A stretch of 64,000 bases of DNA from Jidongwangia harbinensis (GTDB taxonomy: Bacteria; Actinomycetota; Actinomycetes; Mycobacteriales; Micromonosporaceae), in the NCBI RefSeq assembly GCF_020216025.1, contig NZ_JAIWNC010000004.1:186001-250000 (forward strand), read 5' to 3'. The position numbers and the translations under genes were made by a program. The notes under the pieces were generated by a model. It was not told where the DNA came from, did no database searches, and was given only the letters and a program-made list of their open reading frames with translations. Below are positions 1 through 64,000 of this stretch, piece after piece (the stretch's first letter is position 1; every line of letters starts with the position of its first letter).

Positions 1-766
1 GGCCGCTCGTCGTGGTCATGTCCGCACCGCTACCCGAGTCGTTCGCGCCCGCGTCCCGGCCAGGTGCCGTACCGAGGCCACCTCCGTGAGCCTCCGACTC
101 CGAGGAGGACACGTCCGCACCGCCGTGCGCGTCGGCGCCGGTCCCGCTGCCGCCGGCCGTGGCTGGCACGCTGAACGTCGAGGGCGACTGCCACTGGATG
201 TGCGGCGGCTCGGCGAGCGCGCGGCCACCGAACTCAGCCAGCCATGCGGCCACGTGCGCCAGGTTCTCCCGCCAGCGCTGCTCGGGAATGCGGGGAAGGA
301 TGTCGTCCCACAGGGAGAGGAACGTGCCCCGCAACTGGAGCTGTCCGTAAGGCCGCGCCAGGAACCACATGTGCAGGTGCGCCGAACCGTCGCCCCAGCG
401 GTTCACATGAACCCGCGCTACACCGTCGAGCGAGCGAATGGCGCGCTCCAGCCGAACAGTCATCACTCCGAGTTCGGCCGCGAGCAGATTCGGCAGATCC
501 CCGAGGTCGAGGTGCGAGCGGCATTCCAGGATGAGGACCATAGGCAGTCCCGTCGGACGGTCCATCGCCCGAACGCGCCAACGCTCACTGACCCAGATGT
601 ATGCGTCGTCGGGCGTGTTGCAGGCGACGCAGTCGGCAGCGTCCTCACCGCTGCGGGGAGGCTCGACTTCGACGGGGGCGGCGATCTTCTTGACCCGCAG
701 ATCTCCCTCGAAAGGGAACGAGGGCCAGCGAGTGAAGTCGGGCAGTGGGGCAGGGTTCTCGGACAC
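1..766 (-). CDS. HIT-like (histidine-triad) family protein, 3' end outside window
   Basis: The reading frame is open from the edge to a TGA at 845-847. I chose GTG at 764-766 because AAGG lies 8 nt upstream; an in-frame GTG at 788-790 is the alternative. The visible 254 residues contain a CVAC pair (possible zinc site), the HIT-type segment ECRSHLDLGDLP and a histidine-rich strand, WGDGSAHLHMWFLARP, like the HxH core of GalT/HIT nucleotide hydrolases and transferases. After about residue 190 the protein turns into a Gly/Ser/Ala-rich disordered tail that leaves the window. It is separated from parB by a 4.2-kb gene-poor stretch. Family membership is inferred from these motifs; the substrate is unknown. 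Confidence 0.75.
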   Translation of the reverse strand, partial: MSENPAPLPDFTRWPSFPFEGDLRVKKIAAPVEVEPPRSGEDAADCVACNTPDDAYIWVSERWRVRAMDRPTGLPMVLILECRSHLDLGDLPNLLAAELGVMTVRLERAIRSLDGVARVHVNRWGDGSAHLHMWFLARPYGQLQLRGTFLSLWDDILPRIPEQRWRENLAHVAAWLAEFGGRALAEPPHIQWQSPSTFSVPATAGGSGTGADAHGGADVSSSESEAHGGGLGTAPGRDAGANDSGSGADMTTTSG

Positions 767-936
767 GTCGCTGACCTTAGTGCAGGTCACCAGGCACTGT
801 CCCGGGTCAATTTTCGGCGGAGCCGCCAACGCCGGCTCAGCCGTTCAGCCAGGCCCCCCGGGTCGATCCACATCACCGTGGGCCAGCGCACCACCCCGCC
901 GAAAGTTATCCACAGAAGTTATCCACAGGCACGCCA

Positions 937-950
937 GTTTCACGTGAAAC
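937..950. promoter_or_regulatory. parS: parS site (perfect)
   Basis: GTTTCACGTGAAAC, the palindromic ParB-binding core, flanked by A on both sides. It lies 10 bp from a DnaA box. Confidence 0.93.
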
Positions 951-1014
951 ACGACGTAGAACGCTTGCGCACCCTGTGGATACAGACGTGGACAACGCTG
1001 CAGCCATCGGCGTC

Positions 1015-1028
1015 GTTTCACGTGAAAC
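1015..1028. promoter_or_regulatory. parS: parS site (perfect)
   Basis: GTTTCACGTGAAAC, 78 bp from the previous site (start to start) and between DnaA-box-like sequences. Confidence 0.93.
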
Positions 1029-1817
1029 GCGGCACGCTGGTTTCTCAACAGCCTTACGCACAGCTTGTGGATACTGCCCATCTCCTATGCAAGCCGCTTC
1101 GCTCGGAGGCGTAGTACGGCCCTTCCGCGTCGCGCCCTGGTCGACACTTCTCGATCACCAAACCGGCGGGCCGACGCTCTCCGGGAGAGGGTCGCGCCGA
1201 GCCAGATTCCCTCGTTCGTGGCGGCTCCGTCATTCGCGGAGCGGGCACGCGGCCGAGTTCATTCGGTCTGGATCGGGCGTCGTGTGCGGGTGATGGCTCG
1301 CTGGTGTTGGCCCAGGATTGATGCCGTCGCGTCCGGCGTTAGGCGCGCACTCGGCGCTGCGACACGCAGAATGATCACACGCCGCGGTGACCCCCGCCAC
1401 CGAACGGCGCGCTAGATCCGTGGGCGCAGCCTCGTTCGTCACCGCAGACTCGGCCTGGTGGTACTGGCGCTGGCGTTGTGTGCGGGTGTACGGCTGCTCG
1501 CCCCGAGGCAGCTGGCGCTGGGATCGGCACGGGTATTCCCCCGAAGGACGGAGGTCGGTTCCTCATAGTTCCCGCAGTTGTCCCTCGCAACGCGGAACCT
1601 GCGGGCCAGCTTCATCACCGCCCGCCGTCGTCATTTCGTCGCTGCCCTCGCAGACCGCCGTCGCGCTCCGCCCTAGGACCGGCTTGACGTCGCCTGTCGA
1701 CCTACTGCCCGGCCCAGCCTCCACCGGATCAGCCGGCGGCATCGTCCCGCCGGGAAGGCGACCGGCCAGGGCGACACAGAAGGCGGGGGCGAGAGCGGCC
1801 CCAGCGATCAGGCCCAG

Positions 1818-1831
1818 GTTTCACGTGAAAC
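1818..1831. promoter_or_regulatory. parS: parS site (perfect)
   Basis: GTTTCACGTGAAAC in noncoding sequence. Confidence 0.93.
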
Positions 1832-2692
1832 GGCTCGGCGCGGTCCGTGGTCGCGGCTTCCTTCATCAGAGCGATGCCCACGATTTGCCGGCTACTTGCG
1901 GCCAGTCGAGTGGTCATTGTCTTTCAGGCGCTCGTAGCCATGCTCCATCTCGACCCCCGAAGCCTTGCGACAGCGGGGCTTCCCTGCGGGTGGGGTCGGC
2001 GTCGCTATCGCGCAGAGCTGACCGACGACGACACCAGCCCTTGGGTAGGTGCCGGCGCGGTGAACTGACGGCATGGGTTCGCCGTTGCGGATTAACAGGA
2101 CCGTGATGGCAACAGCGGCGGTTGTACTGTGCTCCCCGGCCTCGTTGGCCGCACCGGATCGCCTCTACCGTTGCGAGCTCGCGCGCCGGTCGTGAGATCT
2201 ACACGGGCCAGCTGACCCGCCAGCTCGCTGAGCCGCGTTCGGCTCGCTCGCGACCCGTCCTCCCACCCGGTGCGCCGTCGCAGTGGGCCATCCGCTTCGT
2301 CAGGAAGCATCCGCTCCGAAACGTCCTACCCAGAGACGGTCCTCCGACCGCTCCGCAAGGATGACGACTTTGTGGCCCGCCCCGTCCCATCGGTGCGCCG
2401 GCTCCGGCGCGGCCTGGCCGGCAGCGATCGCCATGTGCGTCCTCATTGACTGCGTCGAGTCCGAACCGAGAGTCAGGGTCAGTCCCGCACACTCCGCCCC
2501 TAGTAGGCGCGATCGCGCGTGGGTGACCGAGTCCCCATTGACCGAGGCGGCCAAGGGAACCCGTGTGGCTCACTGGCGTGCGAAGGTGTGGGGCGGCAGC
2601 ACACCGTGCGAGACCTAGACCGAGCTTGTTAGGCAACGAACGGATGACGGAAGCCTTGGCGCGCGTGGCGACTGATCCTCATCGGGTTCGCT

Positions 2693-2706
2693 GTTTCACG
2701 GGAAAC
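2693..2706. promoter_or_regulatory. parS-like site (one mismatch)
   Basis: GTTTCACGGGAAAC, one central base changed from the palindrome. The same variant recurs at 2798-2811, so it may be a maintained weaker ParB site. Confidence 0.6.
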
Positions 2707-2797
2707 GAGGCCACGGCACCAAGCCGTCCGGCGGGCGCCGTTACCGCTGCGAGGGGCCGACACACTCCACATCAGCATGCGCTTCCGCCGGCCGTGT

Positions 2798-2811
2798 GTT
2801 TCACGGGAAAC
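2798..2811. promoter_or_regulatory. parS-like site (one mismatch)
   Basis: GTTTCACGGGAAAC, identical to the variant at 2693-2706 and 105 bp from it. Confidence 0.6.
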
Positions 2812-3021
2812 CGAGGTCCACCGCGTCCCGGTTCGCCACACCCAGCGGCTATCAGCACGCACCAGCAGAGGCCCTGCTGAGCGCGTCCGCGATAGACGAG
2901 ATGTCATCCGGCGTCGACGCATGGCGCCGACGGCGCCAAGAGCGCCTCCTGCGCGGGTGCCCTTGATCGACTAGAGATCGTTCGTGCGCTCCGACGAGGG
3001 CGGAGGCGCTTCGGCTTCGGC

Positions 3022-3073
<52 letters not shown>

Positions 3074-3393
3074 AACAGGGAAGCACCACAGGGTCGTCAG
3101 CGGTAGCCCGTCATTTGCTCGCCTTCCAGGATCTTCCCCGGAGTGAGATGTCAAACGACCGAAGCCCCGGTTGGCTGACGCTTACTGGGCGCCGCCATGA
3201 ATCTCGTGATCGCCCCTACGACCCTCCGTCTCGATTCAGAGCCCCGGTCGTGGGAGATGCCGTCCCGGCGTTGCGCACGCCGCCCGAGCCTTGGGCATCC
3301 CGCCCAGCGGGTGGCTGTCGTGATTCCCACGCCCACCCATCAGACTCATGCCAGCCGACCCCGGTGGCCCAAGGCGAGCGGTCAGGCGCCCGT

Positions 3394-3407
3394 GTTTCAC
3401 GTGGAAC
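3394..3407. promoter_or_regulatory. parS-like site (one mismatch)
   Basis: GTTTCACGTGGAAC, one base off the perfect palindrome. The same variant occurs at 3447-3460. Confidence 0.6.
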
Positions 3408-3446
3408 TCCGATCTCCCAAACCGCCAAGCGTCTAATCAGACAGCC

Positions 3447-3460
3447 GTTTCACGTGGAAC
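3447..3460. promoter_or_regulatory. parS-like site abutting the heptamer repeat
   Basis: GTTTCACGTGGAAC. Its last base touches the first base of the 7-bp tandem array at 3461. Confidence 0.6.
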
Positions 3461-3614
3461 CCCGGCTCCCGGCTCCCGGCTCCCGGCTCCCGGCTCCCGG
3501 CTCCCGGCTCCCGGCTCCCGGCTCCCGGCTCCCGGCTCCCGGCTCCCGGCTCCCGGCTCCCGGCTCCCGGCTCCCGGCTCCCGGCTCCCGGCTCCCGGCT
3601 CCCGGCTCCCGGCT
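3461..3614. repeat. Heptanucleotide tandem repeat, 22 perfect copies
   Basis: CCCGGCT is repeated 22 times without a change (154 bp). It is bounded on the left by a parS-like site (3447-3460) and on the right, 44 bp away, by a perfect parS (3659-3672). Perfect identity suggests recent expansion or homogenisation. It is G-rich on the minus strand (runs of GGG every 7 bp), so it could fold into a G-quadruplex. Confidence 0.97.
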
Positions 3615-3658
3615 CCGAGGATTGTTGGTCCGCCCAGGGCCATTCGCAAGGACAGCCC

Positions 3659-3672
3659 GTTTCACGTGAAAC
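3659..3672. promoter_or_regulatory. parS: parS site (perfect)
   Basis: GTTTCACGTGAAAC, 44 bp past the 22-copy heptamer array. Confidence 0.93.
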
Positions 3673-4852
3673 GATCGCATCCTTCACAACGCAGTGGCTC
3701 AAGCCCCGACCTCCACGGAAACCGTGCGCCTTAACCAAAAAGAGTCGTCAAGTAAGTCCGAAGCCAATGAATAGGGGAGTAGATGAACCACACCCATTCT
3801 TCGAACCACAGGCACACCTCTCACGACTCAGAGACTGAGACCTCGCCCGCTCGACATCGCTGATCAAGGCCGCCATGGACCGCCTGCACGGAACAACCGG
3901 CGAGCCACCGATCTGCCGAGTCCTCAGTAAGCACGACCGGTCCGCCCATCGGAGCTGAAACCGGCCGCGCTCCCTAGCGACGACTAGAACCGTCCCAACC
4001 AACGCGGTCGCCTAGCCATGCCAGGCCAACCAGCAAGACCCGCTCGTCTGGTCACCAAGAAGCAGAAGCAGGTCCTTGGCGACACCCGACACCAGCCACC
4101 ACCGGCCCGCCGAGCAATCAGCAGCAGCCCCACACAGCGGCCCAAACAGCCAGGGCGAAAGCAAGTTCACCGCTGCTCTTCGCCTCCAATCACCACCAGC
4201 AGCAGCCAGTAGCCCAACCCAACCCCGCTCATAACACGGCCTAGGCGCAAACTCGTCGCCGCCGCAGCGCCAGGGCACACTCGTCGGCCCAGCCACCGAC
4301 GCTGCGCGAACCACCGCGGCCCAAGAGAACCAACAGAACGCCCCGAACCGACGAGCCACGCACCACGCGCCCCGAGTCCTAAGACACCAAGCCAGCGACA
4401 TGAGCCGGCCGGCCACCCACCCCCGCCAAGCCCTCACAACATCGAGCTGGCCCGCATCCCAAGGTTCAGACCCCAGACGAACACGCCTACCTCGTCCCCG
4501 GATCTCCATACTCCAACCGAGACCGGATCCGACGCCTCACCTCGCACCCCCCGGTGAGAACACCCCCCAACACAAGCGGAATACGAGTTCCCCCTATAAC
4601 AAGAACCATCGAATCAACAACAAGCCATCATCCCCAGACCACCCGACAAGACGAATCCCGCTCATCTCAACGCCCCAGCCAAAACGGCCCGCCGGAAACG
4701 ACCATCAGGAGCCTTTAAAAGACCCCAGAACCGAAATCCCACAAAGATCAAAATCGCAGCAGAACGGCTCTGACAGAATTACTTGACCTTGCAACTACAC
4801 CCCACAGGCCCGCAACTACGACCCACAAGAGCCCTCAACCCAGCCGAACAAG

Positions 4853-4894
4853 CCCACGCCCGGCCCACGCCCGGCCCACGCCCGGCCCACGCCC
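4853..4894. repeat. 11-bp tandem repeat
   Basis: Three full copies and one partial copy of CCCACGCCCGG, about 130 bp beyond the 3' end of parB. Confidence 0.85.
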
Positions 4895-5019
4895 TCACGC
4901 CGCCCACCCACCACAACCCGGACATGAAGAAGGCACGCGATCCGCCAGAATCACGTGCCGTCGTCCACCGATCCTCAGCAGCGCACCCACCCGGCCAAGC
5001 CCAGGCACGCACACCGGGA

Positions 5020-6108
5020 TCACTCGTCCTCAGCCGCGCCCCCCGCGCCTTCCTCTTCCACCCCGATCATCCCAACGATCCGCTCCAGGTCATCCACCGT
5101 CGCGAACTCTATGGTGATCTTGCCCTTGTTCCGGCCGATGTCGACCTTCACCCGGGTGTCGAACCGATCCGAGAGCCGATCGGCAAGGTCGTTCAACGCA
5201 GGCGCGTGCACTCTGGCCCGCCGGGCGGGAGCCGCCTTCTTGGCGGGTCCGTCCGCGATGGCCAGCGACACCAGTTCCTCGGTGGCCCGGACCGACAGTC
5301 CCTCTGCCACGATGCGCAGCGCGAGCTGTTCCTGGGCGTCGTTGTCGTCCAGGCCGAGGAGCGCCCGCGCATGCCCCGCGGACAGAACGCCGGCCGCCAC
5401 CCGGCGCTGCACCGGCGCCGGCAGGTTCAGCAAGCGGATGGTGTTGGAGATCTGCGGCCGGCTGCGGCCGATCCGGCGAGCCAACTCCTCATGGGTGGCG
5501 CCGAATTCGTCGAGCAGCTGCTGATAGGCGGCCGCCTCTTCCAGCGGGTTGAGGTTGGCGCGGTGAATGTTCTCGAGCAGGGCGTCCCGCAGCATGGCGT
5601 CGTCGCGCGTGTCGCGCACGATGGCCGGGATCGTTTCCTTGCCCACGGCCTGCGCGGCACGCCAGCGCCGCTCGCCCATGACCAGTTCGTACTTGCCGTC
5701 GCCGCTGTCGCGCACCACGATCGGCTGGAGGAAGCCCACCTCTTGGATGGACGTCTTCAGCTCCTCGAGCGCCTCTTCGTCGAAGACGTGTCGCGGCTGC
5801 TTCGGGTTGGGGTGGATCGCGGTGACCGGCAGTTCGGCGAACCGCGCACCCGGGACCGGGGCCAACTCGTTCTCGGGCTCGATCGCGGGCAGCGCCTCGT
5901 CGGGCTCGGCAGCGGGCGGCGGCGGGGGAGGAGCAGCGGCAGCAGCCGGTGCTTCCGGAGTGCCCGCCTGGGCTGGCGCCGGCGGAGCGACGGGTGCCGG
6001 CGGGGCCTCCGGCGCCGGTGGTTCCTCGGTGGCCACGGCGGCTGCCGGTGCGGTCGGGATCAACGCGCCCAGGCCTCGGCCGAGACCACCCCGTGGACGA
6101 TTCTTCAT
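5020..6108 (-). CDS. parB: Chromosome-partitioning protein ParB
   Basis: ParB is a CTP-dependent DNA clamp that loads at parS and spreads to form the segregation complex. The 362 residues start [18 protein letters not shown], the basic N-terminus that typically stimulates ParA. A Pro/Ala-rich linker follows (about 18-85). The CTP-binding and parS-binding core has [10 protein letters not shown] and the ENIHR box, and a helix-turn-helix covers the segment around [18 protein letters not shown]-terminal dimerisation region follows. The ATG overlaps the parA TGA (ATGA arrangement) and has GGAGG 6 nt upstream, so parA and parB are one operon with coupled translation. At least eleven perfect or near-perfect parS sites lie in the window. 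Confidence 0.97.
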
Positions 6109-8072
6109 GCCGCGCCTCCGTTACTGACCCCACGCATCGCGATCTCCAGAGCGGCCTCGAAGTAGCTGGTAGCCCCCCGCGAACCCGGATCGTAGGTCAT
6201 CACGGACTGGCCGTAGCTCGGAGCCTCCGACACTCGGACGTTGCGCGGAATCACCGCCTGGAGGACCTTCTCCCCGAAGTGGTTCCGCACGTCCTGTTCC
6301 ACCGCGTCGGCCAGCCGGGTACGGCGGTCGTACATGGTCAGGAGGATCGTGGAGACGTCCAGCGTCGGGTTGAGGTGCTGACGGACCAGGTTGATGTTGT
6401 TGATCAGCTGGTTCAGGCCCTCCAGCGCGTAGTACTCGCACTGGATCGGGATGAGCACCTCTTGCGCGGCGCACAGCGCGTTGACCGTCAGCAGGCCGAG
6501 CGAGGGCGGGCAGTCGATGAAGACGTAGTCGAACTTCTCCGGGTGTGCCGCGATGGCGCGGGCCAGTCGCGACTCACGCGCCACGACCGAGACCAGCTCG
6601 ATCTCCGCACCGGCCAGGTCGATGGTCGCGGGTACGCAGAAGAGGTTCGGAATGCCCTCGACCGGCTGGGCCACCTCGGCCAGGGGCACATTGTCGATGA
6701 GGCAGTCGTAGACGTCGGGCACGCCCGCGTGGTGCGGGACGTTCAGCCCGGTGGAAGCGTTGCCCTGGGGATCCAGGTCCACCACCAGGACCCGGTTGCC
6801 GTGCAGCGCGAGCGCTACGGCCAGGTTCACGGTGGTGGTGGTCTTACCCACGCCGCCCTTCTGGTTAGCGACGCAGAGAACCCTCGGATGGTCGGGTCGC
6901 GGCATGATGATCTCGCCGCTGGGATTGAGGATCTGCACAGCACGCAACGCTTCCATGGCCAGGGGCGGATCGTCCTCATCCCGGCCCGGCGTTTCACGTG
7001 AAACATGCTCGTCTGGAGCGCTGCCGTCACCCGTAGGCGGTGGCACCGGCGAGGGCGGCACCAGCGGAACCGGCGCAGAGCCGGACACCGGCGCCACCGA
7101 CGGCTCGGTGCGGGGGGCCGGCGCGGTCCGGCGTGGCTCGACCTGGACGGCCTCTTCGCCGGTCAGCGGGCCTCCGGCGCCATCGTTGGACGGATTGACC
7201 GCCGGACGGCCGTACACCTGGCCGCCGTTCGCCTGAGCACTCCCGTGTCCATGACCCGCACGCGGCTGTGGCACGCCGTGCTCCTCACTGTCGAAGCCCA
7301 TTGCTGGACCAGCCGGACCGTCCGGTACGCCCGCGCCGGGACCGGCCGCGTATCCATGGGAGCCGGTCGGATGACCCGGCAGGCCTGCACGCCGATCGGG
7401 TTCGGCGAATGGATCGGTTTCACGTGAAACACCACGGCCACCGTCGAGGCCTCTGCCGTACTCATGCACCGTCTTGTCCCTGCCTGCTTGGAATGGGTCG
7501 GCACCGCGAGCACTCACCACGTCATCGACGGACGATGCAGGCGGTGAGTCAGGAGGCGGCGAGTCGTCGGGTGCGTCCGCCGTCCGGTCCACACTATCGA
7601 CGCGCGGCCAGCCTACGGCCGTCGGGCGGTGCGTGCCACGGGTGTCCGTCTGATGGGGCGCCCCGACCGACGGTCGTCGTGCACCGGACTCTCGTGCACC
7701 GGACCGTCGTGCACCGGATCGTGGAGCCTGTGATCGCTGTGCGTTGGATCGCTGTGCGTTGGGGTGTGGCGTCATGGCAACGGCCGCACGGTCTCCGCCC
7801 GGAGGCGAAACCTCGTCGGCCGAGGAAGAAGGGGTCGGGCTTGAACAGGCTAGGGCCAAGGGCATCGGCCCAGCAAGGCCCACATCTGTCGGCTTTTCGG
7901 GTTGAGGCGCGGTCGGCTCGAAAACCATGAACCCGGGTACGAGCCGGAGCGAAGCCGCGTACTCCGGACTCGCCTGCGCGGGCCAGCCGGTGGCCGCCGG
8001 CGCCTTGCCCGGTGACCGGGCGGGTGGACGTGGTGATTTCGCTGATCGTTGACGTCCGCCCCGCTTGGCCAT
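6105..8072 (-). CDS. parA: Chromosome-partitioning ATPase ParA with a ~390-residue disordered N-terminal extension
   Basis: This is a Walker-type segregation ATPase that moves ParB-parS complexes. The catalytic domain begins near residue 385 and has the deviant Walker A box QKGGVGKTT (about 401-410), [11 protein letters not shown] and FIDCPPSLG. The first ~385 residues are Pro/Ser/Arg/Gly-rich and low-complexity, including an R-S-G-A-R type tandem segment near 105-135. ParA proteins are usually 250-320 residues. I trust the long form because ATG 8070-8072 is preceded by GGAGGGG at ideal spacing and follows the rsmG stop by 0 nt. Two perfect parS sites (6991-7004, 7417-7430) are read through in frame, each giving VSRET in the protein. 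Confidence 0.93.
6991..7004. promoter_or_regulatory. parS: parS site (perfect) inside parA
   Basis: GTTTCACGTGAAAC within the disordered-region codons of parA, read as VSRET on the minus strand. Confidence 0.93.
7417..7430. promoter_or_regulatory. parS: parS site (perfect) inside parA
   Basis: GTTTCACGTGAAAC within parA, again read as VSRET and 426 bp from the first intragenic site. Confidence 0.93.
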
Positions 8073-8891
8073 CTATCCCCTCCGCGATCTCCTTCGCCCG
8101 GAACCGCGCCCACCGGAGCCACCGGCGGAACGGTCCGAACCGGCCGCCCGCTTGGACGGCCTCGGCCGTGGTGCCACGACGTTCCGCTCCCGCACGATCT
8201 CCACGACCGTCGTCGGCGGCTCGATCAGCCCGGTCCCGCAGAGCGTGACGGACGGATCCGAACCGCCAAGCCGGGCGATCGCGTCACGGTGCTCGGCCAC
8301 CTCGTCCGCGGCCGACGAGCCCTTGAGGGCCAGCAGCCGGCCGCCCAGGGCGGCGAGTGGCAAGCACCAACCGGCAAGCCGGTCCAGTGGCGCAACCGCC
8401 CGGGCGGTGACGACATCGGCGGCGACGGGGGGTCCGCCGGCGAGGTCTTCCGCTCGTCCCCGGACGACCGTGACGGTCGTGTCGAGGTCGAGCGCTGTCA
8501 CCGCCTCGGACAGGAAGGCGGTACGTCGTGCTAGTGGCTCGACCAGCGTGATGGTGAGATCAGGCCGAGCCACTGCCAGCACGATACCGGGCAAACCTGC
8601 ACCAGAGCCCACGTCGACCACAGAAGCGCCGATAGGGATCATCTCGGACATAACACCGCAGTTGATGAGGTGCCTTTCCCAGATGCGCGGGGCCTCCCGA
8701 GGACCGATCAGGCCGCGGACGACGCCATCGGTCATGAGAAGCCGGGCATAGGCCTCCGCGGTGGACAGGCGATCACCGAAGACCTGGTGAGCAGCTTCGA
8801 GATATTCACCGGGCGGCGCCGGGAATGACGACGGCCCGGGCGTCGAGGCGCCCGGGCCGAGGTCACCCGCGCCGGAGCGTGGGTCGGTCAT
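8073..8891 (-). CDS. rsmG: 16S rRNA (guanine-N7) methyltransferase RsmG (GidB)
   Basis: It uses SAM to methylate N7 of the 16S rRNA guanosine equivalent to E. coli G527; loss of it gives low-level streptomycin resistance in actinomycetes. The 272 residues have the SAM-binding loop [16 protein letters not shown] (about 91-106), preceded by WERHLINC, and [12 protein letters not shown], which is diagnostic for RsmG. The last ~30 residues are a basic Gly/Arg tail. ATG 8889-8891 begins 2 nt after the jag stop (TGACGATG). Its TAG is directly followed by the parA ATG, so it belongs to the jag-rsmG-parA-parB run. Confidence 0.95.
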
Positions 8892-8893
8892 CG

Positions 8894-9451
8894 TCAGTCG
8901 GCCGGCTGAACCACAATGCGGCGGTTCGGCTCGACGCCCTCGGACTCGCTCTGCACGCCCGGGATGGCGTTGACGACGTCGTGAACGCATTTGCGCTCGA
9001 ACGCCGACATCGGCTCCAGGCGTACCGCATCGCCGTGTTCCTTGACCTTCTCGACGGCGTTGCGGGCCACCGCGGCCAGCTCCTTGCGCCGCGAGGCGCG
9101 GTAGCCGCCGATGTCGAGCAGCAGCCGGCTCGGGGAGCCGGTGGCGCGGAAGATCGCCAGCCTCGTCAGCTCCTGCAGCGCCTCCAGCGTGGCGCCGCGC
9201 TGACCGACCAACGGCTGGAGGCGGCCACCGACCACCTCCACCATCGGGCGGCCCGCCGACACCAGCTCGTCGATGTCGCCGTCGTAGTCGAGGATGTCCA
9301 ACAGACCCTCGACATAGTCGGCAGCGATCTCGCTCTGGCGGAACAGGTCACCGTCGGAAGCAACGTTCTCCGACTTCTTGGTCTCCTCGGCACCCTCGGC
9401 GCTGGAGGGGTCGGCGGAAACCGAGGAATCGGGAGTGCTGGTGTCGGTCAC
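8894..9451 (-). CDS. jag: Jag/KhpB-type single-stranded nucleic-acid-binding protein (KH + R3H)
   Basis: This RNA-binding protein is conserved next to yidC and linked to membrane-protein insertion and cell-wall growth. The start is GTG 9449-9451 with GGAG 6 nt upstream; an ATG two codons earlier is the alternative. An acidic, Ser-rich N-terminal segment is followed by a KH-like domain ending in [17 protein letters not shown]-terminal R3H domain follows, with [15 protein letters not shown]. The protein has 185 residues and lies 93 bp after yidC and 2 nt before rsmG, on the same strand. Confidence 0.92.
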
Positions 9452-9544
9452 GTTCATCTCCGTTTTGATCGGCCGGACCCGTTCGGTCCGCTGTTCCACA
9501 CCGGCGGTTGTCCGTACGCCGGCGCGGAGAGGTCTCGGTGTGTC

Positions 9545-10588
9545 TCAGCTCCGCGGTTTGTTCGCGGGCCTCGCGCCCTTCTTGGGGTTGACCGGCTTGG
9601 CGCCCGGCTTCGGCGCACGCGCCTTGGCGTCCACCACGGGGCTCTGCGGCTCGGGCGCGGCGTTGTTCTTGCGACCGAACAGGCCGCCGCTCTTGGCCGG
9701 CTGCACGGGGCCCTTGGCGCCACCCTTGACGTTGCCCTTGGCCGCGCCGGAGCCACCGGCGGGGCGCGCCGAACCGGCCTTCGCACCGGCCATCGGCGGC
9801 GGCGGGAACTTCCGCAGGACCCACTGCTGCTGGCCCAGGGTGAACAGGTTGTTCGTCACCCAGTAGATGACCACGCCGATCGGGAACAGCGCGCCGGACA
9901 CCAGCAGCGACAGCGGGATGCCGTAGAGCATCAGGCGCTGGATCATCTTCTGCTGCGGGTCCTCGGCCCAGCCGGTCTTGAGGATCATCTGACGGCTGGT
10001 CAGGTAGGTGGTGGTCATCATGACCAGGACCAGGACGCCGGCGATGACCTTGACCATGGTGCCGTTGCTGACGCCGAGCGCGGCGAGTTCGGACGTGCTG
10101 GAGTTGAACTTGCTGGCGATCGGGGCGGTGAAGAGCCGGGCCTGCGAGGCGCTGTCGAACTGCTCGGCCGTCCAGCCGTAGATGTCCTTGTTCAGCTTGT
10201 CCGGGTCGAGCCGGCGCAGCACGTGGAAGAGACCGAGGAAGACCGGGATCTGCAGGAACATCGGAAGGCAACCCATCAACGGGTTCGCCTTCTCCTTCCG
10301 GTACAGCTCCATCATTTCTTTCTGGAGCGTCTCCCGGTCGCCCTTGTGCTTCTCCTGCAGCTCCTTGACCTTGGGCTGAAGAGCCTGCATGGCACGTTGC
10401 GACTTGATCTGCTTGACGAAGACCGGGAACAGCACCACCCGGACCGTCACCACCAGGAACACGATGGCGAGGATCCACGCCCAGTTCGTGCCGAGAATGC
10501 GGCCGTCCGGGATGCCGATGTAGTCCCACAGGGTGTGCCAGCGGAGGAGGATCCACGAAATCGCGTAGTAGATCCAGTCGAGACTCAT
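9545..10588 (-). CDS. yidC: Membrane protein insertase YidC
   Basis: YidC inserts and folds inner-membrane proteins alone or with SecYEG. The 347 residues have a first membrane segment at about 40-60 with the RVVLFPVFVKQIKSQ region carrying the conserved groove arginine. A cytoplasmic helical hairpin (VKELQEKHKGDRETLQKEMM) is followed by NPLMGCLPMFLQIPVFLGLF and further membrane segments to about 275. The last ~70 residues are a basic Ala/Gly/Lys-rich tail, usual in actinobacteria, which may contact the ribosome. It starts directly after the yidD stop (TGAATG), so translation is probably coupled. Confidence 0.97.
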   Translation of the reverse strand: MSLDWIYYAISWILLRWHTLWDYIGIPDGRILGTNWAWILAIVFLVVTVRVVLFPVFVKQIKSQRAMQALQPKVKELQEKHKGDRETLQKEMMELYRKEKANPLMGCLPMFLQIPVFLGLFHVLRRLDPDKLNKDIYGWTAEQFDSASQARLFTAPIASKFNSSTSELAALGVSNGTMVKVIAGVLVLVMMTTTYLTSRQMILKTGWAEDPQQKMIQRLMLYGIPLSLLVSGALFPIGVVIYWVTNNLFTLGQQQWVLRKFPPPPMAGAKAGSARPAGGSGAAKGNVKGGAKGPVQPAKSGGLFGRKNNAAPEPQSPVVDAKARAPKPGAKPVNPKKGARPANKPRS

Positions 10589-10846
10589 TCAGGCTCCAGT
10601 CACATCGGCAGGACGGTGACGGATCGGGTCAGGCACCGGGTCGAACCCGCCAGGGTGGAAAGGGTGGCAGCGCAGCAGCCGCCAGATCGCCAGGGCGCTA
10701 CCCCGGAGCGCGCCGTGCCGCGCCAGGGCCTGGAGGGCGTACGCGCTGCACGAGGGGTAGAACCGACAGCGAGCCGGCAGCGCCGGGCTCAGGTACCGAC
10801 GGTACGCGACGATCGGCGCGGTAAGCAGTCGGGCGACCGGTGTCAT
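10589..10846 (-). CDS. yidD: Membrane protein insertion efficiency factor YidD
   Basis: This small amphipathic protein (85 residues) is associated with YidC function. It has the family hallmark of Cys-containing motifs: [27 protein letters not shown], with the pattern (C-R-F-Y-P-S-C-S-x-Y), and then [13 protein letters not shown]. Its ATG overlaps the end of rnpA by 4 nt and its stop abuts yidC. Confidence 0.95.
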
Positions 10847-11211
10847 CGCCGCCGCCGGGGGGAGCGGGCCGCGGCCAGCGCGGCGTCCAGGTCGGCACCG
10901 AGCGTGTCCGACGTGGCCGGAGCGGCCGCCGGAAGCGCGCGGACCACCAGACTCGTGCCCGGCGGCAGCGCGTCGAGGCGGTCCCGGACCAGATGGCGCA
11001 GGCGCCGCCGGACCCGGTTGCGGACCACCGCGTTGCCCACGGCCTTCGACACGACGAAGCCGGCGCGCGCCGGGGAGTCGGAACTCCCGGCAGACGCCGG
11101 CTCGTCGAGAAGCAGGTGTACGACCACGGTGCCCCGGCCGACCCGTCGGCCACCGCGGACTGCTGCGGCGAAGTCGTTGCTACGCCGCAGTCGATGCGCC
11201 GCGGCCAGCAC
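10843..11211 (-). CDS. rnpA: Ribonuclease P protein component
   Basis: RnpA is the protein subunit that helps the RNase P RNA mature tRNA 5' ends. I chose GTG 11209-11211 because the family begins near the segment [18 protein letters not shown]; this gives 122 residues. The RNR signature is present in [20 protein letters not shown]. The frame stays open upstream to 11349, but that stretch crosses into rpmH spacing and does not resemble the family. It overlaps yidD by 4 nt and lies 37 bp downstream of rpmH, the conserved rpmH-rnpA pair. Confidence 0.95.
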
Positions 11212-11248
11212 GATTACCTGGGCATTCCGGGGACCGACCAGCGTCGGC

Positions 11249-11386
11249 TCAGGCCGACAGCTTGTCGCGACCCTTGCCGCGGCGGGAGGCGAGGATCGCG
11301 CGACCGGCACGGGTGCGCATGCGCAGCCGGAAGCCGTGGGTCTTCGCACGACGGCGGTTGTTCGGCTGGTAGGTGCGCTTGCTCAC
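11249..11386 (-). CDS. rpmH: 50S ribosomal protein L34
   Basis: A 45-residue, very basic ribosomal protein with the family core [18 protein letters not shown] and a C-terminal [16 protein letters not shown] 11384-11386 is supported by GGAG 8 nt upstream. It is the first gene of the minus-strand run and is divergent from dnaA across a 579-bp interval. Confidence 0.97.
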
Positions 11387-11965
11387 GTCAAAACTCCGTC
11401 TTCCAACTGCGGATCGGGGGCAGGGGCTGCCAAGGGCCACTTTATCAGAGCGGCGCGGAGCAACCGCCCGACCCTACGGACGCCCGGTGGGGTGGTCAAC
11501 CATCACCGACTCGTGGCACGCCGGCAAACTGGCATCTCGACGGTGTTGGTGCAGGTCTGCGTACCCGGGTCGGGAAGGTTTTGCTGCCCGGTGGCACCCC
11601 GCAGATGGGACGCCGGTTGAAGCCGCGCCTACCGCGCTGTTAGCGTGCCCGTTTGCTGGTCTCCAGCGTCGTTCGCATACCGGGGCAATACCGGACGCCC
11701 CAGTCAATCGTTCGGCACGGTGAGCCTGATGTCCCGCGCCAGTACAGGCTCCGGGAAGTCCGCCGACCATCCGGCCGGGGAGCGACTGCCGGTCGGCCCA
11801 CAGGTTGTGGATAACCTGTGGACAGCCGGTGGCGCCATGCACGTTCAGCAGCTACACATGCTGAGTTGGGGGGACCCGGTCGTTGCCTGCAGGAGCAACG
11901 GGCAGGCAAGGGCGGAAGCCGGACAACGGCCATCGGACACCGGTGGCGATGGGGGTGGCGCGGCG
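11387..11965. promoter_or_regulatory. rpmH-dnaA divergent intergenic region with DnaA boxes
   Basis: A TGTGGATAA box at 11806-11814 is followed 2 bp later by TGTGGACAG at 11817-11825, about 140 bp before the dnaA start. They could be autoregulatory DnaA sites on the dnaA promoter. The interval must also hold the rpmH and dnaA promoters; I could not place their hexamers with confidence. Confidence 0.75.
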
Positions 11966-13843
11966 GTGGCCGATACGGTCGACCTTGGCGAGGTGTGGAG
12001 CGCGGCGACGGACGAGCTGGCTGACGAGATCGTGTCGCCCCAGCAGCGTGCGTACCTGCGACTCACCCGCCTGCGCGCGATCGTGGAGGACACCGCGCTG
12101 CTGTCCGTGCCGGACCTGTTCACCCGCGACGTGATCGAGTCCAAGCTGCGGCCGGCGATCACCGACGCGCTGTCACGCCGGCTGGGCCGGCCGATCCAGG
12201 TCGCCGTGACGGTACGCCCACCGGAGGACGGTTCCGGTCGCCCCGGCACGGTGTACGGCAGCCCGCCCCCGGAACCGCAGGCACCGCAGAGCCACTACGC
12301 GGAGTCCTCGTCCGGCTACGGTCCCGATCGTTACGCGCAGCCCCCCTCGTACGCCCAGCCCGGCTACCCGGACGACTACGACCGGGCGCCGACGGGTTCG
12401 GCCCAGCACTCCGCGCCGTCCGCGCCGTACCCCCGTGGTGTTCCCGCCGCCCGCGACGGCCAGGACGCGCTGTTCGCGGCGCCGGTGTCGCAGGGCCCGC
12501 CCGCCGCGCCGCAGGCGTCGACGCTGGCCGCGCCGCAGCAACTCCCGGTCCAGCCGCCGGCCGGCCCGGAGCAGAAGGAACCGAACGAGTCCAGCCGCCG
12601 GATGGCCACCGAGCCGGCGCAACGGCGCGACAACCAGCGCACCGACGAACGCCCCCTGCTCGGCGAGCGGTCCATGCACGCCGAACGGTCGCCGATGCCG
12701 GACCGGCGCGACGACACGCTGCACATGTCCCGGGCCGGCGACAACGGTCCCGGCCGGGCGCCGATGGACATGCGCGGCTCGGGTCGCGACGACCGGCGGC
12801 CGGGCGGCAACGACGGCAACCGGCTCAACCCGAAATACATGTTCGAGACGTTCGTCATCGGCTCCTCGAACCGGTTCGCGCACGCCGCCAGCGTGGCCGT
12901 CGCCGAATCGCCGGCGAAGGCCTACAACCCGCTCTTCATCTACGGCAGTTCCGGGCTGGGCAAGACACACCTGCTGCACGCAATCGGTCATTACGCCACC
13001 ACGCTCGGGCACGCCCGGTCGGTCCGTTACGTGTCCACCGAGGAATTCACCAACGACTTCATCAACTCGTTGCGTGACGACAAGACCCAGGCTTTCCAAC
13101 GGCGCTACCGCGACGTCGACATCCTGCTGATCGACGACATCCAGTTCCTGGAAAATCGCGAGCGGACCCAGGAGGAGTTCTTCCACACCTTCAACACGCT
13201 GCACAACGCGAACAAGCAGATCGTGATCAGCTCGGACCGCTCGCCGCGCCAGCTGGCCACGCTCGAAGACCGGATGCGCACCCGGTTCGAGTGGGGCCTG
13301 CTCGCCGACATCCAGCCCCCCGACCTGGAAACCCGCATCGCCATCCTGCAGAAGAAGGCCGCGCAGGAACGCATGTTCGCCCCCGACGACGTGCTCGAAT
13401 TCATCGCGTCCCGGGTCTCCAATTCCATCCGCGAACTCGAAGGCGCGCTCATCCGCGTCACCGCATTCGCCAGCCTGACCCGCTCGGCGGTGCAGTTGTC
13501 GCTGGCCGAGGAGGTCCTGCGCGACTTCATGCCGGACGGCGCCGGCCCGGAAATCACCGCCGACCAGATCATGGTGTCGACCGCCGACTATTTCGGTGTC
13601 TCCCTCGAGGACCTGCGCGGCCACTCCCGGTCCCGGGTCCTGGTAAACGCCCGCCAGGTCGCCATGTACCTCTGCCGCGAACTGACCGACCTCTCGCTAC
13701 CCCGGATCGGCCAGGCCTTCGGTGGCCGCGACCACACCACGGTGATGCACGCCGACCGCAAGATCCGCCAGCACATGGCGGAGCGGCGGTCCCTTTACAA
13801 CCAGATCGCCGAACTCACCAACCGGATCAAACAAAACACCTGA
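11966..13843 (+). CDS. dnaA: Chromosomal replication initiator protein DnaA
   Basis: DnaA is the AAA+ ATPase that binds DnaA boxes and opens oriC. I chose GTG 11966, with a G-rich ribosome site just upstream and the N-terminus [17 protein letters not shown]; this gives 625 residues. Domain I covers about 1-90. A long Pro/Gln/Arg-rich linker (domain II, about 95-285) is typical of actinomycetes. Domain III has [14 protein letters not shown] (about 326) and [20 protein letters not shown]. Domain IV carries the DNA-binding signature [15 protein letters not shown] (about 586). An open frame upstream to 11645 is not homologous and contains DnaA boxes. Confidence 0.97.
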
Positions 13844-13847
13844 CCCC

Positions 13848-13881
13848 AGAGGTACGGGGACTCCGAGAAGTCCCCACCTCT
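13848..13881 (+). terminator. dnaA terminator hairpin
   Basis: AGAGGT, two bases, GGGGACT, a 6-nt loop, AGTCCCC, ACCTCT: a long stem starting 4 nt after the dnaA stop. No clear T-tract follows. Confidence 0.7.
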
Positions 13882-14339
13882 CGGCCCGGCCAGGAGATCC
13901 CACCCGGCCGTCCCCGCAGCCGGGCAGGACTTCCGCCACCGGCCCGGCCACCCTCGGCACGCCCCTCCCGACGTACCCGGCACCTCCCCGAGCCCCGCCG
14001 GGCCGGCCCGGTCCCGGAGTCCGGGCGATGCCCGCGCGCCGCCATTGTGGATAAGCGAGGAGGCGGCCCGTCCGCACCGCCCTGGCTTGCGCTCGGGCTC
14101 ATCGGCCGCTCCCGGGCTCCTAGCCGCTGCCGGTCCCGCCCGTCACGCCGGTCTGCTGGGTCCCCGACTCCGGCGCCGGCCAGGTTCGGCACGAGCCGGC
14201 GTGCTCGCCAACCGGGTCGGGTCGGTGCCCTGGGGGGTCATGCCCGGCCGCCGCCCACCCCGTCGGAATAGGTCATCCAGTCGACTCGCGCCGACCCGCT
14301 GGGTAAACCGAGCGCCCGCTCGCATCTCCCATTCCGCCC

Positions 14340-14644
14340 GTGCGCCGCACCCCGCCGGGCCCGTGTGAATTACGGGCATGCTCCGCACCGCAGCTCAACA
14401 CGCACCGCACCCCACCACACCGTGTGTGGACAACCGGCACGCTCCGCACCGCAGCCCAACACGCACCGCACCCCACCACACCGTGTGTGGACAACCGGCA
14501 CGCTCCGCACCGCAGCCCAACACGCACCGCACCCCACCACACCGTGTGTGGACAACCGGCACGCTCCGCACCCCAGCCCAACACGCACCGCACCCCACCA
14601 AGCGGTGTGTGGACAACCGGCACGCTCCGCACCCCAGCCGAACG
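14340..14644. repeat. 61-bp iteron-like repeat in oriC, five copies
   Basis: Copies begin at 14340 (diverged), 14401, 14462, 14523 and 14584. The last four each carry TGTGGACAA, the reverse of TTGTCCACA, at 14425, 14486, 14547 and 14608. They are therefore spaced exactly 61 bp, close to six helical turns, which puts the boxes on the same face of the DNA. TTGTCCACA is the DnaA box preferred in Streptomyces. Confidence 0.93.
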
Positions 14645-14972
14645 CGCACCCACGGGCGATGTCACCGCTTGAACATGGCTCGCCCAACCTTCGCCTGAAA
14701 GCCGCGCCGTGCCATCCAGCGACGGTGCGCCCACTCCATCGGCGAATCACCGGTCGGACGCCGGCGGAACATTCTCCGCTCCGCAGCCTCGCACCCCTGC
14801 CTCGCACCGCCGCCTCGGCGGGCTCGGCACGGCGGGCTCGGCACGGCGCTGCACCGTGTCGATGATCTGGTTGTGGCTGAGGCACGGCAGGCCCGGATGG
14901 CCCGGCACTACGAGCCCGGCATGGCCTCCTCGCACGCCCGCCTTGAAAAAGCCGCCTAGCTCCGCCCTGCCC

Positions 14973-15128
14973 GCCTGCCCTGCCCGCCTGCCCTGCCCGC
15001 CTGCCCTGCCCGCCTGCCCTGCCCGCCTGCCCTGCCCGCCTGCCCTGCCCGCCTGCCCTGCCCGCCTGCCCTGCCCGCCTGCCCTGCCCGCCCGCCGTGC
15101 CCGCCCGCCGTGCCCGCCAGCCGCGCTC
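14973..15128. repeat. 13-bp tandem repeat in oriC
   Basis: Nine perfect copies of GCCTGCCCTGCCC (14973-15089) are followed by three degenerate ones. The array has almost no A, so it is a rigid GC block between the iterons and the main DnaA-box cluster. Confidence 0.93.
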
Positions 15129-15242
15129 GCCTCGCTAAGGCCACCTCGCCAAAGCCACCTCGCACGCCCGATCGGCGTCGGCCGATCAAGGGCCCGCCGC
15201 GGAACGTGAGGCCATGGCTCCGCCAAGCCACGGACGTGCAGA

Positions 15243-15608
15243 TTGTCCCCAGCCCCAGCGTGCCAACGTTATCCACCGTTCGTCCCCAGGCAGTTGTCCC
15301 CAGCAGTGGATAACACCTCCAGCGGCTACCCACAGATGTGGACGAGTCCTGGGGATATCGATGTGGACAAGCACAGAGCGTCACATCTTTGTCCACCGCC
15401 TGTGGAGGAGTGTGGATTACCTGTTGAAGGTTCTGGGGACGACGAGTCGGTAGCGTCCCGGCGTTATCCCCAGGGCGGGGGACAAAGTCGGTGGATAGCC
15501 GGTGGATAGCCGGTGGACAACGGTGGACAACCGGCTCCGCGTCGGCGACTGTGGACGCGAGCCGGGGTTTGTACCCGGGTTACCCACAGGCAAACCACCG
15601 GTGGATAA
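15243..15608. promoter_or_regulatory. Main DnaA-box cluster of oriC
   Basis: Boxes or close variants include TTGTCCCCA 15243-15251, TTATCCACC 15269-15277, AGTGGATAA 15305-15313, TGTGGACGA 15337-15345, TGTGGACAA 15362-15370, TTGTCCACC 15389-15397, TGTGGATTA 15411-15419 and GGTGGATAA 15600-15608. Several GGTGGATA and GGTGGACAA copies lie at 15490-15531. Orientation is mixed, as in Streptomyces and mycobacterial origins. Confidence 0.88.
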
Positions 15609-15855
15609 CCCGCTGACCAGCCCAGACAGGGGTTCTCCACACTGTGCACAGGACCGATGGTTATGACGAGTTATCTCTTCTAAGAGAACAAAAACCAATC
15701 ATCAGCGTTGGGGAAGGTGTGGACAGCCGCTTCGGCTCGACGCGCCACCGCTTCCGAACCCCAGCACCGGGGGCGGGGCATCACCGTCTGGACACGCGCC
15801 ATAGAGTTCGTCAGGGCAGAGACGCCCTATAGAGGAAGCGTTGCGGAGGGGCAGC

Positions 15856-16989
15856 ATGAAGTTCCGGGTGGAGCGAGACGCACTCGCCGACGCGGTGGCG
15901 TGGACGGCCAAGAGCCTGCCCAGCCGTCCGTCGGTGCCGGTCCTCGCCGGTGTCATGCTGCGGGTGACCGACGGTCGCCTGCACGTCTCCGGCTTCGACT
16001 ACGAGGTCTCCAGCCAGGTGAGCGTGGAGGTGCAGGCGGACGCGGACGGCGCCGCGCTGGTCTCCGGTCGCCTGCTCGCCGAGATCACCAAGGCGCTCCC
16101 GGCCAAGCCGGTGGACATCGCCGCCGTCGGTGCGCATCTCGAGCTGGTCTGCGGCAGCGCCCGCTTCACCCTCCCGACGATGCCGGTCGAGGACTACCCG
16201 ACCCTGCCGGAGATGCCGTCCAGCACCGGCACCGTGGACGCGTCCGCCTTCGCCGCCGCGGTGGCCCAGGTGGCCGTGGCCGCCGGCCGGGACGAGACGC
16301 TGCCGATGATGACCGGCGTCCGGCTGGAGCTGAACGGTTCGGTGCTGGCCATGCTGGCGACCGACCGTTACCGCCTCGCCATGCGTGAGATGGAGTGGAA
16401 CCCGGACGACCCGGAGATCAGCTTGAACGCGCTGGTCCCGGCGAAGACCCTGAACGACACCGCCAAGGCGCTCGGCCCGATCGGTGGCGCGGTGACCATC
16501 GCGCTGGCCCAGGGCGCCGCGGGCGAGGGCATGATCGGCTTCGCCGGGGGTACCCGCCGCACCACCAGCCGCCTGCTGGACGGCGCCAACTACCCGCCGG
16601 TGCGGTCACTCTTCCCGGCCAGCCACAACGCCGAGGCGCGGGTGACCGTCGCCGCGCTGGTCGAGGTCGTCCGCCGGGTCGCCCTGGTCGCCGAGCGCAC
16701 CACGCCGGTGCTGCTCAGCTTCGGCGAGGACGGCCTGGTGGTCGAGGCCGGTGGCACCGAGGAGGCCCGGGCCAGCGAGGCCATGGAGGCCGCGTTCACC
16801 GGCGAGCCGCTGACCATCGGCTTCAACCCGCAGTACCTCATCGACGGCCTGCAGAACCTGAACGCCCCCAACGCGGTGTTGTCCTTCGTCGATGCGTTCA
16901 AGCCCGCAGTGATCTCTCCGGCCACCGAGGACGGGGAAATCGTGCCCGGATACCGCTATCTGATCATGCCGATCCGGGTAACCCGCTGA
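15856..16989 (+). CDS. dnaN: DNA polymerase III sliding clamp, beta subunit
   Basis: DnaN is the ring-shaped processivity clamp for the replicative polymerase and also recruits repair factors. I chose ATG 15856 (MKFRVERDALADAVAWTAKS) with GGAGGGG 5-11 nt upstream. The 377 residues match the three-domain family length, including the LVSGRLLAEITKALP and MLATDRYRLAMREMEW segments. The C-terminus is RYLIMPIRVTR, the usual clamp ending near the partner-binding pocket. gnd follows after 39 bp. Confidence 0.97.
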   Translation: MKFRVERDALADAVAWTAKSLPSRPSVPVLAGVMLRVTDGRLHVSGFDYEVSSQVSVEVQADADGAALVSGRLLAEITKALPAKPVDIAAVGAHLELVCGSARFTLPTMPVEDYPTLPEMPSSTGTVDASAFAAAVAQVAVAAGRDETLPMMTGVRLELNGSVLAMLATDRYRLAMREMEWNPDDPEISLNALVPAKTLNDTAKALGPIGGAVTIALAQGAAGEGMIGFAGGTRRTTSRLLDGANYPPVRSLFPASHNAEARVTVAALVEVVRRVALVAERTTPVLLSFGEDGLVVEAGGTEEARASEAMEAAFTGEPLTIGFNPQYLIDGLQNLNAPNAVLSFVDAFKPAVISPATEDGEIVPGYRYLIMPIRVTR

Positions 16990-17028
16990 TACTGGGGCTG
17001 TCGAACCGCAACACTGAGGGGGAACATC

Positions 17029-17901
17029 ATGCAGCTCGGCCTTATCGGTCTCGGCCGGATGGGCGGCAACATGCGGGAGCGCATCCGCGGTGCCGGGCAC
17101 GAAGTCGTCGGCTATGACCGGAACCCGGACATCTCCGATGTCACCGGCCTTGCCGAGATGGTCGAGAAGCTGGCCGCGCCGCGCGTCGTGTGGACCATGG
17201 TGCCGGCCGGAGCCATCACCGAGGGCACCATCGACCAGCTGGCCGACCTGATGTCTCCGGGCGATCTGATCATCGACGGTGGCAATTCCAAGTTCACCGA
17301 CGATCGGCCGCGGGCCGAGCGGCTGGCCACCAAGGGCATCGGGTACATGGACTGCGGCGTCTCCGGCGGCGTGTGGGGCCACAAGAACGGCTACGCGCTG
17401 ATGGTCGGCGGCGACGCCAAGCACGTCGAGATGGCCATGCCGATCTTCGAAGCGCTCAAGCCGGCGGGCCCCTACGGCTTCGTGCACGCCGGCCCGGTCG
17501 GTGCCGGCCACTACACGAAGATGGTCCACAACGGCATCGAGTACGGCATGATGCAGGCCCTGGCCGAGGGCTGGGAGCTGCTCGAGGCCTCCGAGTACGT
17601 GGACAACGTGCCGGGCTCGATCAAGAGCTGGCGCGAGGGCAGCGTGGTCAAGTCCTGGCTGCTGGACCTGCTCGACCGCGCCCTAGACGGCGACCCGGAA
17701 CTCGGCAAGCTCAAGGGCTACGCCGAGGACACCGGCGAGGGCCGCTGGACGGTCGACGAGGCCGTCCGGCTCGGCGTACCGCTGCACGTCATCGCGTCCT
17801 CGCTGTTCGCCCGCTTCGAGTCCCGGCAGCCCGACTCGCCGGCCATGAAGGCGGTCGCCGCGCTGCGTCAGCAGTTCGGTGGCCACGCCGTCGTCAGCTG
17901 A
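17029..17901 (+). CDS. gnd: 6-phosphogluconate dehydrogenase, short (~300-residue) decarboxylating type
   Basis: It oxidises 6-phosphogluconate to ribulose 5-phosphate with NAD(P)+ in the pentose phosphate pathway. The Rossmann motif [12 protein letters not shown] (4-15) is followed by MVPAGAITE, the substrate segment [21 protein letters not shown], and [19 protein letters not shown] with the catalytic Lys-x-x-His-Asn-Gly pattern. The 290 residues match the short bacterial class rather than the ~470-residue enzyme. Its place between dnaN and recF is a conserved actinobacterial arrangement. The TGA is 1 nt before the recF ATG. Confidence 0.93.
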
Positions 17902-17902
17902 C

Positions 17903-19030
17903 ATGTATGTGCGCCGGGTCGAGTTGACCGATTTCCGTTCGTACGAACGGGTGGCGGTTGATCTCGACCCCGGCGTCAGCGTGCTGGTCGGCCAGAACGG
18001 GATGGGCAAGACAAACCTCGTCGAAGCCCTCGGGTACGTCGCCACACTGGACAGCCATCGGGTGGCCACCGACGCACCCCTGGTCCGGGCCGGGGCGACG
18101 TCCGCGGTGATCCGCTGCGCCGTCGTCCACGATGGACGCGAGCTGCTCGTCGAGATGGAGATCGTCCCCGGCAAGGCGAACCGTGCCCGGCTCAACCGTT
18201 CGCCGGTGCGCCGCCCGCGGGAGGTGCTCGGCGCGCTCCGCATGGTGCTGTTCGCCCCCGAGGACCTGGAACTGGTCCGTGGCGACCCGTCCGAGCGCCG
18301 CCGCTACCTGGACGACCTGCTGGTGGCCCGGCTCCCGCGGTACGCCGGGGTACGCGCCGACTACGACCGCGTGGTGAAGCAGCGCAACGCCCTGTTGCGG
18401 ACCGCGTACCTGACCCGCAAGGTCGGTGGCACCCGTGGTCAGGACCTGTCCACCCTGGCGGTGTGGGACACCCACCTGGCCCAGCACGGTGCGGAACTGC
18501 TGGCCGGCCGGCTGGAGCTGACCGCCGCCCTGGGCCCGCACCTGACCAAGTCGTACGACGCGGTGGCGGCCGGGCGGTCCGCGGCCACCATCGGGTACGC
18601 CTCCCGGCTCGGCGAGTCCCTGACCGCGGACCGCACCGTCCTGGAGGAGGCGCTGCTCGCCGCGCTGGCGGAGCGCCGCACGGCCGAGATCGAGCGGGGG
18701 ACCACCCTGGTCGGCCCGCACCGCGACGATCTGAACCTGATGCTGGGCGACCTGCCCGCCAAGGGGTACGCGAGCCACGGCGAATCCTGGTCGTTCGCGC
18801 TGGCCCTCCGGCTGGCGGCGTACGACCTGCTGCGCGCCGAGGGGATCGAGCCGGTGCTGGTGCTGGACGACGTGTTCGCGGAACTCGACTCCGGACGCCG
18901 GGAACGCCTGGCCGCCCTGGTCGCGGATGCGGCCCAGCTGCTGGTGACGTGCGCGGTGCCGGAGGACGTGCCGGACGCGCTCCGGGGCACCCGCTTCGAC
19001 GTCGGAACCGGGACGGTGACCCGTGCCTGA
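17903..19030 (+). CDS. recF: DNA replication/repair protein RecF
   Basis: RecF is an SMC-like ATPase that loads RecA at single-strand gaps with RecO and RecR. The start is ATG 17903 ([17 protein letters not shown]), 1 nt after the gnd stop. The Walker A box GQNGMGKTN is at 30-38, the RecF signature is near [20 protein letters not shown], and the signature/Walker B region is [19 protein letters not shown]. There are 375 residues, normal for the family. The end overlaps the dciA start by 8 nt, implying coupled translation. Confidence 0.96.
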
Positions 19031-19787
19031 GCCCAAGGACAGATCCGGCCCGGACGGCCGGCCCGGCGCCGCTGGAGCGCCGGGAGGCGCCCGGCCTGGC
19101 GCGAGCGGTGCGCCGGGAGCAGGCGCCCGGCCCGGCGCGAGCGGTGCGCCGGGAGCAGACAGCCGGCCCGGCGCCAGCGGTCCGGCAGGAACTGGCGGCC
19201 GGCCCGGCGCCAGTGGTGCGCCAGGAGCAGACGGCGAGCCCGGCGCGGGTGCTGCGCCGGGAACCGGGGGCGAGCCGGGCGCGGACGGACCGGCCGGCCC
19301 GGAACTCGCCCGCGCCGTGCTCGACGCCGCCCTCGCCAACCGGCGTGGCGCGGCCCGTACCCCCCGACGGCGCACCGGGGCCGACGGCGAGGGACGGCGT
19401 CTGCGCGGCTATTCCGGCCCCGGTCCGGACCCCCGCGACCCGCAGCTCTTCGGTGCTGTCCTGGGCCGGCTGATGAAGGCCCGCGGCTGGGAGAAGCCCG
19501 CCGCCGAGGCCACCGTCTTCGGCGCCTGGGAGAAGGTCGTCGGCGCGGACATCGCCAAGCACAGCCGCCCGGTCAAGCTGGACGCCGGCGTGCTCACCGT
19601 GGAGGCGGAGTCCACCGCCTGGGCCACCCAGCTGCGGATGCTGGCGGCGACGCTGCTCCGGAAGATCGCCTCCGAGGTCGGCCACAACGTGGTGACCAGG
19701 CTGAACATCCACGGCCCGGCGGCGCCGTCCTGGAACCGTGGACCGCGCCGGGTGCAGGGCCGCGGGCCGCGCGACACCTACGGCTGA
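19023..19787 (+). CDS. dciA: DciA-type (DUF721) replicative-helicase-associated protein with collagen-like N-terminus
   Basis: DciA proteins help load or operate DnaB helicase in bacteria lacking DnaC. The 254-residue product starts at GTG 19023 inside recF. The DUF721 domain is at about 140-235 ([20 protein letters not shown], then [19 protein letters not shown] and [19 protein letters not shown]). Residues about 10-92 are an almost continuous Gly-x-y series, roughly 27 triplets, encoded by imperfect 54-bp DNA repeats. That extension is not part of the known domain. The recF-dciA-gyrB neighbourhood is conserved in actinobacteria. Confidence 0.9.
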
Positions 19788-19816
19788 CCGGGGCGGCGCC
19801 GTCGGTGCCGCCCCGG
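19788..19816. terminator. Bidirectional terminator hairpin
   Basis: A 13-bp GC stem, CCGGGGCGGCGCC / GGTGCCGCCCCGG, with a 3-nt loop starts at the dciA stop and lies between convergent genes. Confidence 0.75.
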
Positions 19817-19823
19817 TGACCGC

Positions 19824-20390
19824 TCAGTAGTCCGCGAAGACCGCGAAGCCGCGGTCCGCACAGCGGCGGTAGAACCCGGCCAGCACGGCGAGTTCGGTGC
19901 GCGCGAACGTCCAGTGCGGCGCGTTCCCGGCATCGTCGCGCAGGGCCGCGAGCCGCTGGTCGAGCCACCGCAACTGCTGCTCGGCGAGCCGCCCGGAGGC
20001 CACCGCGGCGCGCAGCACGGCCGCCACCGTGTCGAACGTGACCAGGTCGCCGTACGGCTTGTGGCCCTCGACGAACCGTTCCAGGCCGCCGGCGATCCAG
20101 GCGCAGCCGTCCGGGTCGATCACCGGATCCTCGTCCTCGGCGGCGGCGTCCGTGGCGTACAGCACGCCGTCCAGACCCAGCAACAGATCAACCAGTTCGG
20201 TGTACGCGGTCGCGCGCACCGTCCCGGTCTTGGCGATGTGCAGCGCCAACGCTCCGGTTGGTGCGGCTATGCCCGGTTCGTCCGCGATGGTGCCGAAGTC
20301 GACGAAGTCGGCGGGTGCGACCGGGTCGTAGTACTGGTTGGTCCGGGGCCAGTGCACGGCGACGTTCTCCAGCCCTTTGTCCAGCGCCAT
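19824..20390 (-). CDS. Conserved hypothetical protein, 188 residues
   Basis: No family recognised. The product is acidic and soluble-looking, without signal peptide or membrane segment. It starts MALDKGLENVAVHWPRTNQYYD with GGAGAGG at good spacing before ATG 20388-20390. It has a Trp/Tyr-rich C-terminal helical part (WTFARTELAVLAGFYRRCADRGFAVFADY). It converges on dciA and diverges from gyrB across 550 bp. Codon use matches its neighbours, so I regard it as a real gene. Confidence 0.8.
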   Translation of the reverse strand: MALDKGLENVAVHWPRTNQYYDPVAPADFVDFGTIADEPGIAAPTGALALHIAKTGTVRATAYTELVDLLLGLDGVLYATDAAAEDEDPVIDPDGCAWIAGGLERFVEGHKPYGDLVTFDTVAAVLRAAVASGRLAEQQLRWLDQRLAALRDDAGNAPHWTFARTELAVLAGFYRRCADRGFAVFADY

Positions 20391-20940
20391 GGGCCCACCT
20401 CTCCTCGACGTGCCCGCTGCGGCCGGTCGGCGACGAACCGGCCCGCGCGGGCGAGGTTACGACACCGCCGCCCGCGGTCGACAGGCAGTGTCGCAGCGCG
20501 TGGCCGAAGGGTGCGGCAGGCGCGCCTGACCGGCAACAGCCGGATCATTCGCCATTGCGCGCCGCCTCCGGTCCGTGTAGGGGGAGTCGTAGGAGGCGGG
20601 CTGAACGGCGCTACGGCAATCTGAGGCACCCGCAAGGGGTGCCGGACCCCCGCCAACTCGCATCGGCGGAGTAGAATCGACAAAGACCGGGAAACCGCCC
20701 GGCGGTCGGGAACGCAGCGTCGGCCCTAAATCCGGACGCCGACTCCCGTAACGCTACGCGGTTTTCCAGCCGATCACGATCCGCGGGTGCCCCGCGGCGA
20801 CCGGCGCGCTCGGTTTCACCGGTGGTCCGCTTCCTCCCTGCGGGTTGTCGAGTGTGCCCTGCGCCCACCGGACGGCCGCCGGACTTCCCGCCGACCCCGG
20901 GTCCGGCCCTCGCGGGCCGGGCGCGAGAAAGTGGCCGAGG
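20391..20940. promoter_or_regulatory. Divergent intergenic region upstream of gyrB
   Basis: The region contains a perfect 7-bp hairpin GGCACCC/GGGTGCC (20625-20643) and a good -10 hexamer TAGAAT (20672-20677), about 260 nt before the gyrB start. A long gyrB leader is therefore possible. No gene is supported here. Confidence 0.5.
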
Positions 20941-22890
<1,950 letters not shown>

Positions 22891-22895
22891 CCGGC

Positions 22896-22928
22896 GGGTG
22901 AGCGGCCGCGTATGCGGACCGCTCACCC
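22896..22928 (+). terminator. Stem-loop after gyrB
   Basis: GGGTGAGCGG and CCGCTCACCC form a perfect 10-bp stem with a 13-nt loop, 5 nt past the gyrB stop. With no T-tract it may attenuate rather than terminate transcription into gyrA. Confidence 0.6.
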
Positions 22929-22932
22929 AGGG

Positions 22933-22972
22933 TTATGCACAGCTTCAGCGGCTTTCCACAACGTTATCCACA
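22933..22972 (+). promoter_or_regulatory. DnaA boxes between gyrB and gyrA
   Basis: TTATGCACA (22933-22941), CTTTCCACA (22952-22960) and a perfect TTATCCACA (22964-22972) are all in the same orientation, 57-96 bp before the gyrA start. Confidence 0.7.
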
Positions 22973-23028
22973 GCGAAAAGCGTGGTTCCGGCCTTGATGT
23001 CGGGATTCACATTCAGTAAGGGTTAACT

Positions 23029-26000
23029 GTGACGGACACTCCCGAGACCCCGGCAGACGAGCCGCAGGGCGCGATTCCCGCTGCCGCCGCGATCACCGAC
23101 CGGGTCGAACCGGTCGGCCTCGAGGTCGAGATGCAGCGCTCGTACCTCGACTACGCGATGAGCGTGATCGTGGGCCGTGCGCTGCCCGACGTGCGAGACG
23201 GCCTCAAGCCGGTGCACCGCAAGATCCTCTACGCGATGTACGACTCCGGGTTCCGTCCGGACCGTGGCTACGTCAAGTGCGCGCGGGTGGTCGGCGAGGT
23301 GATGGGCAACTACCACCCGCACGGTGACTCCTCGATCTACGACGCCCTGGTCCGCATGGCGCAGCCCTGGTCGCTGCGCTACCCGCTGATCGACGGCAAC
23401 GGCAACTTCGGTTCGCCGGGCAACGACCCGCCGGCCGCCATGCGGTACTGCGTCGCCGGCGACACCCTGGTGCGCCTGGCCGACGGCGGCGAGGTCCGGA
23501 TCGACTCGCTGGTGCCGGACGCCGCACCGTCGTCGGAGACGCCGATCGACCTCAAGGTGAGCGGCCTGGTCGGCGACCCGGTCCGGGCCAACGCGTTCTT
23601 CCACTCCGGCTCCCACCCGACGCTGCGGGTGCGCACCGGGGACAGCACCGAGCTCGTCGGTACGCACAACCACCCGGTGCTGTGCGTCGTGCCGGGTGCC
23701 GCCGGCGCGCCGGTACTGCGCTGGCTGCTGCTGTCCGAGGTGCGCCGGGGTGACCTGATCGCGCGGGCGGACGGGTCCTGGATGCTGCCGTCGCCGCTGC
23801 GCGCGACCGGGCTGGCCGACCTCGACGACCCGGCCCGGGTGCTGCCGCAGTCGGTGCCGCTCACCGCGTTCTCGTACGCGATGGTCACGAACGTCTCGGA
23901 CGCCGGGGTGCAGCCGGTCTACAGCCTCCGGGTGGAGACGGACGACCACGCGTTCGTCACCAACGGCTTCGTCAGCCACAACACCGAGTCGAAGCTCGCG
24001 CCGCTGGCCATGGAGATGCTGCGCGACATCGACGAGGACACCGTCGACATGCAGGACAACTACGACGGCCGGGCCAAGGAGCCCACGATCCTGCCGGCGC
24101 GGTTCCCGAACCTGCTGGTCAACGGCTCCGAGGGCATCGCGGTCGGGATGGCCACCAAGATCCCGCCGCACAACCTGCGGGAGATCGCCGGAGCCGTGCA
24201 GTGGCGGCTGGACAACCCGGAGGCCGACGAGGAGACGATGCTCGAGGCGCTCCTCGAAATCGTCAAGGGACCCGACTTCCCGACCCGCGGCCTGATCGTC
24301 GGTCAGCAGGCCATCCAGGACGCCTACCGCACCGGCCGCGGCTCGATCCGGATGCGCGCCGTGGTGGAGGTCGAGGAGGACGCGCGCGGCCGCCCCTGCC
24401 TGGTGATGACCGAGTTGCCGTACCAGGTCAACCCGGACAATCTGGCCGAGCGGGTCGCCGAGCTCGTCAAGGAGGGCAAGCTCACCGGCATCGCGGACAT
24501 CCGGGACGAGTCCTCCGGGCGTACCGGCCTGCGGTTGATCCTGGTGTTGAAGCGCGACGCAGTCGCGAAGGTCGTGCTGAACAACCTGTACAAGCACACC
24601 CAGCTGCAGGACACGTTCGGCGCGAACATGCTGGCGCTGGTGGACGGCGTTCCGCGCACGCTGAACCTGGCGCAGTTCATCAAGTACTACGTCGACCACC
24701 AGATCGAGGTCATCCGCCGGCGGACCGCGTACCGCCTGCGCAAGGCCGAGGAGCGCGCCCACATCCTGCGCGGTCTGGTGAAGGCGCTCGACGCGCTCGA
24801 CGAGGTCATCGCGCTGATCCGGCGCTCGCCGACGGTCGACGACGCCCGGCAGGGCCTGATCCAGCTGCTCGACATCGACGAGGTGCAGTCGCAGGCGATC
24901 CTCGACATGCAGCTGCGCCGGCTGGCGGCGCTCGAGCGGCAGAAGATCATCGACGAGTTGGCCAAGATCGAGATCGAGATCGCCGACCTCAAGGACATCC
25001 TGGCGAAGCCGGAGCGGCAGCGCGCCATCGTGTCCGAGGAACTGGCCGAGATCGTGGCCAAGTACGGCGACGACCGTAAGACGAAGATTGTCCCGTTTGA
25101 TGGTGAGGTCTCCATGGAGGACCTCATCGCTCGGGAAGACGTTGTGGTGACCATCACACGAACTGGTTATGCGAAGCGCACCAAGGTCGACATGTACCGG
25201 TCCCAGCGGCGCGGCGGGAAGGGCGTGAGCGGCGCATCCCTGCGCCAGGACGACATCGTCAGCCACTTCTTCGTGATCTCCACGCACGCGTGGATCCTGT
25301 TCTTCACGAACAAGGGGCGGGTCTACCGGGCCAAGACGTACGAGCTGCCCGAGGCGAACCGCGTGGCCAAGGGCCAGCACGTCGCGAACCTGCTGGCCTT
25401 CCAGCCGGACGAGCATATTGCGCAGGTTATCCAGATTCCGGACTACCAGGTCGCGCCCTACCTTGTGCTCGCCACTAAGAATGGGCTCGTGAAGAAGACC
25501 CGCCTCGACGAGTTTGACTCCAACCGCAGCGGTGGCATCATCGCCATCAACCTGCGGGAGGATGACGAATTGGTGGGCGCCGCACTGGCCGCGCCGGAGG
25601 ACGACCTGCTCCTGGTGTCGAAGAACGCCCAGGCCATCCGGTTCAACGCGACCGACGAGGCGCTGCGGCCGATGGGACGGGCGACCTCCGGTGTCATCGG
25701 CATGCGCTTCGGCGACAATGATCAACTCCTGGCCATGGAGGTGGTCCGCGAGGGTATGGACGTTTTGGTCGCCACCAACGGCGGGTATGCCAAGCGGACC
25801 CCGATCGAGGAGTACCCGGTGCAGGGACGAGGCGGCAAGGGCGTGCTCACGGCGAAGATCACGGAGCGTCGCGGCGGCCTCGTCGGTGCGGTAGTAATCA
25901 GCCCGGACGACGAACTATTTGCCATCACCAGCAATGGTGGAGTGATCCGGACTCCCGTGAAGCCTGTACGGCGCACGCGGGATCGGAACACAATGGGGGT

Positions 26001-26079
26001 CAAGCTGATGGACCTCCCAGAAGGTGTAACCATCGTGGCGCTTGCTCGCAATGCCGACGAGCCTGACGAACAGGACTAG
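23029..26079 (+). CDS. gyrA: DNA gyrase subunit A precursor containing an intein
   Basis: GyrA is the DNA-cleaving subunit of gyrase. The reading frame encodes 1016 residues; removing a 178-residue intein leaves 838, normal for GyrA. The cleavage core has the [23 protein letters not shown] segment (split here as [10 protein letters not shown] / [10 protein letters not shown]) and the catalytic tyrosine, Tyr140 in AAMRY. The extein resumes with [10 protein letters not shown]. The C-terminal DNA-wrapping domain has the GyrA box [13 protein letters not shown] 23029 is preceded by TAAGG. The DUF3566 gene begins 3 nt after the TAG. Confidence 0.97.
23449..23982 (+). other. GyrA mini-intein (178 residues), encoded within gyrA
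   Basis: It is inserted directly after the catalytic Tyr140. Block A is [13 protein letters not shown] with nucleophile Cys1. Block B is [11 protein letters not shown] with the Thr-x-x-His core. Blocks F and G are [13 protein letters not shown] and VTNGFVSHN, with the penultimate His and final Asn, followed by Thr as the +1 extein nucleophile. All splicing residues are intact. There is no LAGLIDADG endonuclease; only about 60 residues separate blocks B and F. The C-terminal ~30 residues closely resemble the Mycobacterium xenopi GyrA intein, which occupies the same site. Confidence 0.95.
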
Positions 26080-26082
26080 TTG

Positions 26083-26946
26083 ATGACGGAGACACAGGCG
26101 AAGTCGGGGGGCTCCGGGACCTCGACAACTCCGGTCGACGAGGAGCCGAAGGACGGCGCCAACGCGGCCGGACGCGAGCCCGCGGGGCGCGCGGCAGTCC
26201 CCGCCGACGCTGGGTCGTCGCCGAAGTTCACCCGGGCGCCGGGAATGGCGCCTCCTCCGGGTGAACCAGGCGCCGACGGCAACGACGGTCCGTCCGAGGC
26301 GAAACGGCCACCAGCACCCGGCGTAGCGAAAGGGTCCGCGACGGTGCCGATTGTCACCAAGGGCAAGGGCGGTACGCCGGGAGGCGCCGCCGGCCGCACC
26401 ACTGTCACGCCGCCGCCGGCGAAGCCCGCCACGGCGCCGCAGCGTCCCGGCGGTCCCGCCGAGGGCGGCAAGCGCCCCGGCGGCGTCACCGGCTCCGCCG
26501 CGGTCGGCGCGGCCCGGGTGACCGAGGCGGTCCGCTCGGCCCGCTCCACGGTGTCGTCCGCCGCCGCACGCGGCCCGCGCCGTGCCCGGCTGAACCTCAA
26601 GCGGATCGACCCCTGGTCCGTGATGAAGTTCTCCTTCGCGGTCTCCATCGTGCTGTTCATCGTCGTCGTGGTCGCCACCGCGGTGCTCTACCTGGCGCTG
26701 GACACCATGGGCGTGTGGAGCGAGATCAACAAGAGCCTCGGCGACCTGGTCAAGACGAGCGGCGGCACCGACGCGAGCAGCGGCGGCTTCCGCATCACCG
26801 CGTGGGGCGTGATCGGCACGTCGATGCTGATCGGCGCCGTGAACGTGGTGCTGTTCACCGCCCTGGCCACGCTCGGTGCGTTCATCTACAACGTCTGTGC
26901 CGACCTCGTCGGCGGCGTCGAACTGACGCTCGCCGAGCGCGACTGA
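26083..26946 (+). CDS. DUF3566 membrane protein
   Basis: An actinobacterial membrane protein encoded just after gyrA. The first ~165 residues are Pro/Gly/Ala-rich and disordered. The DUF3566 domain follows, with LNLKRIDPWSVMKFSFAVSI leading into a first membrane helix (about 183-208). A second membrane helix is near 240-262 (GTSMLIGAVNVVLFTALATL), ending NVCADLVGGVELTLAERD. ATG 26083 is 3 nt after the gyrA stop, so the two are co-transcribed. The function is not known; mycobacterial relatives sit in the same place. Confidence 0.92.
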   Translation: MTETQAKSGGSGTSTTPVDEEPKDGANAAGREPAGRAAVPADAGSSPKFTRAPGMAPPPGEPGADGNDGPSEAKRPPAPGVAKGSATVPIVTKGKGGTPGGAAGRTTVTPPPAKPATAPQRPGGPAEGGKRPGGVTGSAAVGAARVTEAVRSARSTVSSAAARGPRRARLNLKRIDPWSVMKFSFAVSIVLFIVVVVATAVLYLALDTMGVWSEINKSLGDLVKTSGGTDASSGGFRITAWGVIGTSMLIGAVNVVLFTALATLGAFIYNVCADLVGGVELTLAERD

Positions 26947-26963
26947 GCCACCCGGCAACGGTT

Positions 26964-26991
26964 GCGGCCACCGCGTTCGCGCGGTGGCCGC
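26964..26991 (+). terminator. Terminator after the gyrA operon
   Basis: GCGGCCACCGCG / CGCGGTGGCCGC is a perfect 12-bp stem with a 4-nt loop, 17 nt beyond the DUF3566 stop and before tRNA-Ile. Confidence 0.8.
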
Positions 26992-27039
26992 CCCCGTTTG
27001 GGAGAGCGAGCCCGGGTACGGTAATCTTCGTTGTCGCAC

Positions 27040-27113
27040 GGGGCTATAGCTCAGTCGGTTAGAGCGCAGAGCTGATAACTCTGAGGTCGCTGGTTCGATT
27101 CCAGCTAGCCCCA
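27040..27113 (+). tRNA. ileT: tRNA-Ile (GAT)
   Basis: The 74-nt cloverleaf has acceptor stem GGGGCTA/TAGCCCC, a CAGAG/CTCTG anticodon stem with loop CTGATAA (anticodon GAT), and GGTTCGATTCC in the T-arm. CCA is not encoded. A -10-like TAATCT lies at 27022-27027. Confidence 0.97.
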
Positions 27114-27154
27114 CCCTCTCCCACCCGGCAGTCGCAGACCGTAAGGGGACAGCC

Positions 27155-27283
27155 ATGCTGAAGAAGCTCCTGATCGTCGCCGGGGTGGTCGGCGCGGCCG
27201 CGCTGGTCGTCCGGCGAGTCAAGGCCTCCAGCGACGAGCGCGCCCTCTGGCACGAGGCCACCACCGCTCCGGACCTCCGATAA
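27155..27283 (+). CDS. DLW-39 family small protein (42 residues)
   Basis: The frame is ATG 27155 to TAA 27283 with AAGGGGA at good spacing. The product begins MLKKLLIVAGVVGAAALVV, a single hydrophobic segment, and continues RRVKASSDERALWHEATTAP with the conserved D-x-x-x-L-W motif that names the family. It lies between the tRNA-Ile and tRNA-Ala genes, its usual place in actinobacteria. It is probably an inner-membrane peptide; its role is unknown. Its shortness makes it easy to miss. Confidence 0.9.
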   Translation: MLKKLLIVAGVVGAAALVVRRVKASSDERALWHEATTAPDLR

Positions 27284-27296
27284 CGGTCCGGCCAGC

Positions 27297-27369
27297 GGGG
27301 CCCTAGCTCAACTGGCAGAGCACCGCCTTTGCAAGGCGGGGGTTAGGGGTTCAAGTCCCCTGGGCTCCA
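27297..27369 (+). tRNA. alaT: tRNA-Ala (TGC)
   Basis: The 73-nt cloverleaf has acceptor GGGGCCC/GGGCTCC including the G3-U70 wobble pair that identifies alanine tRNAs, anticodon loop TTTGCAA (TGC), and GGTTCAAGTCC in the T-arm. CCA is not encoded. An integrase remnant starts about 30 bp downstream. Confidence 0.97.
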
Positions 27370-27400
27370 CAGAACCAGCCCGCGACCAGGGCGAACATAA

Positions 27401-27622
27401 AAAGTGGACGTAGGTCTCCAAGGTGATCTGCAGGGTCGCGTGCCGTAGCGCTCGCTGCACCTCCTTCGGATCCAGGTCAACCGTGCCGGACGAGCCACTC
27501 TTCGGCTCACTGAGGTAGAAGCCGCCGTAGTCGCGCGGCGAGTAGCGGAGCTGCTGAACTACGTGCAGTTCCTCGTTGCCGACGTCCAGGCAGCGCGGTC
27601 CGTGCTCGGCGCCAAGCGGCAC
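27401..27622 (-). pseudogene. Tyrosine-recombinase (integrase) remnant
   Basis: The minus strand encodes VVQQLRYSPRDYGGFYLSEP followed by KSGSSGTVDLDP, the entry of an actinobacterial phage or ICE integrase catalytic domain. Within a few residues it jumps to LRHATLQITLETYVHF, the C-terminal box with the catalytic Tyr. The Arg/Lys/His middle (roughly 100 residues) and the N-terminal domain are missing, so it is an internally deleted fragment. It points at the 3' end of tRNA-Ala, a classic attachment site for such elements. Confidence 0.8.
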
Positions 27623-27743
27623 CCACTTCGGGATGGCGGGACTTTCGGGCTGGCGGTGCCTCGCAGACGTCGATGGTGGGTCGGCGTCGGGCGCTGCTGA
27701 TCGGCGTGCAGCCGCACGCGCGGTGGTGGCTTACCTTGTAGGA

Positions 27744-28049
27744 GTGATCTCCGAAGGGGAGCTTGGAAAGATCCGCAGCAGTGGGAGCTACCGTGCGTCG
27801 ATTTGGCTGACGCGGTTCAATTTCATCCCGTTTGCGGTGCTCGTCTGGCTAGGACCCCTCCGAAATGCCGCTCCAGGGCCGTTGTTCCTCCTGATATGGG
27901 TCTTGCTCGGGGCGTCGATCATGACGGCGCTGGCGCTGCTGCACCGATCGGGTGCACCTTTTGTACGCTCCGGCCTGTCCTGGGAAGTTCGAGATCGGCA
28001 CATGACCCGGCAGATATTCAAGGATGTCTTCTGGCTTCGTCGTCCGTGA
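27744..28049 (+). CDS. Small hypothetical membrane protein, 101 residues, atypical codon use
   Basis: Two hydrophobic segments (about 26-42 FNFIPFAVLVWLGPL and 46-65 GPLFLLIWVLLGASIMTALA) are followed by a basic C-terminus ending FKDVFWLRRP. GTG 27744 is a weak start because AGGA abuts it; an upstream in-frame GTG near 27723 is possible. Third codon positions are noticeably less GC-rich than in the neighbours, which with the adjacent integrase remnant suggests acquisition. No family recognised. Confidence 0.5.
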   Translation: MISEGELGKIRSSGSYRASIWLTRFNFIPFAVLVWLGPLRNAAPGPLFLLIWVLLGASIMTALALLHRSGAPFVRSGLSWEVRDRHMTRQIFKDVFWLRRP

Positions 28050-28110
28050 TTCAGGCGCTGGGTGTGACGGTGCCGATCGTTGTGCCAGCCGAAAGGCAAC
28101 GACCAGCGCC

Positions 28111-28758
28111 TCACCGGGAGGCGAAGACAAAGCCGCCCCTGATGTCCGGGGCTGGGTGATGCTCCATCTCGGCCTCGACCTTGAAGCCGGCGGCGCTCAG
28201 CCAGTCCGCGATTCGGGCCGGCGAGCGTCGGTGCACGTAGACCTTCATCGGGTGGCCGCCGTAGCCCTCGGTCTTGAGCCTGCTGCCTTCGCCGGCGTGG
28301 AAGCCGACCAGGAGGGCCCCGCCGGGCCGCAGCACGCGGAAGAACTCGGCGAGGACGGCGGGCACCTCGTCGTCGGGCACATGGATCAGGGAGAACCAGG
28401 CGAGCAGGCCGGTCAGGGAATTGTCGGCCAGGTCGAGATCGGTCATGGTGCCGACCTCGAACCGCAGGCCAGGATGGTCCTGCCGGGCAATGTCGATCAT
28501 GGCGGGCGACAGGTCGACGCCGAATGCGTCCAGGCCGATGCTGTGCAGGTAGCCGGTGAGCCGGCCCGGACCGCAGCCGATGTCGGCGACAGCCCCGTTG
28601 CCCTGTGCGCGCACCAGTTCGGCGAAGAGCGCCAGGATGCCCCGTTGGAACGGTTCGCCGGCGAGTGCGTCGCGAAGCATCGCGGCGTAGCTGACTGCCA
28701 CGGTGTCGTAGGAGATCCGAGTGTCGTCCAGCCAACCGGCAACGCGCATGTGGAGCAC
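28111..28758 (-). CDS. Class I SAM-dependent methyltransferase
   Basis: A 215-residue Rossmann-fold methyltransferase. Motif I is VADIGCGPGRLTGYL (about 57-71), motif II is FGVDLSPAMIDIAR, the acidic/aromatic motif near LLAWFSLIHVPDDEVP comes next, then RVLRPGGALLVGFH. It is a typical small-molecule methyltransferase of the UbiE-like type; the substrate cannot be read from sequence. The start is either GTG 28756-28758 or ATG 28747-28749. It is monocistronic, tail-to-tail with the small membrane-protein gene. Confidence 0.88.
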   Translation of the reverse strand: MLHMRVAGWLDDTRISYDTVAVSYAAMLRDALAGEPFQRGILALFAELVRAQGNGAVADIGCGPGRLTGYLHSIGLDAFGVDLSPAMIDIARQDHPGLRFEVGTMTDLDLADNSLTGLLAWFSLIHVPDDEVPAVLAEFFRVLRPGGALLVGFHAGEGSRLKTEGYGGHPMKVYVHRRSPARIADWLSAAGFKVEAEMEHHPAPDIRGGFVFASR

Positions 28759-28826
28759 GGTATCCGCGACGCAGGCGGCGATGTCGTCCCCGTACCAAGA
28801 TCATTAAGAAAGCAGGCCCCGCCGCT

Positions 28827-28857
28827 GATCGCGCCCAGCGCAGAGCTGGGCGCGATC
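28827..28857 (-). terminator. Terminator of the LPXTG-type gene
   Basis: GATCGCGCCCAGC / GCTGGGCGCGATC is a perfect 13-bp stem with a 5-nt loop, 7 nt beyond the stop of the minus-strand surface-protein gene. Confidence 0.8.
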
Positions 28858-28864
28858 AAGGCGC

Positions 28865-29608
28865 CTATGCCACGAAGCGGGAACGGCGGCGGCGACCGAT
28901 CAGGTACCCGGCGACACCGAGGAGCAGGAGCACACCGCCGAGACCGGCCACCGTCCCGGTGTCGGCGCCGGTCAGGGGCAGCCCTCCACCCTCGCCACCC
29001 TCGGCACCCGGGGCTTCCGTGTTGTCGGGGGAGGTGGGAACGGGAACCGGAGCAGGGGGGACGGGCGGAACGGTCGTCGTGGCGCCGGGCGTGGGGCTCG
29101 ACGTGGGGCGCGTCGGCGTCGGCTTGGTCGCGCAGTCGAGCGCACGCGCGGTGTGCAGACCCCCGTTCAGGTAGGCCAGGGCAGCGTCGATGCTGCCGTC
29201 GTCGAGCACCTTCTGCGCGGCCGCCTCGACGTTGGCGCCGGCGTCGGGCAACGTTCGGCCGACCGAGATCCGCAGATCCGCCGTCCAGGCGTTGAGCATG
29301 CCCTTCTTCAGGAAGGCTCGCAGTTCATCGGCGGTGCCGTCCAGCCGCTTTTGCATCGCGCGAGGCAGGACGGGCAACGAGTTGGCCTTCGTCGCGGCCA
29401 GGATCTGGTTGGCAACGACCCGGATCTCCACATCGGTGGCGGTGGCCAGGTCGATGGTGACCAGCTTGCGGATGTCCTTGTAGAGCTTGCGCTCGACTGT
29501 CTGGCAGGCCGCGTCGAACCCGGGCGCCTCGGCCTGTGCCGCCGCCGGTGCCGCGGGTATGAGGAGAGCCAGCGCCATCAGGACGCCGGCCGAAGTCTTT
29601 CGTCGCAT
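28865..29608 (-). CDS. Secreted surface protein with LPLTG cell-wall-anchor-like C-terminus
   Basis: ATG 29606-29608 has GGAGGAAG 6 nt upstream. Residues 1-26 are a signal peptide (hydrophobic VLMALALLIPAAPAAAQA). The mature part (about 30-155) is helical with conserved-looking TDVEIRVVANQILAAT and DDGSIDAALAYLNGG, resembling the short ALF-type repeats of actinobacterial exported proteins. A Pro/Thr linker, then LPLTG, a hydrophobic helix and RRRRSRFVA form a sortase-type sorting signal. The product has 247 residues. LPLTG departs slightly from LPXTG-A, so anchoring is likely but not certain. Confidence 0.82.
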   Translation of the reverse strand: MRRKTSAGVLMALALLIPAAPAAAQAEAPGFDAACQTVERKLYKDIRKLVTIDLATATDVEIRVVANQILAATKANSLPVLPRAMQKRLDGTADELRAFLKKGMLNAWTADLRISVGRTLPDAGANVEAAAQKVLDDGSIDAALAYLNGGLHTARALDCATKPTPTRPTSSPTPGATTTVPPVPPAPVPVPTSPDNTEAPGAEGGEGGGLPLTGADTGTVAGLGGVLLLLGVAGYLIGRRRRSRFVA

Positions 29609-29778
29609 GCGGGTCTTCCTCCCCCGTTGGATCAAAGCCGGGAGATACTACCGTCGATGGGCGGACCGGCGAGTCGTGGAGCTTGCCGGTGCTCCGGTCC
29701 GGTCCCGTCTGGCTGGGTCGAGAGACTCGACGAAGGCCCGCTCCCCGGACCCGCGCCGGGCCGGATAACGTCGCGTGG

Positions 29779-30264
29779 ATGACCGTCCGTCTGCGTACCG
29801 CCAAGGATCTCGACATGCCGGCCGTCGGCGCCCTGCATCACCGGTCCCGGGCCGCGGCCTACGTCGGCCTGGTCGATCCGGAGGCGTTGACCTTCGGCTC
29901 GGAGGAGGCGCTCGGCGAGTGGTGGGCCGAGCGCCGGCGGTGGGAGGCGGACACCCACCGGATGACCGTCGCCGTCTCCGGCACCGAGATCGTGGGCTTC
30001 AGCTATCTGGGGCCGAGCCCGGAGGAGGGCGTCGGCGAGCTGTACGCCATCCACGTGCTGCCCGGGCACGTCGGAACCGGCGTGGGCCGGGCGCTGATGG
30101 ACGACGCGCTGCCGCACCTGGGCCCGCGCGCGGTGTTGTGGGTGCTGGAGGGCAACCAGCGGGCCCGCCGGTTCTACGAGAAGGCCGGCTGGTCGGCGGA
30201 CGGGGTCACCCGGGACGCACCGATGGGCGGGGTACTGACCCACCAGCTGCGGTACGCCCGGTGA
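29779..30264 (+). CDS. GNAT family N-acetyltransferase
   Basis: A 161-residue acetyl-CoA-dependent acyltransferase. It starts TVRLRTAKDLDMPAVGALHH. The acetyl-CoA loop is LYAIHVLPGHVGTGVGRALM (the Q/R-x-x-G-x-G/A motif as HVGTGVG), followed by WVLEGNQRARRFYEKAGW, the classic C-terminal GNAT box. The start is ATG 29779. The substrate is unknown. The DHFR-like gene follows on the same strand. Confidence 0.9.
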   Translation: MTVRLRTAKDLDMPAVGALHHRSRAAAYVGLVDPEALTFGSEEALGEWWAERRRWEADTHRMTVAVSGTEIVGFSYLGPSPEEGVGELYAIHVLPGHVGTGVGRALMDDALPHLGPRAVLWVLEGNQRARRFYEKAGWSADGVTRDAPMGGVLTHQLRYAR

Positions 30265-30346
30265 GGAGACCGGGGGACTGATGAGGTTCCGCCGTGGATG
30301 CCGTCTCAACGGGGGACGAGGCATTCAGCCGGCGAAGGAGACCGCA

Positions 30347-30910
30347 GTGGACGACATCGAACCGCAGACCGCGAACGGCAAGGTGCTCTGGCATTTCACC
30401 ATGTCCCTGGACGGGTTCGTGGCGGGGCCGAACCACGAGATGGACTGGATGATGACCGGCGTCTCGCCCCAGCCGGGCCTGGTCGACGAGTACGTCAAGA
30501 CCACCGGCGCGATTCTGGGCGGCCGGCGCGGCTGGGACCAGTTCCCGGATCCGGGCACCGTCTACGGCGGAGCCTGGACCGGGCCCATCTTCGTGCTCAC
30601 CCATCACCCGGAGGACGCCGCGCCCGCGGCCGGTGTCACGTTCCTCGACTGTGACGTGGCCGAGGCGGTACGGATCGCGTTGGCCGCGGCCGGCGGCGGG
30701 AACGTGGAGGTGCTGTCGCCGACGATCGGTGGGCAGCTTCTCGAGCGGGGCCTGATCGACGAGATCGATCTGCACATCGCGCCGGTGCTGCTCGGCGACG
30801 GGATCCGGCTGCTGGATCTTCCCGGCGGCCGGCCGCACTACCTGCACAGGGTCGGTGCCGGCGACCCCACGGCCGAGCTGACGGTCCGGTACCGGCCGGT
30901 CCGGCCTTAG
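30347..30910 (+). CDS. Dihydrofolate reductase family (RibD C-terminal-like) protein
   Basis: A 187-residue protein of the DHFR/RibD-C superfamily (NADPH-dependent reductase fold). GTG 30347 has GAAGGAG 6 nt upstream. Motifs are LWHFTMSLDGFVAGPNHEMDWM (here split: HFTMSLDGFVAG and HEMDWM), ILGGRRGWDQFP, and near the end GGQLLERGLIDEIDLHIAP with VLLGDGIRLLD. Such stand-alone proteins are common in actinobacteria, and their substrate is usually unknown. It converges with the LysR gene, overlapping it by 4 nt at the stop codons. Confidence 0.88.
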   Translation: MDDIEPQTANGKVLWHFTMSLDGFVAGPNHEMDWMMTGVSPQPGLVDEYVKTTGAILGGRRGWDQFPDPGTVYGGAWTGPIFVLTHHPEDAAPAAGVTFLDCDVAEAVRIALAAAGGGNVEVLSPTIGGQLLERGLIDEIDLHIAPVLLGDGIRLLDLPGGRPHYLHRVGAGDPTAELTVRYRPVRP

Positions 30911-31797
30911 GGACGGCGGGGGACCTCGGCGGCCGCACCGGACGGGCCGCGGAAGACGTCCCGCGCGAGCGCCAGCAGTTCGTCCAGGCGGGCCGGGGGA
31001 TTGTCCGCCCACCAGGCGATCGACACCTCGATCGGCGGGGCGTCGCGCACCGCCCGGTAGGCCACCCCGGGCCGCGGGTTCTGGTGGGCGGTGGCTTCGG
31101 ACGTGATGCCGACGACCTGGCCCAGGGCGATCTGGGTCAGCCAGTCCTCCATGCTGCTGGTGGCGCGGGTCGACGTGGGCGCGGTGCCGGCCGGCCACAG
31201 GTCCGGCGTGGTGGTGCCGGTGCGGGTGTCGATCGCTACCGTGTAGCGGGCCAGGTCGGCCAGGCGCAGCGACCTGCGGCGGGCCAGGGTGTGGTCGGTG
31301 GCCACCGCGGCGTACCGGGCCTCCCGGCCCACCGGTGCGGTCCGGAACCGGGGATCGGCCAGCGGCCGGCGGATGACCGCGACGTCCGCGCGGCCGTCGC
31401 TCAGTCCGGCGGTGGGGTCGTTCGCGTGCACGAACAGCAGGGGTACGTCGGGACGGCTGCGTGCCCACGTCTTCTGCAGGCGCCGGGTGTGCCGGCCCAG
31501 CGCCGCCCAGGCGTAGCCGACCCGGATCTCGGTGTGTGCGCTGTCCACGATCTGCTGCAGGTGGCCGACCTCGGCCAGCACCCGGCGTGCCTGGTCGACC
31601 ACCTTGGCGCCGACGGCCGTGACCGCCACGTGCCGGGTGGAGCGTTCCAGGACGCGCACGCCGAGCGTCGTCTCCAGGGCGGCCACCGAGCGGGACACCG
31701 ATGCCTGGGTGACGCCGAGCACCGCCGCCGCGTCGGTGAACGTGCCGGCGTCCACCACCGCGAGCAGCGTCCGGAGCTGGCGCACCTGCACATCCAT
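30907..31797 (-). CDS. LysR-family transcriptional regulator
   Basis: A 296-residue LysR regulator. The N-terminal winged HTH is LRTLLAVVDAGTFTDAAAVL then GVTQASVSRSVAALE (about 7-42), and an effector-binding domain follows. ATG 31795-31797 was chosen at the canonical MDVQVRQLRTLL. It is divergent from an EamA transporter with 68 bp between start codons, which suggests that it controls that exporter and itself. Confidence 0.92.
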   Translation of the reverse strand: MDVQVRQLRTLLAVVDAGTFTDAAAVLGVTQASVSRSVAALETTLGVRVLERSTRHVAVTAVGAKVVDQARRVLAEVGHLQQIVDSAHTEIRVGYAWAALGRHTRRLQKTWARSRPDVPLLFVHANDPTAGLSDGRADVAVIRRPLADPRFRTAPVGREARYAAVATDHTLARRRSLRLADLARYTVAIDTRTGTTTPDLWPAGTAPTSTRATSSMEDWLTQIALGQVVGITSEATAHQNPRPGVAYRAVRDAPPIEVSIAWWADNPPARLDELLALARDVFRGPSGAAAEVPRRP

Positions 31798-31865
31798 ACG
31801 TCCAGCGTATAGATGTCGCGGGCGGGACATTTCCGTCGCCGGCCGGGGAGGCCGACGCTGGCGGC

Positions 31866-32774
31866 ATGGGCAAGGTTCTCGGGGGCGTGGCCACGATGCT
31901 GGGCAGCGCCGCCTCCAATCAGATGGGCGCCGCGGTGGGCGCGCTGGCGTTCCCGACTCTCGGCCCGGCGGGGGTGGTCGCGGTACGCCAGTTCGTCGCG
32001 GCCGCCGTGCTGCTGCCGGTGGCCCGTCCGCCGCTGCGCCGGATGACGTGGTCGCAGTGGTGGCCGTCGTTGCTGCTCGGGGTCGTGTTCGCGGTGATGA
32101 ACCTGAGCCTGTACACCGCGGTCGACCGGATCGGGCTGGGGCTCGCCGTCACGCTGGAGGTGCTCGGGCCGCTCGCGGTGGCGCTGCTCGGCTCGCGTAC
32201 CCGGCGGGATCTGGTCTGTGCGGCGGCGGCCTGCGCCGGGGTGTACGTGCTGGTGTCGCCCGGGCCGTCCAGTGACTACCTGGGCGTCGGTCTGGGGTTG
32301 GTGGCGGCCGCCTGCTGGGCGGCGTACATCCTGCTCAATCGGCTTCTCGGCACCCGCATGCCGGGCCTGCAGGCGCCGGCGGTGGCCACGTCGGTGTCCG
32401 CGGTGCTGTACCTGCCGGTCGCCGCGGTGCTGCTGGCCCACGGACGGTGGGACGGTGCGGGCGTGGCGTACGCGGTGGGCGCGGGATTGTGCAGTTCGGT
32501 GTTGCCGTACGCGGCGGATCTGATCGTGCTGCGGCGGGTGCCGCCGCCGTTGTTCGGGCTGTTCATGAGCGTGCACCCGGTGCTCGCCGCGGGTGCCGGT
32601 CTGCTGCTGCTCGGGCAGGCGCTGGACCTGCACGAATGGGCCGGGATCGCGATCGTGATCAGCGCCAACGCCGTCGCCCTGGCACCTCGGAGGCGTCCGG
32701 CGGCCGTGCGGCGCGCGGACCCCGGACCCCGTCGCGCGGCCGCCCTGGGCCACCTGACCGGCACGCGCGTCTAG
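31866..32774 (+). CDS. EamA/RhtA-type drug/metabolite transporter
   Basis: A 302-residue inner-membrane permease with about ten transmembrane helices and two EamA repeats. The first contains NLSLYTAVDRIGLGLAVTLE and the second CSSVLPYAADLIVLRRVPPP. It resembles RhtA-like threonine/homoserine exporters; the actual substrate is unknown. The last ~25 residues are a basic cytoplasmic tail. It is divergently paired with the LysR gene. Confidence 0.9.
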   Translation: MGKVLGGVATMLGSAASNQMGAAVGALAFPTLGPAGVVAVRQFVAAAVLLPVARPPLRRMTWSQWWPSLLLGVVFAVMNLSLYTAVDRIGLGLAVTLEVLGPLAVALLGSRTRRDLVCAAAACAGVYVLVSPGPSSDYLGVGLGLVAAACWAAYILLNRLLGTRMPGLQAPAVATSVSAVLYLPVAAVLLAHGRWDGAGVAYAVGAGLCSSVLPYAADLIVLRRVPPPLFGLFMSVHPVLAAGAGLLLLGQALDLHEWAGIAIVISANAVALAPRRRPAAVRRADPGPRRAAALGHLTGTRV

Positions 32775-32783
32775 GGTCGGGGG

Positions 32784-33932
32784 ATGCGGTTGCGGTGGGC
32801 GGACGTGTCGGCGCGCCGGCGGGTCCGGTCCCACCTGGTGGAGCCGCGGCCGGGCGTGGCGCCGGCCGAGGTCGCCGCCGCCCTGCTCGGCGTGCACGCC
32901 CAGGTCATGTCCGCCGCCGAACTGTCGATCGGGGTGCGGCAGTCGGACGGCACCCGGGCCGGGGTGCGGGCCGCCCTGTGGGAGCACCGGACGCTGGTGA
33001 AGACGCGCGGGCCGCGCGGCACGGTGCACCTGCTCGCCGCGGCCGACCTTCCGATGTGGACCGGCGCGCTGTCCTCGGTGCCGTCCGCGGCGGGCCCGTT
33101 GCCGCCGGACGTCCGGATGGACGCCGCCCAGACCGACTCGGTGGTCGCGGCGATCGCCGACGCGGTGGGCGGGGCGGACGCGGCGCTCACCGTGGACGAG
33201 TTGACCGCGGCGATCGTGGCGCGGGTCGGTTCGTGGGCCGGGGACCGGGTGATGGAGGCGTTCCAGGACCGGTGGCCGCGCTGGCGGCAGATCGAGTCGG
33301 TGGCGATGAACCGGGGTGCGCTCTGCTTCGGGCCGGACCGGGGCCGCCGGGCGACCTACACCGACCCGCGGCGATGGCTGCCCGGCTTCGCGCCGGCGCC
33401 GTCCGGGACCGCGGTCACCGAGCTGGTCCGGCGGTTCCTGCACGGGTACGGGCCGGCCACGCCCGCCCAGTTCGGGCGCTGGCTCGGCGCGCCGCCCGGC
33501 TGGGCCGCCGAGGTGTTCGCCGGGCAGGGGGCGATCGAGCAGGTCGACTTCGACGGCACGCCGGCCTGGGTGAACGCCGGCGACACCGGCACCGCCGAGG
33601 GTCAGGCGGGGCTGCGTCTGTTGCCGTACTTCGACGCGTACGTCATCGGTTGTCATCCCCGGGCCGGCCTCTTCCCGGACCGGGCGGCGGACCGGGCGCT
33701 CGCCGGCGGCCAGGCCGGCAACGTGCCCACCGTGCTGATCGACGGCGTGGTGCGCGGGGTGTGGCACCAGCGGCGGTCCGGCCGCCGGATCGCGGTGACC
33801 GTCGAACCGTTCGTCCGGCTGACCGCCGCCCAGCGCGCGTCGCTGGCCGGCGAGGTGCACCGGATCGGTCTGATCGGCGAGGGTACCGCCGAGCTGACCC
33901 TCGGACCGGTCACCGCCGGACCCCACGCATGA
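32784..33932 (+). CDS. Winged-helix DNA-binding protein, AlkZ-like (HTH_42)
   Basis: A 382-residue member of the family that includes the AlkZ DNA glycosylases. Hallmarks are LLGVHAQVMSAAELSIGVR (about 35-53), the WEHRTLVKTRGPRGTVHLL segment with R-G-T-x-H, RRFLHGYGPATPAQFGRWLG, and a C-terminal LPYFDAYVIGCHPR with LIDGVVRGVWHQRRSG. AlkZ proteins excise bulky or crosslinked bases. Whether this one is a glycosylase or a regulator cannot be told from sequence. The start is ATG 32784. Confidence 0.85.
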   Translation: MRLRWADVSARRRVRSHLVEPRPGVAPAEVAAALLGVHAQVMSAAELSIGVRQSDGTRAGVRAALWEHRTLVKTRGPRGTVHLLAAADLPMWTGALSSVPSAAGPLPPDVRMDAAQTDSVVAAIADAVGGADAALTVDELTAAIVARVGSWAGDRVMEAFQDRWPRWRQIESVAMNRGALCFGPDRGRRATYTDPRRWLPGFAPAPSGTAVTELVRRFLHGYGPATPAQFGRWLGAPPGWAAEVFAGQGAIEQVDFDGTPAWVNAGDTGTAEGQAGLRLLPYFDAYVIGCHPRAGLFPDRAADRALAGGQAGNVPTVLIDGVVRGVWHQRRSGRRIAVTVEPFVRLTAAQRASLAGEVHRIGLIGEGTAELTLGPVTAGPHA

Positions 33933-33990
33933 AAGAGTCAATAGCCATTCGGTTGTTGCAATGCGCGGGCCGCCGGGTCAATATCCACGT

Positions 33991-34533
33991 GTGGCGATAT
34001 CCGTGGGCGAGCTGGTGACCACCGGGCAGGCGGCCGTCCTGCTGCGGGTGTCCCGGGCGCGCGTGGTGGACCTGTGCCTGCGCGGACTGCTGCCGTACGT
34101 CCGGGTCGGCGGCCAGCGCAGACTGCGCCGCGCCGACGTGGAGGCGCTGCTCCAGCCGCTGCTGACCCGGGACCAGACGGTGGCCCTGTGGCTGCACCGG
34201 GCGATCGCCGGCAAGGTCGTCGCGGACCCGCCCGGGGTGCTCGGCGCCGCCCGGGCGAACCTGCGGCGGCTGCGCCGGCTGCACCCGGACGGCCCGGACT
34301 GGGAGTGGCTGGACCGGTGGGACGCGGTGCTGGACGACGGCGCCGAGTCCGTGCTGGAGGCGCTCACCTCCCCGGCCCGGTCCGCGGTGGAGCTGCGCCG
34401 GAACTCCCCGTTCGCCGGCGTGCTGAGCGAGGCGGAACGGCGGGCCGTGGTGCGGGCCTACGCGGACAGCCGCCGCGACCACGCCCGGCCGGTGCGGCGC
34501 GAGACCGTGGAGCAGGTGCTCAAGGCGGTCTGA
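33991..34533 (+). CDS. Excisionase/MerR-type HTH DNA-binding protein
   Basis: A 180-residue protein. The N-terminal HTH (about 6-50: TTGQAAVLLRVSRARVVDLC, then LRGLLPYVRVGGQRRLRRADVEA) is of the excisionase type. The rest is helical and Arg/Leu-rich with no known domain. I chose GTG 33991: it has no Shine-Dalgarno, but TTGCAA (33956-33961), a 17-bp spacer and CAATAT (33979-33984) place transcription start at about the GTG, consistent with a leaderless mRNA. Proteins of this build are often antitoxins or regulators; no toxin gene is adjacent. Confidence 0.75.
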   Translation: MAISVGELVTTGQAAVLLRVSRARVVDLCLRGLLPYVRVGGQRRLRRADVEALLQPLLTRDQTVALWLHRAIAGKVVADPPGVLGAARANLRRLRRLHPDGPDWEWLDRWDAVLDDGAESVLEALTSPARSAVELRRNSPFAGVLSEAERRAVVRAYADSRRDHARPVRRETVEQVLKAV

Positions 34534-34539
34534 GCCGGC

Positions 34540-35400
34540 TCAGCGGTGCAGCCAGTCCCGCAGGTCCGGCGGGCCCAGCGCGGCGGTCCGGTCGAGGTAG
34601 TGCGCGTACTGTTCGTCGCTGAGCAGGTCCCGTCCCGCCCCGGAGCGGCCCGAGCGGAAGAACGCGTTCCGGTCCTTGAGCACCCCGGCCGGATCCGGCG
34701 CCAGCTCTCCGGCCCGGGCCCGCATCTGGCTGAACCCGGCCGCGTCCACCAGCTCCGGCCAGGTCTCCGCCGGCACCGGGACGCCGAGCCGCGCGGCGAT
34801 CCGGCGCATCTCCCCGTCCAGATCCGCGGACAGGTCGGCGTAGTGCACGAGCAGCACGTTCGGCTCGTGCCGCCGCCGCCACGCGTCGGACAGATGCCAC
34901 ATCACGCCGGGCAGTGAGTCCAGCTCGTCGGCCGGCGCCGGGTCGTGGTCGATCCAGCTGAGCAGGGCATCGAGTACGGGCGGAGCCGGGCGCTCGACCC
35001 CGGCCGGTGTGCCGGTCAGTGCCGCCAGCCGCTGGCGGTCCAGGTTCGCACCCTGGTGGAACAGCGACACCGCCAGGTCCAACGGGTGCCGGGCCACCAC
35101 GATGTAGGTGGCGCGCGGATCGATCGGGACACCGTCCAGCGGGGTGTGCGTCTTGACGAAGCGCCGGTGCGGTTGCGCCGCGAGCCGGGCGATCACCTCG
35201 TCACGCGGCTCGACCAGCCAGTCCAGCCACGGCGACAGGGTGGGCAGCGGCGCCGGCAGGCGTGGCGTCTGGAAGATCAGCAAGGCGCAGATCATCTGCA
35301 TCCAGGTGGTGCCGCTCTTCGACCGGGTGCTGATCACGATGTCACCGTCCCGGAACCGGGCGCTATCTTCGTCGGACGATACGTAGCGCTTGTGCGTCAT
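34540..35400 (-). CDS. Sulfotransferase (PAPS-dependent)
   Basis: A 286-residue cytosolic-type sulfotransferase. The 5'-phosphosulfate loop is STRSKSGTTWMQMICALL (about 24-41). The 3'-phosphate binding motif is YIVVARHPLDLAVSLFHQ (about 99-116), and the PAPS contact region near the C-terminus has KDRNAFFRSGRSGAGRDLLS. It transfers sulfate from PAPS to a hydroxyl or amine; the acceptor is unknown. ATG 35398-35400 lies only 40 bp from the start of the divergent HTH gene, and both ribosome sites fall inside a shared palindrome. Confidence 0.88.
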   Translation of the reverse strand: MTHKRYVSSDEDSARFRDGDIVISTRSKSGTTWMQMICALLIFQTPRLPAPLPTLSPWLDWLVEPRDEVIARLAAQPHRRFVKTHTPLDGVPIDPRATYIVVARHPLDLAVSLFHQGANLDRQRLAALTGTPAGVERPAPPVLDALLSWIDHDPAPADELDSLPGVMWHLSDAWRRRHEPNVLLVHYADLSADLDGEMRRIAARLGVPVPAETWPELVDAAGFSQMRARAGELAPDPAGVLKDRNAFFRSGRSGAGRDLLSDEQYAHYLDRTAALGPPDLRDWLHR

Positions 35401-35402
35401 GA

Positions 35403-35438
35403 TTCCCTATCCTTCCTCAAGTAGGGCAGGATAGGGAA
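35403..35438. promoter_or_regulatory. Perfect 10-bp-arm palindrome between divergent starts
   Basis: TTCCCTATCC (35403-35412) and GGATAGGGAA (35429-35438) are exact inverted repeats with a 16-bp spacer. They fill the 40 bp between the sulfotransferase and HTH start codons. Each arm also supplies the AGGG ribosome site of one gene, so a protein bound here would block both. It is a likely operator for the adjacent HTH regulator. Confidence 0.8.
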
Positions 35439-35440
35439 GT

Positions 35441-35878
35441 ATGGAGCAGGGCTGGTTCTCGGTGGAGCAGGTGGCGGACCGGCTCGGGCTGCACGTGCGC
35501 ACCGTGCGCGGCTACATCCGGGACGGCCGCCTCCGGGCGGTACGCATCGGCAAGCAGTACCGCATCGCCCCGGCCGACCTGGACACGTTCACCGGCCGGC
35601 CGGTCGAGCCGGTCCGGCGGCACGTCGAGGTGTCGGCGGTGGTGGAGATCGACGGCATCACCGCGAGCCTGGCCGACCGCCTCAGCACGTTCCTGATAGC
35701 CGGCGCCCAGCTCGCGCCGGTGCGCGTCCGCACGGTGTACGACGACGACCGCGGCCGCCTCAAGGTCATCGTCCTGGGCGGTACCGCCGCCACGGCCGAC
35801 GTCCTGCAACTCATCGACACCTTCCTCGGAACGGAGAACGGACATGACGCCGACCGACCCGACGGCCCCGACGACTGA
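35441..35878 (+). CDS. HTH regulator partnered with DUF4180 protein
   Basis: A 145-residue protein with an N-terminal excisionase/MerR-like HTH (FSVEQVADRLGLHVRTVRGY, then IRDGRLRAVRIGKQYRI, about 6-43). A ~75-residue C-terminal domain is probably a ligand or dimer domain (VEVSAVVEIDGITASLADRL, VRVRTVYDDDRGRLKVIVLG). The tail is acidic. Its end overlaps the DUF4180 gene by 35 nt, so the two are translated together. It is divergent from the sulfotransferase across the palindrome. Confidence 0.85.
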   Translation: MEQGWFSVEQVADRLGLHVRTVRGYIRDGRLRAVRIGKQYRIAPADLDTFTGRPVEPVRRHVEVSAVVEIDGITASLADRLSTFLIAGAQLAPVRVRTVYDDDRGRLKVIVLGGTAATADVLQLIDTFLGTENGHDADRPDGPDD

Positions 35879-36230
35879 CCAGGTGATCGAGCGCCGGGGC
35901 GTACCGGTCCTGCTCTGCGGCGCGGACGGCCCGCCGGTCGCCGGGACGCAGGACGCGCTGGACCTGATCGGTGCGGCGTTCTCCCGCGCGGACGTGGTGG
36001 CCCTGCCCGCCGGGCGACTCGACGAGCGGTTCTTCCGGCTGCGCAGCGGGCTTGCCGGGGAGATCATGCAGAAGTTCGTCAACTACCGGATCCGGCTGGC
36101 GATCGTCGGCGACATCTCCGCCTATGTCGCGGACAGCACGGCGCTGCGCGATCTGGTCACCGAGTCCAACCGGGGTCAGCAGATCTGGTTCGTCGCGGAT
36201 CTCGACGAGTTGGACACCCACCTGGCCTGA
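35844..36230 (+). CDS. DUF4180 domain protein
   Basis: 128 residues. The DUF4180 core runs from VPVLLCGADGPPVAGTQDAL through DLIGAAFSRADVVALPAGRL, DERFFRLRSGLAGEIMQKFV and YRIRLAIVGDISAYVADSTA to IWFVADLDELDTHLA. The family fold resembles STAS/SpoIIAA-like small domains; no biochemical function is established. Its 35-nt overlap with the upstream HTH gene suggests a regulator/partner pair. ATG 35844. Confidence 0.85.
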   Translation: MTPTDPTAPTTDQVIERRGVPVLLCGADGPPVAGTQDALDLIGAAFSRADVVALPAGRLDERFFRLRSGLAGEIMQKFVNYRIRLAIVGDISAYVADSTALRDLVTESNRGQQIWFVADLDELDTHLA

Positions 36231-36248
36231 CCTTCGGCCTCCGCCTGC

Positions 36249-36365
36249 CCCGGCCTCCGCTACGGCCCCGGCCCTGGCCCCAGCCCGGCCCTGGCCCCAG
36301 CCCAGCCCAGCCCAGCCCCAGCCCAGCCCAGCGGCCCGACCCCGGTCGCGGCCACGGCCACGGCC
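36249..36365. repeat. C-rich simple repeats between converging genes
   Basis: Runs of CCCCGGCCCTGG/CCCAGCCCAGC units at 36262-36333, then several CGGCCA units, lie between the DUF4180 stop and the PGT-repeat gene stop. I see no coding signal here. Confidence 0.8.
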
Positions 36366-36399
36366 ACGGCCGAAGGGTGCCGTTCGTGTCGCTCCCGGC

Positions 36400-37071
36400 C
36401 TATCTGCTGGACATGCCGGACCCGTCCGGCATGACATCGGTGTTCCTGGGCTCGACGGCGCCCGGCGGGCTGGTGCCGGGGAGGCCGCTGCCCGGTGGAA
36501 TGGTGCCAGGTGGGTTGGTGCCCGGTGAGCTGGTCCCGGGGAGTTTGGTGCCCGGTGAGCTGGCCCCGGGGAGTTTGGTGCCGGGTGGGTTGGTGCCCAG
36601 TAGGTCGGCGCCGGGGAGGTCGGTGCCCGGTAGTTCGGTGCCGGGGAGGTCGGTGCTCGGCCAGACCGCCACCGCGGCCGCGGAACGCACCGACCGGCGC
36701 CGCTCGACGACGAAGTAGGCGCCGCTCAAGGCGTACCCGCCGGAGAGCGTCAGCCCGACCAGCCGAACCGCCGTGGGCGCGGCGACCAGGACGGTCCCGG
36801 CCAGCGCACCAGCCGACCAGGCGCCGAGCAGCACCGTGTTGACCGTGTCCGGCACGGCCCACCCGCCGGCCGAACGGCGGCGCGCCTGGCGGCGGATCTC
36901 GTCCAGCAGGGCGTGTGCCATGCCGACGGCGAGCAGGGACAACAGGCAGGTGGCGAACGCGGAGTGCGCGCCGCTGGACGCCGCGATCAGCGCGGTTGCG
37001 CCGGCCAGCAGCGCCAGGCCGCCGAGCGTGCCGATCCGCGCCGCACGTCGCTCCTCCACAATCTCTGACAC
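36400..37071 (-). CDS. Membrane protein with C-terminal PGT hexapeptide-like repeats
   Basis: 223 residues. Residues 1-125 have about four hydrophobic helices (IGTLGGLALLAGATALIAAS; ATCLLSLLAVGMAHALL; TVLLGAWSAGALAGTVLVAA; LVGLTLSGGYALSGAYFVV). Residues about 142-205 are about a dozen tandem units of the pattern [L/P]PGT-x-x (LPGTELPGTDLPGADLLG and so on). Unit DNA is nearly identical, so slippage could change the number. No family recognised; the low-complexity tail is probably exposed and flexible. Confidence 0.75.
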   Translation of the reverse strand: MSEIVEERRAARIGTLGGLALLAGATALIAASSGAHSAFATCLLSLLAVGMAHALLDEIRRQARRRSAGGWAVPDTVNTVLLGAWSAGALAGTVLVAAPTAVRLVGLTLSGGYALSGAYFVVERRRSVRSAAAVAVWPSTDLPGTELPGTDLPGADLLGTNPPGTKLPGASSPGTKLPGTSSPGTNPPGTIPPGSGLPGTSPPGAVEPRNTDVMPDGSGMSSR

Positions 37072-37152
37072 TCGGCAGAATCCGGCGGCGCCTGAGGATC
37101 GGGCGTGACGCGCGGCACGTCACGTCGTGCATGCGTCGTTCGTCCTGGACAC

Positions 37153-37911
37153 ATGACGACAACGGAGACGGTGCTGATCACCGGAGCGAGTGGAACGCTG
37201 GGGTCCGCGGTGCTGCCGCGGCTGGTCAAGGAGGGACATGAGGTACGGCCGGCGAGCCGCCGTACCCGGCCGGGCTGGGTCACCGCGGACCTGCTGACCG
37301 GTGCGGGCCTGGACGAGGCGGTACGCGGGGTGGACACGGTCGTGCACCTGGCGTCCGCTCCGCGCCGGACCCGGGAGACGGATGTCGAGGGCACCCGCCG
37401 GCTCCTGGCGGCGGCGGGGAACGCGGGCGTGCGGCACGTCGTGTTCATCTCGATCATCGGCATCGACCGGGTGCCGCTGCCGTACTACCGGCTGAAGGTG
37501 GAGACCGAGGCGGTGGTCCGTGCGTCCGGGGTGCCGTACACGCTGCTGCGGGCGGCGCAGTTCCCGTCGCTGATCGACACCGTGCTGACCTTCTCCGGCA
37601 AGGCCGGGCCGTTGCTGATCGACCGCAACCTGGTGTTCCAGCCGGTGGCGGTGGAGGACGTGGCGGACCGGATCGCGGCGGTGCTGGCGGAGGGGCCGAC
37701 CGGCGACGTGGTCGAGGTGGCCGGGCCGGAGACGCTGCGGCTGGGCGAGATGGCCGGAGCCTGGCAGCGGGCCCGGGGTTCCCGCCGGCCGGTGTGGCCG
37801 ATCCGCATCCCGGGCAGGCTGGGACGGGAGGTACGTGCCGGGGCGCTCACCACCGCGGTACCGCCGACGGGTACCCGGACGTGGCGGGACTACCTGGCGG
37901 CCCGGTATTGA
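37153..37911 (+). CDS. NAD(P)-binding SDR-type / NmrA-like oxidoreductase
   Basis: 252 residues. The atypical short-chain dehydrogenase Rossmann motif is VLITGASGTLGSAVLPRLVK (about 6-25), then DTVVHLASAPRR. YYRLKVETEAVVRASGVPYT holds the Tyr/Lys region, with LLRAAQFPSLID after it. This is the NmrA/YlbE-like subclass (NAD(P)H-binding), often a redox sensor or a reductase on quinone-like substrates. ATG 37153 follows a 81-bp divergent gap from the PGT-repeat membrane gene. Confidence 0.85.
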   Translation: MTTTETVLITGASGTLGSAVLPRLVKEGHEVRPASRRTRPGWVTADLLTGAGLDEAVRGVDTVVHLASAPRRTRETDVEGTRRLLAAAGNAGVRHVVFISIIGIDRVPLPYYRLKVETEAVVRASGVPYTLLRAAQFPSLIDTVLTFSGKAGPLLIDRNLVFQPVAVEDVADRIAAVLAEGPTGDVVEVAGPETLRLGEMAGAWQRARGSRRPVWPIRIPGRLGREVRAGALTTAVPPTGTRTWRDYLAARY

Positions 37912-37917
37912 GCGAGG

Positions 37918-38481
37918 ATGTCGGGCGTGATGGGAAGCCTGAAGCTGGAACCGGCCATGTCGCGGCTCGACCTGTTGGCCGCGCCGGTCGCCGCGGCGCT
38001 GGAGGTGTGGCCGGTCGACGCGCCGGTCGACGGTGACCAGGTGATGGTCGCGCCGATCGAGCCGGACCTGGCCGACACCGCGGCGTTCTGCGAGGCGTAC
38101 GGGGTGTCCCTGCGCGAGTCGGCCAACTGCGTGATCGTGGCGGGGCGGCGCGGCGAGGTGACCCGGTACGCGGCCTGCATCGTGCTGGCCACCACCCGCG
38201 CCGACGTGAACGGCGTGGTCCGCAAGCAACTGGACGCCCGCAAGGCCAGCTTCGCCCCGACGGACGACGCGGTCCGCCTCACCGGCATGGAGTACGGCGG
38301 CATCACCCCGATCGGCCTGCCCAAGGACTGGCCGGTGCTGGTGGACGCGCGGGTCGTCGCGATGCCCCACGTGGTGATCGGTTCCGGCGTGCGGCACAGC
38401 AAGATCGCTATCGCCGGGCCGGCGCTGGGCGCGCTGCCCGGCGCGCTGGTCATCGAGGGACTGGCCCGCGAGGCCGGTTAG
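37918..38481 (+). CDS. YbaK/EbsC family (aminoacyl-tRNA deacylase-like) protein
   Basis: 187 residues. YbaK-type editing domains hydrolyse mischarged tRNA such as Cys-tRNA-Pro. Family features are the ANCVIVAGRRGEVTRYAACI strand pair, the DLADTAAFCEAYGV segment, a conserved Lys in LDARKASFAPTDDAVRLTGM, and YGGITPIGLPKDWPVLVDAR. The start is ambiguous: ATG 37918 or the GTG/ATG pair at 37927-37932. The substrate is not predictable. It lies 6 nt after the NmrA-like gene. Confidence 0.88.
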   Translation: MSGVMGSLKLEPAMSRLDLLAAPVAAALEVWPVDAPVDGDQVMVAPIEPDLADTAAFCEAYGVSLRESANCVIVAGRRGEVTRYAACIVLATTRADVNGVVRKQLDARKASFAPTDDAVRLTGMEYGGITPIGLPKDWPVLVDARVVAMPHVVIGSGVRHSKIAIAGPALGALPGALVIEGLAREAG

Positions 38482-38485
38482 GCCC

Positions 38486-38499
38486 GTTCCACGTGAAAC
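38486..38499. promoter_or_regulatory. parS-like site (one mismatch), outlying
   Basis: GTTCCACGTGAAAC lies in the 19-bp gap between the converging ybaK-like and frnE-like genes, 31 kb from parA and on the far side of oriC. Confidence 0.65.
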
Positions 38500-38500
38500 C

Positions 38501-39142
38501 TCATCGACCCGCGTCGACCGCTTCCCGGCGGGCGATCTCGGCGAAGGCCGTGCGCAGCGTGTCCGGCTCCTGGGCGCCCTGGACCGCGTACCGGCCGTCG
38601 ATCACGAACGTCGGCACGCTGGTGATGCCGAGTTCGCGGGCCACCGCCAGGTCCGCGCGCACCACGTCCGCACCGCCGTCGTCGGCGAGGTAGGCCGCCG
38701 CGGCCGGACCGTCCAGGCCGATCGATTCCGCCACCGCGACCAGCGCCGCCGGCGAGCCGATGTCGATTCCGTCGGTGAAGTGCGCCCGTTGCAGCGCGTC
38801 CAGCATCTCCCGCTGGCGTTGGTGGGCGAGGCCCCAGGCGATCAGCCGGTGCGCGTCGAACGTGTTGGCCGCGATGGCCCGGTCGAAGTTCAGCACCAGC
38901 CCCTCGGCGGCGGCGATCGCGGCGACGTGGGCGAACATCTGCTCGGCCCGCTCCGGACCACCGAACTTGGCGGTCATCGCGGTCTTGGTGGGGACCGGCT
39001 CCGGAACCGGCGCCGGGTCCAGTTGGAACGCCCGGTAGATCACCCGCGCCTCACCGTCGTGCCCGGCCAGCGCCTTCTCTAGTCGCGCCCGGCCGAGGTA
39101 GCACCACGGGCAGACGACGTCAGACCACACCTGAATGTCCAT
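38501..39142 (-). CDS. DsbA-family oxidoreductase, FrnE-like
   Basis: 213 residues of DsbA-like thioredoxin fold with an inserted helical domain. The active site is VWSDVVCPWCYLGRARLEKA (C11-P-W-C14), and the cis-Pro loop is LGITSVPTFVIDGRYAVQGA. FrnE-type proteins act as cytoplasmic disulfide isomerases/oxidoreductases in redox or metal stress. There is no signal peptide. ATG 39140-39142 has GGAG 5 nt upstream inside the end of the sufE gene, so the two are coupled. Confidence 0.93.
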   Translation of the reverse strand: MDIQVWSDVVCPWCYLGRARLEKALAGHDGEARVIYRAFQLDPAPVPEPVPTKTAMTAKFGGPERAEQMFAHVAAIAAAEGLVLNFDRAIAANTFDAHRLIAWGLAHQRQREMLDALQRAHFTDGIDIGSPAALVAVAESIGLDGPAAAAYLADDGGADVVRADLAVARELGITSVPTFVIDGRYAVQGAQEPDTLRTAFAEIARREAVDAGR

Positions 39143-39144
39143 GC

Positions 39145-39573
39145 TCACTCCGTTTGCTCGCGTACCTGGCGCTTCAGCCGGGTCAGGATGGCCGAGCCGC
39201 CGCGGATGCGCAGCGGGCTGATCGCCTGGGCCAGGCCCATCCGGGCATAGAGGTCGTCCGGCACCGCCAGCACCTCCTCCGCGGTGGCGCCCGCCAGGCC
39301 CTCGGCCAGGATGCCGGCGAAGGCCCGGGTGGTCGGTGCCTCCGGCGGGCAGTCGAACCACGTCTGCACGGTCCGGTCCGGGAGAACCCGGGTTTTCAGG
39401 AAGAACGCGGTCTGGCACTCGGGCACCTGCTCCATGCCCTGGTGCCCGGCCATCTCGGCGGGCAGGGCGGGCACCGTGTCGGAGAACTCCAGCAGCATCT
39501 CGAGCACCAGCTCCCGTGGCGCCGAGGCGAACTCGTCGACGATCTCGGCCAGCTTCGCGGGCATGTCGGTCAC
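39145..39573 (-). CDS. sufE: SufE family protein (sulfur acceptor)
   Basis: 142 residues. SufE takes sulfane sulfur from the cysteine desulfurase SufS for iron-sulfur cluster assembly. It has the acceptor cysteine in VPECQTAFFLKTRVLPD (about 68) and the FDCPPEAPTTRAFAGILAEG strand-helix region. It ends SPLRIRGGSAILTRLKRQVR, typical of SufE. GTG 39571-39573 is chosen (TDMPAKLAEIVDEF); ATG three codons later is possible. It is followed 2 nt later by frnE. A rhodanese gene is nearby but not adjacent. Confidence 0.87.
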   Translation of the reverse strand: MTDMPAKLAEIVDEFASAPRELVLEMLLEFSDTVPALPAEMAGHQGMEQVPECQTAFFLKTRVLPDRTVQTWFDCPPEAPTTRAFAGILAEGLAGATAEEVLAVPDDLYARMGLAQAISPLRIRGGSAILTRLKRQVREQTE

Positions 39574-39598
39574 GGTTGACGACCCTACGCGCGTGACC

Positions 39599-39991
39599 TC
39601 ACGCCGAGGCAGAAGTCGGCACGAGGGCCAGGTCACTCATCGACAGGATGCCGACCACCTGCCGGTCGGCGTCGCAGACCAGCAGCCGGCGCACACCACG
39701 GTCCCGCATCGCGCGTACCGCCTCCTCCACCGTGGCCGACTGTTCCACCATGATCAGCTCCCGCGAGGCGATCGACTCCAGCGTCGTGGTGTCCGGCGGC
39801 AGGCCCTCCGCGACGGCCCGGACCACGATGTCGCGGTCGGTGACCAGTCCGGACATGGTCGGGCCGTGGGTCACCACCACGTCGCCGATGGACCTGTCCC
39901 GCATCGCCTGCGCGGCCTCGTCGAGTGTGGTCTCGCCGGGCAGGTAGACCACCTGCCGGGTCATCACGTCGGCGACCACCGTCCTGGCCAT
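39599..39991 (-). CDS. CBS-domain-pair protein
   Basis: 130 residues forming a single Bateman module of two CBS domains. CBS1 is about 7-60 (VADVMTRQVVYLPGETTLDE, then AMRDRSIGDVVV). CBS2 is about 72-125 (SIASRELIMVEQSATVEEAV, then MRDRGVRRLLVCDADRQVVG). Such modules bind adenosine nucleotides and act as energy or stress sensors; the partner is unknown. ATG 39989-39991 has GGGAGGAAG at ideal spacing. It lies between proS and sufE on the same strand. Confidence 0.93.
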   Translation of the reverse strand: MARTVVADVMTRQVVYLPGETTLDEAAQAMRDRSIGDVVVTHGPTMSGLVTDRDIVVRAVAEGLPPDTTTLESIASRELIMVEQSATVEEAVRAMRDRGVRRLLVCDADRQVVGILSMSDLALVPTSASA

Positions 39992-40053
39992 GGTCTTCCT
40001 CCCGCCGCGTCGAACACCCGATCCGGAGCTGCCGTACCCGAGGGGCCGCATCG

Positions 40054-41781
40054 CTACACCCGGGTCATCCGGCCGGCCACCGCGGCGAGACCGACCTCGG
40101 CGCGTTCGCCGGTGCGGCGGTCCCGGACCTCCGCGTACCCGTCGGCCAGGCGGCGTCCGACCACGACGGTCCGCGGGATGCCGATCAGTTCGGCGTCGGT
40201 GAACTTCACCCCGGCCGAGACGTTCGGCCGGTCGTCCACCAGGATCCGCAGCCCGGCGGCGACCAGATCGGCGGCGAGCGCGAGCGCGGCCTCCACCTGG
40301 CCGTCCCGGCCCGCCGCGACGATGTGCACGTCCGCCGGGGCCACCTCGGCCGGCCAGATCAGGCCGCGCTCGTCGTGGTGCTGCTCGGCGATCGCGGCCA
40401 CCGCCCGGGACAGGCCGATGCCGTAGCAGCCCATCGTCGGGCGCACCGGTTTGCCGTCGGCGCCCAGCACGTCCACCTTGAACGCCTCGGTGTAGCGGCG
40501 GCCGAGCTGGAAGATGTGCCCGATCTCGATGCCGCGCCGGATGGTCAGCTCGCCGGTGTCGCATGCCGGACATGGATCGCCGGCGCGCACCTCGGCCGCC
40601 TCGATGGTGCCGTCCGGGGTGAAGTCGCGGCCGGCGACCACCGACGTGGCGTGCCGCCCGGGCTGGTTCGCGCCGGTCAGCCACGCGGTGCCCGGTGCCA
40701 CGCGCGGGTCGGCCAGATAGCGGACCGACCGGCCCTGCGGTCCGATGTACCCCTTGACCAGGTCGGGCCGGGAGGCGAAGTCGTCGAACAGCGTCGCGGT
40801 GCCCGGCGCCAGCGCGGCGTCCAGGCGCTTGAGGTCCACGTCCCGGTCGCCGGGCACGCCGATGAGCAGCAACTCCTCCTCGCGACCCGGATGGTGGACC
40901 GTCACCACGACGTTCTTCAGCGTGTCCCGGGCGGTCCAGTCGGTCCGGCCGCCCAGGGCGTGCGCGTTGGCGTGGTCGACCAGGGCGGCGATGGTCGGGG
41001 TGTCCGGGGTGTCGTGCACGGTCAGCGCGCCGGTGGCCGGCTCCGGCACGGCCGGCATCGGCGTCACCACGGCCTCGGTGTTGGCCGCGTAGTCGCACGT
41101 CGTGCATCCGACGTAGGTGTCCTCACCGACGTCCGACGTGGCCAGGAACTCCTCCGACGCGGACCCGCCCATGGCGCCGGACACCGCGGTCACCACGGCG
41201 TGTGTCAGCCCGAGCCGGGCGAAGATCCGCTGGTACGCCGCGCGCATGATCGCATACACCTCGGCCAGGCCGGCGTCGTCGAGATCGAACGAGTACGCGT
41301 CCTTCATCAGGAACTCGCGCCCGCGCAGCAGGCCGGCGCGCGGGCGGGCCTCGTCCCGGAACTTCGTCTGGACCTGGAACACCGCCAGCGGAAAGTCGCG
41401 GTACGAGGTGGTCAGGTCCTGCACCAGCAGGGCGGCCATCTCCTCGTGCGTGGGGGCCAGCAGGAACTCCCCGCCGCGCCGGTCGGTGAGCGTGAAGATG
41501 TCGTCGCCGTACTCCGTCCAGCGGCCACTCACGTCGTACGGCTCGCGGGGCAGCAGCGCCGGGAACGACACCTCCTGCGCCCCGGCCGCGACCATCTCGT
41601 CACGCACGATGCGGATCACGTTGTCCAGTACCAGCTTGCCCAGCGGCAGCCAGGTGTGGCCGCCCGGCGCGGCGCGGCGGACATAGCCGGCGCGCAGCAG
41701 TAACCGATGGCTCGGCACCTCCGCGTCGGCCGGGTCCTCGCGCAGGGTCCGGAGCAGCAGCCGTGACATCCGCAGAAGCAT
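40054..41781 (-). CDS. proS: Proline--tRNA ligase
   Basis: A class II aminoacyl-tRNA synthetase charging tRNA-Pro, 575 residues, bacterial type. Motif 1/2 regions are [20 protein letters not shown] as [39 protein letters not shown] and [11 protein letters not shown]. The inserted editing-type domain lies in the middle (about 220-390). Motif 3 is [19 protein letters not shown], and a C-terminal anticodon-binding domain follows. ATG 41779-41781 ([13 protein letters not shown]) matches the usual family start. The next in-frame ATG is four codons on. Confidence 0.96.
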
Positions 41782-41912
41782 GAGGCAAGGGTAGGGACCG
41801 GGTACGACGGTAAGCACCCGGTTATCCGGTGTAGCCAGCGTCACGTCCCGCTCGGTCCGCACCGGTGCTTAGCTCAGAGGTTGTCGGGTCATCGAGCGTT
41901 CAGGGAGTGGCC

Positions 41913-42710
41913 GTGGCGTGGCGCAGTTTCGTGGCGATGGGCGACAGCTTCACCGAGGGGATGGACGATCCGTACCCCGACGGCACCTACCGGGGCTGGG
42001 CCGACCTGGTCGCGGCGCGGCTCGCGGTCGACGCCGGCCCCGACTTCGGGTACGCCAACCTGGCGATCCGCGGGCGCCTGCTGGGCCAGGTGCTGGACGA
42101 ACAACTGGACGCCACCGTGGCGATGCGGCCCGACCTGGTGAGCTTCGCGGCCGGCGGCAACGACGTGCTGCGCCGCCGGGTGGACGCCGCGGGACTGGCG
42201 GACCGCCTCGACCCGGTGATCGGCCGGCTCCGGAAGTCCGGCGCCGACGTGATCATGTTCTGCTTCGCCGACGTGAGCGGACACCTGCCCGGGCACCGCA
42301 TCATCGGCCCGCGGGCGGCGGCGCTCAGCGACGCGGTCCGGCGGGTCGCCGACACGCACGGCGCGTACCTCGTCGATCTGTTCGCCGACCGCACCTTCCG
42401 GCACCGCACCATGTGGAGCGAGGACCGCCTGCACCTGTCCCCGGCCGGCCACCGCCGGGTGGCCGCGCACGTGCTCACCGCGCTCGGCGTGGGTGTCGAG
42501 GAGGACTGGCTGCTGGTGCCGCCGGCGCCGGCGCCGACGCCGTGGCTGCTGGCCCGCGGCGCGGACCTGCGCTGGGCCGGGCGCTATCTGGCACCCTGGC
42601 TCCGGCGCCGGCTGGCGGGCGCCTCGTCCGGCGATCTGGTCACCGCGAAGCGCCCGGCGCTGTCCCCGGTCCACGACGGAAGCCGCGCCGAGCCGCGGCC
42701 ACGGAGTTAG
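41913..42710 (+). CDS. SGNH/GDSL hydrolase
   Basis: 265 residues. Block I is VAMGDSFTEGMDDPYP with the nucleophile Ser. Block II is ANLAIRGRLLGQVLDEQLD, block III is SFAAGGNDVLR, and block V is SEDRLHLSPAGHRRVA with the Asp-x-x-His pair. This is an esterase/lipase-type enzyme; with no signal peptide it is probably cytosolic. GTG 41913 with GGGAG 7 nt upstream is preferred over GTG 41907. It is divergent from proS, and the rhodanese gene follows after 9 bp. Confidence 0.92.
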   Translation: MAWRSFVAMGDSFTEGMDDPYPDGTYRGWADLVAARLAVDAGPDFGYANLAIRGRLLGQVLDEQLDATVAMRPDLVSFAAGGNDVLRRRVDAAGLADRLDPVIGRLRKSGADVIMFCFADVSGHLPGHRIIGPRAAALSDAVRRVADTHGAYLVDLFADRTFRHRTMWSEDRLHLSPAGHRRVAAHVLTALGVGVEEDWLLVPPAPAPTPWLLARGADLRWAGRYLAPWLRRRLAGASSGDLVTAKRPALSPVHDGSRAEPRPRS

Positions 42711-42719
42711 GTTGAACAG

Positions 42720-43619
42720 ATGTCTGTAGCGAATGACCCGGCGCCGGCCCTGCAGGCGTACGCGCACCCCGAGAAGCTGGTCACCACCGAGTGGCTGGCC
42801 GCCAACCTGGACACCCCCGGCCTCGTCGTGGTCGAGTCGGACGAGGACGTGCTGCTCTACGACACCGGCCACATCCCGGGCGCGGTGAAGGTCGACTGGC
42901 ACCTCGAACTCAACGACCAGCTCACCCGCGACTACCTGGACCCGGCCGCGTTCGCCGCGATGTGCGAGGCGAAGGGCATCGGGCGGGACGACACCGTGGT
43001 GTTCTACGGCGACAACTTCAACTGGTGGGCGGCGTACGCACTCTGGGTCTTCAGCCTGTTCGGCCACGCCGACGTGCGGCTGCTGGACGGCGGCCGGCAG
43101 AAGTGGGCGGCCGAGGGGCGCGACCTCACCCGGGAGAAGACGGTCCGCCCGCCCGCGTCGTACCCGGTGCCGGAGCGCCACGACGCTGGCATCCGGGCGT
43201 TCCGCGATCAGGTGATGGGGCACATCTCGAGTGGCCGGCCGCTGGTCGACGTGCGCTCGCCGCAGGAGTACACCGGCGAACTCACCCACATGGCGGCGTA
43301 CCCGCAGGAGGGCGCGTTGCGCGGCGGGCACATCCCGGGCGCGGTCAGCAAGCCGTGGAAGTCCGCGGCCAACGAGGACGGCACGTTCAGGCCGGCCGAT
43401 GACCTGACCCGGATCTACCGCGACGAGCTGGGCCTGGACCCGTCCGACGACGTGATCGCGTACTGCCGGATCGGCGAGCGTTCCAGCCACACCTGGTTCG
43501 TGCTGCATCACCTGCTCGGTTACCCCCAGGTGCGGAACTATGACGGTTCGTGGACGGAATGGGGCAACCTGGTCCGGGCCCCGATCGTCCGCGGCACCGA
43601 GCCGGGCGGGCTGGGCTGA
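42720..43619 (+). CDS. sseA: Thiosulfate/3-mercaptopyruvate sulfurtransferase (two-domain rhodanese)
   Basis: 299 residues. Two rhodanese domains are present. The N-terminal one is inactive-type ([40 protein letters not shown]). The C-terminal one carries the catalytic loop [15 protein letters not shown] with Cys near residue 249. It transfers sulfane sulfur from thiosulfate or mercaptopyruvate to acceptors such as cyanide. ATG 42720. It probably forms an operon with the SGNH gene, 9 bp upstream. Confidence 0.93.
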
Positions 43620-43645
43620 CCCCGCCGCGGGCCGTCAAGGTCGAC

Positions 43646-43658
43646 TGAACGTACGTTA
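43646..43658 (+). promoter_or_regulatory. Operator 1: TGAACG-TA-CGTTA
   Basis: TGAACGTACGTTA contains the palindrome AACGTACGTT (43648-43657). It lies 35-47 bp before the TetR start. The same 13-mer with only the central dinucleotide swapped lies before accD (48501-48513, opposite strand). Confidence 0.8.
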
Positions 43659-43692
43659 AGTGCCCGGCTTGACAGCAGGTTAGAGTCTTTTC

Positions 43693-44295
43693 GTGACGGT
43701 AGAGCAGCAGCATCGGACCGGACCCCCCGCGCCGCGCCGTCGGTCGCGCCGGGACGAGATTCTGGAGATCGCGGTCGGTCTCTTCGCCTCCCGGGGTTAC
43801 CACGGCGTTTCGATGGACGACATCGGCTCCGCCGCGGGCGTGACCGGCCCGGCGCTGTACCACCACTTCGCCGGCAAGGAGGCGATGCTGGTCGCGGCGC
43901 TGATCCCGGTCAGCGAGGGCCTGCTGCACGGCGGTCGGGAACGCGTCGCCCGGCACTCCGGTGACGCCCGCGCCGCGCTTGCCGACCTGATCGACTTCCA
44001 CGTCGAGTTCGCCCTGGAGAATCCGGCGGTCATCGCGCTGCACCTGCACGAACTCGACCGGCTGCCGGAGGAGCCGCGCCGGCAGATCCGCCGCCTCCAG
44101 CGGTTGTACGTGGAGGAGTGGGTGGGTGTGCTGGCCACGCTGCGTCCGAAACTCGAACCGGCCGAGGCACGGGTGCTCGCGCACGCCGCCTTCGGCCTGA
44201 TGAACTCCACGCCGTTCCTCGGCGGCGAGGTCGACCGCCGGCGGCGCGCCGCCCTTTTGCGGGATGCCGCGGCATTCGCCCTCGAAGGCAGATAG
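43693..44295 (+). CDS. TetR-family regulator of the acyl-CoA carboxylase/dehydrogenase genes
   Basis: 200 residues. The N-terminal HTH is RRDEILEIAVGLFASRGYHG then VSMDDIGSAAGVTGPALYHHFAGKE with conserved Tyr-x-x-Phe (split here). A C-terminal ligand domain follows and probably binds an acyl-CoA. GTG 43693 follows TAGAGT closely (43681-43686), so the mRNA is probably leaderless or nearly so. It is the first gene of the unit containing biotin carboxylase and HMG-CoA lyase. A palindrome upstream matches one before the carboxyltransferase gene, which suggests autoregulation plus control of the second unit. Confidence 0.9.
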   Translation: MTVEQQHRTGPPAPRRRSRRDEILEIAVGLFASRGYHGVSMDDIGSAAGVTGPALYHHFAGKEAMLVAALIPVSEGLLHGGRERVARHSGDARAALADLIDFHVEFALENPAVIALHLHELDRLPEEPRRQIRRLQRLYVEEWVGVLATLRPKLEPAEARVLAHAAFGLMNSTPFLGGEVDRRRRAALLRDAAAFALEGR

Positions 44296-44308
44296 TAGAA
44301 AGGTGCCC

Positions 44309-45646
44309 ATGATCGACTCGCTGCTCATCGCCAACCGGGGCGAGATCGCCCGCCGGATCGTCCGCACCACCAAGCGCCTCGGGATCCGGTCGATCGCCGT
44401 GTACTCGGAGGCGGACGCCGGCATGCCGTTCGTCACCGAGGCCGACGAGGCGGTGTGCGTCGGCCCGGCCAACCCGGCGCAGAGTTACCGCAACACCGAG
44501 GCGATCCTGGCCGCGGCCAAGTCCACCGGCGCGCAGGCCGTGCACCCGGGCTACGGCTTCCTCAGCGAGAACGCCGAGTTTGCCCGCGCCGTCGAGGCCA
44601 ACGGCCTGATCTGGGTGGGCCCGTCGGCCGAGGCGATCACCGCCATGGGTGACAAGATCAACGCGCGCAACCTGATGGCCGCGGCGGGCGTGCCGGTCGC
44701 GCCCGGCACGCAGGACCCGGCCGCGACGGTCGAGGCGGCCCTGGCCGCCGCCGAGGACATCGGCTTCCCGGTGATGGTCAAGGCCGCGGCCGGTGGCGGC
44801 GGCATGGGCATGGCGGTCGCCGCCGACCCCGACGCGCTCCGCACCGAGTACGACAAGGTCCGCGCGTTCGCCGAGCGGATGTTCGGCGACGGCTCGGTGC
44901 TGATCGAGCGCTACTTCCCCCGGGTACGCCACGTCGAGGTGCAGATCCTCGGCCTGGCCGACGGCCGGGTGGTGGCGCTGAGCGAGCGGGAGTGCTCGGT
45001 GCAGCGGCGCAACCAGAAGCTGGTGGAGGAGGCACCGTCCCCGGCGGTCTCGCCGGAACTGCGGCAGCGCTTCCTGGCCGCCGCGGTCAAGGCCGGCGAG
45101 GCGGTGCGGTACCGCAACGCGGGCACCGTCGAATGCCTGCTCGATCCCTCGACCGGGGAATTCTTCTTCCTGGAGATGAACACCCGGCTGCAGGTCGAGC
45201 ACCCGATCACCGAGCTGATCCACGGCCTCGACCTGGTCGAGGAGCAGCTGCGGATCGCGTCCGGAGAGGCGCCGACGTTCGACCCGGACGCCCTCACCAC
45301 CACCGGTCACGCCATCGAGCTGCGGGTCAACGCGGAGGACCCGAAGCGGTTCCTGCCCGGCCCCGGCAAGGTGGCCACCTGGGTGGAGCCGTCCGGCGAC
45401 GGGGTACGGGTCGACTCCGGCTACGCCCCGGACACCACGGTCACGCCGTTCTACGACTCGCTGATGGCGAAGCTGATCGTGCACGGCAGCGACCGCGCCG
45501 ACGCGATCGCCAAGGCCCGTGCCGCGGTGGCCGGGTTCGAGATCGTCGGTCCCAAGAACAACCTGCCGTTCTTCGCCGAGCTGCTGGAGAACCCGGAGTT
45601 CCTCGGCGGCGACTACGACACGGGCATCGTCGCGCGGATGAGGTGA
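44309..45646 (+). CDS. Biotin carboxylase subunit of an acyl-CoA carboxylase, without carrier domain
   Basis: It uses ATP and bicarbonate to carboxylate biotin on a carrier protein. The 445 residues start at ATG 44309 (MIDSLLIANRGEIARRIVRT), preceded by AAAGG. The ATP-grasp loop is VKAAAGGGGMGMAVA. Catalytic and metal residues are in FFLEMNTRLQVEHPITELIH, and HPGYGFLSENAEFA is present. It ends at residue 445 with no biotin-binding EAMKM domain, although the methylcrotonyl-CoA and propionyl-CoA alpha subunits of actinobacteria normally carry one (about 590-670 residues). No BCCP gene is visible in the window. Confidence 0.92.
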   Translation: MIDSLLIANRGEIARRIVRTTKRLGIRSIAVYSEADAGMPFVTEADEAVCVGPANPAQSYRNTEAILAAAKSTGAQAVHPGYGFLSENAEFARAVEANGLIWVGPSAEAITAMGDKINARNLMAAAGVPVAPGTQDPAATVEAALAAAEDIGFPVMVKAAAGGGGMGMAVAADPDALRTEYDKVRAFAERMFGDGSVLIERYFPRVRHVEVQILGLADGRVVALSERECSVQRRNQKLVEEAPSPAVSPELRQRFLAAAVKAGEAVRYRNAGTVECLLDPSTGEFFFLEMNTRLQVEHPITELIHGLDLVEEQLRIASGEAPTFDPDALTTTGHAIELRVNAEDPKRFLPGPGKVATWVEPSGDGVRVDSGYAPDTTVTPFYDSLMAKLIVHGSDRADAIAKARAAVAGFEIVGPKNNLPFFAELLENPEFLGGDYDTGIVARMR

Positions 45647-45651
45647 GGTCG

Positions 45652-46524
45652 ATGGTCTCGATCCGCGAGGTGGCGCCGCGGGACGGCCTGCAGAACGAGG
45701 AGCCGATCCCGACGGATGCGAAGGTGCGTCTCATCGACGCGCTGAGTGGCACCGGCGTCCGGCGGATCGAGGCCGTCTCGTTCGTCCACCCGAGGGCCAT
45801 CCCGCAGATGGCCGACGCGGACGACGTCTGGGCCGGGATCACTCGCAACCCGCGGGTGCGCTACTCGGCCCTGATCCCGAACACCCGCGGTGCCCAACGG
45901 GCGATCGCCGCCGGGTTCACCGAGATCGAGGTCGTGGTGTCGGCCAGCGACACGCACAACCGGCGCAACCTGAACCGGTCGACGGACGAGTCGCTGGACG
46001 ACATCACCGGTCTGATCTCGCTGATCCACCAGGCCGGCGCCACCGTCGAGGTGATCGTGGCGACCAGCTTCGGCTGCCCGTTCGAGGGGGACGTGGCCCC
46101 GGCGCGGGTGGCGTCCATCGTGGAACGGGTCCGCGCGGACGGCGCGGACCGGATCGCGTTCGGCGACACCACCGGCATGGCGACCCCGCGCCGGGTCCGT
46201 GACCTGCTCGCCGAGGTACGCCCGGACCTGTTGCACTTCCACGACACCCGGGGCACCGGCCTGGCCAACATCATCACCGCGCTGGACCTCGGGGTGACCG
46301 AGTTCGACGCCAGCGTGGGCGGCATCGGTGGCTGCCCGTACGCGCCGGGCGCCTCCGGCAACGTGGCCACCGAGGAGGTCGTGCACATGCTGCACGACAT
46401 GGGCATCGACACCGGTATCGACCTCGATGCGCTGATCGAGGTGGCGGAGCTGGCGGAGAAGCTGCTGGGGCGGATGTTGCCGTCCGGAGTATTGCGCGCC
46501 GGGCCGCGTACCCGACTTGTTTGA
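45652..46524 (+). CDS. Hydroxymethylglutaryl-CoA lyase
   Basis: It cleaves HMG-CoA to acetyl-CoA and acetoacetate, the last step of leucine catabolism. The start is ATG 45652, giving 290 residues, with AGGTGAGG just upstream. Family motifs are IREVAPRDGLQNE (catalytic Arg/Asp), EAVSFVHPRAIPQMADADDV, FGDTTGMATP, LHFHDTRGTGLANI and the catalytic-Cys loop VGGIGGCPYAPGASGNVATE. It follows biotin carboxylase by 5 nt, so the two are one operon under the TetR gene. Confidence 0.94.
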   Translation: MVSIREVAPRDGLQNEEPIPTDAKVRLIDALSGTGVRRIEAVSFVHPRAIPQMADADDVWAGITRNPRVRYSALIPNTRGAQRAIAAGFTEIEVVVSASDTHNRRNLNRSTDESLDDITGLISLIHQAGATVEVIVATSFGCPFEGDVAPARVASIVERVRADGADRIAFGDTTGMATPRRVRDLLAEVRPDLLHFHDTRGTGLANIITALDLGVTEFDASVGGIGGCPYAPGASGNVATEEVVHMLHDMGIDTGIDLDALIEVAELAEKLLGRMLPSGVLRAGPRTRLV

Positions 46525-47162
46525 TCATTTAGTAATTGCTCTGCCGAATATTCTTTCCCATTCGTCGGCGTGACCCTGACTGAGTCGCTTCGTTACCAGT
46601 ACCGAGTGGCCGATATCGCCTAGTCCTTTCGACGGCGATTGGTCACCGGGTCGGAGTCGACGACGAAGGGTTGGACCAATGACGGGATGGACGGTCGAGC
46701 GCATGCCGCGCACGGCGTTCCCGTCACCGGGTCCGCGGGTCGGCGCTCCCCCGGCACCGACGCGGCACCGGGTCCCACAGGCGGCCGCCCGGCCGCTGGT
46801 CCCGGATCGTCCAGCCGGGCCGCATCACCGTCACCGACCGGACCCGGACCGAGGCTGGTCCCCGGCGGCACGGCGCGGAGGCACCGACCGTCTCACCCGA
46901 CCAGTGGCGGCCGCCGGCGTTCGGCACCGGCACGCCTGAACAGGCGGATCAGGCCGGATTCCTCCACCCGTTTGCGCACAAGCGGCGAATCCCGTACGGC
47001 CTCATCCATGACGCACCGCTGTGGGCGCACGTCGACAAGCGGAGTCCGGTCACGCGAAATCACGCCAGGCTCCGCTGCGCCCTGATGCGCCGCGTTCCGG
47101 AAAGCCCAACCGCACAGCCGTACTCAATTCTGCTGACATTTCTGAAAGGCTTTTCCATCCTC
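46525..47162. other. Intergenic region before the chaplin-like gene
   Basis: About 640 bp. The first ~130 bp are markedly A/T-rich for this genome (46525-46640) and are the best place for a promoter. From about 46800 to 47130 the frame of the chaplin gene is open and peptide-like (for example GFLHPFAHKRRIPYGLIHD) but has no start codon after the TGA at 46680. It may be coincidental or the tail of a broken gene. I support no CDS here. Confidence 0.5.
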
Positions 47163-48308
47163 ATGAAGACTTGGGTTCGCAAGACTCTCAGCGTCGGTGT
47201 ACTGGCCGCCGGCGCCCTGCTGTTCGCTCCGGCCGTCGCGCAGGCCGACGCGTCGCAGCACTCGTCCGACAACAACGGGCTGGCCAACGGCGCTCAGATC
47301 ATCGCGCCGATCAGCATCCCGGTGAACGCGGTGGGCAACGCGATCGGGGTGGCCGGCGAGGCCAACGCGGCCGGCTCCGGTGCCAACTGGCTGGGCGGGA
47401 GTGGCCAGGGCGCGCACCAGTACTCGTCGGACCACAACGGTGCGCTGAACGGGACCCAGGCGTACCTGCCGATCGACGTGCCGGTGAACGTGGTCGGCAA
47501 CGCGGTCGCGCTGCTCGGTGAGGCCAACGCGGCCGGCGCGGGGCTGAACGGCCGGCCGCACACCGAGAGCGCGCGCACCGAGACCGGCGGCGGCGACGGC
47601 CAGCACTCGAACGACCACAACGGTGCGCTGAACGGCACCCAGCTGTACGCGCCGGTCGACGCCCCGATCAACCTCTGCGGCAACGCGATCAGCCTGCTCG
47701 GCGAGGCCAACGCGCAGGCGGTCTGCGTCAGCGCCCACGGCGGCGCGGAGAGCGGCGGCGCGGCCCAGCACTCGAACGACCACAACGGTGCGCTGAACGG
47801 CACCCAGGCGTACGCGCCGGTCAGCATCCCGCTGACCGTCGCCGGCAACGCGATCGGCGTGGCGGGCGAGGGCAACGCGGCCGCCGCGACGGCCGGCGAG
47901 TCCGGCCACGCCGGCACGGTCGGTCAGCACTCCACCGACACCAACGGGGCCGGGAACGGCACTCAGATCGCCGCGCCGGTGCAGGTGCCGGTCAACGTCT
48001 GCGGCAACGCGCTGAGCGTCCTGGGCGAGGCCAACGCCTCGGCGGCCTGCGCGACCGGCGGGGCGACCGGCGACGGCGCCGAGAACCCGCACCAGCCGGG
48101 TACCGGTGACGACACCGAGGTCGACTCCGGCCAGGGCGGCACCGACGACGAGGGCGACGCGCCCGGCTACGGCGACCGGGTCCGCACCCGGACGGCGACC
48201 GAGGCGACCCCGCTCGACGGTGTCACCCGGAACCTGACGGACGCCGGTGGCCTGAACCCGGGTGGCCTGAACGCGGGTGGCCTGGACGTGCTCCGCACCC
48301 TGCGCTGA
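47163..48308 (+). CDS. Secreted chaplin-like protein with five repeats
   Basis: 381 residues. ATG 47163 is followed by a signal peptide (MKTWVRKTLSVGVLAAGALL, cleavage after about AQA-DA). Then come five ~50-residue chaplin-type units with pattern QHSSDNNGLANG, I/V-x-x-P-I/V-x-x-P-V/L-N/T-x-x-GNA-I/V-x-x-x-GEAN-A. The pair of Cys typical of chaplins is present only in units 3 and 5 (CGNAISL, CGNALSV). A disordered acidic tail of about 75 residues has short GGLN repeats. Chaplins are amyloid-forming surface-active proteins of aerial hyphae and spores. It stands alone inside an acyl-CoA catabolic cluster. Confidence 0.85.
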   Translation: MKTWVRKTLSVGVLAAGALLFAPAVAQADASQHSSDNNGLANGAQIIAPISIPVNAVGNAIGVAGEANAAGSGANWLGGSGQGAHQYSSDHNGALNGTQAYLPIDVPVNVVGNAVALLGEANAAGAGLNGRPHTESARTETGGGDGQHSNDHNGALNGTQLYAPVDAPINLCGNAISLLGEANAQAVCVSAHGGAESGGAAQHSNDHNGALNGTQAYAPVSIPLTVAGNAIGVAGEGNAAAATAGESGHAGTVGQHSTDTNGAGNGTQIAAPVQVPVNVCGNALSVLGEANASAACATGGATGDGAENPHQPGTGDDTEVDSGQGGTDDEGDAPGYGDRVRTRTATEATPLDGVTRNLTDAGGLNPGGLNAGGLDVLRTLR

Positions 48309-48417
48309 CCTGGGGAACGCGGGTTCGCGGGCTGCGCCGTCCCGGGCGTGACCCGCGCCGACGCCATCCGGCGTCGGGCACCACCGGCGCTCCTCCACAG
48401 CGCCGGGAGTAAGGAAA

Positions 48418-48462
48418 CGGACGGGAGTCTCCGCCATCGGCGGCGGCTCCCGTCCGCGTTTT
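48418..48462 (+). terminator. Rho-independent terminator of the chaplin-like gene
   Basis: CGGACGGGAG (48418-48427) pairs with CTCCCGTCCG (48447-48456), with an inner GC hairpin. GCGTTTTCC follows the stem. Confidence 0.85.
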
Positions 48463-48500
48463 CCGGACCGCTGGTCGGGCGGTGCGCCGATGCGCTACCC

Positions 48501-48513
48501 TAACGATCGTTCA
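48501..48513 (-). promoter_or_regulatory. Operator 2: TGAACG-AT-CGTTA
   Basis: The plus strand reads TAACGATCGTTCA; its complement, TGAACGATCGTTA, equals operator 1 except for the central two bases. It lies 25-37 bp before the accD start, overlapping the expected promoter (CTACCCT just upstream). Confidence 0.8.
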
Positions 48514-48537
48514 GGCGCGACGACGCGGGGAGACGAC

Positions 48538-50067
48538 GTGACGGTGGACGGCGAGGCGCTGGCCGCGGTGCACAAGCGCGTGCTGGCCGGCGGGGCCGAG
48601 CGATACCACGCCGCCAACGCCGCGAAGGGCAAGCTGTTCGCCCGCGAGCGGATCGCTCTGCTGGCCGACGAGGGCTCGTTCGTCGAGGACGGGCTGTATG
48701 CGAACAACCTGGCCGACGGGCTGCCGGCGGACGGCGTGATCACCGGCAACGCCCGGATCGGCGGGCGGGACGTGTGCATCATGGCGAACGACTCCACGGT
48801 CAAGGCGGGTTCGTGGGGCGCCCGCACGGTCGAGAAGATCATCCGGATCATCGAGCGGGCGTATGCGAACGGCGTACCCATGATCTATCTGGTCGACTCC
48901 GCGGGCGCGCGCATCACCGACCAGGTCGACCTCTTCCCCGGCCGGCGGGGTGCCGGCAAGATCTTCCACACCCAGGTCCGGGCGTCCGGCTCGATCCCGC
49001 AGGTCTGCGCGCTGTTCGGGCCGAGCGCGGCGGGCGGGGCCTACATCCCGGCGTTCTGCGACGTGGTCGCCATGGTCGACGGCAACGCGAGCATGTATCT
49101 CGGCTCCGACCGCATGGTCGAGATGGTCACCGGCGAGAAGACCACGCTCGAGGCGATGGGCGGTGCCCGGGTGCACTGCGCGGAGTCCGGCGTCGGGCAC
49201 TTCCTCTGCAAGTCCGAACAGGACGCGCTGGACGTGGTCCGCGACTACCTGGCCTACCTGCCGGCCAACTGGCAGGGCGCACCGCCGGTGGCCGCGGCCG
49301 CCGAGCCGCCCGAGGTGGACCTCGCCGCGCTGGTCCCGGCGAGCGAGCGCCAGGCGTTCGACATGCGCCGCTATGTCAAGGGCATCCTCGACGTCGGCTC
49401 GTTCCTGGAGATCCAGGCGCTCTGGGCCAAGGAGCTGACCATCGGCTTCGGCCGGTTGAACGGCGAGGTGGTCGGCGTCGTCGGCAACAACTCGATGTTC
49501 AAGGGCGGCGTGCTGTTCGTCGACTCGGCGGACAAGGCGAGCCGGTTCGTGCAGCTCTGCGACGCCTTCAACGTGCCCTTGCTGTTCCTCTCCGACGTGC
49601 CCGGGTTCATGGTCGGCACGGCGGTGGAGAAGCAGGGCATCATCCGGCACGGCGCCAAGATGATCAGCGCGATCTCCGAGGCCACCGTGCCGAAGATCTG
49701 CGTGGTCGTCCGCAAGGCGTACGGCGCCGGGCTGTACGCGATGGCCGGTCCCGGCTTCGACCCGGACGCCACGCTCGCCCTGCCCACCGCGAAGATCGCG
49801 GTGATGGGCGCGGAGGCCGCGGTGAACGCGGTCTACGCCAACAAGATCGCCGCCATCGCGGACGAGGCCGAGCGGGCCGCGTTCGTCGAGGCCCGGCGCG
49901 CCGAGTACGAACGCGACATCGACCTCATGCGGCTGGCGTCCGAGCTGGTCATCGACGCGGTGGTGGAGCCGGCCGACCTGCGCGGCGAGCTGATCCGCCG
50001 GTACGCCGCCGCCAAGGGCAAGGACCGCACCTTCTCCCGGCGCCGGCACGGCGTCACCCCTGTCTAG
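48538..50067 (+). CDS. Acyl-CoA carboxylase carboxyltransferase (beta) subunit
   Basis: It transfers the carboxyl group from carboxybiotin to an acyl-CoA. I chose GTG 48538 (TVDGEALAAVHKRVLAGG) with GGGGAG 5 nt upstream, rather than ATG 48490, because the operator and promoter lie in between. It has 509 residues. Carboxyltransferase signatures are VDSAGARITDQVDLFPGRRG, IFHTQVRASGSIPQVCALFG, GPSAAGGAYIPAFCDVVAM, and in the second half LFLSDVPGFMVGTAVEKQGI with RKAYGAGLYAM. The G-R-R-G-A-G-K-I-F and G-F-M-V-G-T pattern resembles methylcrotonyl-CoA carboxylase beta subunits. Acyl-CoA dehydrogenase follows after 11 bp. Confidence 0.93.
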   Translation: MTVDGEALAAVHKRVLAGGAERYHAANAAKGKLFARERIALLADEGSFVEDGLYANNLADGLPADGVITGNARIGGRDVCIMANDSTVKAGSWGARTVEKIIRIIERAYANGVPMIYLVDSAGARITDQVDLFPGRRGAGKIFHTQVRASGSIPQVCALFGPSAAGGAYIPAFCDVVAMVDGNASMYLGSDRMVEMVTGEKTTLEAMGGARVHCAESGVGHFLCKSEQDALDVVRDYLAYLPANWQGAPPVAAAAEPPEVDLAALVPASERQAFDMRRYVKGILDVGSFLEIQALWAKELTIGFGRLNGEVVGVVGNNSMFKGGVLFVDSADKASRFVQLCDAFNVPLLFLSDVPGFMVGTAVEKQGIIRHGAKMISAISEATVPKICVVVRKAYGAGLYAMAGPGFDPDATLALPTAKIAVMGAEAAVNAVYANKIAAIADEAERAAFVEARRAEYERDIDLMRLASELVIDAVVEPADLRGELIRRYAAAKGKDRTFSRRRHGVTPV

Positions 50068-50078
50068 AAAGGACCGTC

Positions 50079-51236
50079 ATGGTCGACTTCCGGCTCAGCG
50101 AGGAGCAGGAGGCGCTGCGTACCAGCGTGCGGGACTTCGCCCGCGAACAGGTCGCGCCGGTCATCGCCGAGCACTACGAGCACAAGACCTTCCCGTACGA
50201 CCTGATCCGGCAGATGGGCAAGATGGGCCTGTTCGGCCTGCCCTTCGCCGAGGAGCACGGCGGCATGGGCGGCGACTACTTCGCGCTCTGCCTGGCCCTG
50301 GAGCAACTGGCCCGGGTGGACTCGAGCGTCGCCATCACGCTGGAGGCGGCCGTCTCGCTGGGTGCGATGCCGATCTACCGCTTCGGTACACCGGCCCAGA
50401 AGGCCGAGTGGCTGCCCCGGCTGACCAGCGGCGAGGCACTGGCGGCGTTCGGGCTCACCGAACCGGGCACCGGCTCGGACGCGGGCGGCATCACCACCCG
50501 TGCGGTCCTCGACGAATCGACCGGGGAGTGGGTGATCAACGGGTCCAAGGCGTTCATCACCAACTCCGGTACCGACCTCACCTGCCTGGTCACGGTCATG
50601 GCGGTGACCGGCCGCAACCCGGACGGCTCCAAGGAGTTGTCCACCATCATCGTGCCGTCCGGCACCCCCGGCTTCAGCGTGGCGCCCGGCTACTCCAAGG
50701 TGGGCTGGTGCGCGTCGGACACCCACGAGCTGGCGTTCGACGACGTCCGCGTCCCGGCCGACAACCTGCTCGGCGAGCGCGGCCGGGGCAACGCGCAGTT
50801 CCTCCGGATCCTGGACGAGGGCCGGATCGCCATCGCCGCGCTCGCCACCGGCCTGGCCCAGGGCTGCGTGGACGAATCGGTGAAGTACGCCCGGGAACGC
50901 ACCGCGTTCGGCCGGCCGATCGGCAACTACCAGGCCGTCCAGTTCATGATCGCGGACATGGAGGTGCGGGCGCACACCGCGCGGCTGGGTTACTACGACG
51001 CGGCCGCCCGGATGCTCGCCGGCGAGGACTTCAAGCGGTACGCCGCGGTCGCCAAACTGCACGCCAGCAACGCGGCGATGGACAACGCCCGGTACGCCAC
51101 CCAGGTGCACGGCGGCTACGGCTTCATGAACGAGTCCGCGGTCGGCCGCTTCTACCGGGACGCCAAGATCCTCGAGGTCGGGGAGGGCACTTCGGAGGTC
51201 CAGCGCATGCTGATCTCCCGCGGCCTGGGTCTGTAG
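50079..51236 (+). CDS. Acyl-CoA dehydrogenase
   Basis: An FAD-dependent alpha,beta-dehydrogenase of acyl-CoA esters, 385 residues. ATG 50079 is preceded by AAAGGA. Signatures are LAAFGLTEPGTGSDAGGITT (flavin contact), VKYARERTAFGRPIGNYQAV, and QVHGGYGFMNESAVGRFYRD followed by ILEVGEGTSEVQRMLISR with the catalytic Glu in EGTSE. With the carboxylase and HMG-CoA lyase genes the likely substrate is isovaleryl-CoA or another short branched acyl-CoA; that is inference from context. Confidence 0.93.
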   Translation: MVDFRLSEEQEALRTSVRDFAREQVAPVIAEHYEHKTFPYDLIRQMGKMGLFGLPFAEEHGGMGGDYFALCLALEQLARVDSSVAITLEAAVSLGAMPIYRFGTPAQKAEWLPRLTSGEALAAFGLTEPGTGSDAGGITTRAVLDESTGEWVINGSKAFITNSGTDLTCLVTVMAVTGRNPDGSKELSTIIVPSGTPGFSVAPGYSKVGWCASDTHELAFDDVRVPADNLLGERGRGNAQFLRILDEGRIAIAALATGLAQGCVDESVKYARERTAFGRPIGNYQAVQFMIADMEVRAHTARLGYYDAAARMLAGEDFKRYAAVAKLHASNAAMDNARYATQVHGGYGFMNESAVGRFYRDAKILEVGEGTSEVQRMLISRGLGL

Positions 51237-51317
51237 CTTTCGGCACGCTCCGTCCGATGCCCGACAGTCGGGTCTCTGAGCTGGGCGTTCGTCGGCCTGG
51301 TTGCTTAGCTTCATGCA

Positions 51318-53762
51318 ATGACGTCTGATCACCGGGCGGACCGCAGCGGTCCGGGATTCGACGCCGTGCTGCGCCACCACCGGTTGCGCGCCAACCTCAC
51401 CCAGGACGAACTCGCCGCGCTCGCGCACGTCGGCGTCCGGACGGTCCGCGATCTGGAACGCGGCCGGGTCGCCCGGCCGCAACGCACCACCGCCGGGCTG
51501 CTCGCCGACGCGCTCGCCCTCACCGGGGCGGACCGGAACGCGTTCCTCGCCGCGGCCCGCGGGCAGCCGTCCACTCCGGCCCGGCCGGCTGCCGCGGCGA
51601 CGACGCCCCCGCGGTACCTGCCGCTGCCGCCGGCCACCGACCTGATCGGCCGCGACGCCGACGCCGACGAACTGGTCGCGCTGCTCACCACGCCGCTGCC
51701 GGCCGGCCCGCGCGGCGTGACGCTGGTGGGTCTGGCCGGCGTCGGAAAGACCGCCCTGGCCCTGGTGCTCAGCCACCGCATCGCGGCGGCCCATCCCGGC
51801 GGCGTGGCCGGCATCGTGGTCACCGAGGGTTTCACGGCGGGGGAGATCCTCGGTACGGTCGCCGCGGTGTTCGGCCTGGGGCGCGCCGACGACCTGCCGT
51901 CACGGTTCGCCGGCACCTCGGGGATGCTGCTGGTCGACGCGGTCGAGCGGTCCCCGGAGGCGGTGGCCGAGGTGCTGTCCCGGCTGCTGGAGCGCATTCC
52001 TACGCTGCGGTTCCTGGCCACCGGCCGGCATCCGGTCGGCCTGCCGGCGGAACGGGTCTGGCCGCTGGCGCCGCTGGTGGTTCCACCGGCGGACGCGCCC
52101 ACCCGGCCGGCCGACGTGGTCCGGTACCCCGCGGTGGAGCTGTTCCTGGACCGCCTCGCCCGGGTCCGCCGCACGCCGCCCGAGCCCGAGGAACTGACCG
52201 CCTCGGCCACCCTGGTGCGCCGGCTCGGCGGGATGCCGCTCGCCATCGAACTGGCCGCCGCCCGGGGCCGGGTGCTCACCGTCCCGGAGATCCTCGACCG
52301 GTACGGCAACCGGGTCCTGGATCTCACCGGCCGGCCCGGCGACGCGATGGTCTCGCTCCGGGACGCGGTGGCCGCCAGCTACCGCCTGCTCTCCCCGCCC
52401 GAGCAGTACGGCCTGCGCCGGCTCGCCATGTTCCGGTTCCGCTGGTCGCTGGCGCTGGCCGAGCAGATGATCGGCGACGACGCCGACGTGGTGCTTCTGC
52501 TGGACCGGCTGCTCGAACTGGGCCTGCTCAACGTGCGGGGAAACCGGGCGTTCCGGTTCCGCCTGCTCGACGTGGTCCGCGACTACGCCACCGAACGCGC
52601 CGCCGCCGAGGGGGAACTCACCGCCGGGCGGCGCCGGCACGCCCTGGTGCTGGCGGACCTGGCCGAGCAGATCGCCCCGGACCTGGCCGGCGCGAACCTC
52701 GCGGAGGCGGCGGCCCGGCTGGACGTGGTGGCGGGTGACCTGGGCGCGGCCCTGACCTTCGCGGCCACCGAGGACCCGCACACCGCGCTGCGCGTCGCGA
52801 CCGCGTTGCCCCGCTGGTGGCGGTTCCGCGGGCGGGACGTCACCGGGCGGCAGTGGCTGCGGCGGTTGCTGGACGATCCGCGTACCGCCGACGCCGATCC
52901 GTTGCGGCGGGCCTGGGCCAAGGTGGGCCTGGCCCAGCTGGCCCGGGAGCACGGCGCCGGTGCGGAGGAGATCGCCTCGGTGACCACCGCGCTGTCCGAC
53001 TTCCGCCGACTGGGCACCGTGGACGGACAGCTCACCGCGCACACGCAACTGGCCGGGTTGTGGATGAGCACCGGCCGGTACGACGAGGCCCGCCGCCACG
53101 GCGAGGCGGCGCTGGCACTGGCCCGCGACAGCGGCCGGGTCCGGGACATGGCGGTGGCCGAGAACAACCTGACCTGGCACGAGATCCGGGAGGGCAATCT
53201 GGCCGCCGCGCGCAGCCGGCTCGCCGCGGTGGACCGGCACGCCGCGCGCAGCGGGGAACACCGGTTGCGGGCACTGGCGGTGGCGAACCTGGCCGACGTG
53301 GAGCGGCTGGACGGTCATCCGGAGAAGGCGATCCTGCTGGGCCGCCGGGCGATCGCCGAACTGGAAGGTCTCGGTGATCCGAACCACCGGCGCCGGGTGC
53401 TGGCCATCGTGGGTCTCGCGCTGGCCGAGACGGGCCGGGTGGCGGAGGCGGCCGAGGTGCTCGACGAGCTGCGGCCCTCCTCGGAAGCGGACGTTCCGCC
53501 GGACGGACCGGCCGCGATGGTGGCGGGTGCGGTGGCGCTCCGGCGCGGGGAGCCGAAGCAGGCCGCCGAGAGCTTCGCCCGGGCCGCCGAGGCGTACGCG
53601 GGCGGCCTCGATCCCCGCGACGTGGTCGCGGCGCTGGTCGGACTGGTGATCAGTGCGCCGGACCGGGACGTCCGGCAGGACGCGCTGCGGCGCCTGGACG
53701 AGTTCTGCGAGGCGGGCGGAATCGTGCTGCTGCCGCGGGAGCGGGCGCTGCTCGGCCGGTAG
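51318..53762 (+). CDS. XRE-type STAND (NB-ARC + TPR) regulator
   Basis: 814 residues. The N-terminal XRE HTH is LRHHRLRANLTQDELAALAH then VGVRTVRDLERGR (about 18-53). An NB-ARC NTPase follows, with Walker A GLAGVGKTALALVL (about 137), LLVDAVERS and GGMPLAIELAAARGRVLTV (the GxP motif). Winged-helix-like EQYGLRRLAMFRFRWSLALA comes next, then about 300 residues of TPR-like helical repeats (for example YDEARRHGEAALALARDSGR). Such proteins are large regulators of secondary metabolism or signal-responsive switches in actinomycetes. It is not co-oriented into an obvious operon. Confidence 0.9.
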   Translation: MTSDHRADRSGPGFDAVLRHHRLRANLTQDELAALAHVGVRTVRDLERGRVARPQRTTAGLLADALALTGADRNAFLAAARGQPSTPARPAAAATTPPRYLPLPPATDLIGRDADADELVALLTTPLPAGPRGVTLVGLAGVGKTALALVLSHRIAAAHPGGVAGIVVTEGFTAGEILGTVAAVFGLGRADDLPSRFAGTSGMLLVDAVERSPEAVAEVLSRLLERIPTLRFLATGRHPVGLPAERVWPLAPLVVPPADAPTRPADVVRYPAVELFLDRLARVRRTPPEPEELTASATLVRRLGGMPLAIELAAARGRVLTVPEILDRYGNRVLDLTGRPGDAMVSLRDAVAASYRLLSPPEQYGLRRLAMFRFRWSLALAEQMIGDDADVVLLLDRLLELGLLNVRGNRAFRFRLLDVVRDYATERAAAEGELTAGRRRHALVLADLAEQIAPDLAGANLAEAAARLDVVAGDLGAALTFAATEDPHTALRVATALPRWWRFRGRDVTGRQWLRRLLDDPRTADADPLRRAWAKVGLAQLAREHGAGAEEIASVTTALSDFRRLGTVDGQLTAHTQLAGLWMSTGRYDEARRHGEAALALARDSGRVRDMAVAENNLTWHEIREGNLAAARSRLAAVDRHAARSGEHRLRALAVANLADVERLDGHPEKAILLGRRAIAELEGLGDPNHRRRVLAIVGLALAETGRVAEAAEVLDELRPSSEADVPPDGPAAMVAGAVALRRGEPKQAAESFARAAEAYAGGLDPRDVVAALVGLVISAPDRDVRQDALRRLDEFCEAGGIVLLPRERALLGR

Positions 53763-53990
53763 TGGCGTGGACGACCGGCGTGCGTGCCCCCCACGCGCCG
53801 GTCGCCGCAACGCCCCACCGGTGTTACACGGCGAGAACGATGGCTCCCCCGTAACCGTGCACATCGCCTCGGTCGCGCCGCGTCCCCCTGCGTGATCACT
53901 TTAGCGACGTGGGATGGGTGGTTTAGGGGGGTACGAGTGCTTTCGGGCTAAGCGATCCGGGTGTTTCTGCCGGTACTTCTGCCGGTTCTG

Positions 53991-54482
53991 TTACGCCGCG
54001 TTTTCTGACTCATCCGTACCGCTGCCGGCGGTGGCGCACGGGTTGACCGCGTCGCGGATCAGCCGCAGCGACTCCAGCATGTCGGCGAGCTGCGCGGGGG
54101 TGAGCTGGCCGACGAACCACTGCTGCACAAGCTCGAGGTGTCCGGGCAGCACCTCGTCCAGCCGGGTCAGGCCGGCCTCGGTGATCACCGCGTACGAGCT
54201 GCGCCGGTCGCTCGGGCACGCCTCGCGCCGGACCAGGCCGTTGCGGTCCATGCGGTCGACGACCCGGGTCACTCCGCTGGTGGACAGCGTGGTCTGGCCG
54301 GCCAGGTCGGTCATCCGGAGCCGGCGCCCCGGCGAGCGGGCCAGCCGCATCAGCACCTCGAACTCGACGGCGGAGAGGCGGTGCTCGTCGAACTGGGCGT
54401 TGAAGCGTTGCTGCAGCCCGGTGAACGCCTCGGCGAAGAGGCCGGCGGCGGTGAAGCGCGGGTCGTTCAGGTCGGTACGCAC
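53991..54482 (-). CDS. MarR-family transcriptional regulator
   Basis: 163 residues from GTG 54480-54482. The winged HTH is LSAVEFEVLMRLARSPGRRL, MTDLAGQTTLSTSGVTRVVD and RMDRNGLVRREACPSDRRSS, matching the family signature. An Ala/Ser-rich C-terminus follows. The divergent yceI gene starts 101 bp away. The shared interval holds a near-consensus promoter whose -35 box lies in the small palindrome CTTGACAAG, a plausible MarR site. I infer that it represses yceI and possibly itself. Confidence 0.9.
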   Translation of the reverse strand: MRTDLNDPRFTAAGLFAEAFTGLQQRFNAQFDEHRLSAVEFEVLMRLARSPGRRLRMTDLAGQTTLSTSGVTRVVDRMDRNGLVRREACPSDRRSSYAVITEAGLTRLDEVLPGHLELVQQWFVGQLTPAQLADMLESLRLIRDAVNPCATAGSGTDESENAA

Positions 54483-54504
54483 TCCACCATGGTAGCAGCG
54501 GTCA

Positions 54505-54536
54505 CTTGACAAGCGGAATATTGCGCTGCGTATAAT
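54505..54536 (+). promoter_or_regulatory. yceI promoter with embedded palindrome
   Basis: TTGACA (54506-54511), a 19-bp spacer, TATAAT (54531-54536): both hexamers are perfect housekeeping-sigma consensus, rare in this GC-rich genome. CTTGACAAG (54505-54513) overlaps the -35 box. Confidence 0.85.
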
Positions 54537-54583
54537 TGCTACGTCAGACAACATTCCAGCACCGCTTCTTGAGAGGAACCGTC

Positions 54584-55162
54584 ATGACCGACTCCATCGC
54601 CGCCACCCGCGAGTACCAGGGCCTGCAGATCCCCGCCGCCGGCACCTACCTGCTCGACGCCGCGCACAAGCGCGTCGGGTTCGTGGTGAAGCATCTGATG
54701 GTGTCCAAGGTCCGCGGACAGTTCGCCGAGGCCGAAGCCACGATCACCGTGGGCGAGGATCCGCTGCAGTCCTCCGTCACCGCCACCATCCAGACCGCGA
54801 GCGTGCACACCGGCCAGGCCGACCGCGACACCCACCTGCGCAGCGGTGACTTCTTCGAGGCCGAGAAGTACCCGACCATGGAGTTCCGCAGCACCGGCGT
54901 CACCTCGTTCGAGGGCAACGAGCTCGTCCTCGCCGGCGAGCTGACCATCAAGGACGTCACCCGTCCGGTCGAGCTGCTGGTCGAATTCGAGGGCGCCGGC
55001 CGCAGTCCGTACGGCTTCGACCTCTTCGGCTTCAGCGCCACCACCGAGATCGACCGCGAGGACTGGGGCCTCACCTGGAACCAGGCGCTGGAGACCGGTG
55101 GCGTCATGGTCAGCAAGAAGGTCAAGATCGAGATCGAGGGCGAGGCCATCCGTCAGGCCTGA
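54584..55162 (+). CDS. YceI-family lipid-binding-fold protein
   Basis: 192 residues, lipocalin-like beta-barrel. The start ATG 54584 is preceded by GAGAGGAACC. Family motifs are AGTYLLDAAHKRVGFVVKHL, MVSKVRGQFAEAEATITVGE, ASVHTGQADRDTHLRSGDFF and YPTMEFRSTGV. There is no signal peptide, so it is probably cytosolic, unlike E. coli YceI. Relatives bind isoprenoid or amphiphilic molecules. It is transcribed from a strong divergent promoter shared with a MarR regulator. Confidence 0.93.
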   Translation: MTDSIAATREYQGLQIPAAGTYLLDAAHKRVGFVVKHLMVSKVRGQFAEAEATITVGEDPLQSSVTATIQTASVHTGQADRDTHLRSGDFFEAEKYPTMEFRSTGVTSFEGNELVLAGELTIKDVTRPVELLVEFEGAGRSPYGFDLFGFSATTEIDREDWGLTWNQALETGGVMVSKKVKIEIEGEAIRQA

Positions 55163-55181
55163 TCATCATCGATTTAGCAGT

Positions 55182-55210
55182 AAGGCCCCGTCCGGTCCGG
55201 ACGGGGCCTT
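55182..55210 (+). terminator. Rho-independent terminator of yceI
   Basis: AAGGCCCCGTCC / GGACGGGGCCTT is a perfect 12-bp stem with a 5-nt loop; TTT ends the stem. Confidence 0.9.
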
Positions 55211-55326
55211 TGCCGGGTCCGCCGGACCGGTAGCGCGGTGCCCCCAAGGATGGCAAGGTGGACCGAGCGCGTGCGCCCGGTCACGGAGCGGTGATCGTTG
55301 CGCGGCCGTATCCGCCGGGAGGATTG

Positions 55327-56805
55327 ATGGGCAAGGACCTCGCCGAGGTCGTGTTCTCCGCGCAGGACCGCACGTTCTACCGGCAGAAGGTACGCCGCTG
55401 CCTCGACGTGCTCGCCCTGATGCTCGACGACGCCACGTTCGACACGGAAAGCCGGATGACCGGGCTGGAGATCGAGCTCAACCTGATGGACGCGGACGCC
55501 GAGCCCGCCATGCGGAACGCCGAGATCCTGGCCAACCTCGCCGACCCCACCTTCCAGACCGAACTCGGGCAGTTCAACCTCGAACTCAACGCCCGGCCGC
55601 GGCTCATCGCCGGTGCCGGATTCGCCGACTACGAGTACGACATCCTGGCCAGCCTGGCGCGGGCCGAGGACCGGGCCGGCAAGTCGGACAGCACCATCGT
55701 GCTGATCGGCAGCCTGCCGACGCTCACCCGCGAGCACCTGGTCCTGGCCAACCTGTCCGCCAACGAGCGGTACCGGGCGCTCAACGACCAGCTCGTCGGC
55801 GCCCGCGGCGAACAATTCCAGGTGGACATCCGCGGCGTCGAACGGTTGCAGACCGCGAACGACTCGATCGCCCCCGAGGCCGCGTGCACCAGCGTGCAGT
55901 TCCACATGCAGGTGCCGCCGGACCGGTTCGCCGCGCACTGGAACGCCTCCCAGGCCGTGGCCGGGATCCAGGTCGCGCTCGGGGCGAACTCGCCGTACCT
56001 GCTCGGCCGCCGGCTCTGGGCGGAGACCCGGATCGCGCTCTTCGAACAGGCCACGGACACCCGTCCGGACGAGCTCAAGACCCAGGGGGTACGCCCGCGC
56101 GTCTGGTTCGGCGAACGGTGGATCACCTCGGTGTTCGACCTGTTCGAGGAGAACGTCCGCTATTTTCCGCCGCTGCTCCCGGTCCTCGACGACGAAGATC
56201 CGATCGCCGTGCTGCACGCCGGCGGGGTACCGCGCCTCGGCGAGTTACGCCTGCACAACGGCACCGTATACCGCTGGAACCGGCCGGTGTACGACGTCAT
56301 GAACGGCCGTCCGCACCTGCGCGTGGAGAACCGCGTACTGCCGGCCGGGCCCACCGTCGCCGACATGCTGGCGAACGCCGCGTTCTACTTCGGGCTGGTC
56401 CGGCAGCTCGCCGAGGAGGACCGCCCGATCTGGTCCCAGTTGCCGTTCGCCGCGGCGGAGGACAACTTCCACGCCTGCGCGCGGCAGGGCATCGAGGCGA
56501 TCGTGTACTGGCCCCAGACCGGCGAGGTGCCGGTCACCGACCTGGTGCGGGACATCCTGCTCGCGAAGGCCCATGCCGGCCTGGCGAAGTTCGGCGTCGA
56601 CGCCGCGCAGCGGGACCGGCTGCTGGGAATCATCGAGGAGCGTTGCCGGCTCCGCCGCAACGGCGCGACCTGGCAGACCGAGATGGTCGGGGCGGCCGAG
56701 CACGGGCGCGGGCGGGACCGGGGCGGCGCCCTGCACGACATGTTGCTGCGCTACAGCGAACTCCAGCGTAGCAACGCCCCGGTGCACTCCTGGCCGGTCG
56801 GCTGA
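55327..56805 (+). CDS. Glutamate-cysteine-ligase family (GCS2-like) protein
   Basis: 492 residues. ATG 55327 has GGGAGG 5 nt upstream. The conserved active-site strand is MTGLEIELNLMDADAEPAMR (Glu-rich metal/ATP region), then LGQFNLELNARPRLIAGAGF, AACTSVQFHMQVPPDRFAAH and FAAAEDNFHACARQGIEAIV. This is the actinobacterial group annotated as glutamate-cysteine ligases of ~490 residues. Whether it makes gamma-glutamylcysteine (mycothiol organisms do not need glutathione) or ligates another amine to glutamate is open. Isolated between the yceI terminator and a converging gene. Confidence 0.8.
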   Translation: MGKDLAEVVFSAQDRTFYRQKVRRCLDVLALMLDDATFDTESRMTGLEIELNLMDADAEPAMRNAEILANLADPTFQTELGQFNLELNARPRLIAGAGFADYEYDILASLARAEDRAGKSDSTIVLIGSLPTLTREHLVLANLSANERYRALNDQLVGARGEQFQVDIRGVERLQTANDSIAPEAACTSVQFHMQVPPDRFAAHWNASQAVAGIQVALGANSPYLLGRRLWAETRIALFEQATDTRPDELKTQGVRPRVWFGERWITSVFDLFEENVRYFPPLLPVLDDEDPIAVLHAGGVPRLGELRLHNGTVYRWNRPVYDVMNGRPHLRVENRVLPAGPTVADMLANAAFYFGLVRQLAEEDRPIWSQLPFAAAEDNFHACARQGIEAIVYWPQTGEVPVTDLVRDILLAKAHAGLAKFGVDAAQRDRLLGIIEERCRLRRNGATWQTEMVGAAEHGRGRDRGGALHDMLLRYSELQRSNAPVHSWPVG

Positions 56806-56943
56806 CCCTCGCTTGTGGAGATCTGTGGTCAGCTCCGCGCCAGAGGTGCACACACCAGCGGTCGCCTCGTGACGCGTGGGGAGTTTCGGTGCGCTCCGAG
56901 CCGGATTTCCCCACGTGTGCCGGGCGTCGCCGCCTGGTGATGA

Positions 56944-58944
56944 TTAGCCGGCGTCCGGTTCGGGCGATTTTGTGCGCCTGCGCGGGGCGGGTGGGGGCGG
57001 CGGGTCGGCTGCGCGCGGTGGATTGATCTCGGCCACCGGCGGCTTCGCGGGCGGGGCACTGACCGTGGAGCGTCGCGCGGGGGCCGGTTGTGCCGGCGGT
57101 TCCACGGGTGCCACGGGTGCGGGCGTCCGGCGTGCCCTCGGCGTTCGCGCGCCTCTGCTGCTGGACGTCTCCGATGCCGCGTCCGTTCCCTGCCTCGCCG
57201 CGCTGCCTGCGCCCGCCGCGCTGCCTGCGCCCGCCGCGCTGCCTGCACCCGCCGCACCGCCTGCGCCCGCCGCACCGCTCGCGCCCGCCGCACCGCCTGC
57301 GCCCGCCGCACCGCCTGCGCCCGCCGCACCGCCTGCGCCCGCCGCACCGCCTGCGCCCGCCGCACTGCCTGCACGCGCCGCACTGCCTGCACCCGCCGCA
57401 CTGCCCGGCTGTGCCGCGTCGCCCGGTCGCGCTGCATTACCTGGCCGTGCCGCGCCCGGCGCCGCCGCTTGGCTCGGCCGAGCTGCGCCGGGGCCTGCCG
57501 CTTCGCTCGGCCGTGCCGCGCCGGGGCCCGCCGCTTCGCTCGGCCGAGCCGCATCGCGTTCACGACTGATGGGCTGATCTGGTCGGTCCGCGGAGCCGGC
57601 TGTCCGCGGCGTGGGGGTGAACTGGTCCGGTCGAGCTGCGGTTGCGCTGGTGTTCCGCGACGGAGAGTTCGGCCGGTCCGGTCCGCTCGCGGTCAAACCT
57701 GCGGCCCGGGTCGACGGCGTGTCCCGGTCGGGTCGGACCGCGGTTGCGCCCGCGGTCCGGGGCGCCGGCCTGGTTTCGTCGGATCGGGCGCCGGTGGTTC
57801 GGGTTGTTGGTGTGGGTTCGTGGGATCGGGCGCTGGTGGTTCGGGTTGTTGGTGTGGGTTCGTGGGATCGGGCGCTGGTGGTTCGGGTTGTTGGTGTGGG
57901 TTCGTCCGGGCGGGCCGCCGCCGTTGCGCCGGCGTTGCCGGAACGCGTGTCGCCCGCCCCCGGGCCGATCTCCTCGGTCGGCTCATCGGCCGCTCCGGCA
58001 CCGTCTCCACCCAGATCGTCCGCGGGCGCCGGATCGCCGCCCCCGCGCCGGACCCGCCCGCCCCGGCGGCGTTCCGCCCGCCGCCCGGCCGCGACCGCCA
58101 GCGCCGACCCGGCCAGGCCGGCCAGCACCCCGTAGGGCGCGATCAGGTAGGCCGACTCCAACTGTCCCATCGCCCGGGTGAGCTGCGGCGCCAGCGTGAG
58201 GAACGCGGCGGCCACCAGCAGCGGGCCGACCGCGCCGGACACCGCGGTGCCGAGTCCGAGTTCGCCGCGCCGGGCGGCCGGCCAGGCGGCCACCGCGCCG
58301 AGCAGCAGCGCCACCAGCAGCGTCAGGAGGGCGCTCGGCCAGTAGATCGTGCCGTACCGCAGATTGCCGTCCAGCTCGGCGAACTGCCAGCTGTTCAGGT
58401 AGGTGGCGGAGGGTCGGCCGGCGAACAGGTCCACCGCGATCGCGGCCGCGGCGAGCAGCCACAACCAGACCGCGGTCGCCACCAGGTTCGCGGCGACCGG
58501 ACGGGACACCACCGCCCAGTACGCCACCACCAGGCCGAGTGCGATGCCGGCCAGGGCGTACCCGGCGGCCATGGCCTGGGGTGTCGCGGCGTCGGCGCGT
58601 ACCGCTGCTCCGCGGGCCGGCAACGCGATCAGCGCGACCGTCAGGAGCGCGCCGATCGCCGCGGCGGCGGCGACGGCGAACCGCCACAATCCGCCCGGCC
58701 GGCCGGTCCGGGTGTCGCGGAGCCGGCCGGCGACGACCGCGCCGATCACCGTCGAACTGGCCGCCGTCCACGTCGCCCAGCTCAGGCTGCCCAGCCAGAC
58801 GCTGTCGTCGGCGCCCGGGATCTCGGGCCACACCACGACGCCCAGGCCGTAGCCGAGGCCGAGCTGGGCCGCACCCGCGCCCGCGGCCACGGCGGCGGCG
58901 GCGCCCAACGACGTGGTCCATTCCTTCCCGGCCATGGCGGGCAC
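56944..58944 (-). CDS. Large membrane protein with disordered repetitive tail
   Basis: 666 residues. GTG 58942-58944 has GGAGGG 5 nt upstream; ATG three codons later is possible. Residues about 10-290 have some seven to eight hydrophobic helices (VAAGAGAAQLGLGYGLGVVV, AAAAIGALLTVALIALPARG, AGYALAGIALGLVVAYWAVV and others). The remaining ~370 residues are disordered, with tandem PTPTTRTTSARSHE units (DNA near 57780-57900), then repeated AGAGGA/AGS units (about 57180-57420), ending in a Pro-rich basic tail. No family recognised. Confidence 0.78.
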   Translation of the reverse strand: MPAMAGKEWTTSLGAAAAVAAGAGAAQLGLGYGLGVVVWPEIPGADDSVWLGSLSWATWTAASSTVIGAVVAGRLRDTRTGRPGGLWRFAVAAAAAIGALLTVALIALPARGAAVRADAATPQAMAAGYALAGIALGLVVAYWAVVSRPVAANLVATAVWLWLLAAAAIAVDLFAGRPSATYLNSWQFAELDGNLRYGTIYWPSALLTLLVALLLGAVAAWPAARRGELGLGTAVSGAVGPLLVAAAFLTLAPQLTRAMGQLESAYLIAPYGVLAGLAGSALAVAAGRRAERRRGGRVRRGGGDPAPADDLGGDGAGAADEPTEEIGPGAGDTRSGNAGATAAARPDEPTPTTRTTSARSHEPTPTTRTTSARSHEPTPTTRTTGARSDETRPAPRTAGATAVRPDRDTPSTRAAGLTASGPDRPNSPSRNTSATAARPDQFTPTPRTAGSADRPDQPISRERDAARPSEAAGPGAARPSEAAGPGAARPSQAAAPGAARPGNAARPGDAAQPGSAAGAGSAARAGSAAGAGGAAGAGGAAGAGGAAGAGGAAGASGAAGAGGAAGAGSAAGAGSAAGAGSAARQGTDAASETSSSRGARTPRARRTPAPVAPVEPPAQPAPARRSTVSAPPAKPPVAEINPPRAADPPPPPAPRRRTKSPEPDAG

Positions 58945-59086
58945 TGTAGCCCTCCCCGACGACACCGGCGAGCCGATGGACGCAGCGTGAGGGGCATGCG
59001 CCCGGACGTGGGCCGCCGGGCGGGGATCCCACGGCTCCGTCAAGATTGGATACGTTGACCGGCGAGCGCGAGCGAGAGGATCGGCG

Positions 59087-60022
59087 ATGTCCGACGAGCA
59101 CGAGCAGCGTCGCGATCCGGCCCGGGGCGGAGCCGAGCCGGACGACACGCGGCAGTTCTCCCCGTTCGACAACGAGCCGCAACCGACCGCGCCGAATCAC
59201 CCGAACGGTGACCCTCAACCGGGCGAGCCGGCCGGGGACGAGACCCGATGGGTACCGCCGGCCGACGATGCGACGGTGGTCACGCCGGTGCCGCCGGCCG
59301 ACGATGCGACGGTGGTCACACCGGTGCCGCCGGCCGACGATGCCACGGTGGCCACGCCGGTGTCGCCGCCGCGCGACGCCACCGCGGTCATGCCGGCGGC
59401 GGATGGCGGGGCGGCCGACCCGGTGTGGGCCGGGCGGGCCGAGGTGCGCCCGCCCGGGCCGGCCCCTCTCGACGACACCGCGGCGGACTGGAGCACGGTG
59501 TCGCCGGCGGAGCCGACCGGGAAGTGGTGGATGCCGATTCTGGTGGGGTTCGTGGCGTTGGTCCTGCTCGGCGCGATCATCTGGGGCTTTTATCTGATCG
59601 CGCAGAACATGGGCGACGACGACCCGGCGTCACCCGCGCCGGCGTCGGCGCCTGCGGTGCCGCTGGTGCCGACCACGACCGAACCCACCACCACGCCGCC
59701 GACGACCACGCCCACCACCACCGAGCCGACCGGACCCACCGAGGTGACCGTGCCGGCGCTGATCGGACTGTCCCGGGCGGAGGCTCAGCAGGCCCTGGAA
59801 CGCCGCGGGCTGTCGTTCCGGGAAATCGTCCGGCCGAGTGACGCGGCGCCCGGCACCGTGATCGACAGCGATCCGACGGAGGGCCAGGAGGTGCCGCCGG
59901 ACACCCTGGTCACGCTGGTGATCGCGGCGGAGCGGACCACGACGGCCACGCCGCCGACCACGACTCCCACCACCACGCCGCCGGGTGGGTCGGACGAGTC
60001 GGACGAGTCCGGCGAGAACTGA
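59087..60022 (+). CDS. PASTA-domain membrane protein
   Basis: 311 residues. The disordered cytoplasmic part contains three tandem PPADDATVVTPV units (about 57-90). A single membrane helix (WWMPILVGFVALVLLGAIIW, about 146-165) and a Thr/Pro linker follow. One PASTA domain (about 222-285: VTVPALIGLSRAEAQQALER, then RPSDAAPGTVIDSDPTEGQE, VPPDTLVTLVIA) and a second Thr/Pro-rich tail end the protein. PASTA domains bind muropeptides or beta-lactams and are mostly attached to Ser/Thr kinases; here no kinase domain is present. ATG 59087 follows GAGGATC. Confidence 0.9.
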   Translation: MSDEHEQRRDPARGGAEPDDTRQFSPFDNEPQPTAPNHPNGDPQPGEPAGDETRWVPPADDATVVTPVPPADDATVVTPVPPADDATVATPVSPPRDATAVMPAADGGAADPVWAGRAEVRPPGPAPLDDTAADWSTVSPAEPTGKWWMPILVGFVALVLLGAIIWGFYLIAQNMGDDDPASPAPASAPAVPLVPTTTEPTTTPPTTTPTTTEPTGPTEVTVPALIGLSRAEAQQALERRGLSFREIVRPSDAAPGTVIDSDPTEGQEVPPDTLVTLVIAAERTTTATPPTTTPTTTPPGGSDESDESGEN

Positions 60023-60031
60023 GCGACGGAC

Positions 60032-60376
60032 TCAGCGGTTGGCGCGGAGCGCCCGCACCTGCATGCCGCCGGTCTTGAGGCCGTGCGGCCGGTTGTTACG
60101 GGTGCGCGGGTCGGGCGCCTTGCCGATCTGGCGAAGGCCGCTGACCTGCACGAAGATGGATCGTCGCTCCACGGCGTCGCCGGTCGAGTTGAGTTCGTAG
60201 CCGTCCAGCCAGATCCAACCCTCGTACGTCGGCCAGTCGTGGACCCGGATGACGCGGAAGAGCATCGGCGCCGTGAACTGGACGCTCGCCGCCTTCGTCA
60301 CGTGAATGACATCACCGGACCGAGGAAGCACGTCATCTCCTGTCCTGGAACTCGTGTCGGCTGAACTTGTGGGCAT
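60032..60376 (-). CDS. Hypothetical protein, 114 residues
   Basis: No recognised family. The core reads DVIHVTKAASVQFTAPMLFR, VIRVHDWPTYEGWIWLDGYE, LNSTGDAVERRSIFVQVSGL: beta-rich, OB- or SH3-like in appearance, with conserved-looking Trp/Tyr residues. A basic tail follows. The start is ATG 60374-60376; the frame also extends upstream to 60439. It is tail-to-tail with the PASTA gene, 9 bp apart. Confidence 0.65.
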   Translation of the reverse strand: MPTSSADTSSRTGDDVLPRSGDVIHVTKAASVQFTAPMLFRVIRVHDWPTYEGWIWLDGYELNSTGDAVERRSIFVQVSGLRQIGKAPDPRTRNNRPHGLKTGGMQVRALRANR

Positions 60377-61142
60377 GGCCGTCGTTGATGCACCAGTCTG
60401 CCCGGCTCGTACACCTTTGTAACCTTCCGATGGTGCCAATCATCGGGAAGGTCTCGGCGAACGTCTTCATGCCGACCCCTTCGCCGGCGCCACTCCAACG
60501 TGGACGCGCGGCGGAACGGCGCCCCCCGCGATGTGGCGTCGCTTTTGGTGTGTTGCGTCAGGTTGGCTCAGTCGCTCAAGAACATTAAGTGACGTGGGCC
60601 ATACGGAAAGGTTGCACCAGTAGCGCCATCGATGCAAGTTGCATGTCAGCCGTCCGTGACTGGTTGATCACCGTCAACGGAAGAACGACGAAGGCGTCGA
60701 TGAAGAAACTGGTCTTTTTGATGATCTGTCGTACGCCGGATCGTTCGGCCTGGTTGGAGGGCGACTGCCCGCTCCGCGGCAGACCGTCCATCGTGGCCGG
60801 TTGCGGGGCGTGGTGCATCTATCGGCAAGATCACCTTTAACTCGCTAAGGGATTATTTAGGACATTCACGGCGTCATACCTTTTCGGTCGAATCTGCACA
60901 ACCGAAAGGTCATCGGTGTTCATCGAATGGCTTTCCGGGTACGCAGCGTATGCGGCCACGAGCCAGACGTAGTTCTGCGGCAAATAGGTGTGGATGACCC
61001 TCGATTGAGCGACACTTCGGCGGAATGGCGTACCGGAGGCACGTCCCTCTTGGCGCGGCCGTCGTTATTGATTCAGGATGATCCATCGTTCCGGTCGCAC
61101 GAGCGGCAGTCGCCGTCGGCCGGGTGGATGACCGAAGGAGCC
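60377..61142. promoter_or_regulatory. Intergenic region upstream of DUF397 gene
   Basis: About 770 bp of lower GC content than its surroundings. It contains an interrupted palindrome CCTTTTCGGT (60879-60888) / ACCGAAAGG (60901-60909), a possible operator or hairpin. Short frames on both strands around 60585-60840 lack a credible ribosome site and codon bias. I support no CDS. Confidence 0.5.
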
Positions 61143-61370
61143 ATGGTGGAAGTCGTGACCAAGGGGTACCGGATCGACCTGAGCAACGCCCAGTGGACCA
61201 AGAGCACGCGCAGCGACCCGGGCCAGGACAACTGCGTCGAGGTGGCGTTCGTCGAGGACGCCATCGCGGTACGGGATTCGGAGCGCCCGGACGGTCCGGT
61301 GCTGATCTTCACGCCGGCGGAATGGGACGCGTTCGTCGGCGGCGCCAAGGACGGCGAGTTCGACCTCTAA
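61143..61370 (+). CDS. DUF397 domain protein
   Basis: 75 residues. ATG 61143 has GAAGGAG 4 nt upstream. The DUF397 pattern is present: LSNAQWTKSTRSDPGQDNCV, EVAFVEDAIAVRDSERPDGP, VLIFTPAEWDAFVGGAKDGE. These small proteins of actinomycetes (BldB/WhiJ-associated) are usually encoded next to an XRE regulator and antagonise it. Here no XRE gene is adjacent in the window, so it appears to be an orphan. Confidence 0.9.
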   Translation: MVEVVTKGYRIDLSNAQWTKSTRSDPGQDNCVEVAFVEDAIAVRDSERPDGPVLIFTPAEWDAFVGGAKDGEFDL

Positions 61371-61526
61371 GGACGCACTCGCGGCCGGTTGCGCGTACGA
61401 ATGTTACGCATTTCGCCCCTTTTTGCCGTCGCCCGCGGGCGATCGCCTCGTTGAAAGCTCTAGGCGCGGACCGGGACCGCGCGGACCGGGCGGGGACGAA
61501 CACTTCAGCGAGGCAAGGCGAGACAG

Positions 61527-61988
61527 ATGACGATTGGTTCCGAAAACCTCAGCAACGGGTCCTCCTCCGCGCAGGACCGGTTCAGTGGGGGCGTGAGCGC
61601 GTACCGGCAGAACCGGCGGGAGGCCATGACTTCCGACAACAGCGACGCGGATCTGATCTCCCGTCGAGACAGCTCGCCGCTGCCCACCCGGTCGCCGGGT
61701 CTGTCGCCGCTGTCCGGCAGCCTCGAGCCGACCGGCCCGCTGGACCGCGCCGCCAAACTGCCATCGCTCGACCTGCAGGGACTCACCGAGCCGGTCTTCT
61801 CGCCGAGCAGCTGGGCGGACACCGGCACGTCCACCTCGATGGCCGACCACCCGCTGCTGCGCGGGCTGCTGCTGGAACTGCCGGCCCGCGGCACCATGCC
61901 GCCGTCGGACTGGCTGGACCGCTGGTTCGAGGCGGCCCGGTCGATCCTGGAGCTGCTCTACGTGCAGGAGGCCAAGCGCAAGAACTGA
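61527..61988 (+). CDS. Hypothetical protein, 153 residues
   Basis: No family recognised. Residues 1-95 are Ser/Pro/Asp-rich and look disordered. The C-terminal ~45 residues form a conserved-looking helical end (HPLLRGLLLELPARGTMPPS, DWLDRWFEAARSILELLYVQ). The start is ATG 61527 (AAGGCGAGA upstream) or ATG 61626, which has GGGAGG 3 nt upstream. It lies 157 bp after the DUF397 gene on the same strand, and its stop is 6 nt from a converging membrane-protein gene. Confidence 0.7.
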   Translation: MTIGSENLSNGSSSAQDRFSGGVSAYRQNRREAMTSDNSDADLISRRDSSPLPTRSPGLSPLSGSLEPTGPLDRAAKLPSLDLQGLTEPVFSPSSWADTGTSTSMADHPLLRGLLLELPARGTMPPSDWLDRWFEAARSILELLYVQEAKRKN

Positions 61989-61994
61989 GGGCGG

Positions 61995-62588
61995 TCAGCC
62001 GGCCTTGCTCAGGCTCCGCGGGGCCCGGGCGAGCGGGGCGACCACCCGCAGGCTCAGCCGGCTGTGCCGCAGCGCGTGCCGGATGCCGATCGCCAGCACG
62101 CCCAGGCCGACCAGCGTGATCGCGATGCCGGCCAGGTCGGCACCGGGCACCGTGACCACCCGTCCGGCGATCGGCAGGCCGACCAGTGCGGCCAGTCCGG
62201 TGATCTGCAGCGGCGCGCCGATCAGCGGGTGCGCGGCGGCCGCGCGCAGGCCGGGCGGTACCGGGGTCAGCGGCGCGGTGGCGAACGCGCCCGCGCCGAG
62301 GCGGACCTGGGTGAGGCGGCGCCGGGTGGCGGTCAGCACGACCAGCGCGGGTACGGCCGGGAGCAGCGCCGCCATCGGTGCGGCCGAGGTGCCGGTGAGC
62401 GCGCCGGCCACGACCGGGACGGCCACGAACACCGCTGCGCCGCCACCGACCAGGTAGGACAGGAGGCCGGCACGCCGGCGCAGCTCGGCGGCTGTCCGGG
62501 CGACCGGCAGGCCGTCCGCCAGCAAGCCGGCGGTGAGCCAGATCGCGGCGAGCGCGCCGATGAGGATGAGGTCTGCAGCGGTGTTCAC
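61995..62588 (-). CDS. Hypothetical integral membrane protein, 197 residues
   Basis: About six hydrophobic helices, for example LILIGALAAIWLTAGLLADG, LLSYLVGGGAAVFVAVPVVA, APMAALLPAVPALVVLTA, IGAPLQITGLAALVGLPIAG and LAGIAITLVGLGVLAIGIRH, with a basic tail. No family recognised. ATG 62586-62588. It is alone between the hypothetical gene and the WecG/TagA locus. Confidence 0.8.
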   Translation of the reverse strand: MNTAADLILIGALAAIWLTAGLLADGLPVARTAAELRRRAGLLSYLVGGGAAVFVAVPVVAGALTGTSAAPMAALLPAVPALVVLTATRRRLTQVRLGAGAFATAPLTPVPPGLRAAAAHPLIGAPLQITGLAALVGLPIAGRVVTVPGADLAGIAITLVGLGVLAIGIRHALRHSRLSLRVVAPLARAPRSLSKAG

Positions 62589-62841
62589 ATTGAACAGCGT
62601 TCACCGATCGCGCAACTCGCAAAACCGGGTTATCACCGGAATCCCGCCCCGTAGGGGTTGGGACGTCACGCACAGTCAGGCAATAGGTGCGGATCGTTTT
62701 CACACCGCCGGGCGAAGGGGACATTCACCCTGTTGCTGTGGTGACGCGCATCCTATTGTCTAGTCACGGACTCGACCTGGGGAGGTCGGCCGGGGTCCCG
62801 GCGACGGGGCCCCGGCGCCAGGTCGAACCGGCGCGATCCGG

Positions 62842-63648
62842 TCAGACCGGAAAGGCATCCAGGGGTACGTGCGCCGGCTCCGCCGGGGTCGCCTTCCACG
62901 CGCCCGACTTCTGCGCCGCCAGTCTGGCCAGATAGGCGGGGTTGAGCAGGACGTACCGCCGCCACAGCCGCTTCGGCTCCAGGCCGAGCCGCCACAGCCA
63001 TTCCAGCGCGTACTTCTGCATCCAGGCCGGCGGGTTCCGCAGCAGGCCGGCGTGATAGTCGAAGGCGGCACCCACCGCCAGCAGCGGCATGTCGAGCAGC
63101 GGGCGCATCGCGTAGGTGAAGATCTCCTGGCGGGGGCAGCCCAGGCCGACCAGCACGATCCGCGCACCGGACGACTTGATCCGTTCGGCGATCTCGGCCG
63201 CCTCGCCGGGCTGCGCGGTGCGGAACTTGGACGCCTCCACGCCGGCCAGCTTCAGCGCCGGGAACATGGTCTCCAGCGCGGGCACCAGTTTGTCCAGCGT
63301 CGGCTGGGTGGAGCCGTACAGGTAGACGGGGAGGCCCTCGGCGGCCGCCGCGCGCAGCACCCGCAGGGTCAGTTCCGGGCCGTAGACGCGATCCGCCAGC
63401 GCCGCCCGGTGCAGCAGGTTGAGCGCGCCGCGTACCGGCTGGCCGTCCGGGGTGACCAGGTCGAACGAGTTGAGCCGGGCGTTGTGTGCCGGGTCCTGGA
63501 CGCCGGTCATCACCCCGTGCACCGCGAGGGCGGTGACCGCGTACGGCCGCCGCTCGCGGGCCGCCGCGAGGATCTGCGCGGTGGCGGCCTCGTAGTCCAC
63601 CGCGTCCACCAGGACGCCGAGGACGTTGCGCTTGCCCTGCGAGATCAT
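62842..63648 (-). CDS. WecG/TagA/CpsF family glycosyltransferase
   Basis: 268 residues of the GT26 family, which transfers N-acetylmannosaminyl-type sugars to undecaprenyl-linked acceptors in teichoic acid or capsule synthesis. Motifs are [96 protein letters not shown] and [23 protein letters not shown] 63646-63648 overlaps the stop of the upstream epimerase gene (ATGA), so both are in one operon. Confidence 0.92.
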
Positions 63649-64000
63649 GCCTGCGGTACCCACCGCTCGACGTTGGCCTGGTAGATCTCCCGGAGGATCA
63701 TCGGCACGTCGTAGACCTGCTTCCAGTCGGGGTAGTCGGCCTGGAAGGCGGCGTTCGAGCCGATCCACCACTTGTGGTCGCCGACCCGGTTCTGGTCGAC
63801 GTACTCGGTGATCATCTCTTGGCCGCTGATCTCCTGGGCGATGGCGAACGCCTCCAGGTGTGAGCTGTTCGAGAACCGCCCGCCGCCGAGGTTGTAGACC
63901 GCCGCCGAGCGCGGGTTGCGGAAGAACGCCTCGAACGCGGTCAGCACGTCGTGGCTGTGGATCGAGTCACGCACCATCTTCCCCTGGTACCCGAAGATCT
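63645..64000 (-). CDS. NAD-dependent epimerase/dehydratase, C-terminal part (5' end outside window)
   Basis: At least 117 residues are visible, running off the right edge. [40 protein letters not shown] and [20 protein letters not shown] match the C-terminal half of extended SDR nucleotide-sugar epimerases, in particular the CDP-paratose/CDP-tyvelose epimerase-like group. The Rossmann half lies outside. It is translationally coupled to the WecG/TagA gene, pointing to a cell-surface glycan gene cluster. Confidence 0.85.

Follow-up and report, generated by a model that had tools for sequence, protein, structure and literature searches.

Predicted DnaA boxes interleaved with parS in a conserved element near the presumed replication origin of Micromonosporaceae

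The locus between parAB and its neighbour gene

The window analysed here is a 64-kb stretch of DNA from Jidongwangia harbinensis, and all positions given without a contig are positions in it. At 906-1074, five predicted DnaA boxes lie around two perfect parS sites, as found both by direct reading and by a motif scan. Boxes 1 and 2 (906-914 and 919-927, forward strand) are perfect copies of TTATCCACA, the second 13 bp after the first, and their positions are conserved in alignments. They are followed by parS 1, the perfect 14-mer GTTTCACGTGAAAC at 937-950, and then by a degenerate block resembling a parS half-site, CGTAGAAC, on the forward strand at 955-962, which keeps a fixed distance from parS 1. 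Box 3 (GTATCCACA, one mismatch) is inverted and lies on the reverse strand at 975-983, 24 bp after parS 1. Box 4 (TTGTCCACG, 987-995, reverse strand) is weak, with two mismatches to TTATCCACA and one to TTGTCCACA. The second perfect copy of GTTTCACGTGAAAC, parS 2, is found at 1015-1028, 78 bp after parS 1, and is kept in the window's own branch; box 5 (GTATCCACA, one mismatch) follows at 1066-1074 on the reverse strand and, like box 4, is branch-specific.

Boxes with at most one mismatch to TTATCCACA number 23 in the window against 1.99 expected. Four of them fall within the 170 bp, and 300 dinucleotide shuffles of the window gave at most two per 170 bp. The original prediction of five boxes, two of them perfect, interleaved with two perfect parS sites in 170 bp is thus confirmed by reading, scan and shuffles, and it was an understatement. 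The tandem at 906/919 is the only one of 13-bp period in the window, allowing one mismatch per box. In the 9.74-Mb genome (120 contigs), perfect TTATCCACA occurs 21 times and its reversed control four times, and the perfect 14-mer parS occurs six times, always within window 937-7430. Perfect TTATCCACA also forms two further close pairs, at C85:124462-124481 (11 bp) and C98:190346-190375 (21 bp), and the genome-wide 14-mer scan placed no perfect parS near either.

The same scan found further perfect parS sites at 1818-1831 and 3659-3672, and two inside parA, at 6991-7004 and 7417-7430. Between the element and parB, about 3 kb (1080-4000) is gene-poor and holds several parS and parS-like sites; no convincing gene was recognised there, and the ORFs tested gave no family match. 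At one related locus (L190), comparable gene-poor DNA flanks the element on the opposite side. parB (5020-6108, reverse strand; Pfam HTH_ParB, ParB_N and ParB_C) encodes a protein with 95% identity, over the best segment, to ParB of Pseudosporangium ferrugineum. It is followed on the same strand by parA (6105-8072; longest ORF with a provisional start position, Pfam AAA_31) and rsmG (8073-8990), whereas dnaA (11645-13843; longest ORF, Pfam Bac_DnaA and Bac_DnaA_C) runs on the forward strand.

Downstream of dnaA, the box scan revealed a cluster of DnaA boxes at 14046-15641, and cumulative GC skew reaches its minimum near 14-16 kb. Together, dnaA, this cluster and the skew minimum place the presumed oriC here, about 13-14.7 kb from the element, which bears out the distance of about 13 kb proposed beforehand. 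Where the presumed oriC starts, at 14425-14616, the reverse strand carries four TTGTCCACA boxes exactly 61 bp apart, like a tandem repeat. Distant from oriC, two boxes, TTATGCACA and TTATCCACA, occur 31 bp apart at 22933-22972. The presence of DnaA boxes close to a partition locus is typical of origins, so that a second minor replication origin, or one of plasmid type, could be imagined at the element itself. This is hardly credible, since both the minimum of GC skew and the large cluster of boxes sit at dnaA and since an AT-rich unwinding region and a turn of the GC skew are both missing beside the boxes of the element, where GC content is 46% at 901-950 and between 54 and 76% in the remaining 50-bp steps of 851-1225.

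Conservation, spacing and position in the family

The 36 loci matching the window best by ParB (L003-L038) belong to Micromonosporaceae or, going by their names, to members of this family. Of these loci and the window, 37 sequences in all, 23 have the tandem with parS after it. Nine of the remaining 14 stand on contigs that end before the neighbour gene (L004-L006, L009, L010, L019, L026, L028 and L035), and the other five are variants. In an alignment of the 23, the box cores and parS are invariant and the letters between them vary. The exact pattern, defined as two boxes at 13 bp, then 8-10 bp, then a perfect parS, was present in 213 of 300 genomes sampled from the family, which we infer to be Micromonosporaceae, and in 17 of 42 genera; it was missing in 87 genomes, and the reversed control gave none. 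It occurs once per genome except in G106, whose two copies, of equal score, lie on the same contig (C397:2719-2800 and 94387-94468) and may reflect an assembly duplication. An initial model search had matched 284 of the 300 genomes at E <=0.01, but the exact-pattern count is preferred because weak model matches can be parS alone.

In wider samples, matches came from the family only. A sequence model built from the 23 elements matched 34 of 199 genomes of the order at E <=1e-6, all 34 from the window's family, and three of 396 genomes of the phylum, again all in the family, held a perfect parS faced by a box TTRTCCACA within 30 bp, with no match to the reversed pattern; this last search covered boxes facing parS as distinct from boxes facing away. 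The original prediction had named a lack of conservation of the boxes in close relatives as one outcome that would refute it. The comparison was made, and close relatives do keep the boxes, which lends strong support to its view that the boxes go with parS. Among 43 loci outside the family, six (L047, L051, L062, L063, L067 and L082) carry a single box between two parS sites, at about 8170-8220. These loci (from Amycolatopsis, Prauserella and Saccharomonospora) have the box TTGTCCACA in five cases and TTCTCCACA in one, 64-66 bp ahead of the second parS, upstream of parB and probably before parA, and they possibly represent a separate pairing of DnaA sites with parS in a sister family.

The core layout consists of the box tandem with its 13-bp period, 8-10 bp, parS, 24 bp and the inverted box. 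It corresponds to the part conserved more widely, about 86 bp at 902-987, while the 170-bp double unit is seen in the window and in eight members of its branch (L003, L008, L029, L189-L192 and L194), with the second parS 78-79 bp on and an extra box 91-93 bp past box 3. Box 4 is present only in some members of this branch, and other loci, mostly of the Micromonospora group, carry an additional inverted box 36 bp beyond box 3. Across 59 distinct elements, the gap between box 2 and parS is 8, 9 or 10 bp, and that between parS and box 3 is 24 bp in all but one, L018, where it is 25 bp. After removal of L018 and of near-duplicates, 36 non-redundant elements were left, in which the 24 gap letters are on average 55% alike and the last eight letters before parS 47% alike. 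By this comparison of sequences, the spacing of the element is kept while its sequence drifts. In the right-hand gap, the block CGTRGAAC, which resembles half a parS, is conserved in sequence; in CGTAGAAC the conserved letters stand at spacer positions 6-7 (G and T) and 11 (A), and this block may have a role beside parS 1.

A hairpin or RNA element was considered as a cause of the conservation and rejected. Folding of single strands of the element is indeed strong, with z between -2.98 and -8.94 for 12 sequences, and consensus folds reach z of -18 and -23 against column shuffles, because the inverted boxes and the palindromic parS pair by themselves. Outside the protein sites, pairing in the arms is 55.1% as compared with 56.0% when partners are re-dealt (1421 of 2000 permutations were as high), and pairing of parS with the right half-block is 82.6% versus 82.5%. 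There is thus no covariation, on which ground this explanation was dropped.

The position of the element is also constant. In 79 rows, duplicates included, it has parB on one side and the same neighbour gene on the other, and it is 8.3-15.4 kb from the conserved part of dnaA, always upstream, in 27 of the 35 genomes in which dnaA was searched; the other eight have dnaA at a contig start. The neighbour gene of the window runs on the reverse strand at 1-766 from the GTG start codon at 766-764 and extends past the left end. Its product has no match in Pfam, NCBIfam or PDB sequences, and its predicted structure (mean pLDDT 39.4) was too poor for a fold search. It carries an invariant AHLH motif recalling histidine-triad proteins, and we take it to be histidine-triad-like by this motif only.

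The element is upstream of this gene in 77 of 77 element-gene pairs (some genomes being counted twice), at 100-357 bp in 73 of them, and DnaA has been described as a transcription factor (PMC10120649), so that the element might be a promoter of the neighbour gene, controlled by DnaA and silenced by ParB. Such a promoter would be expected to hold a steady orientation and distance, but the element is reversed in 11 of the 77 pairs and its distance ranges from 100 to 2322 bp, two pairs having 841-854 bp and two 2.2-2.3 kb. Moreover, the gene has a promoter-like sequence of its own, close to its start codon and separate from the element, which in the window consists of GACA at 801-798 and TAAGGT at 779-774 on the reverse strand. 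Of 64 distinct upstream regions, 53 contain TAGGGT, each with GACA at a steady distance; nine of the remaining 11, including the window, have close variants (TAAGGT, TAGTGT and TAGGTT). The element is therefore regarded as a module beside the promoter of the neighbour gene rather than a part of it. Early-branching genomes also retain the gene near parB without boxes, and promoter control is altogether an unlikely function of the element.

Variants and evolutionary history

The variants are instructive as to which parts stay together. In nine rows, the trio of boxes is kept, with 56-57 bp from box 2 to box 3, and no parS is found inside it. In eight of these nine, the nearest parS lies just outside the trio, at 12, 18, 18, 21, 23, 23, 23 and 25 bp, on the side of box 1 in six rows and on that of box 3 in two; for the ninth row the distance is 257 bp. 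The outside parS of L021 carries one mismatch, and four of the nine (L023, L069, L155 and L156) form one close group. Another group of variants (L033, L034, L158, L160, L166 and L168) has two parS sites with TTATCCACA near each or one of them, in the same interval. Boxes and parS thus remain together when one of them moves.

A quick ParB tree was made from 59 rows of the family and three outgroup rows, leaving out 20 duplicates, loci whose parB match was short and those in which no neighbour gene was found (L167, L162, L163, L171 and L175 among the last). The rows fall into four classes, with the canonical element in 31, the trio without internal parS in nine, another box beside parS in eight and none in 11. 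Eleven changes on the tree are needed for the four classes, and three for boxes versus none. In a clade of 48 rows (support 92), boxes stand beside parS in 47, the exception being L181 on a long branch. Of the 11 early-branching rows outside this clade, 10 show no box near parS in the interval, and the remaining one, L172, shows a single weak box; none of the four parS sites of L167, which is not in the tree, has a box near it. A single gain of the boxes followed by retention in the clade would fit this distribution, and it is a fit rather than a proof because the quick tree leaves 27 of its 59 inner branches open. At L173 (G024), 24 perfect parS sites, far above the other loci scanned, lie within 16.4 kb around parB, with only one DnaA box near them.

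One gain and common descent would account for the presence of the element as such, and close relatives may retain parS sites and boxes that are not in use. The element might accordingly be a functionless relic or a hitch-hiking cluster retained by shared descent. We consider this quite improbable, since boxes and parS are invariant while the intervening letters are only 47-55% alike, and since place and spacing are constant across genera.

Predicted initiator sites at the centromere

To our knowledge, parS is absent from datA and DARS. A trait of datA is the stimulation of hydrolysis of DnaA-bound ATP. The element resembles the datA and DARS1/2 loci of E. coli as described in PMC4585315, in that these are short non-coding sets of boxes with conserved spacing and a conserved place relative to oriC, and like datA it is a cluster of DnaA boxes outside oriC and close to it. 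It differs in that datA, according to the same description, needs an IHF site between its boxes 2 and 3 at fixed spacing, a space which parS fills here. The clusters of Streptomyces coelicolor and Bacillus subtilis, one of them actinobacterial, are likewise reported as DnaA boxes outside but near oriC, and the description of these clusters does not mention parS inside them (PMC4585315). In the phylum search of 396 genomes, the box-parS layout was absent from the Streptomyces-like genomes sampled (genus assigned by inference).

From these likenesses comes the main rival to the reading preferred below, namely a brake on initiation resembling datA or the box clusters just named, in which the trio would hold or inactivate DnaA after the fork has passed, soon after initiation, and the proximity of parS would be a by-product of nearness to oriC. 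The boxes are indeed near oriC and of high quality, clusters of this type are reported to repress untimely initiation in S. coelicolor and B. subtilis (PMC4585315), and the box-to-box spacing stays constant even where the internal parS is lost, which would also suit a function of DnaA only. Against the brake, there are only three to five boxes. Simple titration, moreover, does not explain why the spacing to parS is fixed as well, or why parS lies within 25 bp of eight of the nine trios that it has left. As a whole, this explanation is less likely than the reading preferred below.

Two other systems combine initiator sites with a centromere. On chromosome II of Vibrio cholerae, a ParB site lies among initiator sites at rctA/parS2, as it does in the element; there, the initiator is RctB, the chromosome is secondary and rctA is described as a regulatory locus of its origin (PMC6399470), whereas here the boxes are those of DnaA and the origin is the dnaA-linked main one. 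In Caulobacter crescentus, DnaA is reported to bind the parS region and, at a low level, to move unreplicated parS (Mera et al., 2014, via PMC6399470 and PMC6667618). Judging from these accounts, the likeness includes initiator boxes at a parS region near the origin, predicted ones in the present case, with parS at 8 kb in Caulobacter and 8-15 kb here, and we also count as a likeness that the element lies on the same side of the origin as parAB. The difference is that Caulobacter belongs to another phylum, and that the family has a rigid layout in one copy with a perfect tandem, as predicted from sequence. In Bacillus subtilis, coupling is reported to operate through ParA on DnaA, independently of the location of parS (PMC7614844), a point against the reading that follows.

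We consider that there is about an even chance that DnaA acts at the centromere in the family and couples initiation to segregation, as has been reported for Caulobacter. DnaA would bind the inward-facing boxes that flank parS, the tandem on one side and one or two inverted boxes on the other, and ParB would load on the parS between or beside them, about 12 kb from oriC in the window and 8-15 kb in relatives. Occupancy by DnaA could then signal the state of initiation to the centromere, and the ParB-parS complex would be licensed, delayed or released by DnaA, so that segregation of the origin is timed with initiation. The mutual effect of the two proteins might consist in contact, in occlusion or in DnaA blocking sliding ParB clamps. 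Binding by DnaA, its interaction with ParB and the direction of the effect are presumed in this proposal.

The original prediction had named datA-like titration and coupling as alternatives. Coupling fits best, and titration in the manner of datA leaves the spacing and the adjacency of parS unexplained. Because boxes and a parS are not separated by loss, shift or inversion, and the internal spacings hold to the base pair, a joint nucleoprotein complex is favoured over loose titration, and bare titration and promoter control would both fit the geometry poorly. On the other side, boxes 3-5 are imperfect and L181 and L167 are box-free. Segregation evidently works without the element, since the exact layout is lacking in 87 of 300 genomes and 10 of the 11 early-branching rows have no box.

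A more specific form of coupling, a dedicated centromere switch under control of the initiator, can be put forward tentatively as a possible arrangement. DnaA bound between the inward boxes would gate or occlude the enclosed parS or stop ParB clamps from sliding off, ParB loading would follow the state of DnaA, and one site per chromosome would time segregation to initiation in Micromonosporaceae.

Direct action of an initiator on centromeres has been described in very few bacteria, namely Caulobacter and, with another initiator, Vibrio chromosome II. As a kind, initiator sites in a centromere are already known; the present architecture in actinobacteria is apparently new: a literature search, with subscription papers mostly outside its scope, found no paper on this element in Micromonospora, Actinoplanes or Micromonosporaceae. 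The element is compact, sharply defined and present in single copy, and its hosts are non-pathogenic actinobacteria, so that single boxes and spacings can be changed without touching oriC or parB, and the natural variants, with parS inside or beside the trio and in both orientations, provide ready-made controls. That the layout is kept in about seven of ten sampled genomes suggests that the start of replication and the movement of the chromosome may be linked in this family.
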